Part shown: positions 1-64,000 of the stretch, piece by piece | Numbering within the stretch: position 1 is the stretch's first letter | Layout of the letters: each line of letters starts with the position of its first letter | Assembly: GCF_900114265.1 (NCBI RefSeq) | Contig: NZ_FPKV01000001.1 | Location: 992,001-1,056,000 of the forward strand | Source of the DNA: Flaviramulus basaltis | GTDB lineage: Bacteria > Bacteroidota > Bacteroidia > Flavobacteriales > Flavobacteriaceae | Direction: 5' to 3' | DNA length: 64,000 nt | Position numbers and translations under genes: made by a program | Notes under the pieces: model-generated | Database searches by the model: none | Told to the model about the DNA's origin: nothing | The model's input: only the letters and a program-made list of their open reading frames with translations

Positions 1-605
1 ATAAAGTGAAAAATGCAGTAGTTGATGCTTACAAACAATTGCGTATTGGAAATCCTTTAGATGAAAACAAACATGTTGGACCATTAATTGATACAGATGC
101 AGTTAAAATGTATCAAAATGCTTTAGAAAAAGTTGTTGAGGAAGGTGGAAATATTGTGGTTGAAGGCGGTGTTCTTTCTGGTGAAGGTTACGAAAGTGGT
201 TGTTACGTAAAACCGGCAATTGCAGAAGCACAGCCGCATTATAAAATTGTACAACACGAAACATTTGCACCAGTTTTATATTTATTAAAATATTCTGGAG
301 ATGTTGAAAATGCTATTGATATTCAAAATGAAGTTGCGCAAGGATTATCATCTGCAATAATGACTAATAATTTACGCGAGGCTGAACGTTTCTTATCTGT
401 ACAAGGTTCAGATTGCGGAATTGCAAACGTAAATATAGGAACATCTGGAGCCGAAATTGGTGGAGCTTTTGGTGGTGAAAAAGAAACTGGTGGCGGACGC
501 GAATCGGGTTCTGATGCTTGGAAAGTATATATGCGCAGACAAACAAACACTATTAATTATACAACTGAATTGCCTTTAGCACAAGGTATAAAGTTTGATT
601 TATAA
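1..605 (+). CDS. Aldehyde dehydrogenase, ALDH7 type (C-terminal part)
   Basis: Only the C-terminal ~200 residues are in the window; the reading frame is open at the left edge, so the gene starts upstream. The visible part has the conserved [13 protein letters not shown] stretch, equivalent to the E-x-F-x-P block of NAD(P)-dependent aldehyde dehydrogenases, and a [19 protein letters not shown] block typical of ALDH7 enzymes such as alpha-aminoadipic semialdehyde dehydrogenase (lysine catabolism, cytosol). The catalytic Cys and Rossmann motifs would lie upstream and are not seen, so substrate is inferred from family resemblance only. The GTG at position 6 is an internal codon, not a start. An imperfect hairpin follows the stop. 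Confidence in the ALDH family is high; in the exact subfamily, moderate. Confidence 0.88.
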
Positions 606-609
606 GAAC

Positions 610-658
610 AAAAAAACCCTGACTCTTTTTCAATTTGATTTGGAGTGCAAGGTTTTTT
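610..658 (+). terminator. Imperfect terminator-like hairpin after the ALDH gene
   Basis: A run of A followed by an ACCCTGACTC arm and, after a T-rich loop, a GAGTGCAAGGT arm and a run of T. Pairing has a bulge, so this is a moderate call. It lies just after the ALDH stop codon, where a terminator is expected. Confidence 0.5.
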
Positions 659-763
659 CAAAAGATTAATAGCAAGGCAAATATGCAAATTTATAGTGAA
701 ATTAAAAGTGTTTTTTTATTAAATAAAAGTTAAGCTTAGCGGTTTTTTATTTTTCTTAAAATT

Positions 764-1897
764 TTAGCTATATTTTACTTTTCTTAAAATTCTTAGAGTT
801 TCTTTGTGAAGATTAAATAATTCATTGCTGTGAGCTTTTAAGTATGGTTTTGCTTCATGAAGCTTATTAACAGCTTCATGAAATAAATTGAGGTAGCAAA
901 TTAAGTAGGTTGCAGGTAAGTTTCTTAAGTCTGCTTCTTCTCTTTCTGTAAGGTTTATACCTTTTTTAAGTTTCTCTAAAATAGCGTTATTGGTGTTATA
1001 TATATGAAATAATATTTTTTTATCATATTGTGGAGGCTCAAACAAAAGTTTGGTTTCAATATTATAACTGGCATTATTTTCAAACTTAATTAGTGTTTCT
1101 TCTAATTGATAATATTTGTGAGAATCTTGAAGACCAAGACTTACATACTCTATAATTTTAAAACTATCCTCATCAAATGAAATAGCAACTTCGTCTAAAG
1201 CTGAAAAAAACAAACGAACACGTTCGTTGATTAACTCGATATCCACTCTAGAAAAGAACACTTCATTTTTAACAACTTTTTTTTGTCCTGCCCAACACAG
1301 CACAAAATATTCTTTAAAAACTTTATATTTTGCATTGTAATCTTTACGATGATTCATGAAATCGAAAACACCATTCAAGGTATGCTCTATATTATTTTGA
1401 GCATTATTCTCAATGGCCTCCACAATTTTAGAGTTCACATCTTTTATTTCAATATCAAAAACTTTGGGCATACTCATGCTTCCGTCTCTAAAAAAGACGG
1501 AGCCACCATAATATTTCCATATATTTTTTCTAAGAGAAGTGAGCTTACCAGTTGGTCTTATTGTTACTAAACCAACAACCTTATCATCTGGCAAATGTGG
1601 AAACGGAATATTTTCATATTGAACAATAGGTGGACTCGTTAGGTAAGCATTGATGAGGTTTTGTATTTTGCTGTCATCAAAAAAATCTACTCCAACAATA
1701 TTATTGTCTTCATCTTCAACACCAATAACAATAAACGAGTTGTTTTTTGGGTTACTGTTTGAAAGTGCACAAATATGTTTTAAAAACTTAGCTTTACCTT
1801 CCTTATGGCTAATATCTATTTTGCGTTTTTTGTCGTAAAAACTATTCTCATCATTATGAGCCAAAAGATGTTTAATAAGAAGGCGTTTGTTAATCAT
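764..1897 (-). CDS. AlbA_2 (Schlafen-type) domain putative nucleic-acid-binding protein
   Basis: 377 residues, no signal peptide, so cytosolic. The N-terminal ~130 residues carry an AlbA_2/Schlafen-type domain: a HKEGKAKFLKHICALSNS segment (about residues 31-48) followed by FIVIGVEDEDNNIVGVD (55-71), matching the E...K...A..N..GG/N..IG(V)xD pattern of the family. The remaining ~240 residues are mixed helical and I do not recognise a domain. AlbA_2 proteins are usually annotated as putative transcriptional regulators or ATP-binding proteins; a specific role cannot be read from sequence. It lies 42 bases downstream of the short-chain dehydrogenase on the same strand, so the two may be co-transcribed. 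The start is the only Met preceding the conserved domain. Confidence 0.75.
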   Translation of the reverse strand: MINKRLLIKHLLAHNDENSFYDKKRKIDISHKEGKAKFLKHICALSNSNPKNNSFIVIGVEDEDNNIVGVDFFDDSKIQNLINAYLTSPPIVQYENIPFPHLPDDKVVGLVTIRPTGKLTSLRKNIWKYYGGSVFFRDGSMSMPKVFDIEIKDVNSKIVEAIENNAQNNIEHTLNGVFDFMNHRKDYNAKYKVFKEYFVLCWAGQKKVVKNEVFFSRVDIELINERVRLFFSALDEVAISFDEDSFKIIEYVSLGLQDSHKYYQLEETLIKFENNASYNIETKLLFEPPQYDKKILFHIYNTNNAILEKLKKGINLTEREEADLRNLPATYLICYLNLFHEAVNKLHEAKPYLKAHSNELFNLHKETLRILRKVKYS

Positions 1898-1939
1898 ATT
1901 TATCGTTCACACTTTCACATAAAACTTGTTAGTATAGCT

Positions 1940-2692
1940 TTATAAATCCTTTTTAACAACGCCACTTTTGGCTTGCGCTGTTGGAAACACCAATAAATCT
2001 GCAATATTTACATGAGGCGGTCTTGATACTACAAAATAAAGAATCTCTGCAATGTCTTTTGCTTCTAATGCTTTAAAACCTTTATAGACATTATCTGCAA
2101 TAGGATCGCCTTTAAAACGAACTTTGGAAAATTCGGTTTCAACCAAACCAGGGCTAACAGCACCAACTTTAATTCCATAAGGGTTTAAATCTATGCGCAT
2201 ACCTTCTGTAATTGCTAATACAGCATGTTTGCTAGCGCAATAGACATTACCTTTTGCATATACTTCTTTTCCTGCTGATGAACCAATATTAATGATGTGT
2301 CCAGATTTTCGCTCTGTCATTTGTGGTATAACAGCTTTGCTTATATACAGCAACCCTTTTACGTTAATATCCATCATGGCATCCCAATCGTCAATGCTAC
2401 CTTCATTTATAGGGTCTAAACCATGTGCGTTTCCAGCATTGTTTATAAGAATATCAATTTGTTTAAACTTTTGTGGCAATGATTCTATAGCATCAAACGT
2501 GGCTTTTTTGTCGCGTATATCAAAATTTAAAACATGCACATTGGTTAATCTTTCTAAAGCTTTTTGTATGGTGTTTAAGCGTTCTAATCGTCTTCCGCAG
2601 AGTATTAAATTTAGACCTTGCTTTGCAAACTCATAAGCTGTGGCTTCTCCTATACCGCTCGTTGCTCCTGTAATTAGGGCTGTTTTTGTCAT
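1940..2692 (-). CDS. SDR family NAD(P)-dependent oxidoreductase (YdfG-like)
   Basis: 250 residues, the usual length of a classical short-chain dehydrogenase/reductase. Seen in sequence: the nucleotide-binding motif TGATSGIG (8-15), an arginine pair after the second beta strand (CGRRLERL, 32-39) favouring NADP(H), NNAG (84-87), the catalytic Ser region IGSSAG (136-141) and the YxxxK pair Tyr151/Lys155 (YCASKHA). The overall pattern is closest to the YdfG/3-hydroxy acid dehydrogenase group, which oxidises serine, threonine or 3-hydroxy acids in the cytosol. Substrate is an inference. It is first in a two-gene minus-strand unit with the AlbA_2 gene and is divergent from the Bat operon, from which it is separated by a 247-base intergenic region. 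Confidence 0.88.
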   Translation of the reverse strand: MTKTALITGATSGIGEATAYEFAKQGLNLILCGRRLERLNTIQKALERLTNVHVLNFDIRDKKATFDAIESLPQKFKQIDILINNAGNAHGLDPINEGSIDDWDAMMDINVKGLLYISKAVIPQMTERKSGHIINIGSSAGKEVYAKGNVYCASKHAVLAITEGMRIDLNPYGIKVGAVSPGLVETEFSKVRFKGDPIADNVYKGFKALEAKDIAEILYFVVSRPPHVNIADLLVFPTAQAKSGVVKKDL

Positions 2693-2887
2693 AGTTATTA
2701 AATTGTATTGTAATTCATGTATAAAAATACTTAAAGGAAAATTAAAAATGAATGGTTTAATAATTAAGTTACTGTAAAAACTACATTTAAGATAAACTTA
2801 TCATAATTATTCGTTAAATACCGAAATCATTGTGTTTCCTCATTTTTTAACCAATTTTTAACATGGTATCAGTAAAAATTTTAACAA

Positions 2888-2919
2888 TTTGCAATGCTCA
2901 AATAAGGACACTATATTCG
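2888..2919 (+). promoter_or_regulatory. Candidate Bacteroidota promoter for the Bat operon
   Basis: A TTTG at 2888-2891 and a TATATTCG at 2912-2919 are separated by 20 bases. This fits the Bacteroidota sigma-ABfr pattern (TTTG near -33, TAnnTTTG near -7) with one mismatch in the -7 box. The moxR start follows 20 bases later. The rest of the 2693-2939 gap is A/T-rich and shows only a weak GATAA-N2-TTATC dyad at 2791-2802. Confidence 0.5.
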
Positions 2920-2939
2920 GGCTTTTAATTAAATAAAAA

Positions 2940-3944
2940 ATGATGGAAGAAACAGGTACAATTGATATTAAGTCTATTAACGAAAAAATTGAAAAAGAAA
3001 GTGCTTTTGTTGATTTGCTAATGCTTGAAATGAATAAAGTTATCGTGGGTCAAAAGCACATGGTAGAACGTTTGCTTATAGGTTTGCTAGGGCAAGGTCA
3101 TATTTTATTAGAAGGGGTTCCTGGTTTAGCAAAAACGCTAGCCATAAATACCTTGGCACAAGCGGTAGATGGAAGTTTTAGTAGAATACAATTCACGCCA
3201 GATTTACTACCAGCAGATGTTACGGGAACATTAATTTACAATATGAAACTTAATGATTTCTCGATAAAAAAAGGACCAATTTTTGCAAACTTTGTTTTAG
3301 CAGATGAGATTAATAGAGCGCCTGCAAAAGTACAAAGTGCTTTATTAGAGGCGATGCAAGAAAAACAAGTAACTATTGGTGATGAAACTTTTAAACTTGA
3401 TAAGCCATTTTTAGTAATGGCCACACAAAACCCTGTTGAGCAAGAAGGAACATACCAATTGCCAGAAGCACAGGTAGACCGTTTTATGCTAAAAACGGTA
3501 ATTGATTATCCTAAGATTGCCGAAGAGCAATTAATTATGAGAGCGAACATGAAAGGCGCTTGGGATAAAGTAAATCCAGTAGTTTCTGTATCTCAAATAT
3601 TAAAAGCTCAAGAGGCTGTTAGAGAGGTATACATGGATGAAAAAATTGAGAAATATATACTAGATATAATATTTGCAACACGATATCCAGAGAAATATAA
3701 ACTTGCCGATTTAAAACCACTTATTTCTTTTGGAGCTTCACCACGTGGAAGTATCAATTTAGCAACAGCTGCTAAATGTTACGCATTTATCAAGCGTCGT
3801 GGTTATGTAATTCCAGAAGATGTTCGTGCAGTTGTTTACGATGTGTTGCGTCACAGAATTGGTATTACTTACGAGGCAGAAGCAGAAAATGTAACGTCGG
3901 TAGATATTATCAATAAAATAGTAAACGAAATAGAAGTACCATAA
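2940..3944 (+). CDS. moxR: MoxR family AAA+ ATPase (Bat operon)
   Basis: 334 residues, typical of MoxR proteins. Walker A is EGVPGLAKT (58-66), Walker B is VLADEINRAP (119-128), followed by the sensor region MATQNPVEQEGTYQLPEAQ and the arginine-finger/sensor 2 area GASPRGSINL near residue 265. MoxR ATPases act as chaperones that load metals or remodel von Willebrand factor A (vWA) domain proteins; here the partners are probably the DUF58, BatA and BatB proteins encoded next. It heads the Bat (Bacteroides aerotolerance) operon, which extends to 12199 on the same strand. Two tandem ATGs (2940 and 2943) make the exact start uncertain by one codon. Cytosolic; no membrane segment is seen. Confidence 0.95.
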   Translation: MMEETGTIDIKSINEKIEKESAFVDLLMLEMNKVIVGQKHMVERLLIGLLGQGHILLEGVPGLAKTLAINTLAQAVDGSFSRIQFTPDLLPADVTGTLIYNMKLNDFSIKKGPIFANFVLADEINRAPAKVQSALLEAMQEKQVTIGDETFKLDKPFLVMATQNPVEQEGTYQLPEAQVDRFMLKTVIDYPKIAEEQLIMRANMKGAWDKVNPVVSVSQILKAQEAVREVYMDEKIEKYILDIIFATRYPEKYKLADLKPLISFGASPRGSINLATAAKCYAFIKRRGYVIPEDVRAVVYDVLRHRIGITYEAEAENVTSVDIINKIVNEIEVP

Positions 3945-3953
3945 AAATAGTTT

Positions 3954-4040
3954 CCAGTAAATCAGTGTTCAGTAGGCGGTTGTTTACTAGAATTCTGATT
4001 TGTATTGACTGCTAACTAAAGACTGTATACTGTATACTGA
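3954..4040. repeat. CAGT/ACTG word array forming an imperfect inverted repeat
   Basis: Three CAGT words (3955, 3963, 3970) sit in the left part of the moxR-DUF58 spacer. Four ACTG words (4008, 4022, 4029, 4036) sit in the right part, including a tandem TATACTG. CAGT and ACTG are reverse complements, so the spacer can fold into a long imperfect hairpin inside the operon. Seen directly; function unknown. Confidence 0.5.
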
Positions 4041-4044
4041 AAAA

Positions 4045-4911
4045 ATGGATACTAAAGAATTACTAAAAAAAGTACGAAAAATTGAGATTAAGACACGCCG
4101 TTTGTCTGATCATATCTTTGGAGGCGAATACCATTCTACCTTCAAAGGACGTGGTATGACTTTTAGTGAAGTGCGCCAATATCAATACGGAGATGATGTT
4201 AGAAATATAGATTGGAATGTTACGGCACGTTACAGCGAGCCTTACATAAAAGTTTTCGAAGAAGAAAGAGAGTTAACCATGATGCTTATGGTGGATATCT
4301 CAGGTTCAGAATTATTTGGAACAGAACAACAATTTAAAAACGAAGTGGTTACCGAAATTGCTGCAACTTTAGCGTTTTCAGCAACTCAAAATAACGATAA
4401 AATAGGGCTTATTTTATTTTCTGATAAGGTAGAATTATATATTCCACCAAAAAAAGGACGCTCTCATGTACTTAGAATTATTAGAGAATTAATTGAGTTT
4501 GAGCCAGAAAGTAAACAAACCAATTTAGCCGAAGCTTTAAAATTCATGCAAAACGTCATGAAGAAAAAAGCTATTGTTTTTGTGCTGTCTGATTTTATTG
4601 CAGATGATTATCATCAAACCATGAAAATTGTTTCTGGTAAACATGATGTAACAGGAATAAGAGTTTATGATAAGCGAGAAGAAGACATACCAAATTTAGG
4701 TATGGTACAAATGCAGGATGAAGAAACAGGCGAGTTAATGCTCGTAAATACATCATCAAAAAAAGTGCGACTTAATTATGGTAAGTTTTATCGTGAAAAG
4801 GTAGATTATTACAAAGAAAGCTTTAATAAATCTGGCGCAGGAAGTATTGATTGTCGTGTTGATGAAAGCTATGTAAAAAAACTATTAGGCTATTTTAAAA
4901 GAAGGGGTTAA
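4045..4911 (+). CDS. DUF58 domain-containing protein (Bat operon)
   Basis: 288 residues, cytosolic, no signal peptide. The DUF58 signature is clear: FSEVRQYQYGDDVRNIDWN (40-58), followed by ARYSEPYIKVFEEEREL and a degenerate vWA-like metal site DISGSE (84-89). DUF58 proteins nearly always follow moxR and are thought to be MoxR clients. The gene is the second of the Bat operon, 100 bases after moxR across an unusual CAGT/ACTG-rich spacer, and is directly abutted by the next gene. The vWA metal-ion-dependent adhesion site (MIDAS) is DxSxS as in BatA, so metal binding is plausible. Confidence in family is high; the biochemical role is not established. Confidence 0.93.
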   Translation: MDTKELLKKVRKIEIKTRRLSDHIFGGEYHSTFKGRGMTFSEVRQYQYGDDVRNIDWNVTARYSEPYIKVFEEERELTMMLMVDISGSELFGTEQQFKNEVVTEIAATLAFSATQNNDKIGLILFSDKVELYIPPKKGRSHVLRIIRELIEFEPESKQTNLAEALKFMQNVMKKKAIVFVLSDFIADDYHQTMKIVSGKHDVTGIRVYDKREEDIPNLGMVQMQDEETGELMLVNTSSKKVRLNYGKFYREKVDYYKESFNKSGAGSIDCRVDESYVKKLLGYFKRRG

Positions 4912-6576
4912 TTGAAGTTAAAAGTGAAAAATTTGAAGTTTAATAAATTAGTTGAAGCATTTGGTAAAAAAGCGTTTTTATACGCTATGGGTTTTTTACT
5001 ACTGCCATTTTGTTTATCAGCCCAAGTCACTTCAGCAATCGATTCAACATCTATTAAAATTGGTGAACAAATCACTTATCATATTCAAGTTGAAACAGAT
5101 TCTACAAGTTTAGTCGTATTTCCAGAAGGACAAACATTTTCACCTTTGGAAATGATTGAATCATATGATGTAGATACTTTAAAAAACAACGATAAGTACA
5201 ACCTCATTAAAAAATACGGATTAACGCAATTCGATTCGGGTTCATACACAATTCCTAGACAAAAAATTATTATTGGCGATAAAACCTTTTTTACCGACTC
5301 TTTAAAAGTTGAAGTAAGAAATGTTCTTATAGATACAACAAAACAAGGGCTTTACAACATAAAACCTATTATAACGGTTGAAAAAAGTGCTAGTAATTGG
5401 TGGAAATATCTATTACTCGCTCTTTTAATAATTGGAGTCATAGCGTTTTTATTATATTGGTTTATTTGGCGAGCAAAACCGCTTACAGAAGAAGAGCAAA
5501 TAGCTTTACTTCCGCCTTATGATAGAGCAAAATTAGCATTAAAAAAGTTAGATGAAAGTCATTATTTAGAACATGAAAATTTAAAAGATTATTATTCTGA
5601 TTTGACATTTATCATCAGAAAATATCTTGACGAAAAAGTATATGATCGCGCTTTAGAAAGTACCACAGGAGAATTAATAAACAGGCTTAATTTACTCAAA
5701 GAAGGCAATCAAGTAGATTTAAGTAAAGATGATATTAAAAACTTAGAAAGTATTTTAAAACGTGCCGATTTAGTGAAATTTGCAAAGTCTGCTCCAGATA
5801 TTGAGCTTGCAAAATTAGACCGAAATACTATTGATATAGAGATTGACCACGTTAAAGAAGCCTTACCAGAACCTACAGAAGAAGAAAAGCTTTTAGACGA
5901 AAAATATAGAGAAGAACAAGATCGTAAAAAGAAACGTAAAAAAGTTTGGATAACAGTTGGGATTAGTATTTTTCTACTTTTAGCAACATTAACAGGACTA
6001 TCAATAAAATATGGTTTTTCTATTGTAAAAGACACTATAATTGGACATGAAAGTAAAGAGCTTTTAGAAGGCGATTGGGTAACTAGCGAGTACGGATTTC
6101 CACCAATTACTATTTCTACTCCAAAGGTTTTAAAACGATTTGATTTGCCTATTCCAGAGGAGTACAAGGCATCAATGAATACGACTTCTTTTATGTATGG
6201 AACCTTGTTAGATGAGTTTAGTGTTCTTGTTAATACTGCTAAATACAAACAAGCTCCAGAAGGAGGAATAGATATTGAAAAGTCTATAGATGGAACTATA
6301 AAAGGGATTGAATCACAAGGCGCAAAAGATATCGTAACATTAAGAGATAATTTCACCACACCAAATGGAGCAGAAGGTGTTAAAACATACGGTTCTTTAA
6401 AGGTGGATCCTTTTAAAACAGGAAATTTTGTCGAAATAAATTATGTCATGCTTCATTTTGCTTCGGAAAACGTATTGCAACAAATTATGCTTACATATCC
6501 AAAGGATGATACTTACGCAGACCAAACTATAGAACGTATTTTAAACTCTATTGAACTTAAAAAAGCTAAAGAATAA
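4912..6576 (+). CDS. Membrane protein of the Bat operon with BatD-like N-terminal region
   Basis: 554 residues if translation starts at TTG 4912, directly after the DUF58 stop. A later ATG at 4987 would keep a minimal signal peptide, so the start is uncertain. An exported N-terminus (residues 21-37, ending SAQ) is followed by a beta-rich periplasmic domain to ~160. A transmembrane helix (TM) lies at 163-185. A helical cytosolic part follows, with PPYDRAKLALKKLDE and ESTTGELINRL as found in Bat-associated membrane proteins. A second helix is near 346-367, and then ~185 further residues. The gene overlaps batA by one base (TAATG). It probably helps assemble the BatA/BatB membrane complex. The C-terminal domain after the last helix is not one I recognise. 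Confidence 0.75.
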   Translation: MKLKVKNLKFNKLVEAFGKKAFLYAMGFLLLPFCLSAQVTSAIDSTSIKIGEQITYHIQVETDSTSLVVFPEGQTFSPLEMIESYDVDTLKNNDKYNLIKKYGLTQFDSGSYTIPRQKIIIGDKTFFTDSLKVEVRNVLIDTTKQGLYNIKPIITVEKSASNWWKYLLLALLIIGVIAFLLYWFIWRAKPLTEEEQIALLPPYDRAKLALKKLDESHYLEHENLKDYYSDLTFIIRKYLDEKVYDRALESTTGELINRLNLLKEGNQVDLSKDDIKNLESILKRADLVKFAKSAPDIELAKLDRNTIDIEIDHVKEALPEPTEEEKLLDEKYREEQDRKKKRKKVWITVGISIFLLLATLTGLSIKYGFSIVKDTIIGHESKELLEGDWVTSEYGFPPITISTPKVLKRFDLPIPEEYKASMNTTSFMYGTLLDEFSVLVNTAKYKQAPEGGIDIEKSIDGTIKGIESQGAKDIVTLRDNFTTPNGAEGVKTYGSLKVDPFKTGNFVEINYVMLHFASENVLQQIMLTYPKDDTYADQTIERILNSIELKKAKE

Positions 6577-7580
6577 TGTTTGAAGGTATTGAGTTTTTAA
6601 ATAAAGAATTTTTCTGGTTGCTCTTAGCGCTACCACTAGCCGTGTTATGGTATGTTATTAAGAATAAAAAACAAACAGCAGAACTTAAAATATCAAGTTT
6701 AAAAGGTTTTAAAATTACCAATTCTTGGTTGCCTAAATTAAGACCTGTACTATTTGTGCTTCGTCTTGTGGCTTTAGCATTATTAATAACAGCATTAGCG
6801 AGACCTCAATCGGTTGATGTTTCAACAAAAACAAAAACAACTCGCGGTATAGATATTGTTATGGCAATAGATGTATCTGCAAGTATGTTAGCAAAAGATT
6901 TATCACCTAATAGATTAGAAGCACTTAAAGAAGTTGCTTCAGATTTTATAAAAGGAAGACCAAACGATAGAATTGGTTTGGTTGAATATGCAGGCGAAAG
7001 CTACACAAAAACACCAATTACTAGCGATAAAGCAATTGTATTACGTTCTTTAAAAAGCATTAGATACAACACTGTTATTGAGGGTGGTACAGCAATTGGT
7101 ATGGGTTTAGCAACGTCAGTAAATAGATTAAAAGATAGTAAAGCGAAAAGTAAAATTATTATTTTACTAACAGATGGTGTAAATAATTCAGGTTTTATAG
7201 ACCCTAAAATAGCGAGTGAATTGGCTGTAGAATATGGTATAAAAGTATATACTATTGGTTTGGGAACTAATGGAATGGCACTATCACCTATTCGTGTTTT
7301 ACCAAATGGAGATTTTCAATACGGGCGTATACAGGTTGAGATTGATGAAACTTTGCTTAAAGAAATAGCCGATGTTACTGGAGGTAAATATTTTAGAGCA
7401 ACAAATAATAAAAAATTAGAAGAAATATATAGCGAAATAAATAAACTTGAAAAAACTGAAATAGAAGAATTTAAGTTTTATAATTATGAAGAAAAGTACC
7501 GTTCATTAGTCCTTTTAGCAAGCCTTTTACTGCTAATAGAATTACTGTTACGATATACGGTTTTTAGAAGTTTTGTTTAA
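6576..7580 (+). CDS. batA: BatA: membrane-anchored vWA domain protein
   Basis: 334 residues. Two N-terminal hydrophobic helices (about 13-29 and 55-75) are followed by a vWA domain with an intact MIDAS metal site, DVSASM with Asp99, Ser101 and Ser103, and a C-terminal membrane helix near 309-326. This helix-helix-vWA-helix layout is that of BatA in the Bacteroides aerotolerance operon, where Bat proteins contribute to tolerance of oxygen or oxidative stress. The start overlaps the preceding stop by one base, so expression is probably translationally coupled. The vWA domain is expected in the periplasm or at the membrane surface, with MoxR as the cytosolic partner. Assignment as BatA rather than BatB rests on gene order. 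Confidence 0.92.
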   Translation: MFEGIEFLNKEFFWLLLALPLAVLWYVIKNKKQTAELKISSLKGFKITNSWLPKLRPVLFVLRLVALALLITALARPQSVDVSTKTKTTRGIDIVMAIDVSASMLAKDLSPNRLEALKEVASDFIKGRPNDRIGLVEYAGESYTKTPITSDKAIVLRSLKSIRYNTVIEGGTAIGMGLATSVNRLKDSKAKSKIIILLTDGVNNSGFIDPKIASELAVEYGIKVYTIGLGTNGMALSPIRVLPNGDFQYGRIQVEIDETLLKEIADVTGGKYFRATNNKKLEEIYSEINKLEKTEIEEFKFYNYEEKYRSLVLLASLLLLIELLLRYTVFRSFV

Positions 7581-7643
7581 AAAAAATTAGTGTATTCGTG
7601 GTTTAACAATTAAAATAATTCACGAAAAACAAAAAAACAATTA

Positions 7644-8684
7644 ATGTATCAATTAGAAGAAAAAATATGGTTTTGGACTTTGATTATTATTCCAGTAATA
7701 ATCTTACTCTTTTTGGTGCTTCAATTTTGGAAATACAAGGCACAAAATAAGTTTGCAGATGCGCCATTATTAAAAAGATTAAGCCCAAATAGATCCATTT
7801 TTAAAGCTATTTTAAAAGTTATCGTTTTAAGTTTAGCTTTTCTATGCCTAACAATTGCTTTAGTAAACCCTAAAATAGGCACAAAATTAGAAACTGTTAA
7901 GCGTGAAGGTGTAGATATTGTTTTTGCAATTGATGTTTCTAAAAGTATGTTGGCCGAAGATATTGCACCAAATAGATTAGAAAAATCAAAGCAATTGGTT
8001 ACTCAAATCATCAACAATTTGGCAAGCGATCGCGTGGGAATTATTGCTTACGCAGGAAGAGCATTTCCGCAATTACCTATTACAACAGACTACGCATCGG
8101 CTAAAATGTTTTTACAAAGCATGAATACCGATATGTTGTCGTCTCAAGGAACTGCTATAAACGAAGCTATTAAATTAGCAAAAACTTACTTCGATAATGA
8201 AGAGCAAACTAATCGTGTGCTTATCATTATTTCAGATGGAGAAGATCATAGTGAGGAAGCTGCGGCAGTTGCAGAACAAGCTCACGATGAAGAAGGAATT
8301 AGAATTTTTACCATCGGCGTTGGCGATGTTAAAGGAGGACCAATTCCAGAGAAAAGAAATGGCATTGTTTTAAACTATAAAAAAGATAGTCAAGGAGAAA
8401 CTGTAATCACCAAATTGAATGAAGAAACCCTTAAAAGTATTGCGACAGAAGCTAACGGTGCTTATATAAATGGAAAAAATACAGCCAATGTTGTAGAAAA
8501 TATTAGAGATATTTTAAACACCATGGACAAAACTGAATTTGAAGCAAAACAGTTTGCAGATTTTAAAGACCAATTTCAATGGTTTTTAGGTTTTGGTATT
8601 TTCTTTTTATTGTTGGATATTTTCTTATTAGAACGAAAAACAGCTTGGTTGAAAAAGTTGAATTTATTTAATGAAAACTTTTAA
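7644..8684 (+). CDS. batB: BatB: membrane-anchored vWA domain protein
   Basis: 346 residues, a paralogue of the preceding BatA with the same plan. There are N-terminal helices at about 8-27 and 55-73, a vWA domain with intact MIDAS DVSKSM (Asp97, Ser99, Ser101) and a C-terminal helix near 313-330. It contains the ITTDYASAKMFLQ and TIGVGDVKGGPIPEK stretches usual in BatB. It follows batA after 63 bases that contain an ATTCGTG...CACGAA inverted repeat. Expected to form a complex with BatA and the TPR proteins BatC and BatE. Family confidence is high; the molecular function of Bat complexes is still poorly defined. Confidence 0.92.
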   Translation: MYQLEEKIWFWTLIIIPVIILLFLVLQFWKYKAQNKFADAPLLKRLSPNRSIFKAILKVIVLSLAFLCLTIALVNPKIGTKLETVKREGVDIVFAIDVSKSMLAEDIAPNRLEKSKQLVTQIINNLASDRVGIIAYAGRAFPQLPITTDYASAKMFLQSMNTDMLSSQGTAINEAIKLAKTYFDNEEQTNRVLIIISDGEDHSEEAAAVAEQAHDEEGIRIFTIGVGDVKGGPIPEKRNGIVLNYKKDSQGETVITKLNEETLKSIATEANGAYINGKNTANVVENIRDILNTMDKTEFEAKQFADFKDQFQWFLGFGIFFLLLDIFLLERKTAWLKKLNLFNENF

Positions 8685-8784
8685 TATCAGCTAAAACAAA
8701 ATTTAACATTTATATTTTTTTTAACGAATAGAAACACAGGGTTTTATAATTTTAGAATAAAATATTACTGAAATTAAATTTGAA

Positions 8785-9636
8785 ATGAAAAAAGTAATAA
8801 CATTTATAATAGTATTTATATCACTATTCACTTTTGCTCAAGAAGATGATAAAGCACAAGTATTGGCTTTAAAAAAGGCAAATGACTATGTGTATGAAGC
8901 AAATAGTTTAATAAGTAATGACAATTTTGTTTCGGCAGAAATGGAATACAGAAAGGCTATTTCAGAAAAAGCAAATACTGTTACAGGAACTTATAATTTA
9001 GGTAATGCCTATTATAATAGCGGGAATTTTGAAGAAGCATTATACCGTCATCAAGAAGCGGCCAAGTCTGCTACTTCAAAAGCAGAAAAACATAAAGCTT
9101 TTCATAATATTGGTAACATTTTAATGAAAAACAAAAAATGTAAAGAAGCTGTTGAAGCGTATAAAAGTGCTTTAAGAAACGATCCATCGGATAATGAAAC
9201 CAGATACAATTTAGGGTTAGCAAAAATTTGTGCTGAACAGCAAAAAGACCAGCAAGATAAACAAGACAAAGACGAGGATAAAAAAGACGAAAAGAAAGAA
9301 GATCAAGAAAATAAGGAGAACAAAGATAACAAAGATAACAAGGATAAAGAAGGCGATAATAAAGAAGATAAAAAGGATCAAGGCGACCAAGAGAAAAAAG
9401 AAGGTGAAGATGAAAAGGATGATAAAGGAAAGCCTAAAGATGAAAAAGAAGATAAAGGGAAAGGTGATAACGAAAAGAAAGAACAGCAACAGCCTAAACC
9501 ACAACCTGGACAACTTTCACCACAGCAAATAAAAAACTTGTTGGAGGCCATGAATAATCAAGAGCAAAAGGTTCAAGAAAAAATAAACGCCGAAAAACAA
9601 AAAGGTGTAAAAGTAAAAACCGAGAAGGACTGGTAA
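8785..9636 (+). CDS. batC: BatC: exported TPR protein with charged low-complexity tail
   Basis: 283 residues. A signal peptide (1-18, ending TFAQ) is followed by tetratricopeptide (TPR) repeats over ~29-150 with typical GTYNLGNAYYNSGNFEEAL and KAFHNIGNILMKNKKCKEAV units. Next comes ~90 residues made almost only of Lys, Asp, Glu, Asn and Gln (about 152-240), then a short QPKPQPGQLSPQQIKNLLEAM segment. This is the BatC architecture, and the gene lies between batB and batD. TPRs would scaffold the periplasmic Bat complex. Long open frames on the other strand and in frame +2 across the Lys/Asp-rich part are artefacts of the biased composition. The gene is preceded by 100 A/T-rich bases ending in TAAATTTG two bases before the ATG. 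Confidence 0.9.
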   Translation: MKKVITFIIVFISLFTFAQEDDKAQVLALKKANDYVYEANSLISNDNFVSAEMEYRKAISEKANTVTGTYNLGNAYYNSGNFEEALYRHQEAAKSATSKAEKHKAFHNIGNILMKNKKCKEAVEAYKSALRNDPSDNETRYNLGLAKICAEQQKDQQDKQDKDEDKKDEKKEDQENKENKDNKDNKDKEGDNKEDKKDQGDQEKKEGEDEKDDKGKPKDEKEDKGKGDNEKKEQQQPKPQPGQLSPQQIKNLLEAMNNQEQKVQEKINAEKQKGVKVKTEKDW

Positions 9637-9666
9637 TTTAGCTAGAAATTACAAGATTGAAGTAAA

Positions 9667-11439
9667 ATGAAATTTATAAAACACATATCCATAATACTAT
9701 TTGTACTTACTGTAAGTATGGCTTCGGCGCAAGTTAAGTTTGAGGCCAAAGTAAGCAAACAAAATTTAGGTATAAATGAGCGTTTAAGGGTAGATTTTGA
9801 AATGAATCAAGATGGAGATAATTTTAATCCACCAGATTTTTCAAATTTCACTGTTGTAGGTGGTCCAAACCAGTCTGTAAGCAATTCTTGGATAAATGGT
9901 GTTCGGTCTTATAAAAAAACATACAGTTATTTTTTAGCGCCAAAACAACGTGGTAATTTCACAATATCACAAGCGTCAATAACAATAGATGGTGAAACGT
10001 ATAAAACAACACCTATTAAAATAGAAGTTACTGCAGCGGTAGATATTCCAAAAGATCCAAATGATCCTACTTATTTAGCATCAGAAAATATTCATTTAGT
10101 TGCTGAGGTTTCAAAAACAAATCCCTATTTAAACGAAGCTATTACAGTTGTTTATAAGTTATATGTGTCGCCTAAAATTGCGGTTGATAATTGGAACGAA
10201 ATAGATAGCCCAAGATATAACGATTTTTGGAGTCAAAATATAAATACTCAAGGACAAAAAGTTCAAAATGGCACATTTAATGGTGAAGATTATCGATTTC
10301 TAGTATTACGAAAAACAGTTTTATATCCTCAAAAAACAGGAAAACTAGACATAGAACCTCTAAGTTTAGACATTGCATTACGTGTGCCAACAAATAGACG
10401 AGATATTTTTGGTAGCCTTTTAATGACACGTGTTAACAGAACAGTATCAGCAGGAAATAACACAATAAATGTTAAGCCTTTACCAGAAGCCGGTAAACCA
10501 ATAGATTTTACGGGTGCCGTTGGTGATTTTAATTTTGATGTTATAGCTTCTAAAACAGAGCTAGATGCTACAGAATCTTTACAACTTAAAGTTAATGTTA
10601 GAGGAAATGGTAATTTAAAACTTTTTAAGCTGCCTAAAGTATCATTACCAAGCTCATTAGAAGTTTATGAACCAGAACATGATGAGAATGTAAACACCAA
10701 TTTATCGGGCATGCAAGGTAGTATTTCAGATAGTTATACTGTGGTGCCTCAATTTAAAGGCAAATACCCTATACCAAGTATTTCTTTTTCATATTTCGAT
10801 TTAAAAACAGAAAGTTATAAGCGTTTATCTTCTGACGAAATTGTGATTAATGTTTTAAATGGCCCAACAAATGGTCCTTCAAGTGATAGTAATACAGCAA
10901 CGAACACCAATAAACAAGCTGTAGTTTTTAATAATGATCAGTTTGCATTTATAAAAACTAAAACAGATTTTTTAAGCATAAAACAAGAGTATTTTTTTAA
11001 AACTAATTTGTTTTGGAGTTTGTTATTATTGCCTTTTTTAGCCATTCCATTAGCCATTGTTATTCGAAATAAAAAAGCTAGTAGAGATGCCGATGTTTAT
11101 GGAAATAGAATTAGAAAAGCAGATAAATTAGCAAGAAAATATTTAAGTAATGCTAAAAAATCTTTAGGTAAAAAAGAAGCTTTTTATATTGCCCTTGAGA
11201 AAGCATTGCATAACTATTTAAAAGCAAAATTACATATAGAAACAAGCGATTTAAGTAAGGATAGAATTAATAGTTTGCTAAAAGAAAAACAAGTTGAGGA
11301 TTCTGTAATTAAAGATTTTATAAACATTTTAGAAAACTGTGAATTAGCCAGATATACTCCTATAGATATTGTTACCATGCAGGAAGATTATGACAAGGCG
11401 GCCAAAACAATTTCTTTAATTGATAAACAAGCACGTTAA
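9667..11439 (+). CDS. batD: BatD (oxygen tolerance) family protein
   Basis: 590 residues. A signal peptide (1-21, ending SMASAQ) is followed by several beta-sandwich segments in the periplasm: FEAKVSKQNLGINERLRVDFEM and FDVIASKTELDATESLQLKV are the recurring BatD repeats. Then comes one transmembrane helix at about 449-468 and a helical cytosolic tail. Length and layout match BatD. The gene is 30 bases after batC and its stop is separated from the batE ATG by one base, so it belongs to the same operon. BatD is thought to be the large periplasmic scaffold of the Bat system. Confidence in family is high. Confidence 0.92.
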   Translation: MKFIKHISIILFVLTVSMASAQVKFEAKVSKQNLGINERLRVDFEMNQDGDNFNPPDFSNFTVVGGPNQSVSNSWINGVRSYKKTYSYFLAPKQRGNFTISQASITIDGETYKTTPIKIEVTAAVDIPKDPNDPTYLASENIHLVAEVSKTNPYLNEAITVVYKLYVSPKIAVDNWNEIDSPRYNDFWSQNINTQGQKVQNGTFNGEDYRFLVLRKTVLYPQKTGKLDIEPLSLDIALRVPTNRRDIFGSLLMTRVNRTVSAGNNTINVKPLPEAGKPIDFTGAVGDFNFDVIASKTELDATESLQLKVNVRGNGNLKLFKLPKVSLPSSLEVYEPEHDENVNTNLSGMQGSISDSYTVVPQFKGKYPIPSISFSYFDLKTESYKRLSSDEIVINVLNGPTNGPSSDSNTATNTNKQAVVFNNDQFAFIKTKTDFLSIKQEYFFKTNLFWSLLLLPFLAIPLAIVIRNKKASRDADVYGNRIRKADKLARKYLSNAKKSLGKKEAFYIALEKALHNYLKAKLHIETSDLSKDRINSLLKEKQVEDSVIKDFINILENCELARYTPIDIVTMQEDYDKAAKTISLIDKQAR

Positions 11440-11440
11440 G

Positions 11441-12199
11441 ATGAAACATATACTTTACATACTATCGTTTTTGTTCAGTTTTGCAGTTTTTAGTCAAAAC
11501 CAAGCTTTATTTGAGAAAGCCAATACATTTTATAATGAAGGGAAATATGCTGAAGCTATAGATAACTATAATGCTATTTTAGATACAGGAAATCACTCCG
11601 CAGATTTGTATTTTAATTTAGCAAATGCGCATTATAAGCTTAGTAATATAGCACCAAGCATTTATTTTTATGAAAAAGCCTTGCAACTTGCACCAAATGA
11701 TGCTGATATAAATAATAACATCGCATTTGCGAGGAATATGACTATAGATGATATTGATGTTGTTCCAGATACAGGGTTTTCAAAACTCATAAAAACAACA
11801 ACAAATAAAATGTCTTTTGATGCTTGGTCAAAGGTTTCTGTTGGTTTAGTATTTTGTTTTGTTGTTTTATTCTTGTTATATTATTTTGCATATTCAACTG
11901 GGAAAAAGCGATTAGCTTTTATAGGCAGTTTAACGGCTTTATTTCTTGTATTTGTAACATTAGCTTTTGCTTTTCATAAATATAGTTTAGATAAAAAAAA
12001 TAATCCAGCTATTGTTTTTGCTCAAGAAAGTAAGGTAAAAAGTGACCCAAATACTAGAAGCGAGGAATCTTTTAGACTACATGAAGGCACTAAAGTACAA
12101 GTTTTGGAAACCTATAACGATTGGAAAAAAATAAAGCTTTCTGATGGCAAAATAGGTTGGGTAGTTTCAGAAGATATTAAAATGTTGAATGATTTTTAA
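11441..12199 (+). CDS. batE: BatE: TPR and SH3 domain protein
   Basis: 252 residues from the ATG at 11441, chosen because a signal peptide (MKHILYILSFLFSFAVFSQ) begins there. An earlier in-frame ATG at 11420 would overlap batD and add a charged leader. Order: signal peptide, TPR units (about 22-97, ANTFYNEGKYAEAIDNYNAIL and YFNLANAHYKLSNIAPSIYFY), two membrane helices (~130-150 and 156-176), and a bacterial SH3 domain (~186-252, with WKKIKLSDGKIGWV). This is the BatE layout and closes the Bat operon. The membrane placement suggests the SH3 domain is in the periplasm. No terminator is obvious after the stop. Confidence 0.9.
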   Translation: MKHILYILSFLFSFAVFSQNQALFEKANTFYNEGKYAEAIDNYNAILDTGNHSADLYFNLANAHYKLSNIAPSIYFYEKALQLAPNDADINNNIAFARNMTIDDIDVVPDTGFSKLIKTTTNKMSFDAWSKVSVGLVFCFVVLFLLYYFAYSTGKKRLAFIGSLTALFLVFVTLAFAFHKYSLDKKNNPAIVFAQESKVKSDPNTRSEESFRLHEGTKVQVLETYNDWKKIKLSDGKIGWVVSEDIKMLNDF

Positions 12200-12232
12200 A
12201 AATTCTTTAACATTATTGTAATATTGAAGTAT

Positions 12233-12240
12233 TATATTTG
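12233..12240 (+). promoter_or_regulatory. Candidate -7 box for the small exported protein / SulP unit
   Basis: TATATTTG matches TAnnTTTG exactly and lies 18 bases before the ATG at 12259. No clean TTTG is present at the expected -33 spacing (a TTTA at 12206-12209 is 23 bases away). Confidence 0.45.
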
Positions 12241-12258
12241 TAAATATAAATTCAACAT

Positions 12259-12546
12259 ATGCACAAAAAAACAATTGCAATTTTCTTTAATATATTACTT
12301 TTGGCGCTTATTTCTGCGCCTTCTATAATTATTGCAATTGATGATTCTATAGACATATCTATGTTTTATAGTGTTACTGAAGAGGAAGAAACCTCTAAAA
12401 TTAAATTACAATCACCAGATAGTTTTAGCGAATCAGAATGCATAATCTCATGTATTGATATTGAGGATGTTGAGTACTATTTTAAAAAGTACCCAAAACC
12501 ACATTTAAATTTAATATCTCCACCTCCCGAATTACACATATTATAA
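12259..12546 (+). CDS. Small exported hypothetical protein upstream of SulP
   Basis: 95 residues. An N-terminal hydrophobic segment (about 7-27) looks like a signal peptide or anchor. The rest is acidic, with two cysteines (ESECIISCIDIED) and a Pro-rich end (SPPPELHIL). I do not recognise a family. It is considered real because it has its own -7 box, a signal peptide and codon use like its neighbours, and fits the gap between batE and the SulP gene exactly. A link to anion/bicarbonate transport is suggested only by position. Confidence 0.6.
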   Translation: MHKKTIAIFFNILLLALISAPSIIIAIDDSIDISMFYSVTEEEETSKIKLQSPDSFSESECIISCIDIEDVEYYFKKYPKPHLNLISPPPELHIL

Positions 12547-12561
12547 TTACAGGTTATTTAT

Positions 12562-12590
12562 AGACTTTTTAGAAGTCTGATTAATTTTTC
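12562..12590 (+). terminator. Weak hairpin (possible attenuator) before SulP
   Basis: AGACTT (12562-12567) pairs with AAGTCT (12573-12578) around a five-base loop, followed by a T-rich stretch. The stem is short, so this may be a weak terminator or attenuator between the small exported gene and the SulP gene. Confidence 0.3.
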
Positions 12591-12632
12591 AACAGCTTTT
12601 GGTGTATCATCAAAGGCAAAATTTATTATAAT

Positions 12633-14225
12633 ATGTTTAAAACTATTAAAAAAGACTTACCAGCGAGTATAGTCGTATTTTTTGTAGCATTACCCTTATG
12701 TTTAGGTATTGCTTTAGCAAGTGGAGCACCACTTTTTTCAGGATTAATTTCAGGAATCATTGGCGGAGTTATTGTTGGCTCATTAAGTGGTTCAAAAATA
12801 GGAGTTAGTGGTCCCGCAGCGGGACTAGCAGCTATTGTATTAACAGCTATAGGAACCCTAGGAGGTTATCAAAATTTTTTAGTTGCCGTTGTTTTAGGAG
12901 GCGTTATTCAATTACTATTTGGTGTTTTAAAAGCCGGTGTTATTGGGTATTATTTTCCTTCTTCAGTAATTAAAGGCATGCTTACCGGAATTGGAATAAT
13001 AATTATTTTAAAGCAGATACCACATTTTTTTGGCTATGATGCAGAGCCAGAAGGAGCAGATAGTTTTTTTGTAATATCAGGAGAAAATACTTTCTCAGCT
13101 ATTTTAAATGTTTTAGATAATATTACTGTTGGCTCAATGACAGTAGGTTTTATTGCTCTAGCTATATTATTACTGTGGGATAAAATTCTAACAAAAAAAG
13201 GTAGAATTTTTCAGTTAATACAAGGGCCTTTAGTAGCTGTTGTTGTAGGAATTATTTTTTATTCATTAACGCAATCAAACGAAGCTTTTGCTATATCACC
13301 GTCTCATTTGGTAAGTGTTCCTGTACCAGAAGATGCGTCTTCATTTTTAGCACAATTCAGTTTTCCTAATTTTAATGCTATAACAAATCCAGATATTTGG
13401 GTTATTGCTTTCACTATTGCTTTAGTAGCGAGTTTGGAAACGCTTTTATGTGTTGAGGCTACCGATAAGTTAGATCCCAATAAAAATGTTACACCAACCA
13501 ATCGTGAGTTACTAGCACAGGGCACAGGAAATATAATTTCTGGATTAATTGGAGGTCTTCCAATAACACAAGTTATTGTACGTAGTTCGGCCAATATTCA
13601 ATCGGGTGGTGTCTCAAAAATGTCAGCCATAATACATGGTTTTTTCCTGTTAATTTCAGTTATTTTAATACCTAGATTGTTAAATATGATTCCATTGTCG
13701 GTATTAGCGGCAATTTTGCTTATTGTAGGTTACAAATTAGCAAAACCGGCATTATTCAAAAAAATGTATGATTTAGGTTGGAAACAGTGGATTCCTTTTA
13801 CAGTAACTGTTTTTGGAATAGTGTTTATCGATCTTTTGTATGGTATTGGTTTAGGCCTTGCAGTTGGTATCGTTGTTATTCTATTAAAAAGTTACCAAAA
13901 CTCTCATTTTCTTCATATTGAAGATAAGAGTAATGGAAAACATAAAATAAAAATGACACTTGCCGAAGAAGTTACCTTCTTTAACAAAGGAGCCATTTTA
14001 AAAGAGTTAGATAGTTTACCAAGAGACACGTATTTGGAGATAGATATATTAAAAACCAGATATTTAGATAATGATATCATTGAGATTTTAGAAGATTTTG
14101 CATACAAAGCAAAAGAAAGAAACATTGATATTAAATTAGTTTCTAAAAGAGGTGTTGTTGAAAATCCACCAAGTTTTATTGGCTTTTTTGAAGAAAGACC
14201 AAAATCTAAATTAAGCTTAAGTTAA
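12633..14225 (+). CDS. SulP family inorganic anion transporter
   Basis: 530 residues. Multiple membrane helices carry the SulP landmarks: an N-terminal DLPASIVVFFVALPLCLGIALASG, then KIGVSGPAAGLAAIV, later ELLAQGTGNIISGLIGGLPIT, and a C-terminal cytosolic STAS-like region from about 430. SulP proteins move sulfate, bicarbonate or other anions across the inner membrane, usually with Na+ or H+. Because a universal stress protein and a beta-carbonic anhydrase follow at once, bicarbonate is the more likely substrate, but that is inference from context. The STAS part is shorter and more divergent than in the second SulP gene at 16517. Spacing to the next gene is 6 bases, so it is operonic. Confidence 0.9.
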   Translation: MFKTIKKDLPASIVVFFVALPLCLGIALASGAPLFSGLISGIIGGVIVGSLSGSKIGVSGPAAGLAAIVLTAIGTLGGYQNFLVAVVLGGVIQLLFGVLKAGVIGYYFPSSVIKGMLTGIGIIIILKQIPHFFGYDAEPEGADSFFVISGENTFSAILNVLDNITVGSMTVGFIALAILLLWDKILTKKGRIFQLIQGPLVAVVVGIIFYSLTQSNEAFAISPSHLVSVPVPEDASSFLAQFSFPNFNAITNPDIWVIAFTIALVASLETLLCVEATDKLDPNKNVTPTNRELLAQGTGNIISGLIGGLPITQVIVRSSANIQSGGVSKMSAIIHGFFLLISVILIPRLLNMIPLSVLAAILLIVGYKLAKPALFKKMYDLGWKQWIPFTVTVFGIVFIDLLYGIGLGLAVGIVVILLKSYQNSHFLHIEDKSNGKHKIKMTLAEEVTFFNKGAILKELDSLPRDTYLEIDILKTRYLDNDIIEILEDFAYKAKERNIDIKLVSKRGVVENPPSFIGFFEERPKSKLSLS

Positions 14226-14231
14226 TGCACT

Positions 14232-15056
14232 ATGAAAAATTATAAATATAAAATATTAGTGCTTTCAGATTTAAAAAATACTGCAGACACGATGCTAAAA
14301 AGCACCATAAGTTTAGCTAAAATGATTGATGGTGAAATAGATTTTTTATGCGTAAAAAAACCTTCTGAAATTGTAAAGAAAGAAAACCAATTATCAGCAA
14401 TGCGTGTCATAAATGAAGAGCACTTTACAGCAAAAAAGGAAATATTAAATTTAATTAAACCTGTTTCTGAAGCTTATAGCATTAAAATAAATCATACATT
14501 ATCATACGGAAATGTAAAAAGCGAAATTGGTAAATATATAAAGGAACATCAACCAGATATTATTGTTCTTGGTAAAAGAAAATCAAAAGGTTTTAACCTT
14601 TTAGGAGATAATATTACACAGTTTGTTTTAAACAATCATGCTGGTACAATTATGATATCTACCAATAAAAATGCCCTTGAACCAGATAAGAAATTGTCAT
14701 TAGGGATTTTAAATGACATTAAGGAAACATCTAATTTAGAATTCACTAAAAACTTACTTGAAAACACTCATAAACCTCTTAAATCATTTAAGTTGGTAAA
14801 AAATTCAAATGAAAAAAATCAAGTAAGTCTTAATGATATGGAGACAGTAGAATATGTTTTTGAAGAAAACGATAATGCCATCAAAAACATTTCAAATTAT
14901 CTATCAAAAAGTAACATTAACTTATTGTGTATTGATAGAGAAAACGAAAAAAACAAGAATAGTAAACATGTGTTGAAGTCCGATATTAATAACTTAATAA
15001 ACAACTTTAATGTATCACTTCTATTAACAAACGGACATCAATTAAAACTTAAATAG
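14232..15056 (+). CDS. Universal stress protein (tandem UspA-like domains)
   Basis: 274 residues, about twice a single UspA domain. The N-terminal half (about 3-141) has the beginning KILVLSDLKNTADTMLKSTISLAK and the ATP-loop-like GKRKSKGFNLLGDNITQFVL near 115-134. The C-terminal half is more degenerate. It is cytosolic. It sits between a SulP transporter and a carbonic anhydrase, 6 bases after the former and 34 before the latter, so it may sense energy state or regulate the transporter; this is inference. Confidence in UspA fold is fair; the second domain is less certain. Confidence 0.75.
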   Translation: MKNYKYKILVLSDLKNTADTMLKSTISLAKMIDGEIDFLCVKKPSEIVKKENQLSAMRVINEEHFTAKKEILNLIKPVSEAYSIKINHTLSYGNVKSEIGKYIKEHQPDIIVLGKRKSKGFNLLGDNITQFVLNNHAGTIMISTNKNALEPDKKLSLGILNDIKETSNLEFTKNLLENTHKPLKSFKLVKNSNEKNQVSLNDMETVEYVFEENDNAIKNISNYLSKSNINLLCIDRENEKNKNSKHVLKSDINNLINNFNVSLLLTNGHQLKLK

Positions 15057-15090
15057 CACACAACACAAACAATAAAATAAATAAATCATT

Positions 15091-15717
15091 ATGAAAGCAC
15101 ATACAAAAGAAACACAAGCTACCATGACGCCACAAAAAGCGTTAGATTTTTTAAAAGAAGGTAACGTTAGATTTCAAAACAATCTAAAAGCAAACAGAAA
15201 TCTTTTAGAACAAGTCAATGATACAAGCGATGGCCAATTTCCATTCGCAACTATTTTAAGTTGTATAGACTCAAGAGTATCTGCAGAATTAGTATTCGAT
15301 CAAGGTTTGGGAGATATTTTTAGTGTAAGAATTGCTGGGAATTTTGTAAACGAAGATATTTTAGGAAGTATGGAATTTGCATGTAAACTAGCAGGAACAA
15401 AATTAATTGTTGTTTTAGGTCATACCAGTTGCGGCGCAGTAAAAGGGGCTTGTGATGATGCAAAAATGGGGAATCTTACAAAACTTATAGAAAAAATAAC
15501 ACCAGCTGTTAATGCCGTTTCAGAACCTAAAGATGCGAGTTTAAGAAACTCGAAAAACTTAGATTTTGTTGATACTGTATCAAAAAAGAATGTAGAATTA
15601 ACTATTGATAGAATTCATGCAGAAAGTCCTATTTTATCAGAAATGGAAGAAAACGGTGAAATAAAAATTATTGGTGCTATGTATGATATTAATACTGGTG
15701 CAGTTAATTTTTACTAA
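15091..15717 (+). CDS. Beta-carbonic anhydrase (first copy)
   Basis: 208 residues. The zinc site of beta-carbonic anhydrases is complete: Cys58-x-Asp60-x-Arg62 in SCIDSRVS and His111-x2-Cys114 in GHTSCGAVKGA, with the conserved IAGNFVNEDILGSMEFA segment between. The enzyme interconverts CO2 and bicarbonate. No convincing signal peptide is seen, so it is expected in the cytosol. It is the third gene of a SulP-Usp-CA unit. It is diverged from the second carbonic anhydrase at 18388, so the two are not a recent duplication. Downstream, after 14 bases, comes a DUF2490 gene. Confidence 0.95.
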   Translation: MKAHTKETQATMTPQKALDFLKEGNVRFQNNLKANRNLLEQVNDTSDGQFPFATILSCIDSRVSAELVFDQGLGDIFSVRIAGNFVNEDILGSMEFACKLAGTKLIVVLGHTSCGAVKGACDDAKMGNLTKLIEKITPAVNAVSEPKDASLRNSKNLDFVDTVSKKNVELTIDRIHAESPILSEMEENGEIKIIGAMYDINTGAVNFY

Positions 15718-15731
15718 TAAAATTCTGGTTA

Positions 15732-16415
15732 ATGAGTAATAATTTATTGAAGAAGAAAGTAAATATAGGAGCATTAATAATTGTATTAATGCTACCTTTA
15801 TTTGCCCAAAGTCAAGACAGTAATTTTGGTAATTGGTTAATATATATTGGTAATAAAAAATTGAACTCAAAATGGAATATCCATAATGAAGTTCAATATA
15901 GGAATTACAATGCTATAGGAGACCTAGAGCAATTACTTTTAAGAACAGGTCTAGGGTATACTTTTAACGAAAACAAGAATAATTTTTTATTAGGTTATGG
16001 TTATATTTTATCTAAAAACTATATTGGAGAGACTGATAAAACAGTTTCTGTAAATGAGCACAGAATTTTTCAGCAATTTACATCAAAACAAAATATAGGA
16101 AGTATTAAAATTGGACATCGTTACCGATTTGAACAGCGTTTTGTTGAAAATGATTTTAAGATGAGGTTTCGCTATTTCTTATCACTAAAAGTTCCATTAT
16201 GGAAAGATGAAAATCAAGAAAGCAAATACTATTTATCAGCTTACAATGAGATATTTTTAAACACTAAAACATCAATTTTTGATAGGAATAGACTTTATGG
16301 AGGAATAGGCTACAACATTAATAAAAATATAAGACTAGAAGCTGGGTATATGAACCAATTTTTTGAAACGACAAGTAGGGATCAATTCAATATTATCACT
16401 TTTGTAAACTTCTAG
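15732..16415 (+). CDS. DUF2490 domain-containing outer-membrane protein
   Basis: 227 residues. A signal peptide (about 1-28, ending LFAQSQ) is followed by a beta-strand-rich body with alternating aromatic residues: NWLIYIGNKKLNSKWNIHNEVQYR, LLLRTGLGYTFNENKNNFLLGYGY, and a final strand ending RDQFNIITFVNF with a terminal Phe. This is the DUF2490 pattern, predicted to be a small outer-membrane barrel. Position 14 bases after a carbonic anhydrase suggests it belongs to the bicarbonate module, perhaps as an anion pore, but that is speculative. Confidence 0.8.
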   Translation: MSNNLLKKKVNIGALIIVLMLPLFAQSQDSNFGNWLIYIGNKKLNSKWNIHNEVQYRNYNAIGDLEQLLLRTGLGYTFNENKNNFLLGYGYILSKNYIGETDKTVSVNEHRIFQQFTSKQNIGSIKIGHRYRFEQRFVENDFKMRFRYFLSLKVPLWKDENQESKYYLSAYNEIFLNTKTSIFDRNRLYGGIGYNINKNIRLEAGYMNQFFETTSRDQFNIITFVNF

Positions 16416-16436
16416 CTTAAAAATTAATTTCAAGTT

Positions 16437-16471
16437 AAAAAGTCAATACTTTTAGTGTTGACTTTTTTTTT
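16437..16471 (+). terminator. Rho-independent terminator after the first SulP/CA module
   Basis: An AAAAAGTCAATAC arm pairs with GTGTTGACTTTTT around a short TTTTA loop, with one G-U pair, and ends in a run of nine T. It closes the unit running from 12259 to the DUF2490 gene. Confidence 0.85.
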
Positions 16472-16516
16472 GACCTAAGATGAATTATCTTAGAACTTGA
16501 AAAACTAAATATAATT

Positions 16517-18379
16517 ATGAGAAACTTGTTTTCAAATATTAAAGGAGATGCCTTTGGAGGTATTACCGCAGGAATTGTAGCATTACCATTAGCATTAGCG
16601 TTTGGAGTATCATCGGGTTTAGGACCAACAGCAGGTCTTTATGGAGCGATCTTTATTAGCTTTTTTGCAGCCCTTTTTGGTGGTACAAGCACACAAATTT
16701 CTGGGCCAACAGCACCTATGACAGCCGTTAGTATGGTTGTTATTGCAGGTATAATTGCGGTTAATGACGGTGATGTAGCCAAAGCACTTCCAGTAATTCT
16801 TACTGTATTTTTACTAGCAGGTTTAATGCAAATTGGATTGGGTATTTTAGGCTTAGGAAAATACATAAGATACATTCCTTATCCTGTGGTTTCTGGTTTT
16901 ATGACTGCCATAGGTGTTATTATTTTACTAACTCAAATTTTACCATCATTAGGATATTATCCAAAAGAAGACGTGGATTTTGTTAATACTTTTAAACCAC
17001 AAGCCGAAGAGGTTATTTTAGAAAATATCTTAAAAGAAGAAGCAGGAGAAGGTATTTTGGTACTTGAAGATTTTAAAGAAACTATTGGTAGAGCAGAACA
17101 CACAACTCAGGCAGATATTCTAAAGGAATCTCAAACATTAGCAGCTAAAGAAGCTTCGGGAGCATTGGGCGCAATAAAAGCATTTCCAAGAGCGATACAA
17201 AATATTAATTGGTTAGAGCTAATTCTAGCATTGGGGACTATTTTTATTATTTATGGTTTCAAGCGCATTACAAAAGCAGTACCAAGTACTTTAGTAGCTT
17301 TAATAGTTATGTCTGGAATTGCAGTTGGTTTTGGTTTAAATTATAGACCTATTGAAGAAATTCCTAGTGGATTACCAATTCCAAATTTAGAAATTTTTAC
17401 AAGTTTCACACTTTCTAGCATAACACCATATATTTTCACTGCACTTACTTTAGCGCTTTTGGGAGCTATCGATTCATTACTTACCAGTGTAGTAGCAGAT
17501 AACATGACAAAAACAAAGCACAAACCTAATAAAGAATTGGTAGGGCAAGGTATTGGTAACAGTATTGCTGCTGTGTTCGGAGGTATTCCAGGAGCAGGAG
17601 CAACGATTAGAACCGTAGTAAATATTTCTTCTGGCGGAAAAACAAAACTTTCTGGTATGATTGCAGGTATTATGTTACTTGTTATCTTATTGGGATTAGG
17701 ACCTATAGCTTCTCAAATTCCTGCAGCCGTTTTAGCTGGAATATTAATTACTGTTGGTATTGGAGTTATGGATTATAAAGGATTAAAAGCTATTCCAAGT
17801 TTACCAAAAGACATGAAATTAGGTCCTATAAAAATGAGCTCTGAAGTTTTAATCATGCTTATTGTGTTAGTGCTTTCAACGTTTTGGAATTTAGTTTACG
17901 CTGTAGGTATAGGTTTAGTAATTGCTTCTTTAATGTTCATGAAAAAAATAGGCGATTTAACAGCAGAACGCAGTGATGTAAAACCGTTAAAAGAAGAAGC
18001 TTGGGCAGATGAAGATGGTTTTCCTCAAAATTTAAAAGAAGAAGTTTTTATAAAACACTTGAAAGGGCCATTGTTTTTTGGTTCTACGAGCGACTTCCAA
18101 CAACTCACAGGGCAAATTCCAGATACAGCGCGTACGGTGGTAATAAGGTTAGGGCGCATGCAATATATGGATCAATCTGGGTTATATGCTATGGAAGATA
18201 TGCTTCAAGAATTGAATAAAAAGAATATTCAAGTGCTTTTTGTTGGCTTACTTAAACAACCAAAATATATGATGGAGCGTATTGATATTATTCCAGATTT
18301 AATTCCAAATGAACATATATTCTCTACCTTTAAAGACTGTATGAAGTGGATAAAAGAGAACGTTAAAGATGTAATTTAA
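16517..18379 (+). CDS. SulP family anion transporter with STAS domain
   Basis: 620 residues. The SulP core is clear: GDAFGGITAGIVALPLALAFG near the N-terminus, then STQISGPTAPMTAVSMVV, and KELVGQGIGNSIAAVFGGIPGAGATIRT in the second half. A full C-terminal STAS domain (about 500-615) has the LGRMQYMDQSGLYAMEDML core with the conserved Asp-Gln-Ser-Gly loop. An acidic, non-membrane insertion of ~80 residues lies near 150-230, where SulP proteins usually have a short loop. It is followed 8 bases later by a second beta-carbonic anhydrase, so bicarbonate uptake is the likely role (inference). It differs strongly from the first SulP at 12633. Confidence 0.92.
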   Translation: MRNLFSNIKGDAFGGITAGIVALPLALAFGVSSGLGPTAGLYGAIFISFFAALFGGTSTQISGPTAPMTAVSMVVIAGIIAVNDGDVAKALPVILTVFLLAGLMQIGLGILGLGKYIRYIPYPVVSGFMTAIGVIILLTQILPSLGYYPKEDVDFVNTFKPQAEEVILENILKEEAGEGILVLEDFKETIGRAEHTTQADILKESQTLAAKEASGALGAIKAFPRAIQNINWLELILALGTIFIIYGFKRITKAVPSTLVALIVMSGIAVGFGLNYRPIEEIPSGLPIPNLEIFTSFTLSSITPYIFTALTLALLGAIDSLLTSVVADNMTKTKHKPNKELVGQGIGNSIAAVFGGIPGAGATIRTVVNISSGGKTKLSGMIAGIMLLVILLGLGPIASQIPAAVLAGILITVGIGVMDYKGLKAIPSLPKDMKLGPIKMSSEVLIMLIVLVLSTFWNLVYAVGIGLVIASLMFMKKIGDLTAERSDVKPLKEEAWADEDGFPQNLKEEVFIKHLKGPLFFGSTSDFQQLTGQIPDTARTVVIRLGRMQYMDQSGLYAMEDMLQELNKKNIQVLFVGLLKQPKYMMERIDIIPDLIPNEHIFSTFKDCMKWIKENVKDVI

Positions 18380-18387
18380 CAAAACCT

Positions 18388-19014
18388 ATGGACTTAGATA
18401 AAGTTTTTGAAAACAATAAACAGTGGATTAAGGACAAACTAGAAGTTCAAAAGGATTATTTTGAAGAATTAGGAAAAGGCCAAAACCCAGAGTTGCTATA
18501 TATAGGTTGTAGCGATAGTCGTGTAACAGCCGAAGAACTTATGGGAGCAAAACCAGGCGAGGTATTTGTGCATCGTAACATTGCCAATATGGTATCTGGA
18601 ATAGACTTAAACGCCATGAGTGTTGTTGAATATGCCGTAACACACTTAAAAGTGAAACATGTAGTGGTTTGTGGGCATTATGCTTGCGGTGGTGTAAAGG
18701 CAGCAATGCAATCGGCAGATTTGGGTGTTCTTAATGGCTGGTTACGTAATATTCGCGATGTTTATAGAATTCATAAACTTGAATTAAACAATATTGTCGA
18801 TGAAGAAAAAAAATATGACAGATTAGTCGAGTTAAACGTTCAAGAACAATGTGTAAATCTTATTAAAACAGCAGCAGTTCAAAAAGCAGCTAGAGAAAGA
18901 GGATTAAAAGTGCATGGTTGGGTGTTTGATGTTCATACAGGAAAACTCATCGATTTAAAAATAAATTTCGAAAAATATCTTAGAGATATTATGGAGATAT
19001 ACCATTTAGATTAA
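18388..19014 (+). CDS. Beta-carbonic anhydrase (second copy)
   Basis: 208 residues. Zinc ligands and catalytic dyad are present: Cys41-x-Asp43-x-Arg45 in GCSDSRVT, and His97-x2-Cys100 in CGHYACGGVKAAM. The FVHRNIANMVSGIDLNAMSVVEYAV stretch between them marks the clade similar to E. coli Can. It hydrates CO2 reversibly in the cytosol. It is probably translated from the same message as the SulP gene 8 bases upstream. A perfect bidirectional terminator follows. Distinct from the carbonic anhydrase at 15091. Confidence 0.95.
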   Translation: MDLDKVFENNKQWIKDKLEVQKDYFEELGKGQNPELLYIGCSDSRVTAEELMGAKPGEVFVHRNIANMVSGIDLNAMSVVEYAVTHLKVKHVVVCGHYACGGVKAAMQSADLGVLNGWLRNIRDVYRIHKLELNNIVDEEKKYDRLVELNVQEQCVNLIKTAAVQKAARERGLKVHGWVFDVHTGKLIDLKINFEKYLRDIMEIYHLD

Positions 19015-19017
19015 AAG

Positions 19018-19047
19018 AAAAAGCCACTCAATTTGAGTGGCTTTTTT
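19018..19047. terminator. Bidirectional terminator between carbonic anhydrase and hmuY
   Basis: A perfect 13-base stem, AAAAGCCACTCAA against TTGAGTGGCTTTT, flanked by A on one side and T on the other. It serves the + strand SulP/CA unit and the converging minus-strand receptor/HmuY unit. Confidence 0.92.
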
Positions 19048-19070
19048 AATAGAACTAATTCAAAAAAAAA

Positions 19071-19688
19071 CTAGAAAGTTGTTACACCTTCATTAGGGTT
19101 ATATACATAATTAAAAGTATAGTATTGTGAGTCTGATGCTGTGTCAGTATCCTTGTAATAGCTTAATATTTCTAACTTAGCATACATGCCATTGTTCGTT
19201 TTTACAACAATTACTTTTCCTGCAATTGGAGAAATAATATGCGTTGTAGAATCGTAGTTATACCATCCGTTTCCAGAACCTGTAGTAATGGCTAAACCGT
19301 TTGTTGCGTCGTCCTGTGCTAAAGAGGTTTCGTTAACTGTTGAGATTTCAGCCAAAGTACCTGTAGCTAAATAAACTGAAGCATTACCAGTTCGTTCAGG
19401 TTGATCATCTGCTGTTGCAGTGCCACCATTTACTAGAATTGTAGAACCTCTAAAAGCAATATCCCAATTATCGCCAGTAGTTGTTGCACCGGTTTCAAAT
19501 GAAAATTTAATATAATCGCCTGTTATGGTTGCAGGGTTTGTTGAGTAATCTGCGCTTTGTGTCGCTTGTAAATTACTTATAGTTTGCGTTTCAATTTCTA
19601 AAAGTGGTGTTGAGTTGTCATCATCACTACTGCAAGATGTAAAACCGATAAAAAGAGCTGTTAATGTTAAAAATTTGATTGTTTTCAT
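19071..19688 (-). CDS. HmuY family heme-binding lipoprotein
   Basis: 205 residues. A lipoprotein signal ends at Cys19 (FTSC), so the protein is lipid-anchored, probably at the cell surface. The beta-rich body has the HmuY landmarks: YIKFSFETG, GDNWDIAFRGSTILVNGG (73-90), and NNGMYAKLEILSYYKD near the C-terminus. HmuY captures heme and hands it to a partner TonB receptor. The Porphyromonas protein uses two His ligands; here the only His is His150 and the only Met after the leader is Met168, so a His/Met pair is possible (inference). It lies 18 bases after the receptor gene on the same strand, as a receptor-HmuY operon. Confidence 0.82.
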   Translation of the reverse strand: MKTIKFLTLTALFIGFTSCSSDDDNSTPLLEIETQTISNLQATQSADYSTNPATITGDYIKFSFETGATTTGDNWDIAFRGSTILVNGGTATADDQPERTGNASVYLATGTLAEISTVNETSLAQDDATNGLAITTGSGNGWYNYDSTTHIISPIAGKVIVVKTNNGMYAKLEILSYYKDTDTASDSQYYTFNYVYNPNEGVTTF

Positions 19689-19706
19689 AATGTTTATATA
19701 TAGTTA

Positions 19707-21782
19707 TTAAAATTGAATGTTTAATTTTCCGTAAATGATTCTGCCTGAAATATTACTAATGTTTTGCGTGTCTCTAAAGTTTAAAACATTGTCTATTCCG
19801 AAACCTAGTGTGTAGTTTTTAAAAAGTGTTTTATTTATTGCTAAATCCCAAATAGTGTAGCGTTTAACAAAATCATCATAAGTATCTAAATAAGTATTTC
19901 CGTTTGTATCGTAAAGACCGTATTTGCTTCTATAAGTACCACGAATATTGGCATCTAAATCAAGTTTGGTAAACTCATAAAACACTTTTAAGTTTCCCAT
20001 ATGTCGAGAACGATTGTATAACCCAAAGTAGTCTTGTTTTTTAAGCTGAAAAGAAGAAGAACTTGGTGTTAATCTTGCATAAACATTTCCATTTTTAAAA
20101 GCATCTTCAGCTTCTTTCTCTTTAGCAAAAAGTAATTGATATCCACCAGAAATTTTTAAGTTATTACTAGGTTTCCAACTTGTGTTTAACTCTAATCCTT
20201 GTGTGTAAACCTTATGTACGTTATAATAACTAAATACATTTTGACCGTTAGTTTTATTGGCTATAACACGGGTGTCTATTAAGTCGTTTATATTATTTCT
20301 AAAGGCATTAAAATTTAATTTTATAGAAGTAATAGGGTTATAATCAATTCCAACATTAAAGCTTACTGAGTTTTCTGGTTTTAATTCGTTATCAAATTCA
20401 GAAATAGGCACTACAATATTGGCAATTTGCCCCTCTTCTTCTAATTGAGGAATAGCTGTTGACACTGCATTGTAACCCAAAACGGTATACCCAACAGTTG
20501 CATTTGTAAAATCGAAATATAATTGCCTAAAATCTGGAGCTTTGTATCCATATCCTACAGAGCCTTTTACTGCTATTTTATCTGATAATTTATAGCGAAG
20601 TGCCACTTTTGGGCTGAATTGAGATTTATATTCGCTATGATTATCAAAACGTGCACCAAGAATAATATTTATTTTTTCGGTTGGATGTGTATCATATTGT
20701 AAATAAGCATAAGGCGAATTAAACTCAGGTTCTTTAGAAAAATCTGTTCTTTTTAATGTTTCATGATTCCAGCCTAAACCTCCAATAAAAGCACTTTTTT
20801 TATTAGGACTGTAAGTTGCTCTAATTTCTGGGCGTAATAATAATTGATTAAAATCACTTTCACTAAAACGAGAATTATCAGGGTTATTTAAATACTCATC
20901 AGCTTTATAACGTGTGGCATAAAATTCAAAATAGCTACTCCACTTTTCGCTATATTTATGTTTTAATTTTAAATGGGTATTCCATTCATTAATGTCACTT
21001 TCGCCTTTTAAATCTTCAGAAGCTACGTAATCTTGATTTTGTGTGTAATATCTTCCGGAAAGCAATAAACTAGTAGCGTCATTAAAATTATAATTAAGTT
21101 TTGTGTTAAAGATTTGATTGTTAAAAGGCTCTACGGTATTTAATGCATCGCTTTCGTTTAAATCATAACCATCACTATTAAAACTATTTACAAAAGTGCT
21201 TATTGAAAACTTCTTTTTTCTATACCCTAAATTTAAACTGTTATCGTAAGTATTAAAGCTCCCAACTCTGGAGTTTAAATCACCATTAAAACCATATTTT
21301 GGCTTCTCTGTTATAATATTAATTACGCCACCAAGAGCCTCACTACCATATAAACTAGACGATGCGCCTTTTACAATTTCAATCTGTTTAATGTTACCTA
21401 CAGTTACTCTACTAATGTCTAAAGTACCTGCAGAACGACCAATAAGAGGAACACCATCTATTAAAATAAGGGTGTATTGCGAGTCTAAACCTTGTAATTG
21501 AATGCCTTCGCCACCACCAAAGTCTGGAACCGTAATTAATCCGGTTTGTTCGTTTAAAATATCACTTAAACGTAATGAGTTAACACTTTGTATTTCTTTT
21601 TTCGATATAATTTGAGCTGGCAATGGTAAAGAAGATAATTGCCTAACCGTTCTAGTGGCTGTTACAATAACATCTTCAAGTTGCTCTGTTTTAGTAGAAT
21701 CTGTTTTTACTTCTTGAGAAAATCCTACACAACTTAAAAAAAGTGTAAAATAAATTAGAGTTTTATTTTTATTTAGACTCAT
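19707..21782 (-). CDS. TonB-dependent outer-membrane receptor (HmuR-like)
   Basis: 691 residues. Signal peptide 1-23, then a plug domain with EDVIVTATRTVRQLSSLPLPAQII (TonB box region), GIQLQGLDSQYTLILIDGVPL and VKGASSSLYGSEALGGVINII, followed by a 22-strand-type barrel ending in the terminal aromatic residue ...KLNIQF. In the barrel, GYKAPDFRQLYF and ELKPENSVSFNVG resemble the FRAP and NPDL/NPNL boxes of heme receptors. It would import heme, or another iron complex, into the periplasm using TonB energy. It is the first gene of the minus-strand arm, with hmuY next. A -7 box at 21801-21808 and a Fur-like palindrome lie upstream. Confidence 0.9.
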   Translation of the reverse strand: MSLNKNKTLIYFTLFLSCVGFSQEVKTDSTKTEQLEDVIVTATRTVRQLSSLPLPAQIISKKEIQSVNSLRLSDILNEQTGLITVPDFGGGEGIQLQGLDSQYTLILIDGVPLIGRSAGTLDISRVTVGNIKQIEIVKGASSSLYGSEALGGVINIITEKPKYGFNGDLNSRVGSFNTYDNSLNLGYRKKKFSISTFVNSFNSDGYDLNESDALNTVEPFNNQIFNTKLNYNFNDATSLLLSGRYYTQNQDYVASEDLKGESDINEWNTHLKLKHKYSEKWSSYFEFYATRYKADEYLNNPDNSRFSESDFNQLLLRPEIRATYSPNKKSAFIGGLGWNHETLKRTDFSKEPEFNSPYAYLQYDTHPTEKINIILGARFDNHSEYKSQFSPKVALRYKLSDKIAVKGSVGYGYKAPDFRQLYFDFTNATVGYTVLGYNAVSTAIPQLEEEGQIANIVVPISEFDNELKPENSVSFNVGIDYNPITSIKLNFNAFRNNINDLIDTRVIANKTNGQNVFSYYNVHKVYTQGLELNTSWKPSNNLKISGGYQLLFAKEKEAEDAFKNGNVYARLTPSSSSFQLKKQDYFGLYNRSRHMGNLKVFYEFTKLDLDANIRGTYRSKYGLYDTNGNTYLDTYDDFVKRYTIWDLAINKTLFKNYTLGFGIDNVLNFRDTQNISNISGRIIYGKLNIQF

Positions 21783-21800
21783 TCTTGATTATTTTTGTGA

Positions 21801-21808
21801 CAAATATA
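21801..21808 (-). promoter_or_regulatory. Candidate -7 box for the TonB receptor
   Basis: On the minus strand this reads TATATTTG, an exact TAnnTTTG match, 19 bases before the receptor ATG at 21782. The Fur-like palindrome begins 4 bases further upstream, in the -33 to -7 interval. Confidence 0.6.
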
Positions 21809-21811
21809 AAC

Positions 21812-21836
21812 CTTATTTTAAATCAGTCTAAATAAG
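21812..21836. promoter_or_regulatory. Fur-like palindrome between the divergent iron/heme arms
   Basis: CTTATTT (21812-21818) and AAATAAG (21830-21836) form a perfect 7-base inverted repeat with an 11-base centre. It covers the promoter spacer of the receptor gene and also precedes the DUF6607 arm. Position and A/T-rich symmetry fit a Fur-type iron repressor site. The identity of the regulator is inference. Confidence 0.5.
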
Positions 21837-21886
21837 AATAACATTTTTTTAAATAAAATTCAAAACACAAAAACAAAACTTTAATA

Positions 21887-22795
21887 ATGAAACAATTAGC
21901 CTTATTATCAATTTTATCTTTAGCATTTACCTTCAATTTAAATGCTCAAAACAAAAAGAAAGAAGACCAAAATGCCATTAAAAACATGTGTGGTTGCTAT
22001 GATGTTGCCTTCAATTTTGCCGAAACATTTGAGTATTCTGGAGACTCAACTTATGTGCCTTCTGAAACAAAACATGCTGGCGGATTAGAGTGGGTACAAT
22101 TGGTAGAAGATGATAAAGATAAAATCTCGATGCAACATTTATTGATTGTTGGCCCTCCAAATAATAAAATGATTGTAAAGCATTGGAGACAAGATTGGGA
22201 ATATGAAAACACTAATTTATATGAATTTAACCATGATAATAAATGGACTTTTGTAAGTTTACCAAAAGATGAAGTGAAAGGACAATGGACTCAAAAAGTA
22301 TTTCAAGTAGATGATAGTCCGCGTTACGAAGGTTCTGCTTCTTGGGTACATGTAGATGGGAAAAGCTATTGGGAAAGTACCACCGCCGCGCCTTTACCAA
22401 GACGTGAATATACCAAGCGAAGTGATTATAATGTAACCATTAGAAGAAACCGTCATGAAATTGTTAAAAACGGTTGGATTCACGACCAGGATAACGATAA
22501 GGTAATTCGTGAAGATGGTAAAGATGATGTATTATTAGCCCAAGAAAAAGGATATAACACTTATGTAAAAGTTGATGACAGTAAATGCAAAGTAGCACAG
22601 GAATACTGGAAGGAAAACCAAGCAAAATGGGCATTAGTAAGAACTAAATGGGATGACATTTTTGCTAGACAGAAAGATTTATCTTTAGAAGAAAAAGTAG
22701 ATAATAAAGGATTGTTTAAGTACTTATTTGATGAAGAAAAGTACCAAACAGCCGAAGAAATTAATCCATTAATTGAATCATTTGTAAAAAAATAA
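21887..22795 (+). CDS. DUF6607 family exported protein
   Basis: 302 residues. A signal peptide (1-20, ending NLNAQ) precedes a soluble domain rich in aromatic residues. Close to the start of the mature protein is a Cys-Gly-Cys pair (Cys35 and Cys37, NMCGCYDV); a third Cys is at 234. Repeated Trp/His motifs follow (WVQLVEDDKDKISMQHLL, KHWRQDWEYENTNLYEF, GWIHDQDNDKVI). I recognise this as DUF6607, a Bacteroidota family of unknown function. It opens the plus-strand arm of the iron/heme locus, with the ankyrin gene starting one base after its stop. The paired Cys and many His suggest metal or heme handling, but this is inference. Confidence 0.75.
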   Translation: MKQLALLSILSLAFTFNLNAQNKKKEDQNAIKNMCGCYDVAFNFAETFEYSGDSTYVPSETKHAGGLEWVQLVEDDKDKISMQHLLIVGPPNNKMIVKHWRQDWEYENTNLYEFNHDNKWTFVSLPKDEVKGQWTQKVFQVDDSPRYEGSASWVHVDGKSYWESTTAAPLPRREYTKRSDYNVTIRRNRHEIVKNGWIHDQDNDKVIREDGKDDVLLAQEKGYNTYVKVDDSKCKVAQEYWKENQAKWALVRTKWDDIFARQKDLSLEEKVDNKGLFKYLFDEEKYQTAEEINPLIESFVKK

Positions 22796-22796
22796 A

Positions 22797-24275
22797 ATGA
22801 AGTGTTCTAAATTATATTTAATAGTAATAACGCTTTTAGTAAGTGTTCACACGTTTTCACAAGAGAATGTTTTTCTAAATCGTGATTTTTGGAGTTCAAA
22901 ACCAACGGTTGAAGTTGTAGATTCTAAAATTAAAGAAGGCAATAATCCATCTGAAGCTAATGGAAGTAATTTTGATGGTGTAGTTTATTCTATTTTACAA
23001 GATGCACCAATTGAAACCATTAAATATTTACAATCTCAAAAAGGAAACGATCCTAACAAGTTAACACACGATGGTAGAACGTACATTTTTTGGGCAGCTT
23101 ATAAAGGTAACGTTGAGATTATGGAATATCTTTTAAAACAAGGTGCTAAAACCGATTTAACAGATGATAAAGGAAACACGATTCTTAATTTTGCAGCATC
23201 TTCAGGACAACAAAACACAAAAGTATATGACCTTTGTTTAGAGAATGGAGCAAATCTTAAAAATGATGTGACGCCAAATGGCGCTAATGCTTTATTGCTA
23301 GTAGCACCAAGTGATGAAAATTTTGCTTTAATAAATTATTTTCAATCAAAAGGATTAGATATTAATAGTGTCGATAATAATGGAAATGGCGTTTTTAACT
23401 ATGTTGCAAGAACAGGAAACACTAGTTTATTAAACCAATTGCTTGAAAAAGGAGTTAAAGGAAATAATCAAGCATTTATATTTGCTGCTTATGGAGCACG
23501 CGGAAAAGCTAACGGAATTGAGGTTTATAAATATTTAGAAACTAAAAACCTAGATCCAAAAGCATCAAACGAGGAAGGTGCTTCAGCGTTACATATTTTA
23601 GCATCGAGAAGTAAAGATGTCGAAATCATAAACTTTCTTTTAGAAAAAGGATTAGATGTAAATCAAGAAGACCATTATGGTAATACAGCTTTTATGAATG
23701 CTGCTTCAAGAAATAATTTAGAAATAGTAAAATTGCTATCGGAAAGTTTAAAAGACATCAATCATGCTAATAAAAAAGGCGAAACAGCTTTGGCATTTGC
23801 TGTACAAAGAAATGATACAGAAGTGGTAACTTTTTTAATTAATAGAGGAGCTAAAACAGATGTTGTAGATACCAGCGGAAATAACTTGAATTATTATTTA
23901 GTAGACTCGTATTCTACTAGAAATAAAGAGCAATTTTCAGATAAATTAAATGTGTTAAAAAATAAGGGTTTTAAATTAGAGACACCTCAAAATAATGGAA
24001 ACACATGGTATCATTTAGCTGTAGAAAAAAGCAGTATTGATTTATTAGAAATAGCAGCTAAAATGAACCAAGATGTGAATGCTAAAAATAGCGAAGGGAA
24101 TACTGCACTACATCTTGCTGCAATGAAAGCTCAAAATGAAAATATTTTGAAATTTCTCTTAAACGAAGGTGCAAAAAAAGAACTTGAAACCGAGTTTGAA
24201 GAAACAGCTTATGATTTAGCACAAGAAAACGAGCTGTTAAAAAAGAATAATATTTCAATTGAATTTTTAAAGTAA
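22797..24275 (+). CDS. Exported ankyrin-repeat protein
   Basis: 492 residues. Signal peptide 1-22 (ending HTFSQ), then about a dozen ankyrin units across residues ~55-480, for example DGRTYIFWAAYKGNVEIMEYLL, EGASALHILASRSKDVEIINFLL and EGNTALHLAAMKAQNENILKFLL. It is therefore a periplasmic protein-protein interaction scaffold. It begins one base after the DUF6607 stop and is followed 12 bases later by DUF2271, which indicates a single operon. Secreted ankyrin proteins next to redox or iron systems are sometimes chaperones of their partners (as with catalase-associated ankyrins); here that is only a suggestion. Confidence 0.88.
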   Translation: MKCSKLYLIVITLLVSVHTFSQENVFLNRDFWSSKPTVEVVDSKIKEGNNPSEANGSNFDGVVYSILQDAPIETIKYLQSQKGNDPNKLTHDGRTYIFWAAYKGNVEIMEYLLKQGAKTDLTDDKGNTILNFAASSGQQNTKVYDLCLENGANLKNDVTPNGANALLLVAPSDENFALINYFQSKGLDINSVDNNGNGVFNYVARTGNTSLLNQLLEKGVKGNNQAFIFAAYGARGKANGIEVYKYLETKNLDPKASNEEGASALHILASRSKDVEIINFLLEKGLDVNQEDHYGNTAFMNAASRNNLEIVKLLSESLKDINHANKKGETALAFAVQRNDTEVVTFLINRGAKTDVVDTSGNNLNYYLVDSYSTRNKEQFSDKLNVLKNKGFKLETPQNNGNTWYHLAVEKSSIDLLEIAAKMNQDVNAKNSEGNTALHLAAMKAQNENILKFLLNEGAKKELETEFEETAYDLAQENELLKKNNISIEFLK

Positions 24276-24287
24276 CACAAGTTGAAA

Positions 24288-24773
24288 ATGAAGAAAATAC
24301 ATTTTATATCATTATTATTAGTCATAGCTTTTGCCTTAGTATCTTTTACAAAATTAGCCGAAACAACAAAATATAAATGCATGATTCAAATGACGAATTA
24401 CACAGGCGAAGGCGCTTATGTCGTTATTTCGTTAATTAATCCAGAAGGCAAATATGAAAAAACATTGTATGTGCAAGGTGATGATGATGAGTGGTTTAAT
24501 ACATTAGAATCGTGGTGGAGTTTTTACGGAAAAAAGCGTAATAATATTGATGCAATCACAGGAGCAACAATTTCTGGTGGCGGACGAATTATTAGTGTGA
24601 TTGATATTGAAGATTCTAAAATTAACGCTGGTTACAGCATTCGTTTTGAAACAGCTGTTGAAGATCAGGAATATTATACTAAAGATGTGGAGTTTCCATT
24701 AACATCAGAGACCGTAAAAAGCAAAAAAGAAGGTGCAGGCTTTATTCGTTATGTACGTATGATGCCAAATTAA
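24288..24773 (+). CDS. DUF2271 periplasmic protein with flavin-attachment motif
   Basis: 161 residues from ATG 24288; a TTG two codons upstream is less likely. A signal peptide (about 1-21) is followed by the DUF2271 domain (KCMIQMTNYTGEGAYVVISLINP..., WWSFYGKKRNNIDAITGATISGGGR). Residues 88-94, DAITGAT, match the Dxx(S/T)GA(T/S) consensus that ApbE flavin transferases modify, so Thr94 could carry covalent FMN. That would make this a periplasmic electron carrier. It precedes the PepSY reductase by 10 bases. No apbE gene is in the window, so the transferase would be encoded elsewhere. Family assignment is good; flavinylation is inference from the motif. Confidence 0.82.
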   Translation: MKKIHFISLLLVIAFALVSFTKLAETTKYKCMIQMTNYTGEGAYVVISLINPEGKYEKTLYVQGDDDEWFNTLESWWSFYGKKRNNIDAITGATISGGGRIISVIDIEDSKINAGYSIRFETAVEDQEYYTKDVEFPLTSETVKSKKEGAGFIRYVRMMPN

Positions 24774-24783
24774 AAGATTTTAT

Positions 24784-26973
24784 ATGACCATTTCAATTTG
24801 GAGATACAGTCATCTAGCGTTGGCTGTATCTTCTTTTGTTTTTATTCTTTTAGCTTCCATAACTGGAATTATATTGGCGTTTCAGCCTATTTCAGAACAA
24901 ATTCAACCTTATAAAGTAGCCGATTTAAATACGATTTCTGTAGCAGAATTAGTAACTGTTTTTAAAGATAATTATCCTGAAATTATTGATGTTAAAGTAG
25001 ATACTAACGACTTTGTAATCGCTTCGGTATTTACAGAGGAAGGTGATAATTTAGAAGGTTATTTTAATCCAAAAACGGCAGAATATTTAGGCGAAGAAAT
25101 AGAAGTTTCTAAGTTTTTTCAATGGGTTACAAGCCTTCATAGATCATTATTTTTAAAAGGTATTGGGCGTTTTTTTGTGGGATTATGTTCTTTTTTGTTA
25201 TTCTTAATTGCAGTTTCTGGCTCAGTGTTAATTTTAAAAAGGCAACGAAGTTTAAAAAAGTTCTTTTCTAAAATTGTTAATGAAAATTTTAATCAATATT
25301 GGCATGTGGTTTTAGGGCGTTTGTCTTTAATTCCAATCATTATCATTACAGTTACAGGAGTTTATTTGTCTTTAGAAAAGTTTGATTTATTGCCAAAAGC
25401 AGAAACTTCTCATAATATAGATTTTGACTCACTTTCTACAACACCAACACAAGCAGTTTCAGAATTTAAATTATTTAAAAACACACCACTATCTCAAGTT
25501 AAATCTTTAGAATTTCCCTTTTCTGAAGATGTTGAAGATTATTTCATCTTAAAATTAAAAGATAAAGAAGTTATTGTAAACCAATTTACAGGCGCTATTT
25601 TAAGTGAGATAAAATCACCTTTAGTTGACATGTTTTCAGGTTTAAGTTTGAATTTACACACCGGAAAAGGCAGTATTTTATGGTCTATAATTTTAGCCAT
25701 TGCTACCGCAAATATTCTATTTTTTATCTATTCTGGATTTGCTATGACGCTTAAACGCCGTGCTTCAAAACTTAAGAATAAATATAAAAAAGACGATGCA
25801 AAATATATTATTTTAGTGGGTTCAGAAAACGGGAGTACTTTGCCTTTTGCTAATGCGTTTCATCAACAATTATTAAAAGCAGGAGAAACATCATATATCA
25901 GCGAGCTTAATAATTATAATACTTATAAAAAAGCCGAACATCTTATTATAATTACTGCAACTTATGGTTTAGGCGAACCGCCAACTAATGCTAGTAAGTT
26001 TTTAGAACGTTTAAAAGCAGTACAACAAGAACAAACAGTTAGTTATTCTGTTGTAGGTTTTGGGTCTTTAGCATATCCAGCTTTTTGCAAATTCGCATTC
26101 GATGTTGATAAGGCTATGCAAATTAAATACAATCAATTATTAGAACCATTTACTATTAATGATAAATCGGTAGAAGCTTTTAGTCAATGGATCCAAAAAT
26201 GGAATGATAAAGTTGGCTTAAAAATAACAGTTCCTAAAGATGGTTTGGTAAGCAAACCTAAAACCAACAAAAAGCTTAAAATTATTAGTAAAACTAAAGT
26301 TTCAGAAAATCCTGATGATACGTTTTTAATCACTTTAAAACCTAAGAAAACATACAAATTCACATCAGGCGATTTGTTAGCGGTTTATCCCAAAAATGAT
26401 TATCGAGAACGGTTGTATTCCATTGGTAAAGTAAATGGGAATATTCAATTAAGCGTTAAGTATTATGAAAATGGTTTGGCGTCTAATTATTTAAATAATT
26501 TCCAAATAAACAACCAGTTAAAAGCGCGCATTATTCAAAATTCTGCTTTTCATTTTCCTAAAAAAGCATCACGTGTGGTTTTAATTGCTAACGGTACGGG
26601 TATTGCACCATTTTTAGGCATGTTGCATCAAAATAGACAAACAGAAACTCATTTGTATTTAGGCTTACGAACTCAAGAATCTAACGCGTTGTATGAGTCA
26701 CAAATAAATGCGTTATTAAAGCAACATAAACTTACTAAATTTCATTTAATATTATCGCAAGAAGATAAAAAAAGGTATGTGCAAGATGTGTTATTTAGAG
26801 ATGCCATATTTATAGCAGAAACATTAAATAATAAAGGAATTATAATGATTTGCGGTTCTTTAGCAATGCAAAATGGCGTACTAAATATGTTAGAATCTAT
26901 TTGTGTAAAGTATAACAATAAGCCATTAAGTTACTATCAAAACAATCTACAAATAAAAACAGACTGTTATTAA
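24784..26973 (+). CDS. PepSY membrane / flavodoxin / FAD-NADPH reductase fusion
   Basis: 729 residues. Four membrane helices (about 11-33, 128-151, 178-197, 297-322) belong to a PepSY_TM unit with His at 10, 119, 174 and 292, placed as heme ligands would be. A flavodoxin-like domain follows (~341-480, VGSENGST and TATYGLGEPP). Last comes a ferredoxin-NADP reductase (FNR) module with the FAD motif RERLYSI (541-547) and the nucleotide motif ANGTGIAPF (~601-609), ending in ...KTDCY as in CysJ-like reductases. It should move NADPH electrons from the cytosol through membrane hemes to periplasmic acceptors, such as the DUF2271 protein or ferric/heme iron. It is last in the plus-strand arm and overlaps the converging cvpA by 4 bases. 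Confidence 0.88.
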   Translation: MTISIWRYSHLALAVSSFVFILLASITGIILAFQPISEQIQPYKVADLNTISVAELVTVFKDNYPEIIDVKVDTNDFVIASVFTEEGDNLEGYFNPKTAEYLGEEIEVSKFFQWVTSLHRSLFLKGIGRFFVGLCSFLLFLIAVSGSVLILKRQRSLKKFFSKIVNENFNQYWHVVLGRLSLIPIIIITVTGVYLSLEKFDLLPKAETSHNIDFDSLSTTPTQAVSEFKLFKNTPLSQVKSLEFPFSEDVEDYFILKLKDKEVIVNQFTGAILSEIKSPLVDMFSGLSLNLHTGKGSILWSIILAIATANILFFIYSGFAMTLKRRASKLKNKYKKDDAKYIILVGSENGSTLPFANAFHQQLLKAGETSYISELNNYNTYKKAEHLIIITATYGLGEPPTNASKFLERLKAVQQEQTVSYSVVGFGSLAYPAFCKFAFDVDKAMQIKYNQLLEPFTINDKSVEAFSQWIQKWNDKVGLKITVPKDGLVSKPKTNKKLKIISKTKVSENPDDTFLITLKPKKTYKFTSGDLLAVYPKNDYRERLYSIGKVNGNIQLSVKYYENGLASNYLNNFQINNQLKARIIQNSAFHFPKKASRVVLIANGTGIAPFLGMLHQNRQTETHLYLGLRTQESNALYESQINALLKQHKLTKFHLILSQEDKKRYVQDVLFRDAIFIAETLNNKGIIMICGSLAMQNGVLNMLESICVKYNNKPLSYYQNNLQIKTDCY

Positions 26974-27485
26974 GCATCACTTTCAGAAGTAATTTCATCT
27001 TCCTTTGGTGTTAGTATATTTGGAAAAATCATAGGAACTAAAGATTTTACAGGTGTATAAAGTGCAGAATCATCTATGTTTTCTTCATCAATAAAGCTAA
27101 TGGTACTGTTCATTTTGTCAAAAATATTCAAAACAACACTTAAAATAAGTGCAATTTTTAAAGCACCAAAAACACCACCAAGTAATTTATTTATAATACC
27201 AAGAGCGGCAAAATCTGCTAATTTTGTAAGTGCTTTTCCAGCAAGACCAATGGCTAGAACTATAATTACAAAAGTTATAGCAAAGGCAGTAATATTAATA
27301 GTTTTTTCGTTCCAATCTGTTTTTGTTTGTAAAAATTCGGCAGCGAAATTACTAAAATGAATGGCTCCATAAACACCAGCAACAAGGGCAACTAATGAGG
27401 CAACTTCAACAAAAAGGCCTTTCATAAACCCTCTAACAAGACCAAATAAAATTAAAGCTCCTAAAACAATATCTATAACACTCAT
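26970..27485 (-). CDS. cvpA: CvpA family membrane protein
   Basis: 171 residues. Four predicted membrane helices, with the CvpA signature at the N-terminus (VIDIVLGALILFGLVRGFMKGLFVEVASLVALVAG) and a second conserved block GKALTKLADFAALGIINKLLGGVFG. CvpA proteins are inner-membrane proteins known from colicin V production and envelope stress; biochemical role unclear. The 3' end overlaps the PepSY gene by 4 bases in convergent orientation. A minus-strand TATATTTG (27502-27509) lies 16 bases before the ATG. Confidence 0.9.
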   Translation of the reverse strand: MSVIDIVLGALILFGLVRGFMKGLFVEVASLVALVAGVYGAIHFSNFAAEFLQTKTDWNEKTINITAFAITFVIIVLAIGLAGKALTKLADFAALGIINKLLGGVFGALKIALILSVVLNIFDKMNSTISFIDEENIDDSALYTPVKSLVPMIFPNILTPKEDEITSESDA

Positions 27486-27501
27486 AATTAAATTATTTAA
27501 G

Positions 27502-27509
27502 CAAATATA
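27502..27509 (-). promoter_or_regulatory. Candidate -7 box for cvpA
   Basis: The minus strand reads TATATTTG, an exact TAnnTTTG match, 16 bases ahead of the cvpA ATG at 27485. It is divergent with the 27535 box. Confidence 0.5.
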
Positions 27510-27534
27510 AAATAATAGTCACACTTAGGTTTAT

Positions 27535-27542
27535 TAACTTTG
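27535..27542 (+). promoter_or_regulatory. Candidate -7 box for the 118-residue protein
   Basis: TAACTTTG fits TAnnTTTG and lies 16 bases before the ATG at 27559, giving a very short 5' leader. Confidence 0.5.
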
Positions 27543-27558
27543 CAGCTTTAAAATTATT

Positions 27559-27915
27559 ATGTCTAGAGACGAACAATTAAAAGAACGCTGGGAATTGGTA
27601 GTGCAAAAACTATCCAATCAATTTGCCGATGGAGACACATTAGATCTTGATGCAATAATTTATTTAATAGGCGTGCAAGAACTGGGGCAGTTAGAAAGAA
27701 GCTTTAAAAAAGACCAAAAGCTAGACCTTATGCATATTGCAATATGTAAACTACTTATGCCTTATGGCTATTACGAACTCGATTTTGTAGATGATGAAGG
27801 ATGGCCACATTACAAAACTCTAGAAAATTTACCCCATTTAAAAGCGGGCGAACAAAGTGTTTTAATGAAAGAAGCTATAGTTAATTACTTTTTAGAAACC
27901 GAGTATATAAATTAG
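27559..27915 (+). CDS. Conserved-looking hypothetical protein (118 aa)
   Basis: 118 residues, acidic and helical, no signal peptide, no Cys-rich or catalytic motif that I recognise. The middle has LDAIIYLIGVQELGQLERSFKKDQKLDLMHIAICKLLMPYGYYEL, followed by FVDDEGWPHY. The gene has its own promoter box and normal codon use, so it is taken as real. It looks like a cytosolic protein of a flavobacterial family without assigned function. Its stop is followed after 5 bases by copy 1 of the ~80-bp intergenic repeat. Neighbours (cvpA, a lipocalin-like lipoprotein, pheS) give no functional clue. Confidence 0.75.
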   Translation: MSRDEQLKERWELVVQKLSNQFADGDTLDLDAIIYLIGVQELGQLERSFKKDQKLDLMHIAICKLLMPYGYYELDFVDDEGWPHYKTLENLPHLKAGEQSVLMKEAIVNYFLETEYIN

Positions 27916-27920
27916 TTTTT

Positions 27921-28004
27921 GGGCGTTACCTAAAGGTCGGGCTTTTCGTTACAATCTTTTTATTCGTACCTCTCAAAAAGGATTTCCACTACAATCCCTA
28001 ACGC
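27921..28004 (+). repeat. Intergenic repeat, copy 1 (84 bp)
   Basis: The left end GGGCGTTACC and right end CCCTAACGC form a GCGTTA/TAACGC inverted pair. Inside are CGTTACAATCTTTT and GGATTTCCACTACAATCC; the latter can form a GGATT/AATCC hairpin. Nearly the same sequence recurs at 61918-61998. Both copies lie 5-7 bases after a plus-strand stop codon in the same orientation. Confidence 0.85.
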
Positions 28005-28075
28005 AGTTACATGAACACAAAATTTTTTATATTATAAGAAAACACCTATGTTTACATCTTAAAACCAAAGTAATT

Positions 28076-28480
28076 ATGAAAAAAGTAATTTTACTTTTAA
28101 GTGTATTTGCAGTTGTATTAACTTCTTGTAGTAGTGATGATGATTCTTCATCACAAGACCCAATAATTGGAACTTGGAACTATTATAAAGCTTATACCAA
28201 CGGAAATGAAGAAGTTTTAGATGAATGTGAGAAGCAAGAAAAGTTTATATTTAAATCTGATGGTTTAGTAGATTATGAATATTACGAAGAAGATGAATCA
28301 AATAATTGTCTTTTAGAGGAAGAGGTTTCAGGAACTTGGTCAAATGAAGGAAATAACATGTATACTTTGAATTTTGGTTTTGGAGATTCTACTCAAACTC
28401 TTACTTTTGAAAGTAATACATTCTATTACGAAGATAAAGATGGAAGTGATGTTTATAGAATAGTTTACATCAGAAAATAA
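28076..28480 (+). CDS. Lipocalin-like lipoprotein
   Basis: 134 residues. Lipoprotein signal ending at Cys18 (LTSC), a Ser/Asp-rich linker, then a small beta domain of the lipocalin-like type: PIIGTWNYYKAY, KFIFKSDGLVDY, EEVSGTWSNEGNNMYTLNF and a closing YRIVYIRK strand. The GTW...F.SDG...GTW pattern is typical of Bacteroidota lipocalin-like lipoproteins, whose ligands are unknown. A TATGTTTA at 28047 may be a weak -7 box. A terminator follows, so it is probably monocistronic. Confidence 0.8.
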   Translation: MKKVILLLSVFAVVLTSCSSDDDSSSQDPIIGTWNYYKAYTNGNEEVLDECEKQEKFIFKSDGLVDYEYYEEDESNNCLLEEEVSGTWSNEGNNMYTLNFGFGDSTQTLTFESNTFYYEDKDGSDVYRIVYIRK

Positions 28481-28503
28481 GATTCAACAAATTATAAAAA
28501 TAC

Positions 28504-28530
28504 AACTCCTTATTATTGAAGGAGTTTTTT
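28504..28530 (+). terminator. Terminator after the lipocalin-like gene
   Basis: AACTCCTT (28504-28511) pairs with AAGGAGTT (28519-28526) around a seven-base loop and runs into six T. Confidence 0.88.
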
Positions 28531-28545
28531 GTTTATAAAAATCAC

Positions 28546-28553
28546 TAAATTTG
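28546..28553 (+). promoter_or_regulatory. Candidate -7 box for pheS
   Basis: TAAATTTG is an exact TAnnTTTG match placed 22 bases before the pheS ATG and just after the upstream terminator. Confidence 0.55.
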
Positions 28554-28575
28554 CATTCATTTTTGAAATGACGTC

Positions 28576-29595
28576 ATGATAGATAAGATTAAAGAGCTAA
28601 TAGCTGAAGCCGAAGTTTTTAAAGCACAATCAAAAGAAGAGGTTGAAGCTTTCCGTATAAAGTATTTAGGTAAAAAAGGATTATTAAACGACTTTTTTGC
28701 TGAGTTTAAAAATGTAGCTAATGATCAAAAAAAAGAATTCGGTCAAACTATAAATAAACTCAAAAAAACCGCCGAAGACAAAGTAAATGCTCTAAAAGAA
28801 GAGCTTGAAAGTAACGAGGAAGTAAAAGGGGTTTATGGCGATTTATCGCGACCTGGTCAACCTATTCAAATAGGTGCCCGTCATCCAATATCTATAGTAA
28901 AAAATCAAATTATCGATATTTTTTCTCGTATAGGTTTTAATGTTAGTGAAGGTCCAGAAATTGAAGATGATTGGCATAACTTTACAGCATTAAACTTACC
29001 AGAATATCATCCAGCAAGAGATATGCAGGATACATTTTTTATTCAAACCAATCCAGATATTTTATTGCGTACACATACTAGTTCTGTACAAGTGCGTTAT
29101 ATGGAAAATAACAAACCACCTATTCGTACAATTTCTCCTGGTAGAGTTTATAGAAACGAAGCTATTTCTGCGCGTTCACATTGCTTTTTCCATCAAGTAG
29201 AAGGTTTGTATATTGATAAAGATGTGAGTTTTGCAGACTTAAAACAAACACTTCAACATTTCACGACAGAAATGTTTGGAAAAAGTAAAATACGTTTACG
29301 TCCTTCATACTTTCCGTTTACAGAACCAAGCGCAGAAATTGATGTGTATTGGGGATTAGAAACTGAAACAGACTACAAAATCACTAAAGGAACAGGTTGG
29401 TTAGAAATTGGAGGTTGCGGTATGGTAGATCCTAATGTGTTGGAAAACTGTAAAATTGATTCAAAAGAATATTCAGGATTTGCATTTGGAGTAGGAATAG
29501 ATAGAATAGCCATGTTGCTTCATCAAATAGGTGATATTCGCTTATTAAGTGAAAATGATGTTCGTTTTTTAGAGCAATTTAAGAGCGCATTGTAA
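28576..29595 (+). CDS. pheS: Phenylalanine--tRNA ligase alpha subunit
   Basis: 339 residues, the normal PheS length. An N-terminal coiled coil (1-85) is followed by the class II catalytic core: HPISIVKNQIIDIFSRIGFNVSEGPEIEDDWHNF, HTSSVQVRYM, and motif 2 RVYRNEAISARSHCFFHQVEGLYI. Motif 3, GFAFGVGIDRIAMLLHQIGDIR, lies near the end. It charges tRNA-Phe in the cytosol as an alpha2-beta2 enzyme with PheT, which is not adjacent here; it must be encoded elsewhere. The promoter box upstream and terminator downstream suggest a single-gene transcript. Confidence 0.98.
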   Translation: MIDKIKELIAEAEVFKAQSKEEVEAFRIKYLGKKGLLNDFFAEFKNVANDQKKEFGQTINKLKKTAEDKVNALKEELESNEEVKGVYGDLSRPGQPIQIGARHPISIVKNQIIDIFSRIGFNVSEGPEIEDDWHNFTALNLPEYHPARDMQDTFFIQTNPDILLRTHTSSVQVRYMENNKPPIRTISPGRVYRNEAISARSHCFFHQVEGLYIDKDVSFADLKQTLQHFTTEMFGKSKIRLRPSYFPFTEPSAEIDVYWGLETETDYKITKGTGWLEIGGCGMVDPNVLENCKIDSKEYSGFAFGVGIDRIAMLLHQIGDIRLLSENDVRFLEQFKSAL

Positions 29596-29610
29596 ATTTA
29601 AAAACAGAAT

Positions 29611-29643
29611 AAAAAGGCGTTAATCATTGATTAACGCCTTTTT
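29611..29643. terminator. Bidirectional terminator between pheS and the S9 peptidase
   Basis: AAAAAGGCGTTAAT pairs with ATTAACGCCTTTTT around a five-base loop. A and T runs on either side serve both converging genes. Confidence 0.92.
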
Positions 29644-29645
29644 TA

Positions 29646-32003
29646 TTAATTAAGAGTTTCTTGAAACAACTTAAAAATTCTACGGTATTCATCAGACCAA
29701 CTAGAAGCTTCAACAAAACCATGACTTTCAAGAGGGAACACAGCTAATTCCCAGTTTTCTTTTTTCAATTCTATTAAACGTTGAGATAAACGTACTACAT
29801 CTTGAAAATGAACATTAGTATCTATCATGCCATGGAGCATTAGTAAGTTTCCTTTTAATCCTTCTGCAAAATATAATGGTGAACTTTGTTTGTAGGCTTT
29901 AGGGTCTTCAACAGGGGTGTTTAAAATTCTAGCTGTATATCCATGATTGTAATGTGCCCAATCTGTTACAGAACGAAGTGCAGCACCACTTTTAAACGTA
30001 TCGGGCGATTTAAACATTGCCATTAAAGTTATAAAACCACCATACGAACCGCCATAAATTCCTAATCGATCTTTATCGATGTCTAGGTTTTCTACTAGAT
30101 ATTTAGCACCATCAATTTGGTCATCTAAATCTTTTCCACCCATATTGCGGTAGATTGCTGTTCGCCAATCTCTACCATAACCTTTACTTGCTCTAAAATC
30201 TATAGCTAAAACTGTGTAGCCATTATCTACTAAAATATTATGAAACATATATTCTCTATAATAAGAAGACCACCAATTGTGTACATTTTGAAGATAACCC
30301 GCACCATGAACAAATATTATAGCAGCACCATTTTTTTTAGCTTCACTAGGTTTGTAAAGTGTTGCAGGAACACTTACGCCATCACTAGCCGTAAAGTTTA
30401 TTATTTCAGAATCTATCCATTTATAAGAATTAAAAGCATCGGTTGTAGACTGGGTTAATTGTGTCATTTCTGCGCCGGGTTTATTAGGCATTACATACAA
30501 TTCCCATGGTTTGTTGGTGTAAGAATAGCGAATAGCTAATTGAGTTTCATCAGGTGATACTATAACTTCATGTCCACCTTTTCGTGATGTAATTTGTGTC
30601 ATTTTTCCACCTTTTGCAGGTAAATGATAAAAATGTTGCTCGTGAGGACTCACTTTGTTGCTTGTTAAAAAAAAGGTGGTTTTATCTTTAGATAAGCTCA
30701 CATCTAAAACCTCGAAATTTCCTTGGGTTAATGCTTTAATTTTTCCTGAATTAACATTAGCAGTATATAAGTGTGCATAACCTGTTTTTTCAGATTTAAA
30801 CCAAATATTATCTTGATCTATCCAGCCCATTTCTGGACGTGAAAACCAACCTATTCCAGGACCACCAATCCACGCATCATCATGTTGTTTATCAATAAGT
30901 TTTAACTTTCCGTCTGTCAGGTTCACCAACATAATCCAACGGTCTTTATAATCTTGTGATGTAATATTTATTATTGCTTTACCATCATCTGAAAGTAGCG
31001 GTTTGTCTATTTCTACAGATCTTGGGTTTTCAAAACTGTCTTTATATTCTGAAAGGTTTTCAGCATAGTCCTTTAAATATTTAGGTTTGTCTTTAATGCC
31101 TTCTATAGAATCGGTTTTAATTTGATATGTTTCACTTGTTTTTAAGTTTAAAATCCAAGATTCATAAGTGTTTTGCTCGCTACCAACTTTTGGTCTTGCA
31201 TTTAAATCATTAGTATAACCGCTTTTGGTAACATAATCCGGCACATTTGTATTTTTGTTTTTTGAAACAGAATACAGGCGGTAAACAACATATTTTAAAT
31301 CTGCTGAAATATCAATATCTAATAACTTTTTATCATCTAAATAAATTGTTTTTGGACGACTAACTTGTGTTTGCTCTCTACGGTATTTTTGAGCATCAGT
31401 TTCATTTTTACGCTTTTCTAGAATATTAAAAGATTGTAATTGGTCATCTTCTAACCATTGGTCTTGTGAATTAAGATCGTGTTCAGTTTTTTCGTTTCCA
31501 CTTTTAAAATCTGTAAGTTGAGTTGTTGTACCTTGGTTAATTTGCCATTTAAACAAATTGTTATCGAGCTTATAAATAATAGCCTTTTGATTACCTGAAA
31601 ACTTTGGATTAGATTCTCTGGCAATGGTATTGGTAATCTGCTTTGATGAATAAGTGGAATTGTTCAATAAAAATAAATCACCGTTTTTTTCATAAACTTT
31701 CCATTGGAAATCTTTTGAATATACGCCGCTATTGGTTTTTGCTTTTAAATCTTCAAAAGAAAGTTTACTTATTTTTTTTGATTGAATGGCTATTTGATAG
31801 TTAGAACGAATAGTATCATTATTTGGATTCCAACTAAAATAAATATTTTTACTATCATCAGACCAGCTTAAAGTTTCAGGTAAATAACCTACAAAGTCTT
31901 CACCTTGCATAATTTGATCTATAGTTAGCTCAGATTGATTTTTAACCTGCCCAATACTTATAACAGTTACAAAAAGGAATAAAGAGAATATTAATTGTTT
32001 CAT
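29646..32003 (-). CDS. S9 family prolyl oligopeptidase / dipeptidyl peptidase
   Basis: 785 residues from the ATG at 32003, chosen because a signal peptide (MKQLIFSLFLFVTVISIGQ) starts there; eight upstream codons are probably untranslated. The N-terminal ~520 residues form a beta-propeller with recurrent aromatic and Asp-rich blades. The C-terminal alpha/beta-hydrolase has the serine elbow GGSYGGF near 650, an acid in HGMIDTNVHFQD and the His in ESHGFVE. This is the dipeptidyl peptidase IV/prolyl oligopeptidase family, cutting proline-containing peptides in the periplasm or at the surface. It is monocistronic and divergent from the efflux regulator. Confidence 0.93.
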   Translation of the reverse strand: MKQLIFSLFLFVTVISIGQVKNQSELTIDQIMQGEDFVGYLPETLSWSDDSKNIYFSWNPNNDTIRSNYQIAIQSKKISKLSFEDLKAKTNSGVYSKDFQWKVYEKNGDLFLLNNSTYSSKQITNTIARESNPKFSGNQKAIIYKLDNNLFKWQINQGTTTQLTDFKSGNEKTEHDLNSQDQWLEDDQLQSFNILEKRKNETDAQKYRREQTQVSRPKTIYLDDKKLLDIDISADLKYVVYRLYSVSKNKNTNVPDYVTKSGYTNDLNARPKVGSEQNTYESWILNLKTSETYQIKTDSIEGIKDKPKYLKDYAENLSEYKDSFENPRSVEIDKPLLSDDGKAIINITSQDYKDRWIMLVNLTDGKLKLIDKQHDDAWIGGPGIGWFSRPEMGWIDQDNIWFKSEKTGYAHLYTANVNSGKIKALTQGNFEVLDVSLSKDKTTFFLTSNKVSPHEQHFYHLPAKGGKMTQITSRKGGHEVIVSPDETQLAIRYSYTNKPWELYVMPNKPGAEMTQLTQSTTDAFNSYKWIDSEIINFTASDGVSVPATLYKPSEAKKNGAAIIFVHGAGYLQNVHNWWSSYYREYMFHNILVDNGYTVLAIDFRASKGYGRDWRTAIYRNMGGKDLDDQIDGAKYLVENLDIDKDRLGIYGGSYGGFITLMAMFKSPDTFKSGAALRSVTDWAHYNHGYTARILNTPVEDPKAYKQSSPLYFAEGLKGNLLMLHGMIDTNVHFQDVVRLSQRLIELKKENWELAVFPLESHGFVEASSWSDEYRRIFKLFQETLN

Positions 32004-32104
32004 GGAGGATATAAATTTTATAAGCATGATACTAAATAACGAATTTAAAGTTAAGTATGAAATATGCTTATAAAGCTTTTTTATTTAACAATTATTTAAC
32101 TTCG

Positions 32105-32130
32105 TTTAGTTCGGTTTGTTCCGAACTAAA
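32105..32130. promoter_or_regulatory. Perfect inverted repeat: probable operator of the efflux operon
   Basis: TTTAGTTCGG (32105-32114) and CCGAACTAAA (32121-32130) form a perfect 10-base inverted repeat with a six-base centre. It ends three bases before the TATTTTTG -7 box of the GbsR/MarR gene, so binding there would block that promoter. The likely ligand is the GbsR-like regulator itself (inference). Confidence 0.75.
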
Positions 32131-32132
32131 TT

Positions 32133-32140
32133 TATTTTTG
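32133..32140 (+). promoter_or_regulatory. Candidate -7 box for the efflux operon
   Basis: TATTTTTG fits TAnnTTTG, 20 bases ahead of the regulator ATG at 32161 and directly after the palindromic operator. Confidence 0.55.
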
Positions 32141-32160
32141 CGTCTTAAATTTTTTAAATT

Positions 32161-32661
32161 ATGAGTGCTGCAATATGTAAGCAAAAACAAAGATTGGTAG
32201 AAAAATTGGGTGTACTTCTAGAAAGTAAAGAACAATTGGCTCCAGTTGAAGCAAGAATTTTATCCTATATCATTTTAACTGGAAAAATAGGAACCACATT
32301 TGAAGATTTGGTAACACATTTATGCGCAAGCAAAAGCACTATTTCTACACATTTAAATCATCTACAAGATTTAAAGAAGATTATTTATTTCACAAAACCT
32401 GGAGATAGAAAAAAATATTTCACAATTAATCAAGATAATATTCTTCAGAGTATCGATAATATGATTCAATCTTGGTTAGATCAAAAAGATTTACATGTAG
32501 AGATTAGAGATTATAAAGAAAATGCAAATAGTGTCACAGAAGACGAAGCTTCAAAATTTGATTTAGGATTTCATGATAATTATATAAAATTTTTAGATGA
32601 AGCTACAAAATCAATTTCAGAATTAAGAACAAAAATCATAGAAAACAATAATCAATTTTAA
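32161..32661 (+). CDS. GbsR/MarR family transcriptional regulator
   Basis: 166 residues with a winged helix-turn-helix at about 40-100 (APVEARILSYIILTG, FEDLVTHLCASKSTISTHLNHLQDLKKIIYFTKPGDRKKYF). The helical C-terminal part should dimerise. The pattern is that of GbsR-like MarR proteins, commonly found at the head of RND efflux operons in Bacteroidota. It lies 9 bases before the membrane-fusion gene, so it is the first gene of the efflux operon and probably autoregulates through the perfect palindrome at 32105-32130. The inducing molecule is unknown. Confidence 0.88.
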   Translation: MSAAICKQKQRLVEKLGVLLESKEQLAPVEARILSYIILTGKIGTTFEDLVTHLCASKSTISTHLNHLQDLKKIIYFTKPGDRKKYFTINQDNILQSIDNMIQSWLDQKDLHVEIRDYKENANSVTEDEASKFDLGFHDNYIKFLDEATKSISELRTKIIENNNQF

Positions 32662-32670
32662 CCCAAAATA

Positions 32671-33804
32671 ATGAAAAAGATCAACCAATATGTAGTATTA
32701 GCGCTAAGTATTACAACATTAATACTTTCAAGTTGCGCCAATAAACAAGAAAATCAACAAGCAGCTCAAAGGCCACCTTCACCTTTTCCTGTAGCTCAAA
32801 TACAACATAAAACAGTAGTTGGATATGAAACATACCCAACAAATATTGAAGGGATTATTAATAGTGATGTAAGAGCTAAAGTGTCTGGATACATTCAAAA
32901 AGTATTTGTAGATGAAGGCCAAAAAGTAAGAAAAGGTCAAGCTCTATTTAAATTAGAAACGCAATCACTAAGCCAAGATGCAGGTGCAGCAAAAGCACGT
33001 ATTAATGTGGCTCAGGTTGAAGTTGATAAATTAATTCCTCTTGTAGAAAAAAACATTATTAGTCCGGTACAATTAGAAACGGCTAAGGCAAATTTAGCAC
33101 AAGCAAAAGCGAATTACAGCAGTATTGCGGCTAATATTGGTTATGCAACGGTAAGTAGTCCTGTTGATGGTTATGTAGGAGCTATTCAATTTAGAGAAGG
33201 GTCTTTAGTTAGTCCAGGTGATGAAACGCCTTTAACAACTGTAAGTGATATTAAGGAAGTTTATGCTTTTTTTACTTTGAACGAATCTGATTACTTAGAT
33301 TTTTTACAAAATACTGAAGGAAAGAATTTAGCAGAAAAGATTGCTAATTTTCCAGAAGTTAGCTTAATACTTGCTAACGGAAAAACGTATTCTGAAAAAG
33401 GGAAAATTGAAACAAGTACTGGTCAAATAAATCAAAACACAGGAACTGTAAGCTTTAGAGCAGTATTTAACAATCCTAATCAACTTTTAACAAACGGTAA
33501 TAGTGGAAAAATTAAAATTCCTACTGTTTATGAAAATGCAACAGTTATTCCGCAAGAAGCAACCTATGAACAACAAGGAAATGTTATGGTTTTTAAATTA
33601 GGAGAAAACAATACAGTCTCTTCTTCAATATTAAAAATTAAAGCAAACATAGATAATTTATATGTTATAGAATCTGGTGTTAAAGAAGGTGATAAAATTG
33701 TAGTTACAGGTGTAGGTAAGTTACGTAACGATATGCCAATTTCACCACAAGAAGTCCCTTTTGATAGTATAGTTAAGCCAATCGAGAAATTATTTAAAAA
33801 CTAG
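32671..33804 (+). CDS. RND efflux periplasmic adaptor (membrane-fusion) lipoprotein
   Basis: 377 residues. Lipoprotein signal ends at Cys22 (LSSC). The biotinyl/lipoyl-like segment VRAKVSGYIQKVFVDEGQKVRKGQALFKLE (about 68-98) opens the adaptor fold. An alpha-hairpin follows (AAKARINVAQVEVDKLIPLV...), then the second half-motif YATVSSPVDGYVGAIQFREGSLVSPGD, and a beta-barrel domain with the usual VIPQEATYEQQGNVMVFKL end. It bridges the inner-membrane pump and outer-membrane channel. It is part of a GbsR-adaptor-pump-channel-TetR operon. AcrA-like; substrates unknown. Confidence 0.95.
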   Translation: MKKINQYVVLALSITTLILSSCANKQENQQAAQRPPSPFPVAQIQHKTVVGYETYPTNIEGIINSDVRAKVSGYIQKVFVDEGQKVRKGQALFKLETQSLSQDAGAAKARINVAQVEVDKLIPLVEKNIISPVQLETAKANLAQAKANYSSIAANIGYATVSSPVDGYVGAIQFREGSLVSPGDETPLTTVSDIKEVYAFFTLNESDYLDFLQNTEGKNLAEKIANFPEVSLILANGKTYSEKGKIETSTGQINQNTGTVSFRAVFNNPNQLLTNGNSGKIKIPTVYENATVIPQEATYEQQGNVMVFKLGENNTVSSSILKIKANIDNLYVIESGVKEGDKIVVTGVGKLRNDMPISPQEVPFDSIVKPIEKLFKN

Positions 33805-33817
33805 AAACTTATAAATT

Positions 33818-36800
33818 ATGTTAAAAACATTTATTGAAAGACCTGTACTCTCTACAGTTATTTCTATCATAATATTAATGCTTGGGTTTTTAAGTATTTC
33901 AAGCTTACCCATAGAACAATATCCAGATATCGCGCCACCAACTATAAAGGTGAGAGCTTCATATTCTGGAGCCAATGCAGAAACTGTTTTAGAAAGTGTG
34001 ATTATCCCAATAGAAGAACAAATTAATGGTGTTCAAGGGATGACCTATATTACTTCAACAGCTGCCAATGATGGTTCCGCAGAAATTACTGTATTTTTTG
34101 AACAAAATGTAGATGCCGATGTTGCAGCTGTAAATGTTCAAAATAGAGTAACACGTGCAAACCCTTTATTACCACAAGAAGTAATTCAAACAGGGGTTAC
34201 AACACAAAAAGAAGAAACAAGTGCCTTAATGTTCTTATCGCTTTATTCAGAAAACGAAAATTACGATGCTACATTTATTCAAAATTATTTAAAAATAAAT
34301 GTGATTCCTGAACTAAAGAGGATAAATGGTGTTGGTGATGTAAATGTGTTTTCAAACCAAGATTACGCGATGCGTATTTGGTTAAAACCAGAAAAATTAG
34401 CAGCATACAACTTAATACCTTCTGATATTACAGCAGCTTTAAAAGAACAAAATTTAGAAGCAGCTGCAGGTTCTTTAGGAGAAAATAATGGAGAAGCTTT
34501 TACATATGTTTTAAAATATAGCGGACGTTTTAAAGAAGAAAAACAATATGCCGATATTATTATAAAAGCACTAGGAAATGGAGAATTTTTACGCTTAAAC
34601 GACGTAGCAACTATAGAGTTAGATGCGCAGTCTTACGCATCTGGTGCAATGAGTTTAGGACACCCAGCAGTATTCATGGGTATTTTCCAAACAAAAGGAT
34701 CAAATGCTCAAGAAATTATTGAAAAAGTTAAAGTTGCTTTAGATATTATTGAAAAAGATTTGCCAAAGGGCTTAAGTATTTTTATTCCTTACGATACCAG
34801 TTTATTTTTATCTGCATCTATTGAAAAAGTAGTAAGCACTTTATTAGAGGCTTTTTTATTAGTATTTATTGTAGTATTTATCTTTTTACAAGATTTTCGT
34901 TCCACATTAATTCCTGCAATAGCAGTTCCGGTGTCTATTATTGGAACATTTTTCTTCTTGAATTTATTTGGCTATTCTATAAATTTACTAACACTATTTG
35001 CAGTTGTTTTAGCCATAGGAATTGTGGTGGATGATGCTATTGTTGTTGTAGAGGCCGTTCATGCTAAAATAGATCAAGGCGAGAAAAACCCGAAAAAAGC
35101 AACATTAGTTGCTATGCATGAAATTTCTGGTGCCATTGTATCAATCACATTAGTTATGGCAGCTGTATTTATTCCTGTAACTTTTGTAGAAGGACCAACA
35201 GGTGTATTTTATAAGCAATTTGGTATCACTTTAATTATAGCGATTCTTATTTCTGCAGTAAACGCCTTAACATTAAGTCCGGCATTGTGTGCTTTGTTTT
35301 TAAAATCGCATGATGAAGAGGAATTAAAAAAGAAGAACTTTTTACAACGTTTTTATACACTTTTTAATCGCGGTTTTAATGCAACAGTTGAAAAATATGG
35401 AAATTCACTTCAATTTCTTTATAAGAGAAAATGGATTTCTGCAGTCTTATTATTAATTGCTGTTGTCGGTATTTTTTGGGCATCTAAAACAACTCCAACA
35501 GGTTTTGTTCCTAATGAAGATAGAGGAATTATTTTTACAAATATTGAATTGCCTGCAGGAGCATCATTAGATAGAACTGGAAAAATAATAGATGAGTTAT
35601 ATGGAAAAACACATAATTTAGAAGGTGTTGATGGAGTTTCATTTATTAGAGGACGAAGTTTATTAAGCGGTTCTGGAACTAATTATGCTATTGGATTTGT
35701 GAAGCTTGCAGATTGGAAAGATCGTGAAGACGAATCATTATCTACCGAAGCGATTACAGGAAAGTTATTTGGTATAGCATCAACCATTCCTGGAGCAAAT
35801 ATTATCTTTTTTGCACCACCTAGTATTCGTGGTTTTGGTAACTCTGCTGGTTTTGAAATTAACTTATTAGACCGTTTTGGAGGTGAGTTTACAGATTTAG
35901 ATAAGGCAAACCAAGAATTTATTGGAGCTTTAATGCAGCATCCTGAAATTAAATATGCACAATCTTCTTTTAATACAAAATATCCACAGTATGAAATGGA
36001 GGTAAATGTGCCTTTAGCAAAAGAAAAAGGCGTGCCAATTAATAGTATATTTTCAACATTACAAGGTTATATAGGAGGTGTTTATGCGTCTGATTTTGCA
36101 CGATTTGGAAAACAATTCCGTGTATACATTCAATCATTACCTGAAGACAGAGCAGATGTTGATGCTTTAAATAGCATGTATGTAAGAACAGATAGCGGTG
36201 AGATGACTCCAATTAATCAGTTTGTTACTTTAAAAAGAGTATATGGACCACAATCTGTAACACGTTTTAATTTATTGAATTCGGCAACATTATCTGGAGC
36301 TACAAATCCAGGTTTTAGTACTGGTGATGCCATTAGAGTTATTGAAGAAGAAGTGGCAAAATTACCAAGTAATTATTCCGTTGCTTATTCTGGTTTAACT
36401 CGTGAAGAAGCAAATGCAGGAGATCAAACCACATTTATTTTTATATTAAGTATTCTGTTTATTTACTTTTTACTTTGTGCGCAATATGAAAGTTATGTAT
36501 TACCGCTGGCAGTTGTTTTTTCTCTTCCTTTTGGAGTTTTTGGAGCTTATTTAAGCGCTAAATTAATGGGGCTTGAAAATAACATCTATTTTCAAATTGC
36601 CTTAATCATGCTTATTGGTTTATTAGCTAAAAATGCCATTCTTATAGTAGAGTTTGCGCGCCAAAGACGACGCAATGGTGATAGCATTTTACATGCGGCT
36701 GTCGAAGGAGCTAAAGCTCGTTTGCGTCCTATTTTAATGACGTCTTTCGCTTTTATTTTAGGGTTAATGCCATTAGTTTTAGCAAAAGGTGTTGGAGCAG

Positions 36801-36970
36801 AAGGAAACAGATCTATTGGTACAGGAGCTGCAGGAGGAATGCTTATAGGAACCATTTTAGGTGTATTTGTAATTCCAATATTATTTATACTATTCCAATG
36901 GCTACAAGAAAAAATTACAGGAGCACCTGTTCCTAATACAATTAATGAAAACAACGCAATAGAAAACTAG
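33818..36970 (+). CDS. RND family hydrophobic/amphiphilic efflux pump (AcrB-like)
   Basis: 1050 residues, the size of HAE1-family pumps. Twelve membrane helices in two repeats with large periplasmic loops; begins FIERPVLSTVISIIILMLGF as AcrB homologues do. The proton-relay acidic pair in helix 4 is present (GIVVDDAIVVVEAVHA). The second half has LMIGLLAKNAILIVEFARQRR and the GTGAAGGMLIGTILGVFVIP ending. It exports drugs, dyes or detergents using the proton motive force, as a trimer with the adaptor and OMF proteins encoded on either side. Spacing to its neighbours is 13 and 4 bases. Confidence 0.97.
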   Translation: MLKTFIERPVLSTVISIIILMLGFLSISSLPIEQYPDIAPPTIKVRASYSGANAETVLESVIIPIEEQINGVQGMTYITSTAANDGSAEITVFFEQNVDADVAAVNVQNRVTRANPLLPQEVIQTGVTTQKEETSALMFLSLYSENENYDATFIQNYLKINVIPELKRINGVGDVNVFSNQDYAMRIWLKPEKLAAYNLIPSDITAALKEQNLEAAAGSLGENNGEAFTYVLKYSGRFKEEKQYADIIIKALGNGEFLRLNDVATIELDAQSYASGAMSLGHPAVFMGIFQTKGSNAQEIIEKVKVALDIIEKDLPKGLSIFIPYDTSLFLSASIEKVVSTLLEAFLLVFIVVFIFLQDFRSTLIPAIAVPVSIIGTFFFLNLFGYSINLLTLFAVVLAIGIVVDDAIVVVEAVHAKIDQGEKNPKKATLVAMHEISGAIVSITLVMAAVFIPVTFVEGPTGVFYKQFGITLIIAILISAVNALTLSPALCALFLKSHDEEELKKKNFLQRFYTLFNRGFNATVEKYGNSLQFLYKRKWISAVLLLIAVVGIFWASKTTPTGFVPNEDRGIIFTNIELPAGASLDRTGKIIDELYGKTHNLEGVDGVSFIRGRSLLSGSGTNYAIGFVKLADWKDREDESLSTEAITGKLFGIASTIPGANIIFFAPPSIRGFGNSAGFEINLLDRFGGEFTDLDKANQEFIGALMQHPEIKYAQSSFNTKYPQYEMEVNVPLAKEKGVPINSIFSTLQGYIGGVYASDFARFGKQFRVYIQSLPEDRADVDALNSMYVRTDSGEMTPINQFVTLKRVYGPQSVTRFNLLNSATLSGATNPGFSTGDAIRVIEEEVAKLPSNYSVAYSGLTREEANAGDQTTFIFILSILFIYFLLCAQYESYVLPLAVVFSLPFGVFGAYLSAKLMGLENNIYFQIALIMLIGLLAKNAILIVEFARQRRRNGDSILHAAVEGAKARLRPILMTSFAFILGLMPLVLAKGVGAEGNRSIGTGAAGGMLIGTILGVFVIPILFILFQWLQEKITGAPVPNTINENNAIEN

Positions 36971-36974
36971 AACA

Positions 36975-38372
36975 ATGAAAAAAAATAAAATATATAGTTT
37001 ATTACTAATTGCAAGTATTCCATTGCTTTTAACGTCTTGTTTTTCTGCTAAAGAATATACAAGACCAGAAATAATAAACCAAGACCAATATTTTACAAGC
37101 TCTATTTCTAAAGACAGCTTATCCATGGCTCTAGTGCCTTGGAAAGAAATGTTTACAGATCCAGTATTGCAAAGTTATATTGAAGAAGCATTAACTAATA
37201 ACATCGATATTAGAGTTGCTTTACAGCAAATATTAGCAGCGGAAGCTTATTTTAAACAAGGTAAAGCAGGTTATTTGCCAACCTTAAATGGAAGTGCACA
37301 ATATACGCATCAAGAAAATTCTGAAAACAGCCAATTTGGAAGTTCTTTTCCTTCATTAGATTCTTACGAATTAGCAGCGAATTTATCTTGGGAAGCAGAT
37401 ATTTGGGGTAAAATAAGAAGTAATAAGCGTGCTTATAATGCATCATATTTGCAAACTGTTGCAGCACATAAAGCTATTAAAACAGAACTTATTGCTCAGG
37501 TGTCAACAATTTACTATCAATTACTTTCTATTGATGAGCAAATTAAAATTACCGAAGAAACAATTGGTAATCGAGAGAAAAGTTTTGAGACAACAAAAGC
37601 TTTAAAAGATGCTGGAAATGTTACGGAAGTTGGAGTGAAACAAACTGAAGCTCAGTTGTACACAGCGCAAGCCATTTTAATCGACTTGAAAATTCAAGAT
37701 CGTTTATTGGAAAACACCATGTCTATTTTGTTAGGTAAAGCACCAGAGAGTATAAATAGAAGTACACTTGAAAGCCAAATTATTACAACCGATTTAAATA
37801 CTGGTGTGCCTTCTCAATTATTGAGTAACAGACCAGATCTTATGGCTGCAGAATATCAATTAATAGAAGCTTTTGAACTCACTAATGTATCTAGAAGTAA
37901 TTTTTATCCGTCACTTACTTTGTCTGCTTCTGGAGGATTTCAAAGTTTAGATTTTGATAATTTTTTCAACACGAATTCTCTTTTTGCAACTCTAGTTGGT
38001 GGTTTAACTCAGCCTATTTTTAATGGTAGAAAAATTAAAACGCAATACGAAGTATCGAAAGCGCAGCAAGAACAGGCGCAGTTACAATTTAAGCAAGCGT
38101 TTTTAGTTGCAAGTAAGGAGGTTTCAGATGCTTTATATTCGTATCAAGCAGTTACCGAAAAGATAGAAGTAAAACAAAAGGAATATGATGCTTATAATTT
38201 AGCTAGTGAGTATTCCTCAGAATTATTAAACAACGGTTATGCAAACTATTTAGAAGTTTTAGTAGCACAAGAAAATGCTTTAAACTCTAGATTAAGTTTA
38301 ATAACTATTAAATACAATCAGTTAAAATCTATTGTAGATTTATATAAAGCTCTTGGAGGCGGCTGGCAATAA
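36975..38372 (+). CDS. Outer-membrane efflux channel lipoprotein (TolC/OprM-like)
   Basis: 465 residues. Lipoprotein signal ends at Cys22 (LTSC). Two OEP repeats each contain long coiled-coil helices; the family phrase VPSQLLSNRPDLMAAEYQLIEA sits in the middle and the end carries LNNGYANYLEVLVAQENALNSRLSL and YKALGGGW. This is an OprM/NodT-type channel completing the tripartite efflux pump. It starts 4 bases after the pump's stop codon, so it is co-transcribed and probably coupled. Confidence 0.96.
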   Translation: MKKNKIYSLLLIASIPLLLTSCFSAKEYTRPEIINQDQYFTSSISKDSLSMALVPWKEMFTDPVLQSYIEEALTNNIDIRVALQQILAAEAYFKQGKAGYLPTLNGSAQYTHQENSENSQFGSSFPSLDSYELAANLSWEADIWGKIRSNKRAYNASYLQTVAAHKAIKTELIAQVSTIYYQLLSIDEQIKITEETIGNREKSFETTKALKDAGNVTEVGVKQTEAQLYTAQAILIDLKIQDRLLENTMSILLGKAPESINRSTLESQIITTDLNTGVPSQLLSNRPDLMAAEYQLIEAFELTNVSRSNFYPSLTLSASGGFQSLDFDNFFNTNSLFATLVGGLTQPIFNGRKIKTQYEVSKAQQEQAQLQFKQAFLVASKEVSDALYSYQAVTEKIEVKQKEYDAYNLASEYSSELLNNGYANYLEVLVAQENALNSRLSLITIKYNQLKSIVDLYKALGGGWQ

Positions 38373-38396
38373 TTCTTAGAGTTTTATGTGTTAGAA

Positions 38397-38987
38397 ATGA
38401 TTAATAAAAAATATCTTTTAGAATGTTCTGTAACTAAATTTTTAAAATTTGGAAGTAAATCTTTTACTTTAGATGAGCTTTCGAAAGATTTAGGTATTTC
38501 TAAAAAAACCATTTATAAACATTTTAAAAACAAAAAGGAACTTATCTCAAACAGTATTTTATTTTTAATAGATAATTATACTGAAGAGTACAAAATAGCA
38601 ATTGATAAGATTGAAGATCCTATTGAGAAAGTTATAGTTATATATGAAATAGGCTTAAAATATCTCAAATATTTTAAGCCTTCTTTTTTGTTTGGCTTAA
38701 AAAAATATTATCCAAAAGCAGATGAGATTTTCGAAAATTTTAAGAAGGAAACAGTTTACGAAATAGTTTATGGGTTTTTAAATGAAGCTAAAACAAAAGG
38801 ACATATAAGAGAAAACGTTGATTTAAGATTGGTGTGCGAATTATACTTTTTAAGAATGGAAAATGTAACGTTTAAAAACAAGAATCTTTTTGAAGAGTAC
38901 AGTTTAGAGACATTGTTGCAACATTTAATAATTAATAATTTAAGAGGCATTACAACCCAAACTTATTCAAGCGCATATTTTGAATAA
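38397..38987 (+). CDS. TetR/AcrR family transcriptional regulator
   Basis: 196 residues from ATG 38397; a GTG three codons upstream is possible. The N-terminal helix-turn-helix (about 16-45) reads FTLDELSKDLGISKKTIYKHFKNKKELI, the classic TetR pattern ending in YxHFxxKxxL. The C-terminal ligand domain is helical and divergent. It follows the channel gene by 24 bases and is the last gene of the efflux operon, which therefore has a regulator at each end. It probably represses or fine-tunes this operon; its operator is not identified. Confidence 0.9.
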   Translation: MINKKYLLECSVTKFLKFGSKSFTLDELSKDLGISKKTIYKHFKNKKELISNSILFLIDNYTEEYKIAIDKIEDPIEKVIVIYEIGLKYLKYFKPSFLFGLKKYYPKADEIFENFKKETVYEIVYGFLNEAKTKGHIRENVDLRLVCELYFLRMENVTFKNKNLFEEYSLETLLQHLIINNLRGITTQTYSSAYFE

Positions 38988-38992
38988 TTTAT

Positions 38993-39000
38993 TATGTTTG
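38993..39000 (+). promoter_or_regulatory. Candidate -7 box very close to the 131-aa gene start
   Basis: TATGTTTG is an exact TAnnTTTG match and ends only four bases before the ATG at 39005. If used, the transcript would be leaderless or nearly so. Confidence 0.5.
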
Positions 39001-39004
39001 CAAA

Positions 39005-39400
39005 ATGAAAAAAGACATCGAGATTCCAAAAGTAAAAGGCGTTTATGTAGCAGTTGTAAATGAGTATAATGATATATATAAAACTCAAGATTGGAATGCT
39101 TATATTATAAATGAAAAAGATGTTGATTTAGAAATGGTTATTATTGTAACAGATGGCTATTCTGAAAATAAAATAACCTCAAAATTTCGAAAAAAAATTG
39201 ATGTTTTACCTAAAAAAAGCTATGCTAAAATTGAATTGATGCAAGAGGAATTATTTGCACTAAACAATCAATTTAAAGTCTCTTTTTTTGAAGGTAATCA
39301 GATGTTTGATAAAACATACCTTTTTAGAAAAAACACAATTAATTTAAAAGCGTTACAGTCCGTTCCTTTAATGGATGTAAAAGGTGTTTTAGTGAAGTAG
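39005..39400 (+). CDS. Hypothetical protein (131 aa)
   Basis: 131 residues, soluble, without signal peptide or known catalytic motif. It contains beta-rich stretches such as KGVYVAVVNEYND, VDLEMVIIVTDGYSENK and FKVSFFEGNQMFDKTYLF, and ends LMDVKGVLVK. I do not recognise a family, although the length and start look sound because a promoter box sits right upstream. The 3' end overlaps the convergent Kelch-domain gene by 12 bases. Nothing in its neighbourhood indicates a pathway. Confidence 0.7.
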   Translation: MKKDIEIPKVKGVYVAVVNEYNDIYKTQDWNAYIINEKDVDLEMVIIVTDGYSENKITSKFRKKIDVLPKKSYAKIELMQEELFALNNQFKVSFFEGNQMFDKTYLFRKNTINLKALQSVPLMDVKGVLVK

Positions 39401-40786
39401 TTTTTCGTTAACTTTTTTCGTTTTTATAATTTTCGTTTTTACAAATTCGTTTAAATCTATACTGTATAAATTTGAAGAAGAAGATTTAGAAAACTCATCT
39501 TCTATGTAGCCTCCAAGCAAATATATTTTCTCTTCATAATAGTACAGTTCTGAAGCTTTTAAATTTAAATCTATTTTATATTCATTTAAATCTTTCGAAA
39601 CAATATTGTAAGTTAATAGCTTGCCATCATTAAAAATATAAATAACATTTTGGTTATATGTTAAAGCTGGCTTTTCTATGCCATAAAACAAGTTGCCTTC
39701 TTTTGTCCATTCACCAGTTAAAATGTTATAAGATTCTATTTCAGATAATGGTTTGTCATTAAAACCACCAATAAGATATATTTTGTTTTTAATCAAAAGG
39801 CCTTTTGCTTCCATTGCTTTTGGCATATCATTTAACTCATACCAATAACCTGTTTCTAAATTATAAATATGAGATTTGTTGGTATAAACTTTTTTTCCTT
39901 TTTTATTTAGTTTTACGGATCCTCCCATAACAATAATATTATCATTATAAATAAATGATTCAAAATTTACTGCTTGATGGGGATTAGTGTCATCGGTTAC
40001 AATAGTGTTATTTTTTAAATCTAAAACCTCAATTTTATCGTCTAAGTACTCATGTTTTCTACTTACTGATAAACTTTTTCCGCCAATAATATATAATTTA
40101 TTATCAAAACAGTTTAGTGTGTTATAGGCACGTTTTCTAAACTTTAAATCAGATTTTTGCCAAGTGTCTTTTGTAATATCATAAACTTGTAAATCGCCCT
40201 TATAGTTTTCCCATGACGGATTCATTTTTAAACTTTTTAAAAAATCCTCAAAAGTTGATTCGGCAGTATTGCTTAAATCATTAAGCGCTTTTTTTTCTGT
40301 ATTTACTATGTTTGAAGCATCACCACCAATAACATATATTTTAGATCCTACTAAAGAAGACGCAAAGGAGTGTCTTCCTGTTTTTATGGAAGATAATTTT
40401 TTGAAACTAATGTTAGAATTTAATTTAATGTTAGAATTAATGAAAATCTCGTTGAGATTTTCAGTTTTTTTGGAAAGATAAATAGTGCTATTTTTTAGTT
40501 CTGAAAATAAATGTTTTTTTAGAGAATACCCTAGAATTGAAAAAAAGATCGTATCACTTTTTTTAAGATTAGAGTTTAAATAAAATTCGCCTTTTTCATT
40601 AGAAGTTGTACCATTATTGGGTTTGTTAATGTATATATTAACATTTTCTAAAGGTTTTTTCGATTCTTGGTCTAAAACAATACCTTTAATATTTTGACTA
40701 AATAAAGTATATGTTGAAAATAATAGAAGTGAAAATAATTTTATTCTAAATAAGTATTTTGGCTCTATTTTTGTCTTAATCAACAT
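39389..40786 (-). CDS. Exported Kelch-repeat protein with CarboxypepD_reg-like domain
   Basis: 465 residues. A signal peptide or anchor (about 13-31) is followed by a CarboxypepD_reg-like beta-sandwich (33-105, IKGIVLDQESKKPLENVNIYI...GEFYLNS). Then come Kelch-type propeller blades (~130-450) with recurring IYVIGG, LYIIGG, IIVMGG, IYLIGGF and IYLLGGY turns. Such proteins are surface or periplasmic binding proteins; the ligand is unknown. The 3' end overlaps the convergent 131-aa gene by 12 bases. The first Met is used, since the next in-frame Met lies beyond the signal segment. Confidence 0.85.
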   Translation of the reverse strand: MLIKTKIEPKYLFRIKLFSLLLFSTYTLFSQNIKGIVLDQESKKPLENVNIYINKPNNGTTSNEKGEFYLNSNLKKSDTIFFSILGYSLKKHLFSELKNSTIYLSKKTENLNEIFINSNIKLNSNISFKKLSSIKTGRHSFASSLVGSKIYVIGGDASNIVNTEKKALNDLSNTAESTFEDFLKSLKMNPSWENYKGDLQVYDITKDTWQKSDLKFRKRAYNTLNCFDNKLYIIGGKSLSVSRKHEYLDDKIEVLDLKNNTIVTDDTNPHQAVNFESFIYNDNIIVMGGSVKLNKKGKKVYTNKSHIYNLETGYWYELNDMPKAMEAKGLLIKNKIYLIGGFNDKPLSEIESYNILTGEWTKEGNLFYGIEKPALTYNQNVIYIFNDGKLLTYNIVSKDLNEYKIDLNLKASELYYYEEKIYLLGGYIEDEFSKSSSSNLYSIDLNEFVKTKIIKTKKVNEKLLH

Positions 40787-40846
40787 TCTTTAAAATAGTT
40801 TTCAATAAAATTAAGCTACTTTATAAATGACTGGTAAAAAAGTATT

Positions 40847-41848
40847 TTAATCCAACTTATCGGTCAATCTTTTAAATACTTTTTTAGGATCTTTATTTTC
40901 GTAAAGAATCTCATAAACGGCATTTATAATAGGCAATTGTGTTTTTTTTGCGTTTTTTTGGTTTAATAAATGAGCACTTTTTGTAGCGTAATAACCTTCG
41001 GCAATCATACTCATTTCCATTTGTGCAGATTTAACAGTATAGCCCTTACCAATCATGTTTCCAAACATTCTGTTTCTAGAAAAAACAGAATATCCTGTAA
41101 CTAATAAATCGCCTAAGTATGCAGAATTATTAATGTTACGTTTCATTTTATGCATTTTTTTAATAAAACGGCGCATTTCACGTATGGCATTACTCATAAG
41201 TACACTTTGGAAGTTATCGCCATAACCCAAACCATGAGCTATTCCTGCAGCAATAGCGTAAATATTTTTAAGCATAACGGCATATTCTATACCAATAATA
41301 TCATCGCTAATTTTAGTTTTTATATAATCGCTAGAGAAGTTTTTTGCTATGGCTTTTGCTTTACTAGAATCAGAACAGGAAATAGTTAAATAAGACAAAC
41401 GCTCTAGAGCTACTTCTTCTGCATGACAAGGACCTGCAATAACTGCAATATTATTAAAAGGAACTTTGTAAACATTATGAAAATGCTGCCCTACTAAAAG
41501 CCCTGTTTCTGGCATAATACCTTTAACAGCAGAAACAATTGTTTTATTTGAAATATCTACATTTAGCTTTTCTAATTCGCTATGTATAAAAGCTGAAGGA
41601 ATTACAAAAATCAAAACATCGGCATAATCTGCCATCTCATTAATATCATTACTTAGTTTTAATTGCTCTAAATGAAACTCTACAGAACTTAAATAATTGG
41701 GGTTATGTTGCTCTTTTAATAAATGCTCTTTAGTGTAAACACTTCGCATATACCAACCAACTTCATCTAAATTTTCGCAAAGCATTTTTACAATTGCTGT
41801 AGCCCAACTTCCTGCTCCAAAAACCGCATATTTTAAAGGTTTGTCCAT
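40847..41848 (-). CDS. gpsA: Glycerol-3-phosphate dehydrogenase (NAD(P)+)
   Basis: 333 residues, full length. The Rossmann motif is VFGAGSWATAIV (9-20). IAGPCHAEEVALERLSYLT is the GpsA-specific segment containing the dihydroxyacetone phosphate site, and the catalytic Lys is in VMLKNIYAIAAGIAHGLGYGDN. The protein converts dihydroxyacetone phosphate to sn-glycerol 3-phosphate for phospholipid synthesis in the cytosol. It is on the minus strand, 60 bases from the Kelch gene and transcribed in the same direction; the Kelch gene is upstream or independent. No odd features. Confidence 0.95.
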   Translation of the reverse strand: MDKPLKYAVFGAGSWATAIVKMLCENLDEVGWYMRSVYTKEHLLKEQHNPNYLSSVEFHLEQLKLSNDINEMADYADVLIFVIPSAFIHSELEKLNVDISNKTIVSAVKGIMPETGLLVGQHFHNVYKVPFNNIAVIAGPCHAEEVALERLSYLTISCSDSSKAKAIAKNFSSDYIKTKISDDIIGIEYAVMLKNIYAIAAGIAHGLGYGDNFQSVLMSNAIREMRRFIKKMHKMKRNINNSAYLGDLLVTGYSVFSRNRMFGNMIGKGYTVKSAQMEMSMIAEGYYATKSAHLLNQKNAKKTQLPIINAVYEILYENKDPKKVFKRLTDKLD

Positions 41849-41978
41849 AAACGATAAATAATTTACTGCCTCAAAAATACGTAAAATATTAAGGATTGCT
41901 AAATGAAGAAATTATTAAGAATATTTTTTTGGCACGCGTTTTGAAACTCTATCAATAGAAACCCTAAAATATTTGATT

Positions 41979-42926
41979 ATGAAGACTATAAAATTACTTT
42001 TAAGCTTTGCGTTAACAGCAACACTTTTTACCTCGTGTTATACAGAGGTAACTGTAGATGACTATAATGATGTACCACAAATCTCATTAAACCAATTGTT
42101 AAACTCGTATGAGTTATGGTATGTTGATATTAATGCAACCACAGGTTATGGAGAAACACCTTTTTTACAAAAAGCGTTTACAATTTCATTTAGAAATGGC
42201 GTGGTTTATGCAAATAACAATATTGTTGGATTAGGAGATAACGGTGGTGGTTTTGGAATTGATGTTGGAGAATATGATGCTTACAATATGATTTTAGATG
42301 TATATCATGATATTGATGGGTTTGAAACTTTTGATGTTTATGAAATAGATAATAATACCATTGAGTTTTACAATCCAAACAACGATACCTCTTACTTTTT
42401 AAATGGCTATCAACGTAGTAATTTTGATTACGACTTTGTGTTCTATGATAATATTCACTATTTCTTACAGGAATATGAAGCTTGGGAAAAAACATATACC
42501 AGTGATTTTGGAGCAATTAATGAGTTTGATAACGAAAATTATTTACAATTCTTAGCAGGAGGAAACGATTCAACTTTTAGAAGCTCACAAGACACAAATA
42601 TTTCTAACCCAGATAATTTATATTGGGATTACACAGGAGTTTATGGTGTTGGAAACGTTAGCAATAATATGTATCTAAAAACTTTAACATTAGATTATGA
42701 TTTCTTAGGCAATGAATATTTTGAATTGAGCGTTATAAATGATGGAAGGATAGAGTTGTTTCATCCAGCCTCAGAAACGGTTTATGAATTTGAAGGAAGA
42801 GGTTATATACAGTACTTAAAAACTGGTAATACAAAAGGAAAAACAACAAGTTTAAAAGAAGATAAAAAACGTAAGTTTAGAAAAGATAAAGTAGCAAACC
42901 CAAGAGAAAACACAAGGGTTAAATAA
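41979..42926 (+). CDS. Lipoprotein of unknown function (315 aa)
   Basis: 315 residues from ATG 41979; a TTG two codons upstream is less likely. The lipoprotein signal ends at Cys20 (FTSC). The mature region is acidic and aromatic, with DDYNDVPQISLNQLLNSYELWYVDINATTG, two repeated halves of beta character, and a strongly basic tail (KGKTTSLKEDKKRKFRKDK near residues 285-305). I recognise this as a flavobacterial lipoprotein family without assigned role. An AATATTTG just before the start could be a degenerate -7 box. A terminator follows. Confidence 0.7.
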   Translation: MKTIKLLLSFALTATLFTSCYTEVTVDDYNDVPQISLNQLLNSYELWYVDINATTGYGETPFLQKAFTISFRNGVVYANNNIVGLGDNGGGFGIDVGEYDAYNMILDVYHDIDGFETFDVYEIDNNTIEFYNPNNDTSYFLNGYQRSNFDYDFVFYDNIHYFLQEYEAWEKTYTSDFGAINEFDNENYLQFLAGGNDSTFRSSQDTNISNPDNLYWDYTGVYGVGNVSNNMYLKTLTLDYDFLGNEYFELSVINDGRIELFHPASETVYEFEGRGYIQYLKTGNTKGKTTSLKEDKKRKFRKDKVANPRENTRVK

Positions 42927-42951
42927 AAATTTTGGTTGGTTATTTAGTTTA

Positions 42952-42993
42952 GAAACCGTTTAAAGTATTGTGCTTTAAGCGGTTTCTTTTTTT
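42952..42993 (+). terminator. Terminator after the 315-aa lipoprotein
   Basis: GAAACCGTTTAAAG pairs with CTTTAAGCGGTTTC (one G-U pair) around a seven-base loop and leads into a run of T. Confidence 0.88.
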
Positions 42994-43120
42994 CGTGATT
43001 TTATCTTTAATTAATTATTAATTATGTGACTTTTTGTTTTTTCTGTGTCATATATTATGTAAGTTTAGCATATATAAATTAAACGATACAAATAAATATT
43101 AATTTTAAACACAATAAACT

Positions 43121-43606
43121 ATGGGACTATTTTCATTTATTAAAAACGCTGGAGCTAAAGTATTCGGAATTGGAAAAACAGATGCTGAAGAATCTGCAGA
43201 GGCTGCTGCTGCTGAATTAAAACTAGAAGAAGCTGCTGCAAAAAAACTTGAAGAAACAATAACAGATTTACAATTACAAGTAGAAGATTTAAATGTTTTT
43301 ATTGATGATGACGCTGCAACTATTTCTGGTAAAGCTTACGATCAAGCAACAAAAGAAAAAGTTGTTTTAGTAGTTGGAAACTCAAATGGTATCGCTACTG
43401 TTGATGATCAAATGACAGTTGAACATGTAGAACCAGAAGCACAGTTTCATACTGTAGTAAGTGGTGATACTTTAGGAAAAATTGCTAAAAATTATTATGG
43501 TAATGCTATGAAATACCCAGTTATTTTTGAAGCAAACAAACCAATGTTAACCGATCCTGATAAAATATATCCAGGACAAGTATTGCGTATTCCTGCCTTA
43601 GACTAA
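43121..43606 (+). CDS. lysM: BON-LysM domain protein (Kbp/YgaU-like)
   Basis: 161 residues without signal peptide. The N-terminal half (about 1-100) contains an Ala/Glu-rich helix and a BON domain (LNVFIDDDAATISGKAYDQATKEKVVLVVGNSNGIATVDD). A LysM domain occupies the C-terminus (~108-159, HTVVSGDTLGKIAKNYYGNAMKYPVIFEANKP...LRIPALD). The order BON then LysM is that of the E. coli K+-binding protein Kbp (YgaU), a cytosolic potassium sensor, although such proteins are often labelled peptidoglycan-binding. Monocistronic with a terminator downstream. Confidence 0.9.
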   Translation: MGLFSFIKNAGAKVFGIGKTDAEESAEAAAAELKLEEAAAKKLEETITDLQLQVEDLNVFIDDDAATISGKAYDQATKEKVVLVVGNSNGIATVDDQMTVEHVEPEAQFHTVVSGDTLGKIAKNYYGNAMKYPVIFEANKPMLTDPDKIYPGQVLRIPALD

Positions 43607-43630
43607 ACCTATTTAACATTATGTTATTTT

Positions 43631-43660
43631 AAAAGCCAACTTTTTCAAGTTGGCTTTTTT
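43631..43660 (+). terminator. Terminator after the BON-LysM gene
   Basis: AAAAGCCAACTT pairs with AAGTTGGCTTTT around a four-base loop and extends into six T. Confidence 0.9.
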
Positions 43661-43780
43661 ATATCTTAAATCACAAAAATTAGCTGTAAATTTTATGTAA
43701 AGGGTTTTTGTTTTATTCCGCTTAAGTGATATTTATAATGAAAGTTAAATATTAAAAGAAGGAAAAAATAATAATAATAA

Positions 43781-44188
43781 TTAAGCTTCCTTTTTTAAAC
43801 TTCTATTAAGTAATCCCATAGCAACATAAAGCACTGGTGAAATTAATATTTCTTGAATTGTATGAGCAAAATCTTTTAAATTCCGACTTATTTCCATAAT
43901 AAACCAATCAAATAAACCCATACTAGTAATAATACATAATCCGGAAATATGAATAAGATGCCAAATAGAAGACATCCAAGAATCCTTCAGTTTTCCAAGA
44001 TGAAAAGTCCCAATTATATATACTAATATTGTAACACCAAATCTAATGAGATGAAAGGTTAGTTTAGGCAGTAATAGCCATTCTTGACTCTCAGTTATAA
44101 AAAAAAGATAATACCAAGAGTAGATAATTATTATAAATATAAGTCCAGATATAAAACGAAATTTATCCGATTTGTAGGGGTTGTTCAT
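43781..44188 (-). CDS. Exosortase-associated membrane protein
   Basis: 135 residues with four predicted membrane helices (about 13-30, 40-61, 74-92 and 110-127). Small loops carry basic residues. I do not recognise a named family. Its start overlaps the end of the exosortase gene by 26 bases, so it is almost certainly co-translated and part of the same system. Many Bacteroidota exosortases have such a small accessory membrane protein. Role unknown. Confidence 0.7.
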   Translation of the reverse strand: MNNPYKSDKFRFISGLIFIIIIYSWYYLFFITESQEWLLLPKLTFHLIRFGVTILVYIIGTFHLGKLKDSWMSSIWHLIHISGLCIITSMGLFDWFIMEISRNLKDFAHTIQEILISPVLYVAMGLLNRSLKKEA

Positions 44189-44765
44189 TTTTTAAATGAA
44201 TTTTTCTAGAGTAAAACATCCACATTAAAAATGTAGCGGTATATACAGTTGCTTTAAATAAATAATGATGGGCAAATTCAAAATAAGCATGAAAATATTC
44301 TCTTAAGTAAATTAATCCAGTGCACCTAAGAATATTTATTAAGTCAATTAAAATTACACCAATGATAATATAAAGTGTTTTACGCCAAAATTTAGAAGGC
44401 ATACAAACAATAAAGCCAATATATAAAACCATTAACTCCAAACCATTGCAAACATCAGCAATAAATAGAACCAACTTGTCATTGTGATATATTTGAGAGG
44501 CTTGTTCTTTTACCAATAAATCTCCTCCATCATCAACAAATGTAGAAACTTCTTTTTTTGAGGAAAAACCCGACATATCACCTAAGTTGTTTAATACAAA
44601 AACAGATGCTTCTCCAACATGAGTTGTTAATGGATGATCAAGAATTTTTGAATCGGACAAAAACAGGCCGTAAACCAGTTTCCAAACTATAAAAAACAAC
44701 AAAGCTTTTCCTAAGAAAAGCCTTATTGGTAATGGGATTTCATTTTTAAGTGAAGTAAAACTCAC
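44163..44765 (-). CDS. Exosortase/archaeosortase family transpeptidase
   Basis: 200 residues with several membrane helices. The catalytic triad of exosortases is visible: Cys106 in ADVCNGLELMVLYIGF, Arg147 in NILRCTGLIYL, and His166 or His167 in EFAHHYLFKATVY. The protein should cleave its substrate's C-terminal sorting tail at the inner membrane and pass the mature part on. The start is GTG 44765, which shares its G with the stop of the substrate gene (TAGTG), showing translational coupling. It overlaps the accessory membrane gene by 26 bases. I cannot assign a named Xrt subclass with certainty. Confidence 0.88.
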   Translation of the reverse strand: MSFTSLKNEIPLPIRLFLGKALLFFIVWKLVYGLFLSDSKILDHPLTTHVGEASVFVLNNLGDMSGFSSKKEVSTFVDDGGDLLVKEQASQIYHNDKLVLFIADVCNGLELMVLYIGFIVCMPSKFWRKTLYIIIGVILIDLINILRCTGLIYLREYFHAYFEFAHHYLFKATVYTATFLMWMFYSRKIHLKNEQPLQIG

Positions 44766-45061
44766 TATTTTTTGTTTTCACGTAGCTTTTTAACTCCAAA
44801 AGCTGCTGCACCTAGCAATAATATACTCAAACCTCCATCTAATGGAATTGAGTCATTTCCTCCGCCTTTATTGCATTTTCCGAAATGGCTTGTTCTACCA
44901 CATTTTCCGCACTTTTTGTTATTATAATCATGTTGACCATGAGTAGGAGGAGACCAAAACCACCACCATCCAGTAGCATATGTATTGCTCGTAAAAGTTA
45001 GAGCAAATATTATTGATAATACAGTGATAGTTTTAGATACAGTGTTTTTTTTATTTTTCAT
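44765..45061 (-). CDS. Small exosortase substrate with PLDGG-type C-terminal sorting signal
   Basis: 98 residues from ATG 45061; an upstream in-frame start at 45088 would add nine residues ahead of the signal peptide and is less likely. Signal peptide 1-29 (ending NTYA), a Trp-rich start (GWWWFWSPP), then a Gly/Lys/His-rich segment with Cys51, Cys54 and Cys63 (KKCGKCGRTSHFGKCNKGG). The tail is tripartite: IPLDGG (72-77), a hydrophobic helix (78-90) and a basic end KKLRENKK. That is the layout of Bacteroidota PEP/PID-CTERM-like sorting signals. The mature peptide would be only ~40-45 residues. First gene of the exosortase operon. Confidence 0.82.
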   Translation of the reverse strand: MKNKKNTVSKTITVLSIIFALTFTSNTYATGWWWFWSPPTHGQHDYNNKKCGKCGRTSHFGKCNKGGGNDSIPLDGGLSILLLGAAAFGVKKLRENKK

Positions 45062-45087
45062 AATACTAGAGATTAATAATAGCGCCA

Positions 45088-45095
45088 TAAAGGTA
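45088..45095 (-). promoter_or_regulatory. Candidate -7 box of the exosortase operon
   Basis: The minus strand reads TACCTTTA, one mismatch from TAnnTTTG, 26 bases before the substrate ATG. Two TTTCGATGAA direct repeats lie 37-96 bases upstream of it. Confidence 0.4.
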
Positions 45096-45130
45096 AAAAC
45101 AATTCAATCAATTATAGTTTTTTTTTGTTT

Positions 45131-45184
45131 ATTTCGATGAAATATGAATTTTTTTCTTCAAAATACCTATGGCTTTCGATGAAG
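45131..45184. promoter_or_regulatory. Paired TTTCGATGAA direct repeats upstream of the exosortase operon
   Basis: TTTCGATGAA occurs at 45132-45141 and again at 45174-45183, 42 bases apart (about four helix turns). The first copy is within the dyad ATTTC-GAT-GAAAT. They lie upstream of the exosortase operon start. The rest of the 45062-45360 region is A/T-rich and holds no gene I can support. Confidence 0.4.
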
Positions 45185-45360
45185 TACATTTTTAGTCTAC
45201 TAAAGTGTTGATAACTAGGTTTTTGATTTTTTTTTAGTGAAAATCATGAGATTTGGGTTGTTTTTTTTCAGAACAATAAAAAAGATTATAATTTTATAGG
45301 AATATAATAAATTTTAACATAAAATTTATTATTAAAATATTAATAAGCTGATTATTGTAG

Positions 45361-45939
45361 TTATCTATAAAAATTCATCTCATCTAAATACTCCCAAACA
45401 AATTCTGGTAGCATTGGTTTCACAATTTTACCAGTTTTAATAGCATTTCGAATAAAGGTTGAAGAAAGCTGCATTATAGGCGCATTTACAGTGTGTATTT
45501 TTTTATGCCCATCAAATTGTGTTTCCACTTTGTTTTCTGAAATTCTAGGGTATACATAAATATGGTGGTTTTCAAGAATTACTTCGTAATTTTTCCATTT
45601 GTGAAAACTTTTTAAATTGTCTTCACCCATAATTAAAGAGAACTCATAATCAGGGTGTTTTTCCTGTAAATGGGCAAGCGTATTTACTGTATAATTAGGT
45701 TGAGGTAAATTAAATTCTATATCGCTTGATTTAAGTTTGGAGTAATCTTTTGTGGCACGATACACCATTTCCAAGCGTTGGTAATTATCAAGTAAACTAC
45801 TTTTCTTTTTAAAAGGATTATGTGGTGTAACAACAAACCAAATTTGGTCTAAATCACTATATTCTGCCATATGGTTAGCAATAACTAAATGTCCAATATG
45901 AATAGGATTAAAGGAGCCAAAATACAACCCAATCTTCAT
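45361..45939 (-). CDS. nadD: Nicotinate-nucleotide adenylyltransferase
   Basis: 192 residues, normal NadD length. The nucleotidyltransferase motif GSFNPIHIGH (9-18) is at the N-terminus and the second signature, SSTFIRNAIKTGK, near the end (SSTxIR, binding ATP phosphates). It makes deamido-NAD from nicotinate mononucleotide and ATP in the cytosol. It is 3 bases after gmk and probably co-transcribed with yicC and gmk. Minus strand. Confidence 0.96.
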   Translation of the reverse strand: MKIGLYFGSFNPIHIGHLVIANHMAEYSDLDQIWFVVTPHNPFKKKSSLLDNYQRLEMVYRATKDYSKLKSSDIEFNLPQPNYTVNTLAHLQEKHPDYEFSLIMGEDNLKSFHKWKNYEVILENHHIYVYPRISENKVETQFDGHKKIHTVNAPIMQLSSTFIRNAIKTGKIVKPMLPEFVWEYLDEMNFYR

Positions 45940-45942
45940 GTT

Positions 45943-46530
45943 TTAAGATTTTAAAAAATCATTAACTAAAGCTTCAGCGTCACGTAAAGCGCTTTCTAAA
46001 TTGTCATTTACAATAATTACATCAAATAAAGGTGCGGTAGCTAATTCTGCTGATGCTTTTGCAACACGCATATTTATTTTGTCTTCACTTTCAGTTTTGC
46101 GCTTTTTTAAACGAATTTTTAATTCGTCAATACTTGGTGGTTTTACAAAAATAGCTAAAGTTTGGTCTGGAAATTTACGTTTAATTCGTAATCCACCAGA
46201 AACATCTATATCAAAAATAACATTCTTACCTAGCGACCAAATACGCTCTACTTCAGTTTTTAAAGTGCCATAAAAATTATCGCGATAAACTTCTTCCCAC
46301 TCTAAGAATTCGTCGTTTTTAATTTTGTTTTTGAACTCTTTAGCAGATAAAAAATAATAGTCTTTTTTATCAATTTCTTTGCCTCGTTTTTCGCGTGAAG
46401 TTGCCGATATAGAAAATTCTAAATTTAAATCTTCTAATTTAAGTAAGTGTCTCACAATGGTCGTTTTTCCAGAGCCTGAAGGTGCCGAGAACACAATGAG
46501 TTTGCCTTGTTTATTGTCTTTGTTTATCAC
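45943..46530 (-). CDS. gmk: Guanylate kinase
   Basis: 195 residues. The P-loop is SAPSGSGKTT (15-24), followed by the GMP-binding segment ISATSREKRGKEIDKKDYYFLS and the lid region KRKTESEDKINMRVAKASAEL. It phosphorylates GMP to GDP in the cytosol. It sits in a tight yicC-gmk-nadD cluster (20 bases after yicC, 3 before nadD), an arrangement common in Bacteroidota. Confidence 0.97.
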   Translation of the reverse strand: MINKDNKQGKLIVFSAPSGSGKTTIVRHLLKLEDLNLEFSISATSREKRGKEIDKKDYYFLSAKEFKNKIKNDEFLEWEEVYRDNFYGTLKTEVERIWSLGKNVIFDIDVSGGLRIKRKFPDQTLAIFVKPPSIDELKIRLKKRKTESEDKINMRVAKASAELATAPLFDVIIVNDNLESALRDAEALVNDFLKS

Positions 46531-46550
46531 TAATTATTTTGTTTTACTAG

Positions 46551-47408
46551 TTAAAGTACATTCAATAATTGTTCCTTAATTTTTTCAAGCTCATCCTTCA
46601 TTTGAACAACTAATTGTTGCATTGGAGCATAATTACTTTTAGAACCTATAGTGTTTATTTCTCGTCCCATTTCTTGACTAATAAACCCTAATTTTTTTCC
46701 GTTAGAATCTTTAGAGTTTATAGACTCTGTAAAATAATTTAAATGGTTTTTTAAACGCACTTTTTCTTCAGTAATATCAAATTTTTCAATGTAATACACT
46801 AGCTCTTGCTCAAACCTGTTCTCGTCGTATTTTTCTTTTAAATCTTCAACACCTTTTAATAAACGTTCACGAACACCTTCAATACGATCTGGATCCATAG
46901 TAATAACTTGGTCTAATAAATTTTCAATAATAGTAACACGGTTATTAAAATCATGCTCTAAGGCTTTACCTTCATCTAACCTGTGGTTTTTTAAATCGTT
47001 TATAGCGTTATTGATTTCATTTTCAATAGTTTGCCATTCGTTTTCGTCAATTTCTTCTCGTACAGTATTTAATGCATCTGGAAAACGAACCGCCATTTTA
47101 AGAAGCTCGATATCATTTCCATTAACAACATTTTTAAGCTGTTCCATGTATTGCTTTACAACGGGTGTGTTTATTTGAGTTGAGGTATCTTCAGCAGTGG
47201 CTTCAACATAAATAGAAAAATCTACTTTACCGCGCTCTAGTTTATCGGCAAGAATCTTTCTTATAGCAAGTTCTTTTTCTCTGTAAATAGAAGGCATTCT
47301 AGCATTTAAATCTAAATTTTTACTATTTAAAGATTTAAGTTCTATTGTTATTTTTTTTGTTGGTAATTGCAAAACAGATTTCCCATAACCCGTCATTGAA
47401 TATATCAT
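46551..47408 (-). CDS. yicC: YicC family protein (endoribonuclease-like)
   Basis: 285 residues. It starts with the family hallmark MIYSMTGYGKS, followed by IELKSLNSKNLDLNARMP, and ends ...NTIGSKSNYAPMQQLVVQMKDELEKIKEQLLNV, all typical of YicC. E. coli YicC has been reported as an endoribonuclease acting on small RNAs. Cytosolic, helical. It is first of the yicC-gmk-nadD cluster on the minus strand. Full length. Confidence 0.95.
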   Translation of the reverse strand: MIYSMTGYGKSVLQLPTKKITIELKSLNSKNLDLNARMPSIYREKELAIRKILADKLERGKVDFSIYVEATAEDTSTQINTPVVKQYMEQLKNVVNGNDIELLKMAVRFPDALNTVREEIDENEWQTIENEINNAINDLKNHRLDEGKALEHDFNNRVTIIENLLDQVITMDPDRIEGVRERLLKGVEDLKEKYDENRFEQELVYYIEKFDITEEKVRLKNHLNYFTESINSKDSNGKKLGFISQEMGREINTIGSKSNYAPMQQLVVQMKDELEKIKEQLLNVL

Positions 47409-47473
47409 AAACTAGTGTATTAAGTTACACAAAGGTAATTAAAACCTAAAGGATAGAAAATAGATAAATGAAT

Positions 47474-47514
47474 GTTAAAAAATAAAAGGCTCAAACATTT
47501 CGTTAAAGCCTTTT
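47474..47514 (-). terminator. Terminator of the tRNA-Leu gene
   Basis: AAAAGGCT and AGCCTTTT pair around a 15-base loop directly after the tRNA 3' end on the minus strand, followed by a T-rich run. Confidence 0.75.
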
Positions 47515-47515
47515 G

Positions 47516-47597
47516 TACTCAAGGTGGGAATCGAACCCACACAACCGAAGTTACTGGATTTTGAATCCAGCGCGTCTACCAATTCCGCCACTTGAGC
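47516..47597 (-). tRNA. tRNA-Leu (CAA anticodon)
   Basis: The minus-strand sequence folds as a class II tRNA. The acceptor arm is GCTCAAG with CTTGAGT, followed by a discriminator A. The D-arm region is GCGGAATTGGTAGACGC and the anticodon stem CTGGA/TCCAG encloses the loop TTCAAAA, giving anticodon CAA. A short variable arm precedes the T-arm GTGGGTTCGATTCCCAC. The CCA end is not encoded. It reads TTG codons. Confidence 0.97.
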
Positions 47598-47683
47598 ATA
47601 TTTTGGATAGCAAAAATATATATTTTTTCCATATTAATCATAAAAATACTGTTCAATATACTTTTTAGGTTAAAATAAATGTA

Positions 47684-47691
47684 TAAATTTG
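47684..47691 (+). promoter_or_regulatory. Candidate -7 box for prs
   Basis: TAAATTTG is an exact TAnnTTTG match, 53 bases before the prs ATG. Confidence 0.55.
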
Positions 47692-47744
47692 CACCTCGTT
47701 AAAAATAACGTCGTGTTTTCACACTCTAAAACAATAAGTTAACT

Positions 47745-48686
47745 ATGCCAATTGTTATAACCGAAGCTAAAATTTTTGCATGTACTCAAAGTAAAGTTCT
47801 TGGAGAAAAAATAGCTAAGGCATTTGGTGCTGAATTAGGTAATGTAATTACATCTACTTATAGTGATGGTGAATTTCAACCATCCTATGAAGAGTCTATT
47901 CGTGGCACTAGAATTTTCATTATTGGTTCTACTAATCCAGGACCAGAAAACTTAATGGAAATGTTGTTAATGATTGATGCTGCAAAACGAGCATCAGCAA
48001 GACATATAACAGCAGTTTTACCATATTTTGGTTGGGCAAGACAAGATAGAAAAGACAAACCAAGGGTGCCAATTGCGGCAAAATTGGTTGCTAAAATGTT
48101 AGAAGCAGCAGGAGCAACGCGTATAATAACGATGGATTTACATGCTGATCAAATACAAGGCTTTTTTGAAAGACCTGTAGATCATTTATTTGCATCTACA
48201 ATTTTTCTTCCTTATTTGAGAAGTTTAAATCTGCCAAATTTAACAATAGCATCGCCAGATATGGGTGGTTCCAAAAGAGCTTATGCATATTCTAAAGCTT
48301 TAGAAAGCGATGTGGTAATTTGTTATAAGCAACGTGCCAAAGCAAATATTATCTCTCATATGGAGTTAATTGGTGATGTAACGGGTAAAAATGTGGTGTT
48401 GGTTGATGATATGGTTGATACGGCAGGAACATTAACAAAAGCAGCAGATTTAATGATGGAGCGTGGTGCATTAAGCGTAAGAGCCATTTGTACGCATCCA
48501 ATATTATCTGGAAATGCTTATGAAAAATTAGAAAAATCAAAATTAGAAGAATTAATAGTAACAGATTCTATACCAGTTAAACCTTTAAGTAATAAAATTA
48601 AAGTTTTAAGCTGTGCAGAATTATTTGCTGAGGTTATGGATAAAGTACATAACAACCAGTCTATTAGTTCAAAATTTGTAATGTAA
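47745..48686 (+). CDS. prs: Ribose-phosphate pyrophosphokinase
   Basis: 313 residues, the usual PRPP synthetase length. Seen in order: FIIGSTNPGPENLMEMLLMIDA, the ATP site YFGWARQDRKDKPR, the metal-binding MDLHADQIQGFF, and the PRPP loop VLVDDMVDTAGTL. It makes PRPP from ribose 5-phosphate and ATP for nucleotide, His and Trp synthesis. It has its own promoter box, is divergent from tRNA-Leu, and is followed 24 bases later by rplY, the common prs-rplY-pth order of bacteria. Confidence 0.98.
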   Translation: MPIVITEAKIFACTQSKVLGEKIAKAFGAELGNVITSTYSDGEFQPSYEESIRGTRIFIIGSTNPGPENLMEMLLMIDAAKRASARHITAVLPYFGWARQDRKDKPRVPIAAKLVAKMLEAAGATRIITMDLHADQIQGFFERPVDHLFASTIFLPYLRSLNLPNLTIASPDMGGSKRAYAYSKALESDVVICYKQRAKANIISHMELIGDVTGKNVVLVDDMVDTAGTLTKAADLMMERGALSVRAICTHPILSGNAYEKLEKSKLEELIVTDSIPVKPLSNKIKVLSCAELFAEVMDKVHNNQSISSKFVM

Positions 48687-48710
48687 TTTAATAATTAATA
48701 TAAATAGAAA

Positions 48711-49340
48711 ATGAAATCAATTACAATCAACGGATCTCAAAGAGAAAGCGTGGGCAAAAAAGCAACAAAAGCCTTACGTAATGCTGGTCAGGTTCCTTGC
48801 GTATTATACGGAGGAGACAAACCAGTTCATTTTTCAGCAACTGAGTTAGAATTCTCTAAACTAGTATACACGCCTAATGCGCATACAGTTGTGATTAATT
48901 TAGACAATGGTGAAACTTTAAATGCGGTACTTCAAGACATTCAATTTCACCCAGTAACAGATAATATTTTACACGTAGATTTTTATCAGTTATTTGAAGA
49001 CAAAGAAATTGCTTTAAATATTCCTGTAAACCTAGTAGGTAACTCTAGGGGTGTTAAAAACGGTGGTGTTTTAAGAAGAAACAACCGTAAATTACGTATT
49101 AAAGCACTTCCAGCTAACTTGCCAGATTTTATCGAAATAGATATTACACCTTTAAAAATTGGCGATAAGGTTAGTGTTGGTGATTTATTAAGTGATAAAT
49201 ATACTTTCTTACATACAGATAATATCGTAGTATGTCAAGTTAGAACATCAAGAACAGCTGTTGTTGATGATGAAGATGAAGACGAAGAAGAAGGAACTGA
49301 AGCTGGAGCAGAAGCTCAAGCGGCAGAAGCTCAAGAATAA
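48711..49340 (+). CDS. rplY: 50S ribosomal protein L25 / general stress protein Ctc
   Basis: 209 residues, the long (Ctc-type) form. The N-terminal L25 domain has [33 protein letters not shown] and [24 protein letters not shown]-terminal TL5-like domain follows, and then a strongly acidic tail ([19 protein letters not shown]). It binds 5S rRNA in the large ribosomal subunit. It lies between prs and pth, and a terminator separates it from pth. Confidence 0.96.
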
Positions 49341-49361
49341 ACATATTCTTAACTTAAATAT

Positions 49362-49396
49362 AAAAAGCATTCTGTATTATTCAGGATGCTTTTTTA
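49362..49396 (+). terminator. Terminator after rplY
   Basis: AAAAAGCATTCTG pairs with CAGGATGCTTTTT (one mismatch) around a loop and ends in T. Confidence 0.82.
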
Positions 49397-49417
49397 TTTT
49401 TACAAAAACAAACTTTT

Positions 49418-50044
49418 ATGTGTCAGTTTTTAAAAAATTTATTTAAGAGTAAAAAGAACATAAAAGAACAAGATACAATGAAGAAATATTTAATTGTTGG
49501 TTTAGGAAATATTGGAGAAAAGTATGAAAACACACGCCATAATATTGGGTTTAAAGTGTTGGACTATTTTGCAAATCAAGAAAGCTTAACTTTTGAAACT
49601 CAAAAATTAGGAGATATAACAACCTATAAATTAAAAGGAAGAACATTTATATTTTTAAAGCCAAATACTTATATGAATTTAAGTGGGAAAGCGGTTTTAT
49701 ATTGGTTAACTAAAGAAAATATTCTTTTAGAAAACCTACTAATTATTACAGATGACTTAAACCTTCCTTTTGGAAGTATTCGACTAAAAACTAAAGGAAG
49801 TGATGGTGGACATAATGGTTTAAAAGATATTCAAGATAAATTGAATACAGTAAAATACAACCGATTTAGATTTGGTATAAGTGATGCTTTTAGTAAAGGT
49901 AAACAGATTGATTACGTTTTAGGCGAATGGACTGATGAGGAAAACAAAATCTTAAAAGAACGCTTAGAAAAATCAGTAGATTTAATAAAATCTTTTGCTT
50001 TAGCTGGTATAAATAATACTATGAATACCTTTAACGGTAAATAA
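49418..50044 (+). CDS. pth: Peptidyl-tRNA hydrolase
   Basis: 208 residues from ATG 49418. The canonical enzyme starts at the second Met (49478, MKKYLIVGLGNIG), leaving a 20-residue basic leader (MCQFLKNLFKSKKNIKEQDT) that may be a real extension or untranslated. Catalytic residues are present: the His in NTRHNIGF, the Asn in NTYMNLSG, the Asp in ITDDLNLPFG, and GGHNGLKD. It releases peptides from stalled tRNAs in the cytosol. It follows rplY after a terminator. A bidirectional terminator follows. Confidence 0.95.
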   Translation: MCQFLKNLFKSKKNIKEQDTMKKYLIVGLGNIGEKYENTRHNIGFKVLDYFANQESLTFETQKLGDITTYKLKGRTFIFLKPNTYMNLSGKAVLYWLTKENILLENLLIITDDLNLPFGSIRLKTKGSDGGHNGLKDIQDKLNTVKYNRFRFGISDAFSKGKQIDYVLGEWTDEENKILKERLEKSVDLIKSFALAGINNTMNTFNGK

Positions 50045-50080
50045 AAAGAGAAGGTTTTTAAACCTTCTCTTTTTATTTTT
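50043..50080. terminator. Bidirectional terminator between pth and the metalloprotease
   Basis: AAAAAGAGAAGGTTT pairs with AAACCTTCTCTTTTT around a very short loop. It serves pth and the converging protease gene. Confidence 0.9.
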
Positions 50081-50082
50081 AA

Positions 50083-52824
50083 TTATTCTACAATAATTTT
50101 TTTGCTAGATTTTCTTAAACCATCACTTACATTTAAAATATACATTCCAGATTGCACATTGCTTAGGTTTATCTTTTCATTAAAACTGCCAGTATTATCA
50201 TAGATGTATTTATAGATAATACGTCCTCTTAAATCATAAACTTTAACGCTAACGTCACTAGATAATGAGCTGCTTAATTTTATAGTAAATTCACCTTTAT
50301 TTGGGTTGGGGTAAACTTGGAAATCATTAAATTCATAAGTATTGATACTTAAAGGAGTAAGCACAACACCACAAATTGTAATAGACCAACTGTTTAGTGT
50401 GCCAGCATCTTCTTCTTCAAAATCCCCTACACCTAAAAGCCAATTTCCAGAAGCATTTTCGTCATTCCAACTACTAAGAAGGGATATAGGAGATTGCATT
50501 GTAAAGCCATTTCCAGTTAAATTACAATCAAAAGAACTACCATTATCATCAAAGGTGACTACAATATTAGCATCTTCATTTGTGCATATTGAAGGCTCTA
50601 ATATATTTACTAAAGTTCCAGTAGGACTTTGTAGGCCTAATAATATATCACCGGGGTAAGGATGGGTTATATCTACAGTTAATTTAACATCAGAAATAAT
50701 AACAGAAGCAGGAACATTAACTCCTGAAACCGTAGTAAAATCACTACCATTGTCTAGAATATCTAATGGTAAATTAGAGTCGGTAGATGTATATTCTGTA
50801 CAAGATTCTGTTACAGTGTATCCAATAGCAATATCTTCTGTATTTATTGCAAAGAAAATATTACCATCACCCTCAACCATAATTCTACAAAAACCAGCCA
50901 TTATATTTGGAACCGTTATGTCTTGAGACCCATCATTTGGAACACTACTTGCCAAAATCGTATCATAATTTAAGCCTCTATCTGTAGATAATAATATATT
51001 GACATTCGCTGTGTTTACGCCATTTCCAGTTGTTCCAGCAACATCCCAGGTTATAGTTTGAGATGAGCCTTGAGGCCAACTAATACCTGTTGTGCTTTGT
51101 GAAGTCACTAAAAATGGACCTGCAGCAGTTGTAGTGGTAGCTACCATGTTGTCTGTTGCTGTTTGACCGCCTCTGGAATCATTATCTCTAACGGTTAATT
51201 GAAAATTAATATTTCTACTAATTGAAGCTAATTTTTCCCAAGTTGTAGAGCCTCCGTTAATGGCAAGATCTTGTAATCGAGGAATGTAACGGGTTGCATT
51301 ATCTGTGCCTTCAAAAGACCTTACGAGAGGTCCCTCACTTATATCATCTTCTTTTGGTAATCCAGCATTACCAAGATTGTATTGTTCCCATGTATAAGTA
51401 TGCGTGCTAGTTCCATTTAAATCAGTTGAAGAGCCAGTTAATTTATAAGGCGTAGAAATTGGAATGGTATAGCTGGCTCCAGCTTCAGCTGTTGGAGCGC
51501 TGTTATTTGTAAAGCTTTGTGCACCACAAATACTAAATCCTGTAGTGATATTATCCCAAATCATTTGTAAACTTTTTTGATGAAAATAAGCATCACTTTG
51601 AGTTTGTACATTTTGCGGAGAGCAAATACCTGCATAAGCCATAATTGTTGTGCCACTTCCTGGTTCATAAGCAGAAGATGCATTTCTGTTTGTTCCAACA
51701 CAATTTCCTGTATTTCCATTAAAAGTATGAGGTGAGCCAAACTGATGTCCCATTTCATGTGCTACAAAATCAATATCATATGAATCTCCTACAGGAGAAG
51801 ATGAACCGGTTATACCCCTTGCTTTACTGCCACTGTTACAAGGTGAGTTAAGTTCTGCTACACCACCACCTCCAGTACTAAAAGTATGTCCAATATCATA
51901 ATTACTGTTACCAATTATGTTATCTATAACGGTTTGGCTTTCATCAATTAAAAAATCAGCATCATCATTTGTAAAACTATCAGAATCAATAAAAATAACA
52001 TCCTTATTATTAGCTACAAATTCCATGGAAATTGACAACTCATTTTCAAAAATACCATTTACTCTATTCATAGTAATAATCATAGCATCCATGACGGCAT
52101 TTTTTTTATCAGCTTCTGTATCAATTGCCGATAATCCTGCCGCCATCCAATGAAATTCAGAATACTCAATAGTAGATGCAATAGCTAATCTAAAAGTTCT
52201 TAAAATTCCATCATTAGCATTTTTTTGCATTTGAGTTTTAAAATTGGATGTTTTTTTTAACGGTATTTCATCGATAACATTACAAATAAAACCTTCTTTT
52301 AAAGCGGGCAAATCTTTTTTCTTATATACCATGTAATTATTACCGCCAAAGGATGTTGGATCAATAAATTGCATGCCTCCTTCAGAAGATTGTAGCATTG
52401 TATTTAATCCTCGAGAGGTGATACTAAATCTAATTCGGTTGACAGGGTTTGTTGTGCTTTGCCCAACATATGTTCTAGAATTAGGCATTGAGGCTTGAAG
52501 ATCTGGATGTAAAATAGGAGCTTCTATAATTCTAAAAGTTTCAAAAGAACCATTTGCTAAAGGGAAATCAATTAAAATATTGGATAATTGTGATGTTTTA
52601 CCTCTCACAGGAGCATTTCTTAAACTAACTTTTAAAGCTTCTAAGTCTAACTGATAAAAATCTTTTTTATATGGTTGAGACTTTCTTTGAAGTTGTTTGC
52701 TTTTTGTTGCTTTTTGTTGTGTGGTTTTAGTCCACAACAGTTTTTGATTTTGCGCAGATAACCCTAAACTAAATAGAAGTAGAGTTAAAAATAAAATTAT
52801 ATATTTCAAGTAAGTCTGTTTCAT
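50083..52824 (-). CDS. Secreted reprolysin-like zinc metalloprotease (T9SS cargo)
   Basis: 913 residues from ATG 52824, where a signal peptide (ending FSLGLSAQ) begins; the open frame extends upstream but would run into the next gene's promoter. The propeptide region is followed by the zinc site HEMGHQFGSPH at about 353-363 (HExxHxxGxxH, reprolysin/metzincin). A Fn3/PKD-like region comes next, then a P-domain (~670-825), and finally a type IX secretion C-terminal domain (~835-913) with FQVYPNPNKGEFTIKL and VYDLRGRIIYKY, ending ...SSKKIIVE. It should be secreted and surface-attached or released. Monocistronic. Confidence 0.93.
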   Translation of the reverse strand: MKQTYLKYIILFLTLLLFSLGLSAQNQKLLWTKTTQQKATKSKQLQRKSQPYKKDFYQLDLEALKVSLRNAPVRGKTSQLSNILIDFPLANGSFETFRIIEAPILHPDLQASMPNSRTYVGQSTTNPVNRIRFSITSRGLNTMLQSSEGGMQFIDPTSFGGNNYMVYKKKDLPALKEGFICNVIDEIPLKKTSNFKTQMQKNANDGILRTFRLAIASTIEYSEFHWMAAGLSAIDTEADKKNAVMDAMIITMNRVNGIFENELSISMEFVANNKDVIFIDSDSFTNDDADFLIDESQTVIDNIIGNSNYDIGHTFSTGGGGVAELNSPCNSGSKARGITGSSSPVGDSYDIDFVAHEMGHQFGSPHTFNGNTGNCVGTNRNASSAYEPGSGTTIMAYAGICSPQNVQTQSDAYFHQKSLQMIWDNITTGFSICGAQSFTNNSAPTAEAGASYTIPISTPYKLTGSSTDLNGTSTHTYTWEQYNLGNAGLPKEDDISEGPLVRSFEGTDNATRYIPRLQDLAINGGSTTWEKLASISRNINFQLTVRDNDSRGGQTATDNMVATTTTAAGPFLVTSQSTTGISWPQGSSQTITWDVAGTTGNGVNTANVNILLSTDRGLNYDTILASSVPNDGSQDITVPNIMAGFCRIMVEGDGNIFFAINTEDIAIGYTVTESCTEYTSTDSNLPLDILDNGSDFTTVSGVNVPASVIISDVKLTVDITHPYPGDILLGLQSPTGTLVNILEPSICTNEDANIVVTFDDNGSSFDCNLTGNGFTMQSPISLLSSWNDENASGNWLLGVGDFEEEDAGTLNSWSITICGVVLTPLSINTYEFNDFQVYPNPNKGEFTIKLSSSLSSDVSVKVYDLRGRIIYKYIYDNTGSFNEKINLSNVQSGMYILNVSDGLRKSSKKIIVE

Positions 52825-52911
52825 ATAAAAGACATTTAAATTATGGGGTTGATAAAAATACTTTGTAAAATCATCAATTGCAAAAAAATATGTACTCCTT
52901 TTAAAATAATA

Positions 52912-52919
52912 TATATTTG
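52912..52919 (+). promoter_or_regulatory. Candidate -7 box three bases before the lipoprotein start
   Basis: TATATTTG is an exact TAnnTTTG match and ends three bases before ATG 52923. Transcription would start about at the start codon. Confidence 0.55.
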
Positions 52920-52922
52920 TGT

Positions 52923-53432
52923 ATGAGATATTTATTATTGTTAATAGTTGTTTTTGGAGGCTGTAAGTCAAACAAAGCAGTAAGTTTTGTTGAAGAAGTT
53001 ACCGCTAATGAGTTATGTCCAGAAGAAGGGAATTGTTCATATGAAATTTTAAAAAACAAAAAAATTAATTATAATTATAATAACCTGAGTGATTTTTACC
53101 CAACATTTTCTGAAGGAGATAAACTTGTTTTTAAGTTTGAATATAAGCAAAATGAAATTCCAAATACACAAGATAGCAGTTATAGAGAAGAAGTTATAAT
53201 TGAGTTAGATTCAACTGATTTAGAATTTGAAACAACAACCTTTAAAGGTGAAAAAATATTGTTTGCAAGGTGGTGTTATTGTAAAGGGCAAACGGGTTAT
53301 TACAAAATACAGCAAGGAAAATTATCAGTTAAAAAAATTGAAAATAACACCTATCAATTAAACCTAAATTTTAAGATGGAACAAGTGCCTCAAGTTATCA
53401 TTGAAATTAAACATGTTTTTAGTTTGGAATAG
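52923..53432 (+). CDS. Lipoprotein of unknown function (169 aa)
   Basis: 169 residues from ATG 52923; the TTG at 52917 overlaps the promoter box and is rejected. The lipoprotein signal ends at Cys14 (VFGGC). The mature part is beta-rich, with ELCPEEGNCSYEIL near the start and FARWCYCKGQTGYYKI in the second half, giving several cysteines that could form disulfides, and it ends VIIEIKHVFSLE. I do not recognise a family. Divergent from the protease and followed 24 bases later by ribF, whose own -7 box begins just after this gene's stop. Confidence 0.75.
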   Translation: MRYLLLLIVVFGGCKSNKAVSFVEEVTANELCPEEGNCSYEILKNKKINYNYNNLSDFYPTFSEGDKLVFKFEYKQNEIPNTQDSSYREEVIIELDSTDLEFETTTFKGEKILFARWCYCKGQTGYYKIQQGKLSVKKIENNTYQLNLNFKMEQVPQVIIEIKHVFSLE

Positions 53433-53433
53433 T

Positions 53434-53441
53434 TAATTTTG
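53434..53441 (+). promoter_or_regulatory. Candidate -7 box for ribF
   Basis: TAATTTTG fits TAnnTTTG and lies immediately after the lipoprotein stop. It includes the TTG at 53439, which therefore cannot be the ribF start if this box is used. Confidence 0.5.
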
Positions 53442-53456
53442 CACAAATTCTTAACC

Positions 53457-54395
53457 TTGAACATTAGTACTAATATTGAAACTTATAAATCTACCGAACC
53501 AACAGTTGTTACCATTGGTACTTTTGATGGCGTACATATTGGGCATCAAAAAATAATTAAACGCTTAATTAATACTGGAAAATTAGAAGGCTTAAAATCT
53601 ATAATACTTACTTTTTTCCCACATCCTCGTATGGTGTTGCAAAAAGATTCCAATATTAAATTAATTAATACTATTGATGAGCGACATGCTATTTTAGACG
53701 CTTTAGGATTAGATTATTTACTTATTAAAAAATTCACAAAAGAATTTTCAAGACTTTCGGCAGAAGATTTTGTAAAACAAATTTTAGTTGAAAAATTAAA
53801 TGCCAAAAAAGTAATTATTGGTTACGATCATCGATTTGGTAGAAATAGAAAAGCAGATATTAATGATTTAAAAATTTTTGGAGAAACCTATGGTTTTGAT
53901 GTTGAGGAGATTTCAGTACAGGATATTGATGATGTTTCGGTAAGTTCTACAAAAATTAGAAAAGCATTAAATGAAGGGGATATTGCCAAAGCAAATAGCT
54001 TTTTAGGCTATAATTTCATGCTTAATGGAACTGTTGAAAAAGGTAAAGGTTTAGGTCGAAAAATACAATACCCGACAGCAAATATTTATATAGAAGAAGA
54101 TTATAAAATAATTCCTAAGCAAGGCGTTTATATAGTAAAGTCTGTAATAGATGGAGATGTTTTATATGGTATGATGAATATTGGAATGAATCCCACAGTT
54201 AATGGAAGCACTCAAACTATCGAGGTTCATTTTTTTAATTTTAATAAAGATATTTACAATAAAAAAATACAAATAGATTTATTACATCGTATTCGTGATG
54301 AGGAAAAATTTGAATCTGTTGAGGTTTTAAAAACCCAACTTTCAAAAGATAAAGGAACAGCATTAGACTATATTGCTAAACATCATGGTTTATAA
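53457..54395 (+). CDS. ribF: Bifunctional riboflavin kinase / FAD synthetase
   Basis: 312 residues from TTG 53457. No ATG precedes the conserved region, and the other TTG (53439) lies in the promoter box, so 53457 is the best start. The FAD synthetase half has TIGTFDGVHIGHQKI (nucleotidyltransferase HxGH) and IGYDHRFGRNRKAD, with SSTKIRKAL as the second signature. The riboflavin kinase half has GKGLGRKIQYPTANIYIEEDYKIIPKQGVY. It makes FMN and FAD in the cytosol. Its 3' end overlaps the HTTM gene by 11 bases. Confidence 0.95.
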   Translation: MNISTNIETYKSTEPTVVTIGTFDGVHIGHQKIIKRLINTGKLEGLKSIILTFFPHPRMVLQKDSNIKLINTIDERHAILDALGLDYLLIKKFTKEFSRLSAEDFVKQILVEKLNAKKVIIGYDHRFGRNRKADINDLKIFGETYGFDVEEISVQDIDDVSVSSTKIRKALNEGDIAKANSFLGYNFMLNGTVEKGKGLGRKIQYPTANIYIEEDYKIIPKQGVYIVKSVIDGDVLYGMMNIGMNPTVNGSTQTIEVHFFNFNKDIYNKKIQIDLLHRIRDEEKFESVEVLKTQLSKDKGTALDYIAKHHGL

Positions 54396-55695
54396 ATATT
54401 TGTTTAAACATATTGATAACTCAGGGTTAATAGTTTTTAGAATTATTTTTGGATTACTTTGTTTTTTAGAATCTGTTGGAGCAATTTTCACAGGTTGGTT
54501 AAGGAGAACATTAATAGATCCTAATTTCACATTTACTTTTATTGGTTTTGAATGGTTACAACCACTTCCAGGTAATGATATGTATTATTATTACATTATT
54601 ATGAGTGTTTTTGCATTATTTGTAATGGTTGGATTTAAATACAGGTTAAGTATAATCAGTTTTACATTAATGTGGACTGCAACTTACTTAATGCAAAAAT
54701 CATCCTATAACAATCATTACTATTTATTAATGCTAATAAGTAGCTTTATGGTGTTTCTGCCAGCTCATAAATTTGCTTCTATAGATGTAAAAATAAACCC
54801 CAAATTAAAAAGTATTTCTATGCCTCAATGGTGTAGTTGGGTTGTTATATTACAGCTTTTTATTGTTTATACTTATGCATCATTAGCTAAGTTTTATCCA
54901 GATTGGTTAGATACTACTTTTATAGAACTATTAATGAAAAGCAAAAAGGACTATTTTGTTGTTGGTAATTTGCTTCAACAAAAATGGATGCATTACATCC
55001 TAGCTTATGGTGGTATTTTATTTGATGGTTTAATAGTGCCCTTATTATTGTATAAACCAACTCGTAAATATGCTTTTATGGTATCAATTGTGTTTCATTT
55101 ATTTAACTCTTTTGTTTTACAGATAGGCATTTTCCCATATTTATCATTAGCATTTGCTCTATTCTTTTTTGAACCTAAAACAATTCAAAAAATATTCTTA
55201 AAAAAGAAACCACTTTACAATTCAGAAGAGGTTATTATTCCAAATTTTAAAACACCTTTAATTGCTTTATTTTCAGTCTATTTTTTAATCCAAATTGGAT
55301 TACCGTTACGGCATTATTTTTTTAAAGACGATGTACTGTGGACGGAAGAAGGTCACAGACTCTCATGGCGTATGATGCTTAGAGCTAAAAGTAGCCAAAC
55401 CACTTATAGAGTTGAAAATAAAGAGACAGGCAAAATTATTCATATCAATTTAAAAGATTATTTAACACCAAAACAAATACGGTCTGCAAGTGCAAAACCA
55501 GACGTAATATGGCAATTTTCGCAACGTTTAAAAAAACAGTTTAAGGCTAATGGACAAGATGTAGCAGTTTATGTAAATTGTAAAGTAAGTATAAATGGAA
55601 TGCCATTTAAAACGTTTATAAATCCGGAGACAGATATGGCAAATGTGGAATGGAATGCTTTTAAACATAGCAACTGGATTTTACCTTCAAAATAA
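54385..55695 (+). CDS. HTTM domain-containing membrane protein (gamma-carboxylase-like)
   Basis: 436 residues from ATG 54385, inside the end of ribF (11-base overlap). Multiple membrane helices and the horizontally transferred transmembrane (HTTM) pattern: SGLIVFRIIFGLLCFLESVGAIF at the start, NHYYLLMLISSFMVFLPAHKFASID, then QLFIVYTYASLAKFYPDWL and FHLFNSFVLQIGIFPYLSLAFALFFF. The family is related to vitamin-K-dependent gamma-glutamyl carboxylase; bacterial members are mostly uncharacterised. A soluble C-terminal domain follows (~310-436). The overlap with ribF suggests coupled translation, but no functional link is proven. Confidence 0.85.
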   Translation: MVYKYLFKHIDNSGLIVFRIIFGLLCFLESVGAIFTGWLRRTLIDPNFTFTFIGFEWLQPLPGNDMYYYYIIMSVFALFVMVGFKYRLSIISFTLMWTATYLMQKSSYNNHYYLLMLISSFMVFLPAHKFASIDVKINPKLKSISMPQWCSWVVILQLFIVYTYASLAKFYPDWLDTTFIELLMKSKKDYFVVGNLLQQKWMHYILAYGGILFDGLIVPLLLYKPTRKYAFMVSIVFHLFNSFVLQIGIFPYLSLAFALFFFEPKTIQKIFLKKKPLYNSEEVIIPNFKTPLIALFSVYFLIQIGLPLRHYFFKDDVLWTEEGHRLSWRMMLRAKSSQTTYRVENKETGKIIHINLKDYLTPKQIRSASAKPDVIWQFSQRLKKQFKANGQDVAVYVNCKVSINGMPFKTFINPETDMANVEWNAFKHSNWILPSK

Positions 55696-55718
55696 GAGTG
55701 ATTATCTAGGTATTTCAT

Positions 55719-55726
55719 TAAATTTG
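55719..55726 (+). promoter_or_regulatory. Candidate -7 box for serS
   Basis: TAAATTTG is an exact TAnnTTTG match, 19 bases before the serS ATG. Confidence 0.55.
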
Positions 55727-55745
55727 TCGCTTAAATTTTCAATAC

Positions 55746-57017
55746 ATGTTACAGGTTACTTTTATTAGAGAAAACAAAGAATTAGTAATTGAACGCTTAG
55801 AGAAACGAAGTATCGATGCGACAAAAATGATTAATGATGTTATCGATTTTGATGAAGATAGAAGACGTATTCAAGCAGAATTAGATAATACTTTAGCTGA
55901 ATCTAATACGCTATCTAAAGAAATTGGAGATTTATATAAATCTGGACAAGCCCAAAAAGCAAATTTATTAAAAGAAAAATCGGGTAAGTTAAAGGAAGCT
56001 TCAAAAGAGCTTTCTGAATCACTTAATGCTAAAACAGAAGCCTTAAACCAATTGCTTTATAAAATTCCTAACATTCCTAATGAATTAGTTCCTAGTGGTA
56101 ATTCTGAGTTAGATAATGAAGAGATTTTTAAAGCTGGCGATATACCAGTGTTACACGAAAATGCCCAACCACATTGGGAGTTAGCAAAAAAGTACGACAT
56201 TATAGATTTTGAGCTTGGTAATAAAATTACAGGCGCAGGATTTCCTGTTTATAAAGGTAAAGGCGCAAGATTACAGCGTGCTTTAATTGCTTATTTTTTA
56301 GATAAAAATACTGCAGCTGGATATACAGAATATCAATTACCACATTTGGTAAACGAAGCCTCGGGTTTTGGTACTGGACAATTACCAGATAAAGAAGGAC
56401 AAATGTATCATGTTACAGAAGATAATTTATACCTCATACCAACAGCCGAAGTGCCAGGAACTAACATTTTTAGAGATGTGGTTTTAAGTGAAAGCGAATT
56501 ACCAATTGGTATTACAGGTTATACACCTTGTTTTCGACGTGAAGCAGGAAGTTATGGTGCTCATGTTCGTGGTTTAAACAGATTACATCAATTTGATAAA
56601 GTTGAAATTTTAAGAGTTGAACATCCAAAACGTTCACATGAAGCTTTAGATGAAATGGTTAATCATGTAAAAAGCATTTTAGATGAATTAAAATTACCAT
56701 ATAGAATATTACGTTTATGTGCTGGTGATTTAGGATTTACATCTACGTTAACTTACGATTTTGAAGTGTTTTCAACAGCACAAGATAGATGGTTAGAAAT
56801 ATCATCAGTTTCTAATTTTGAAACTTTTCAAGCAAATCGTTTAAAACTTCGATTTAAAAATAGTGAAGGTAAAAACGAATTAGCACATACTTTAAATGGG
56901 AGTTCTTTAGCGCTACCTAGAGTACTTGCAGGTATTTTAGAAAATTATCAAACAAAAGAGGGTATAGTTATACCAGAAGCGCTTCAACCTTATACAGGTT
57001 TTAATATTATTGATTAG
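55746..57017 (+). CDS. serS: Serine--tRNA ligase
   Basis: 423 residues, typical. An N-terminal antiparallel coiled coil (about 25-105) that holds the tRNA is followed by the class II core: the TAEVPGTNIFRD segment (motif 1/TXE), motif 2 PCFRREAGSYGAHVRGLNRLHQFDKVE, and motif 3 LNGSSLALPRVLAGILENYQ. It charges tRNA-Ser in the cytosol. It has its own promoter box, and no terminator is evident right after the stop. Confidence 0.98.
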   Translation: MLQVTFIRENKELVIERLEKRSIDATKMINDVIDFDEDRRRIQAELDNTLAESNTLSKEIGDLYKSGQAQKANLLKEKSGKLKEASKELSESLNAKTEALNQLLYKIPNIPNELVPSGNSELDNEEIFKAGDIPVLHENAQPHWELAKKYDIIDFELGNKITGAGFPVYKGKGARLQRALIAYFLDKNTAAGYTEYQLPHLVNEASGFGTGQLPDKEGQMYHVTEDNLYLIPTAEVPGTNIFRDVVLSESELPIGITGYTPCFRREAGSYGAHVRGLNRLHQFDKVEILRVEHPKRSHEALDEMVNHVKSILDELKLPYRILRLCAGDLGFTSTLTYDFEVFSTAQDRWLEISSVSNFETFQANRLKLRFKNSEGKNELAHTLNGSSLALPRVLAGILENYQTKEGIVIPEALQPYTGFNIID

Positions 57018-57145
57018 GGACAATAAGAAAGTAAAATCTTACCAAAAGATATGATTTAGAATATATTATCGACAAAGTGTTAAATAAAACCGTTGTTAAA
57101 CGAGTTTTTCTTCATTTTCTTTGTGTTTTGAAATTTATTTATCAA

Positions 57146-57178
57146 GTTAGCAACACCAAAAATATTTAACCTGCTAAC
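57146..57178. promoter_or_regulatory. GTTAGCA/TGCTAAC inverted repeat ahead of a small ORF
   Basis: GTTAGCA (57146-57152) and TGCTAAC (57172-57178) pair across 19 bases and end two bases before the small ORF's ATG. It could be an operator or a hairpin in the leader. Seen directly; function unknown. Confidence 0.4.
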
Positions 57179-57180
57179 CC

Positions 57181-57303
57181 ATGAAAAATTTTAAACGCAT
57201 TGTGATTTTAATCGCTCTTATTTTTTTCGCAAGTAAAGTGTTATTTTCAGATTTTGAAATTGTCAAATCTGAAAATAATAAAACTGCTATTGTGAGTAAA
57301 TAA
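57181..57303 (+). CDS. Small exported peptide (40 aa), possibly interrupted
   Basis: 40 residues: a basic start (MKNFKRIV), a hydrophobic stretch (ILIALIFFASKVLF) and a short polar end (SDFEIVKSENNKTAIVSK). The reading frame remains coding-like after the TAA at 57301, giving EFVENNLQEAITKGFLK to a TAG at 57355-57357. The gene may therefore be broken, or the TAA may be a real early stop. It is bracketed by an upstream inverted repeat and a strong downstream terminator, which favours a genuine transcript. The 57018-57522 interval otherwise holds no supported gene. Confidence 0.4.
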   Translation: MKNFKRIVILIALIFFASKVLFSDFEIVKSENNKTAIVSK

Positions 57304-57446
57304 GAATTTGTTGAAAACAATCTTCAAGAAGCAATTACTAAAGGTTTTTTAAAATAGTCATTTCTGTTTATACAGAAATTTAAGGCTGTCCCCAATCGAG
57401 TATTTAATTAACAATAGTTAATAGAACATTATTTTTGGTTGGTTAG

Positions 57447-57474
57447 TGCCCGAATTTTATTCGGGCATTTTTTT
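57447..57474 (+). terminator. Terminator ahead of the TPR gene
   Basis: TGCCCGAAT pairs perfectly with ATTCGGGCA around a three-base loop and leads into seven T. It rules out a gene start upstream of it and ends the small-ORF transcript. Confidence 0.9.
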
Positions 57475-57522
57475 ATAAAAATATTTACAATAACTAAAAA
57501 ACACAATGGTTATATTTACAAC

Positions 57523-59298
57523 ATGAGACTTCTTTTAATAATATTCTTTTTTATAACAACTTCTGCAATATCTCAAAGCGATCTTATTGCCAAAGAATAT
57601 TTTAAAAATGGTGAATACGAAAAAGCTTTAATAGAGTATAATAAACTTTACCAAGAATCGACTTCAAATATTAATTATATCAATCAAATAATAAGTACAC
57701 ATCAACAGTTAGAACAATATAATGAAGCAGAGGCTTTTATAATAAAACTAATAGAACGCATTAATTATCCTGCTTTTATGGTTGAATTAGGGTATAATTA
57801 TCAGCTAAAAAACGATCTAGTAAACGCAAATATTAATTACCAAAAAGCTATAGAGAGTATAGATTTAAGAGCAAGTAATGTATTTTCTGTTGCAAGAAAT
57901 TTTCAAGACCATTCACTTTTAAATGAAGCCATAATAGTTTACGAAAAAGCCATGGTAATAAATCCTGACTATAATTTTAACGTGCAATTGGCACAAATTT
58001 ATGGAGAGCAAGGGAATATTGAAAAGATGTTTAACAGTTACGTTAATTTTGCCGAAACTAACTCTGTTGCTGTTAGAGACGTAAAGAGAGCATTAAACGA
58101 TTTTATAACAGAAGACAGTAATAATGAAAACAACATTTTATTCAGGAAAATTCTGCTTAAAAAAATACAACAACAGCCCAATTTACTATGGAATGAGTTG
58201 TTAAGTTGGTTATTTATTCAACAAAAAGATTTTAAAAAAGCATTTATTCAAGAAAAGGCAATTTTTAATAGAAATCCAGAAACATTAAGTCGAATTGAAG
58301 AGTTGGCATTAATATCGTTAAATGAAAATGAGAATGAAACAGCTAAAGAAATCTTCACTTATATTACAGAAACTGCTCAAGATGCAGATACTAAACTTGA
58401 TGCTTACAATAATTTGCTTCAATTAGAAATTAAAGAATCCTCAAAAGACAATTACACTTTAATTAAAAACAAATATTTAGAGCTTATAAATACATTTGGT
58501 AAACAATCTCAAACATTAAATTTGCAAATTGCGTATGCCCATTTTTTGGCTTTCTATATGAATGAAACCAATGAAGCAACTTCATTTTTAGAAGAGACTT
58601 TAAAATTACCAATCACAGAATTGCAAAAAGCTGAAGTAAAATTAGAACTTGGAGATGTTTTAGTTTTGGAAGAAAAATTTAATCAAGCTTTAATTTATTA
58701 CACACAAATTCAGCGTAATTTAAAAAATAGCACTGTTTCACAGGAAGCAAGATTTAAGGTTGCAAAAACAAGTTATTATAAAGGTGATTTTAAATGGGCA
58801 GAATCTCAGCTTAAAATTTTAAAGTCATCAACATCTCAGTTAATAGCTAATGATGCCTTAGATTTAAAACTTCTTATTTCTGATAATAAATATGAAGATT
58901 CCCTTCAAACGGCACTAAAAATGTATGCAAAAGCCGATTTATTAGCCTTTCAAAACAAGAATGATGACGCTATTAATTTGCTAGATAGAATCTTAAACGA
59001 GCATAAAACAGAACCTATAATTGCTCAAACCTTATTCAAACAAGCCCAATTATTTCAGTTAAAATCACAATTTGAAAAAGCTCAAGCAAATTATGAGAAT
59101 ATAATTGCGAATTATAGAGAAGGGATTTTAATAGACGATGCTTATTTTAATTTAGCCGAAATTTATGAAAAGCATTTAAATATGCCAGAAAAAGCAAAAG
59201 CCTTATACGAGCAAATTATTTTTAATCATTCAGATAGTATTTATTTTGTAGATGCTAGAAAACGATTTAGAGCTTTGCGAGGTGATGCTATAAATTAG
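57523..59298 (+). CDS. Exported tetratricopeptide-repeat protein
   Basis: 591 residues from ATG 57523, where a signal peptide (MRLLLIIFFFITTSAISQ) begins; upstream codons back to 57439 fall in a terminator and are rejected. The mature protein is a long TPR solenoid (KEYFKNGEYEKALIEYNKLYQ, LNEAIIVYEKAMVINPDY, KAQANYENIIANYREGILIDDAYFNLAEIYEKHL, etc.). It is probably periplasmic and scaffolding. A TATATTTA at 57511 may be a weak -7 box. It is followed by a DUF4286 gene 34 bases on. Function unknown. Confidence 0.88.
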   Translation: MRLLLIIFFFITTSAISQSDLIAKEYFKNGEYEKALIEYNKLYQESTSNINYINQIISTHQQLEQYNEAEAFIIKLIERINYPAFMVELGYNYQLKNDLVNANINYQKAIESIDLRASNVFSVARNFQDHSLLNEAIIVYEKAMVINPDYNFNVQLAQIYGEQGNIEKMFNSYVNFAETNSVAVRDVKRALNDFITEDSNNENNILFRKILLKKIQQQPNLLWNELLSWLFIQQKDFKKAFIQEKAIFNRNPETLSRIEELALISLNENENETAKEIFTYITETAQDADTKLDAYNNLLQLEIKESSKDNYTLIKNKYLELINTFGKQSQTLNLQIAYAHFLAFYMNETNEATSFLEETLKLPITELQKAEVKLELGDVLVLEEKFNQALIYYTQIQRNLKNSTVSQEARFKVAKTSYYKGDFKWAESQLKILKSSTSQLIANDALDLKLLISDNKYEDSLQTALKMYAKADLLAFQNKNDDAINLLDRILNEHKTEPIIAQTLFKQAQLFQLKSQFEKAQANYENIIANYREGILIDDAYFNLAEIYEKHLNMPEKAKALYEQIIFNHSDSIYFVDARKRFRALRGDAIN

Positions 59299-59332
59299 AT
59301 AATTACAGGATTTAAAAAATGAAAAATTCTTT

Positions 59333-59656
59333 ATGTACATATATAACGTAACAACAAATATTGATGAAAGCATTCATGATGAATGGCTTATGTGGATAAA
59401 AGAACACATACCGCAAGTTTTAGCAACAGGTAAATTTGATAAAGCAACGCTTACCAAAGTTTTGGTTGAAGAAGATATGGGAGGTGTTACATATTCAGTT
59501 CAATACAGAGCATATTCACGTGAAGCCTTAGATGCATATTATAAAGAAGATGCAGAAAAACTGAGAAATGAAGGCATGAAAAAGTTTGCAGATAAAATGT
59601 TGTCTTTTAGAACCGAACTTGAAATAATTGATGAGTATACTGTAAACTTTAAGTAA
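59333..59656 (+). CDS. DUF4286 family protein
   Basis: 107 residues, no signal peptide. Pattern MYIYNVTTNIDESIHDEWLMWIKEHIPQVLATGKFDKATLTKVL, then GGVTYSVQYRAYSREALDAYYKEDAEKLRNEG, fits DUF4286, a small alpha/beta family common in Bacteroidota and often near rsmA. Role unknown. It lies between the TPR gene and rsmA; a small REP-like repeat follows its stop. Confidence 0.85.
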   Translation: MYIYNVTTNIDESIHDEWLMWIKEHIPQVLATGKFDKATLTKVLVEEDMGGVTYSVQYRAYSREALDAYYKEDAEKLRNEGMKKFADKMLSFRTELEIIDEYTVNFK

Positions 59657-59659
59657 CTT

Positions 59660-59686
59660 GTCATTCCTGCAAAGACAGGAATCCAT
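59660..59686. repeat. REP-like hairpin repeat
   Basis: The stem ATTCCTG/CAGGAAT surrounds a six-base loop, within GTCATTCCTGCAAAG and ACAGGAATCCA. The same type of element is widely dispersed in bacterial genomes; its minus-strand translation gives the familiar WIPVFAGMT. It lies between the DUF4286 gene and rsmA. Confidence 0.75.
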
Positions 59687-59721
59687 TTATATAGTTTATT
59701 TTTACTCATAAATACAACTCC

Positions 59722-60516
59722 GTGGCATATAACACAAACCAAAATCAGGTAAAAGCAAAAAAATATTTAGGTCAGCATTTTTTAAATGATGAATCTATAG
59801 CACAAAAAATAGCGGACACATTAATCCTAAAAGGTTATAAAAATGTTTTAGAAATTGGTCCTGGTATGGGAGTGCTCACTAAATATTTACTCAAAAAAGA
59901 TGTAACTACTTATGTTATTGAAATTGATACCGAATCGGTAGAGTATTTACAAGCAAACTACTTAAATCTGGCTCCAAGAATTATAGAAAAAGATTTTTTA
60001 AAGTACGATTTAAATCAGGTTTTTAAAGAAGAACCTTTTGCTATTATAGGCAATTTTCCATATAATATTTCAACTCAAATAGTTTTTAAAACTTTGGAAA
60101 TGCGCGATCAAATTCCAGAATTTTCTGGAATGTTTCAAAAAGAAGTAGCACAGCGTATTTGCTCAAAAGAAGGCAGTAAAGTTTACGGAATTTTATCCGT
60201 TTTAGTTCAAGCATTTTACGAAGCAGAATATTTATTTACGGTACCTCCAAACGTTTTTAATCCGCCACCAAAAGTAGAATCAGGAGTATTAAGACTTACA
60301 AGAAAAGAAGATTATTCTTTACCATGCGATGAAAAGCTATTTTTCAAAACTGTAAAAACAGCCTTTCAACAACGCAGAAAAACACTTCGTAACAGTTTAA
60401 AAACATTCAATTTATCTGATAATTTAAAAGCAAATAGTATATTTGGCAAACGCCCAGAACAATTAAGTGTTCAAGAGTTTATAGAGCTTACACAATTAAT
60501 TGAAAAGGACGCTTAA
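59722..60516 (+). CDS. rsmA: 16S rRNA (adenine1518/1519-N6) dimethyltransferase
   Basis: 264 residues from GTG 59722; no ATG precedes the conserved N-terminus ([20 protein letters not shown]). The SAM site is [15 protein letters not shown] (~40-54), the catalytic NFPY is in [10 protein letters not shown], and the C-terminal end has [15 protein letters not shown]. RsmA (KsgA) methylates two adenines of 16S rRNA during small-subunit assembly. It is followed 20 bases later by mgtE, an order frequent in flavobacteria. Confidence 0.96.
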
Positions 60517-60536
60517 ACCCTTTTAAAGTTTTCAAT

Positions 60537-61910
60537 TTGTCAGAAGAAAAAGAAAACATACAATTTCAACTCACAGAAGAACTTGTTGAGCAAGTAGAGC
60601 AACTTATTGAAGTACAAAACGATAAGGAGCTTCATAAGCTGTTAGATGAGTTTCATTACGCTGATGTTGCAGAAATTCTAGATGAATTAAATTTAGAAGA
60701 AGCTATTTATGTTATCAAGCTTCTAGACTCTGAAACAACTTCAGATATCCTCATGGAAATGGATGAGGATAATAGGGAAAAGGTTTTAAAAAATCTTTCA
60801 GCTAAAGAAATTGCGGAAGAAATTGAAGAATTAGATACTGATGATGCTGCCGATATTATTTCAGAATTATCAGAGGAGCGGCAATTAGCTGTAATTGCTC
60901 ATATTGAAGACGAAGAGCATAAAGCCGAAATCACAGAACTTTTAGCCTATGATGAAGATACTGCTGGTGGACTCATGGCAAAAGAATTGGTTAAAGTTTA
61001 TGAAACCTGGACGGTTGCAGGTTGCCTTCGTAGAATTAGAGGGCAAGCAAAAGAAGTCACTCGCGTACACTCTATTTATGTTGTAGATAAGAAAGAAAAA
61101 CTCATTGGTCGTCTCTCTTTAAAAGATCTTATCGTTGCAAAAAGTGAACAAAAAATAGCAGATATATATATTACAAGCGTAGATAGTGTGAATGTTAATG
61201 ACGATGCCGAAGATGTTGCCAAAGTCATGCTTAAATACGATTTAGAAGCTATTCCTGTAGTAGACGATAACCAGAAACTATTAGGAAGAATTACTATTGA
61301 TGACATTGTAGATGTCATGAAAGAAGAGGCAGAAAAAGATTATCAATTAGCAGCAGGTATAACCAGTGGCGTTGAGGCAGATGATAGTATTTGGGAATTA
61401 ACAAAAGCGCGATTACCATGGCTATTAATTGGTATGTTTGGCGGTCTTGGAGCAGCAAGTATTATAAATGGTTTTAGCGATGCTATGGTAAAATTTCCAG
61501 TACTACTAATATTCATTCCTCTAATACAAGCAACCGCAGGAAATGTGGGTGTACAATCATCAGCGATTGTAGTTCAAGGACTTGCAAACGGGACTATAAG
61601 CGGTAAAATTTTAAGCAGATTGCTTAAAGAATTTTTACTAGGCTTAGTAAATGGGTTGGCCATAGCAGCTATTGTTCTTGTAATAAGTCATTTTGCATTC
61701 CATACAACCTATTATGAATCTTTAACCATATGTGTAGCACTAATAACAGTAATTATTATGGCGGCATTAATAGGAACTTTTATCCCTATTTTTTTAGACA
61801 AGCGCGGTATAGATGCAGCAGTAGCAACAGGACCATTTATAACAACAAGTAACGATGTATTTGGTATATTTATTTACTTTTTAATAGCTAAGCTTATTTT
61901 AGGATTTTAA
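60537..61910 (+). CDS. mgtE: Magnesium transporter MgtE
   Basis: 457 residues from TTG 60537. Order: MgtE_N superhelix (about 30-135, YADVAEILDELNLEEAIYVIKLLDSE), two CBS domains (~140-265), a connecting helix, and five membrane helices (~290-457). The pore motif is recognisable: FITTSNDVFGIFIYF, with the Asp that coordinates Mg2+ in MgtE. It is a Mg2+-gated Mg2+ channel of the inner membrane. TTG is accepted because no other start precedes the conserved N-terminus. Its stop is followed after 7 bases by copy 2 of the ~80-bp repeat. Confidence 0.96.
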   Translation: MSEEKENIQFQLTEELVEQVEQLIEVQNDKELHKLLDEFHYADVAEILDELNLEEAIYVIKLLDSETTSDILMEMDEDNREKVLKNLSAKEIAEEIEELDTDDAADIISELSEERQLAVIAHIEDEEHKAEITELLAYDEDTAGGLMAKELVKVYETWTVAGCLRRIRGQAKEVTRVHSIYVVDKKEKLIGRLSLKDLIVAKSEQKIADIYITSVDSVNVNDDAEDVAKVMLKYDLEAIPVVDDNQKLLGRITIDDIVDVMKEEAEKDYQLAAGITSGVEADDSIWELTKARLPWLLIGMFGGLGAASIINGFSDAMVKFPVLLIFIPLIQATAGNVGVQSSAIVVQGLANGTISGKILSRLLKEFLLGLVNGLAIAAIVLVISHFAFHTTYYESLTICVALITVIIMAALIGTFIPIFLDKRGIDAAVATGPFITTSNDVFGIFIYFLIAKLILGF

Positions 61911-61917
61911 AAAATTA

Positions 61918-61998
61918 GGGCGTTACCACAAGGGTCGCGCTTTCCGTTACAATCTTTTGCAGAAAAAGCAAAAGGATTTCCACTACAATCCCTAACGC
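61918..61998 (+). repeat. Intergenic repeat, copy 2 (81 bp)
   Basis: It starts GGGCGTTACC and ends CCCTAACGC, with CGTTACAATCTTTT and GGATTTCCACTACAATCC inside, matching copy 1 at 27921-28004 apart from a few changes and a three-base gap. Same orientation, again a few bases after a plus-strand stop codon (mgtE). Confidence 0.88.
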
Positions 61999-62032
61999 AA
62001 AACTTCGTAATTTTACAGTCTAATTTTAAGAC

Positions 62033-62968
62033 ATGAAAATCCTTCACCTCGATACAAATCACGAATTATTAATCAATCAATTAAACGATTTAGGTTTCAC
62101 AAATCACGAAGATTATTCGTCTTCAAAAGAACAAATTGAAGCTAAAATTCATAAATATGATGGTATTGTTTTAAGAAGCCGTTTTACCATCGACAAACAA
62201 TTTCTTGATGCCGCAAAAAACCTAAAATTTATTGGTCGTGTTGGCGCAGGATTAGAAAATATAGATTGTGACTATGCCGAAAAAAAAGGTGTGTATTTAA
62301 TATCGGCACCAGAAGGCAACAGAAACGCAGTAGGCGAACATACTTTAGGAATGCTACTATCTCTGTTTAATAAGCTTAACAAAGCGGATGATGAGGTTAG
62401 AAAAGGGAAATGGTTACGTGAAGACAATCGAGGTATAGAATTAGATGGAAAAACGGTTGGATTAATAGGTTATGGAAACATGGGGAAAGCTTTTGCAAAG
62501 AAACTTCGTGGGTTTGATGTTGAAGTTTTGTGTTACGATATAAAAGATAATGTAGAAGATGCTAATGCAAAACAAGTAACGCTAAAAGAATTTCAAGATA
62601 AGGTTGAGGTTGTTAGTTTACACACACCACAAACGCCATTAACTTTAAATATGATTAACGCAGAATTCATTAATCAGTTTGCAAAACCATTTTGGTTTTT
62701 TAATACAGCTCGTGGTAAAAGTGTGGTAACTCAAGATTTGGTTTCGGCTTTAAAATCTGGAAAAGTTTTAGGCACAGGACTTGATGTTTTGGAATATGAA
62801 AAAGCATCATTTGAGAATTTATTTTCTTCAAAAATGCCAGAAGCATTTCAATATTTAATTGAAGCGGAGAATGTTTTGTTAACACCGCATGTTGCTGGTT
62901 GGACTATAGAAAGTAAAGAAAAGTTGGCCCAAACCATTGTAGATAAAATTAAGGAGAAATTTTGTTAA
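62033..62968 (+). CDS. D-2-hydroxyacid dehydrogenase (phosphoglycerate dehydrogenase-like)
   Basis: 311 residues, shorter than SerA with an ACT domain. The catalytic set is present: Arg in NTARGKSVV, Glu in the following DVLEYE segment, and His in LTPHVAGWT. The nucleotide motif is GLIGYGNMGKAF (~143-154). The N-terminal FIGRVGAGLENIDCDYAEKKGV is also typical. It would oxidise or reduce a 2-hydroxyacid with NAD(H), possibly 3-phosphoglycerate in serine synthesis, but without an ACT domain the substrate is uncertain. Followed 9 bases later by the LuxR-type gene. Confidence 0.9.
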   Translation: MKILHLDTNHELLINQLNDLGFTNHEDYSSSKEQIEAKIHKYDGIVLRSRFTIDKQFLDAAKNLKFIGRVGAGLENIDCDYAEKKGVYLISAPEGNRNAVGEHTLGMLLSLFNKLNKADDEVRKGKWLREDNRGIELDGKTVGLIGYGNMGKAFAKKLRGFDVEVLCYDIKDNVEDANAKQVTLKEFQDKVEVVSLHTPQTPLTLNMINAEFINQFAKPFWFFNTARGKSVVTQDLVSALKSGKVLGTGLDVLEYEKASFENLFSSKMPEAFQYLIEAENVLLTPHVAGWTIESKEKLAQTIVDKIKEKFC

Positions 62969-62977
62969 TTTTAAAGC

Positions 62978-63388
62978 ATGAAAAAAACCATTCTTGTTTT
63001 TTCACTGCTTATTCTAGCTTTAATACTGTTATTTCAAATTAGCAGTTATTCCATTAATTCCGGCAATTTAAAAACGGAATTTGTTATAGCAATAATTGCT
63101 ATTATCTTTTTTATAGTTGGTATTTACATCAACAAAAAAAGTCTTCATAAAACAGTTGTTGATTCTAAAGTAATAAACCATCAAAAAATATCCGAACTAG
63201 AAATTACGCCACGCGAATACGAGGTGCTTCAATCTATTTCAGAAGGTTTATCAAATAAAGAAATTGCAGATAAATTATTTCTTTCAGAAAGTACTATAAA
63301 AACGCATGTTTCTAATTTGCTAGTAAAGCTAAATGCAAAACGTAGAACCCAAGCGCTACAAATAGCTAAAGAGTATCAAATTATATAA
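62978..63388 (+). CDS. Membrane-anchored LuxR-type HTH protein
   Basis: 136 residues. Two hydrophobic helices (about 4-26 and 37-53) precede a LuxR/GerE DNA-binding domain (about 74-134: [52 protein letters not shown]). A HTH tied to the membrane is unusual; there is no receiver or known sensor domain. It lies next to a DUF4199 membrane protein gene, 107 bases on, with an inverted repeat in between that could be its operator. Cytosolic HTH with membrane anchor is inferred. Confidence 0.87.
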
Positions 63389-63402
63389 TAATTCATTAGT
63401 TT

Positions 63403-63437
63403 CATACTAATTCTAAGTATTTTGGTACTTTAGTATG
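63403..63437. promoter_or_regulatory. Nested inverted repeat upstream of DUF4199 gene
   Basis: CATACTAA (63403-63410) and TTAGTATG (63430-63437) pair, and an inner AAGTA/TACTT pairs around a TTTTGG loop. It lies between the LuxR-type gene and the DUF4199 gene. It might be an operator; there is no T run, so a terminator is less likely. Confidence 0.4.
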
Positions 63438-63495
63438 ACTTCAAAACCCCTCTTTCTATCTACTTTTGAGCTGTTCAACTTTAAAAAACTAAATT

Positions 63496-64000
63496 ATGAA
63501 AAGCACAATTTTTAAGTACGGGTTTTATGGACTTATAGCTGGACTTATAATTTTTTTATCTAGTATTTTATTTGGTAAAGGGTTAAGTTATTCTACTCAA
63601 GAGATATTAGGCTACGTGTCTATGGTGGCATGTTTATCATTTGTCTTTTTTGGTATTAAGCATTACAGAGACCATGTTAATGAAGGTACAATTTCAATAG
63701 GAAAAGCCATTGTTATTGGTGTATTAATATCAGCATTAGTTGGTGTAGGTGTTGGTATTGCAGATTATATTTACACCACTTTAATAAATCCAGACTTTGC
63801 TAACGAGTATTTAGAAACTAGCCTAAAAACTATGGAAAACACGTTGTCTTCACAAGAATTTCAAGCTAAAAAAGTAGAACTTAAACAGCAAATGGAAGAT
63901 TATGGAGGTTCTGGTTTTATGGCGTTTTTAATGTTCTTTACTGTGGTGTTAATAGGTTTTGTTATATCTTTAATTTCAGGATTAATACTTCAACGTAAAT
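63496..64000 (+). CDS. DUF4199 domain-containing membrane protein (truncated by window end)
   Basis: 168 residues visible from ATG 63496; the right edge cuts the gene, so the C-terminus is missing. Hydrophobic helices (about 7-25, 38-55, 70-90, 143-164) alternate with a soluble helical part (LKTMENTLSSQEFQAKKVELKQQMEDYG). Start and layout (MKSTIFKYGFYGLIAGLIIF, FFGIKHYRDHVNEGTISIGKAI) match DUF4199, a Bacteroidota inner-membrane family of unknown role. It lies downstream of the membrane-anchored LuxR gene. Confidence 0.88.
   Translation, partial: MKSTIFKYGFYGLIAGLIIFLSSILFGKGLSYSTQEILGYVSMVACLSFVFFGIKHYRDHVNEGTISIGKAIVIGVLISALVGVGVGIADYIYTTLINPDFANEYLETSLKTMENTLSSQEFQAKKVELKQQMEDYGGSGFMAFLMFFTVVLIGFVISLISGLILQRK

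What the first reader, a model, noticed from the sequence alone, without database searches (positions are those of the whole stretch)
43781..45061. Compact exosortase system dedicated to one tiny Cys/His/Gly-rich substrate
Three overlapping minus-strand genes encode a 98-aa protein with signal peptide and tripartite C-terminal tail (IPLDGG, hydrophobic helix, KKLRENKK), an exosortase with Cys106/Arg147/His166-167, and a four-helix membrane protein. The mature substrate would be ~40-45 residues with a CxxC-x8-C pattern and a Trp-rich start, too small for most enzymes. It could be a surface-attached metal-binding peptide, a modified peptide or a signal. I cannot identify its role from known systems.
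Basis: partly seen in the sequence, partly recalled or inferred. Interest (0 to 1): 0.75.

Follow-up and report, generated by a model that had tools for sequence, protein, structure and literature searches.

The report
Unnamed exosortase with its own tail
Some marine bacteria carry a second, so far unnamed protein-sorting enzyme of the exosortase family that always comes with the same partner membrane protein and its own version of a protein 'address tag' on tiny, fast-changing secreted proteins; it is a real new branch of a known kind, and its biological job is still unproven.

Summary
Window 43781-45061 (minus strand) encodes a 98-aa secreted protein with an exosortase sorting tail, an exosortase and a four-helix membrane protein. 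'Dedicated to one substrate' is wrong as written: the genome has three PLDGG-tailed proteins, plus one PIDGG protein and a second exosortase (XrtF). A weaker form of dedication holds strongly. Among 249 genomes of the family, the third-gene profile occurs in 13, and the PLDGG...GAxAFG tail pattern in 12, all among those 13; the 13th has a one-residue tail variant. None of the other 236 genomes has the tail, though about 134 have an XrtF-type exosortase. All 46 related exosortase loci carry the third gene, and nearly all have a tailed small protein close upstream. The exosortase forms its own clade beside XrtF and XrtX and scores below every subfamily cut-off in NCBIfam; the third gene matches no family. 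I read it as an uncurated exosortase subtype with its own accessory protein and tail class. The substrates' mature parts are hypervariable (11 to about 90 residues). A subset shares zinc-knuckle-like CX2CX4[HC]X3[CH] or HXHX3CXH motifs, so metal binding is plausible only for some. The product's fate is inferred.

The parts
44765..45061 (-). Substrate: signal peptide (about residues 1-29), mature part of about 43 residues with Trp-rich start and CX2CX4HX3C, then PLDGG-CTERM tail (residues 73-98)
   Evidence: NCBIfam PID_CTERM 42.3 bits; alignment with 14 relatives; motif counts
44163..44765 (-). Exosortase of an unnamed subtype between XrtF and XrtX; C106, R147, H166 invariant
   Evidence: TIGR04178 54.6 bits (cut-off 23), XrtX 126.7 (cut-off 170), XrtF 68 (cut-off 90); alignments; tree
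43781..44188 (-). Four-helix membrane protein (here called g3), obligate partner of this exosortase; no NCBIfam or Pfam family
   Evidence: no detectable relation to the XrtF- or XrtX-associated proteins
44767..44845 (-). Coding stretch of the PLDGG...GAAAFG...KKLR sorting tail; an 83%-identical DNA copy lies in another substrate gene of the same genome
   Evidence: (69-bp match at C27:529765)

Best explanation
This is an exosortase sorting cassette of a subtype not yet curated in NCBIfam. Shown by sequence: the exosortase keeps the catalytic Cys/Arg/His; it forms its own clade; it always travels with the same small membrane protein; and within the flavobacterial clade it co-occurs with one version of the PID-CTERM tail (PLDGG...GAAAFGxKKLR). 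That tail class sits beside, and separately from, the XrtF tail class (PIDGG...YGxKK) in the same genomes. Inferred: each substrate is exported by Sec and trimmed by signal peptidase, and is held in the inner membrane by its tail. The exosortase cuts near PLDGG through a Cys thioester and passes the new C-terminus of the 11-90-residue mature peptide to an unidentified envelope acceptor (lipid or polysaccharide precursor). The partner membrane protein helps recruit the substrate or the acceptor. The mature peptides are hypervariable envelope or matrix peptides, most likely serving surface attachment or the extracellular matrix as shown for the XrtF system; some of them could bind metal.
For: Catalytic residues invariant. 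Tail matches PID_CTERM above cut-off. Third-gene profile in 13 of 249 family genomes, tail pattern in 12 of 249, all within the 13 (G019, the 13th, has GGAAFG); Fisher 1e-19 or lower, ignoring relatedness. Within one genus, G019 has both and G247 neither. All 46 homologous loci have the third gene; tailed protein within -80..350 nt upstream in 37, further cases seen in L075, L080, L112 and L118. Genomes without an adjacent tailed gene carry one elsewhere (G123, G212, G547, G554). Separate clades for XrtF (99) and this type (98). The two tail classes stay apart. Adjacent substrates: mean pairwise identity 0.78 in the tail, 0.19 in the mature part. Phenotype of the XrtF system from PMC10936215. 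Polysaccharide-type neighbours (MBOAT, carbamoyltransferase, glycosyltransferase) at some loci.
Against: Cleavage, transfer and acceptor are untested. The 13 genomes are related, so the co-occurrence P value overstates independence, though each is from a different genus. Some distant members pair with XrtF-like tails (G358 PVDGG...AAGLGYG; L118 PIDGG...AAGIGYG; L117 PINNG), so the PLDGG/GAAAFG specificity is a property of the flavobacterial clade, not of the whole branch. XrtF processing of PLDGG tails in the same cells cannot be excluded. The polysaccharide context is absent at the window's own locus (neighbours are nadD, gmk, yicC, gpsA, a LysM protein).
Confidence: 0.8

Rival explanations
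1. It is simply a divergent XrtX system, already known, and the third gene is the XrtX-associated membrane protein in diverged form.
For: Best subfamily match is XrtX (126.7 bits); same gene order of exosortase followed by a small membrane protein; XrtX-like member L052 has an NF046082-like neighbour (26.6 bits, below its cut-off of 75).
Against: Below the XrtX cut-off of 170; of 25 XrtX rows in the tree 23 form a fully supported clade and the other two also fall outside this one; the third gene gives no NF046082 match and profile comparison 0.7% against one XrtX-associated protein. That comparison used one sequence, so remote homology is not excluded.
Confidence: 0.15
2. Dedicated one-enzyme, one-substrate system making a surface metal-binding (zinc-knuckle-like) peptide.
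For: CX2CX4HX3C in the window recurs exactly in Algibacter lectus and A. miyuki, and with Cys for His in Flavivirga and Yeosuana; HXHX3CXH recurs in the genome's own paralogue and three other genomes; both far above shuffles (11 vs 0.03 and 4 vs 0.02 expected).
Against: Three PLDGG substrates in this genome. 40 of 63 substrates have no Cys, and Winogradskyella/Hyunsoonleella mature parts are 11-15 residues such as QGPPGGATDTQDAI. The motif was defined after seeing the sequences, and relatives are not independent.
Confidence: 0.12
3. Processed mature peptides are released as signals, bacteriocin-like or host-active peptides rather than anchored.
For: Very small, hypervariable, in some genera only 11-15 conserved residues.
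Against: No transporter, receptor, immunity or modification gene is conserved with the operon; sorting tails of this architecture are used for anchoring where tested (ArtA, PMC9263693).
Confidence: 0.12

Closest known systems
XrtF / exosortase F system (TIGR04128, TIGR04127 flavo_near_exo) with PID-CTERM protein (NF046080)
   Same: Exosortase plus overlapping downstream small membrane protein; tiny signal-peptide proteins with P-x-D-G-G tails; same genomes
   Different: Exosortase 28% identical over 112 aa to the genome's own XrtF; associated proteins not detectably related; XrtF substrate is usually one Pro-rich peptide with PIDGG...YGxKK, in the window's genome encoded away from XrtF, while here 1-4 PLDGG...GAAAFG proteins, mostly with one beside the exosortase
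Exosortase X (XrtX, NF046081) with NF046082 XrtX-associated membrane protein
   Same: Highest-scoring named subfamily; same two-gene arrangement
   Different: Scores under its cut-off; separate clade; associated protein does not match NF046082
EpsH/PEP-CTERM exosortase system (Haft 2006, PMC1569441) and archaeosortase A/PGF-CTERM (PMC9263693)
   Same: Tripartite tail; polytopic membrane protein with Cys-x-Gly and Asn-x-x-Arg motifs; diverse secreted targets
   Different: Short exosortase (200 aa), PLDGG instead of PEP or PGF, few targets, Cys 2.2% against 0.4% reported for PEP-CTERM proteins

Membership tests
Exosortase/archaeosortase superfamily (TIGR04178) | Profile match above curated cut-off | tested here: met
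   54.6 bits, cut-off 23; Pfam PF09721 27.2, cut-off 25.7
Exosortase/archaeosortase superfamily (TIGR04178) | Invariant Cys (C-x-G), Arg (N-x-x-R) and His | tested here: met
   C106-N-G108, N144-I-L-R147, H166; C106, R147 and H166 invariant in 44 sequences. The Gly four residues after His in EpsH (PMC1569441) is Phe170 here.
Exosortase/archaeosortase superfamily (TIGR04178) | Cleaves and transfers a C-terminal sorting tail | not testable with these tools
   Needs a deletion mutant and mass spectrometry
PID-CTERM sorting domain (NF046080) | Tail profile above cut-off, after a signal peptide, at the C-terminus | tested here: met
   42.3 bits, cut-off 26, residues 73-96 of 98; signal peptide judged by eye from the sequence, no predictor was run
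XrtX (NF046081) | Score of 170 bits or more | tested here: not met
   126.7 bits
XrtX (NF046081) | Neighbour of family NF046082 | tested here: not met
   No NCBIfam hit for the third gene; the only genome-wide NF046082 trace, 12 bits, lies at the XrtF locus
XrtF (TIGR04128) | Score of 90 bits or more and TIGR04127 neighbour | tested here: not met
   68 bits; third gene no TIGR04127 match; the real XrtF pair is elsewhere in the genome (L008: 244.9 and 143.7 bits)
Dedicated (single-target) sorting system | One target in the genome | tested here: not met
   Three PLDGG proteins, one further PIDGG protein

The most novel reading that the evidence does not exclude
Two insulated exosortase pathways run side by side in one cell, each with its own tail code and its own accessory membrane protein; the second one coats the envelope or matrix with tiny hypervariable peptides that in several lineages are metal-binding knuckles.
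Probability: 0.25. Interest if true: 0.65.

Novelty: new variant of a known kind. Interest (0 to 1): 0.45.

Why it matters
It adds an exosortase subtype with a family-less obligate partner, and it gives a natural pair of exosortases in one cell with distinguishable tails. That makes two open questions directly testable in marine flavobacteria: what in the tail decides which exosortase acts, and what acceptor the product is joined to. The substrates are small enough (down to about 11-15 residues) for the processed C-terminus to be read directly by mass spectrometry.

Tried and rejected
Literature search for PID-CTERM, XrtX and XrtY gave nothing relevant; Haft 2012 is not held. Homology of the third gene to XrtF- or XrtX-associated proteins by hhalign: 6.9% and 0.7% probability, so not supported. 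Fold searches of the third protein gave only generic helical bundles (Foldseek best E 1.4; best Z 9.9, within what helical bundles give by chance). Fold search of the exosortase model gave no convincing match in the PDB. An enzyme-like or folded mature substrate was rejected: low complexity, median 50 residues, no shared sequence.

Full report
1. The observation. On the minus strand the window encodes, in order, a 98-aa protein (44765-45061), a 200-aa exosortase (44163-44765, GTG start) and a 135-aa membrane protein (43781-44188); neighbours overlap by 1 and 26 nt. The tail of the first protein matches the curated PID-CTERM sorting domain at 42.3 bits (cut-off 26) and the second protein is an exosortase (TIGR04178 54.6 bits, cut-off 23), but the second stays below every subfamily cut-off (XrtX 126.7/170, XrtF 68/90), and the third matches nothing in NCBIfam or Pfam.

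2. Not one substrate. The genome (4.19 Mb, 32 contigs) has four PID-CTERM proteins and two exosortases. Three substrates carry PLDGG: the window's; a 101-aa His/Gly/Asn-rich one at C27:1304273; and a 131-aa one at C27:529755, whose tail-coding DNA is 83% identical to the window's over 69 bp. The fourth is a 65-aa Pro-rich protein with PIDGG. The second exosortase is XrtF (244.9 bits) with its TIGR04127 partner (143.7 bits).

3. Conserved unit. Thirteen genomes of the family (the window's included), each from a different genus, have this exosortase (62-79% identical to the window's) followed by the third gene (56-84% identical) (alignments). A scan of named bacterial genomes found 46 loci, 44 in Flavobacteriaceae or close MAGs (Tamlana, Algibacter, Winogradskyella, Flavivirga, Yeosuana, Mariniflexile, Seonamhaeicola, Hyunsoonleella and relatives) and two in distant Bacteroidota MAGs. 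All 46 have the third gene (weak in L118, where hhalign gives 93%). A tailed gene ends within -80..350 nt of the exosortase start in 37; L075, L080, L112 and L118 have one slightly outside that range or with a variant tail. L084, L097, L098, L105 and L110 have none nearby, but four of these five genomes were searched and have PLDGG proteins elsewhere.

4. Tail class follows the enzyme. In 249 family genomes the third-gene profile occurs in 13. A DNA pattern for P[LIFM]DGG-x6-GAxAFG occurs in 12, all among those 13; the 13th, G019, has PLDGG...GGAAFG. None of the 236 others has it, although about 134 have an XrtF-type exosortase (number by difference). Fisher P is about 1e-19, which ignores relatedness. 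One genus holds a positive (G019) and a negative (G247) for both traits. XrtF-only genomes usually have a single tiny protein whose tail is PIDGG...YGxKK; the genomes with the second exosortase mostly keep that protein and add PLDGG proteins. Outside the flavobacterial clade the tails beside this exosortase look more like XrtF tails (G358, L118) or differ (L117), so the PLDGG/GAAAFG version is clade-specific.

5. Phylogeny. A quick maximum-likelihood tree of 92 exosortases (SH-aLRT only) separates XrtF (99), the main XrtX clade (100) and this type (98). Long branches make the positions of L052, L053, L117 and L118 unsure.

6. The substrates. In 63 PLDGG-type substrates the tail is nearly fixed and the part between signal peptide and tail has a median of 50 residues; by the heuristic cleavage sites mature parts run from 11 to about 90 residues. 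For exosortase-adjacent substrates mean pairwise identity is 0.78 in the tail and 0.19 in the mature part, with exosortases at 0.59. Winogradskyella and Hyunsoonleella peptides are only 11-15 residues. Trp clusters (16 of 34 adjacent substrates) and two ligand motifs recur: CX2CX3-4[CH]X3[CH] in 11 proteins (0.03 expected from shuffles) and HXHX3CXH in 4 (0.02 expected). These motifs were defined after inspection and partly reflect descent (five Flavivirga-type sequences), so they support metal binding in a subset only.

7. The third protein is modelled confidently as a four-helix membrane bundle (pLDDT 88) without a meaningful PDB match. Its position parallels the XrtF- and XrtX-associated proteins, but profile comparison shows no relation. 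Its strict pairing makes an accessory role likely; what it does is inferred.

8. Mechanism. Established: exosortases are Cys/Arg/His membrane enzymes proposed to cut the tail and pass the protein to an unknown acceptor (PMC1569441), and the relative archaeosortase A needs its conserved Cys and two Arg and leads to lipid attachment (PMC9263693). Shown here: the invariant residues, the pairing and the operon. Inferred: cleavage near PLDGG, transfer to an envelope acceptor, and a role in the envelope or matrix. The nearest phenotype is F. johnsoniae xrtF and its partner, whose deletions reduce sand colonisation, strongly reduce biofilm and abolish zorbs (PMC10936215). Three loci (L084, L097/L046, L110/L049) lie beside an MBOAT acyltransferase, two of them with a carbamoyltransferase, which fits polysaccharide modification, but the window's own neighbours are housekeeping genes.

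9. Verdict. Real, conserved, and a new variant of a known kind: an uncurated exosortase subtype with an obligate family-less partner and a co-distributed tail class. 'One dedicated substrate' is refuted; 'dedicated tail class' is well supported within the flavobacterial clade.

Noticed in passing
L006:1393-1590 (genome C27:884771): The XrtF-type PID-CTERM protein is a 65-aa protein whose mature part is only about 15 residues, mostly proline (QTPPPPGPPPPGLL), and most sampled XrtF-only genomes have exactly one such tiny protein.
   Followed up: partly
L119:6049-6974 (Confluentibacter sediminis): A second copy of the cassette in which both exosortase and third gene are broken into fragments, still with an intact PLDGG gene upstream.
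   Followed up: no
L053:6953-7525 (same genome as L055, G144): A 46%-identical exosortase without the third gene or a nearby PLDGG gene, a possible orphan paralogue.
   Followed up: no
L084, L097, L110 upstream of the exosortase: A divergent MBOAT O-acyltransferase (with a carbamoyltransferase in L084 and L097) stands where the adjacent substrate gene usually lies, in one subclade.
   Followed up: partly
L044:7113-7586: The substrate contains four near-perfect repeats of HTHYRGCGHSGYGGG, a candidate metal-binding repeat.
   Followed up: partly
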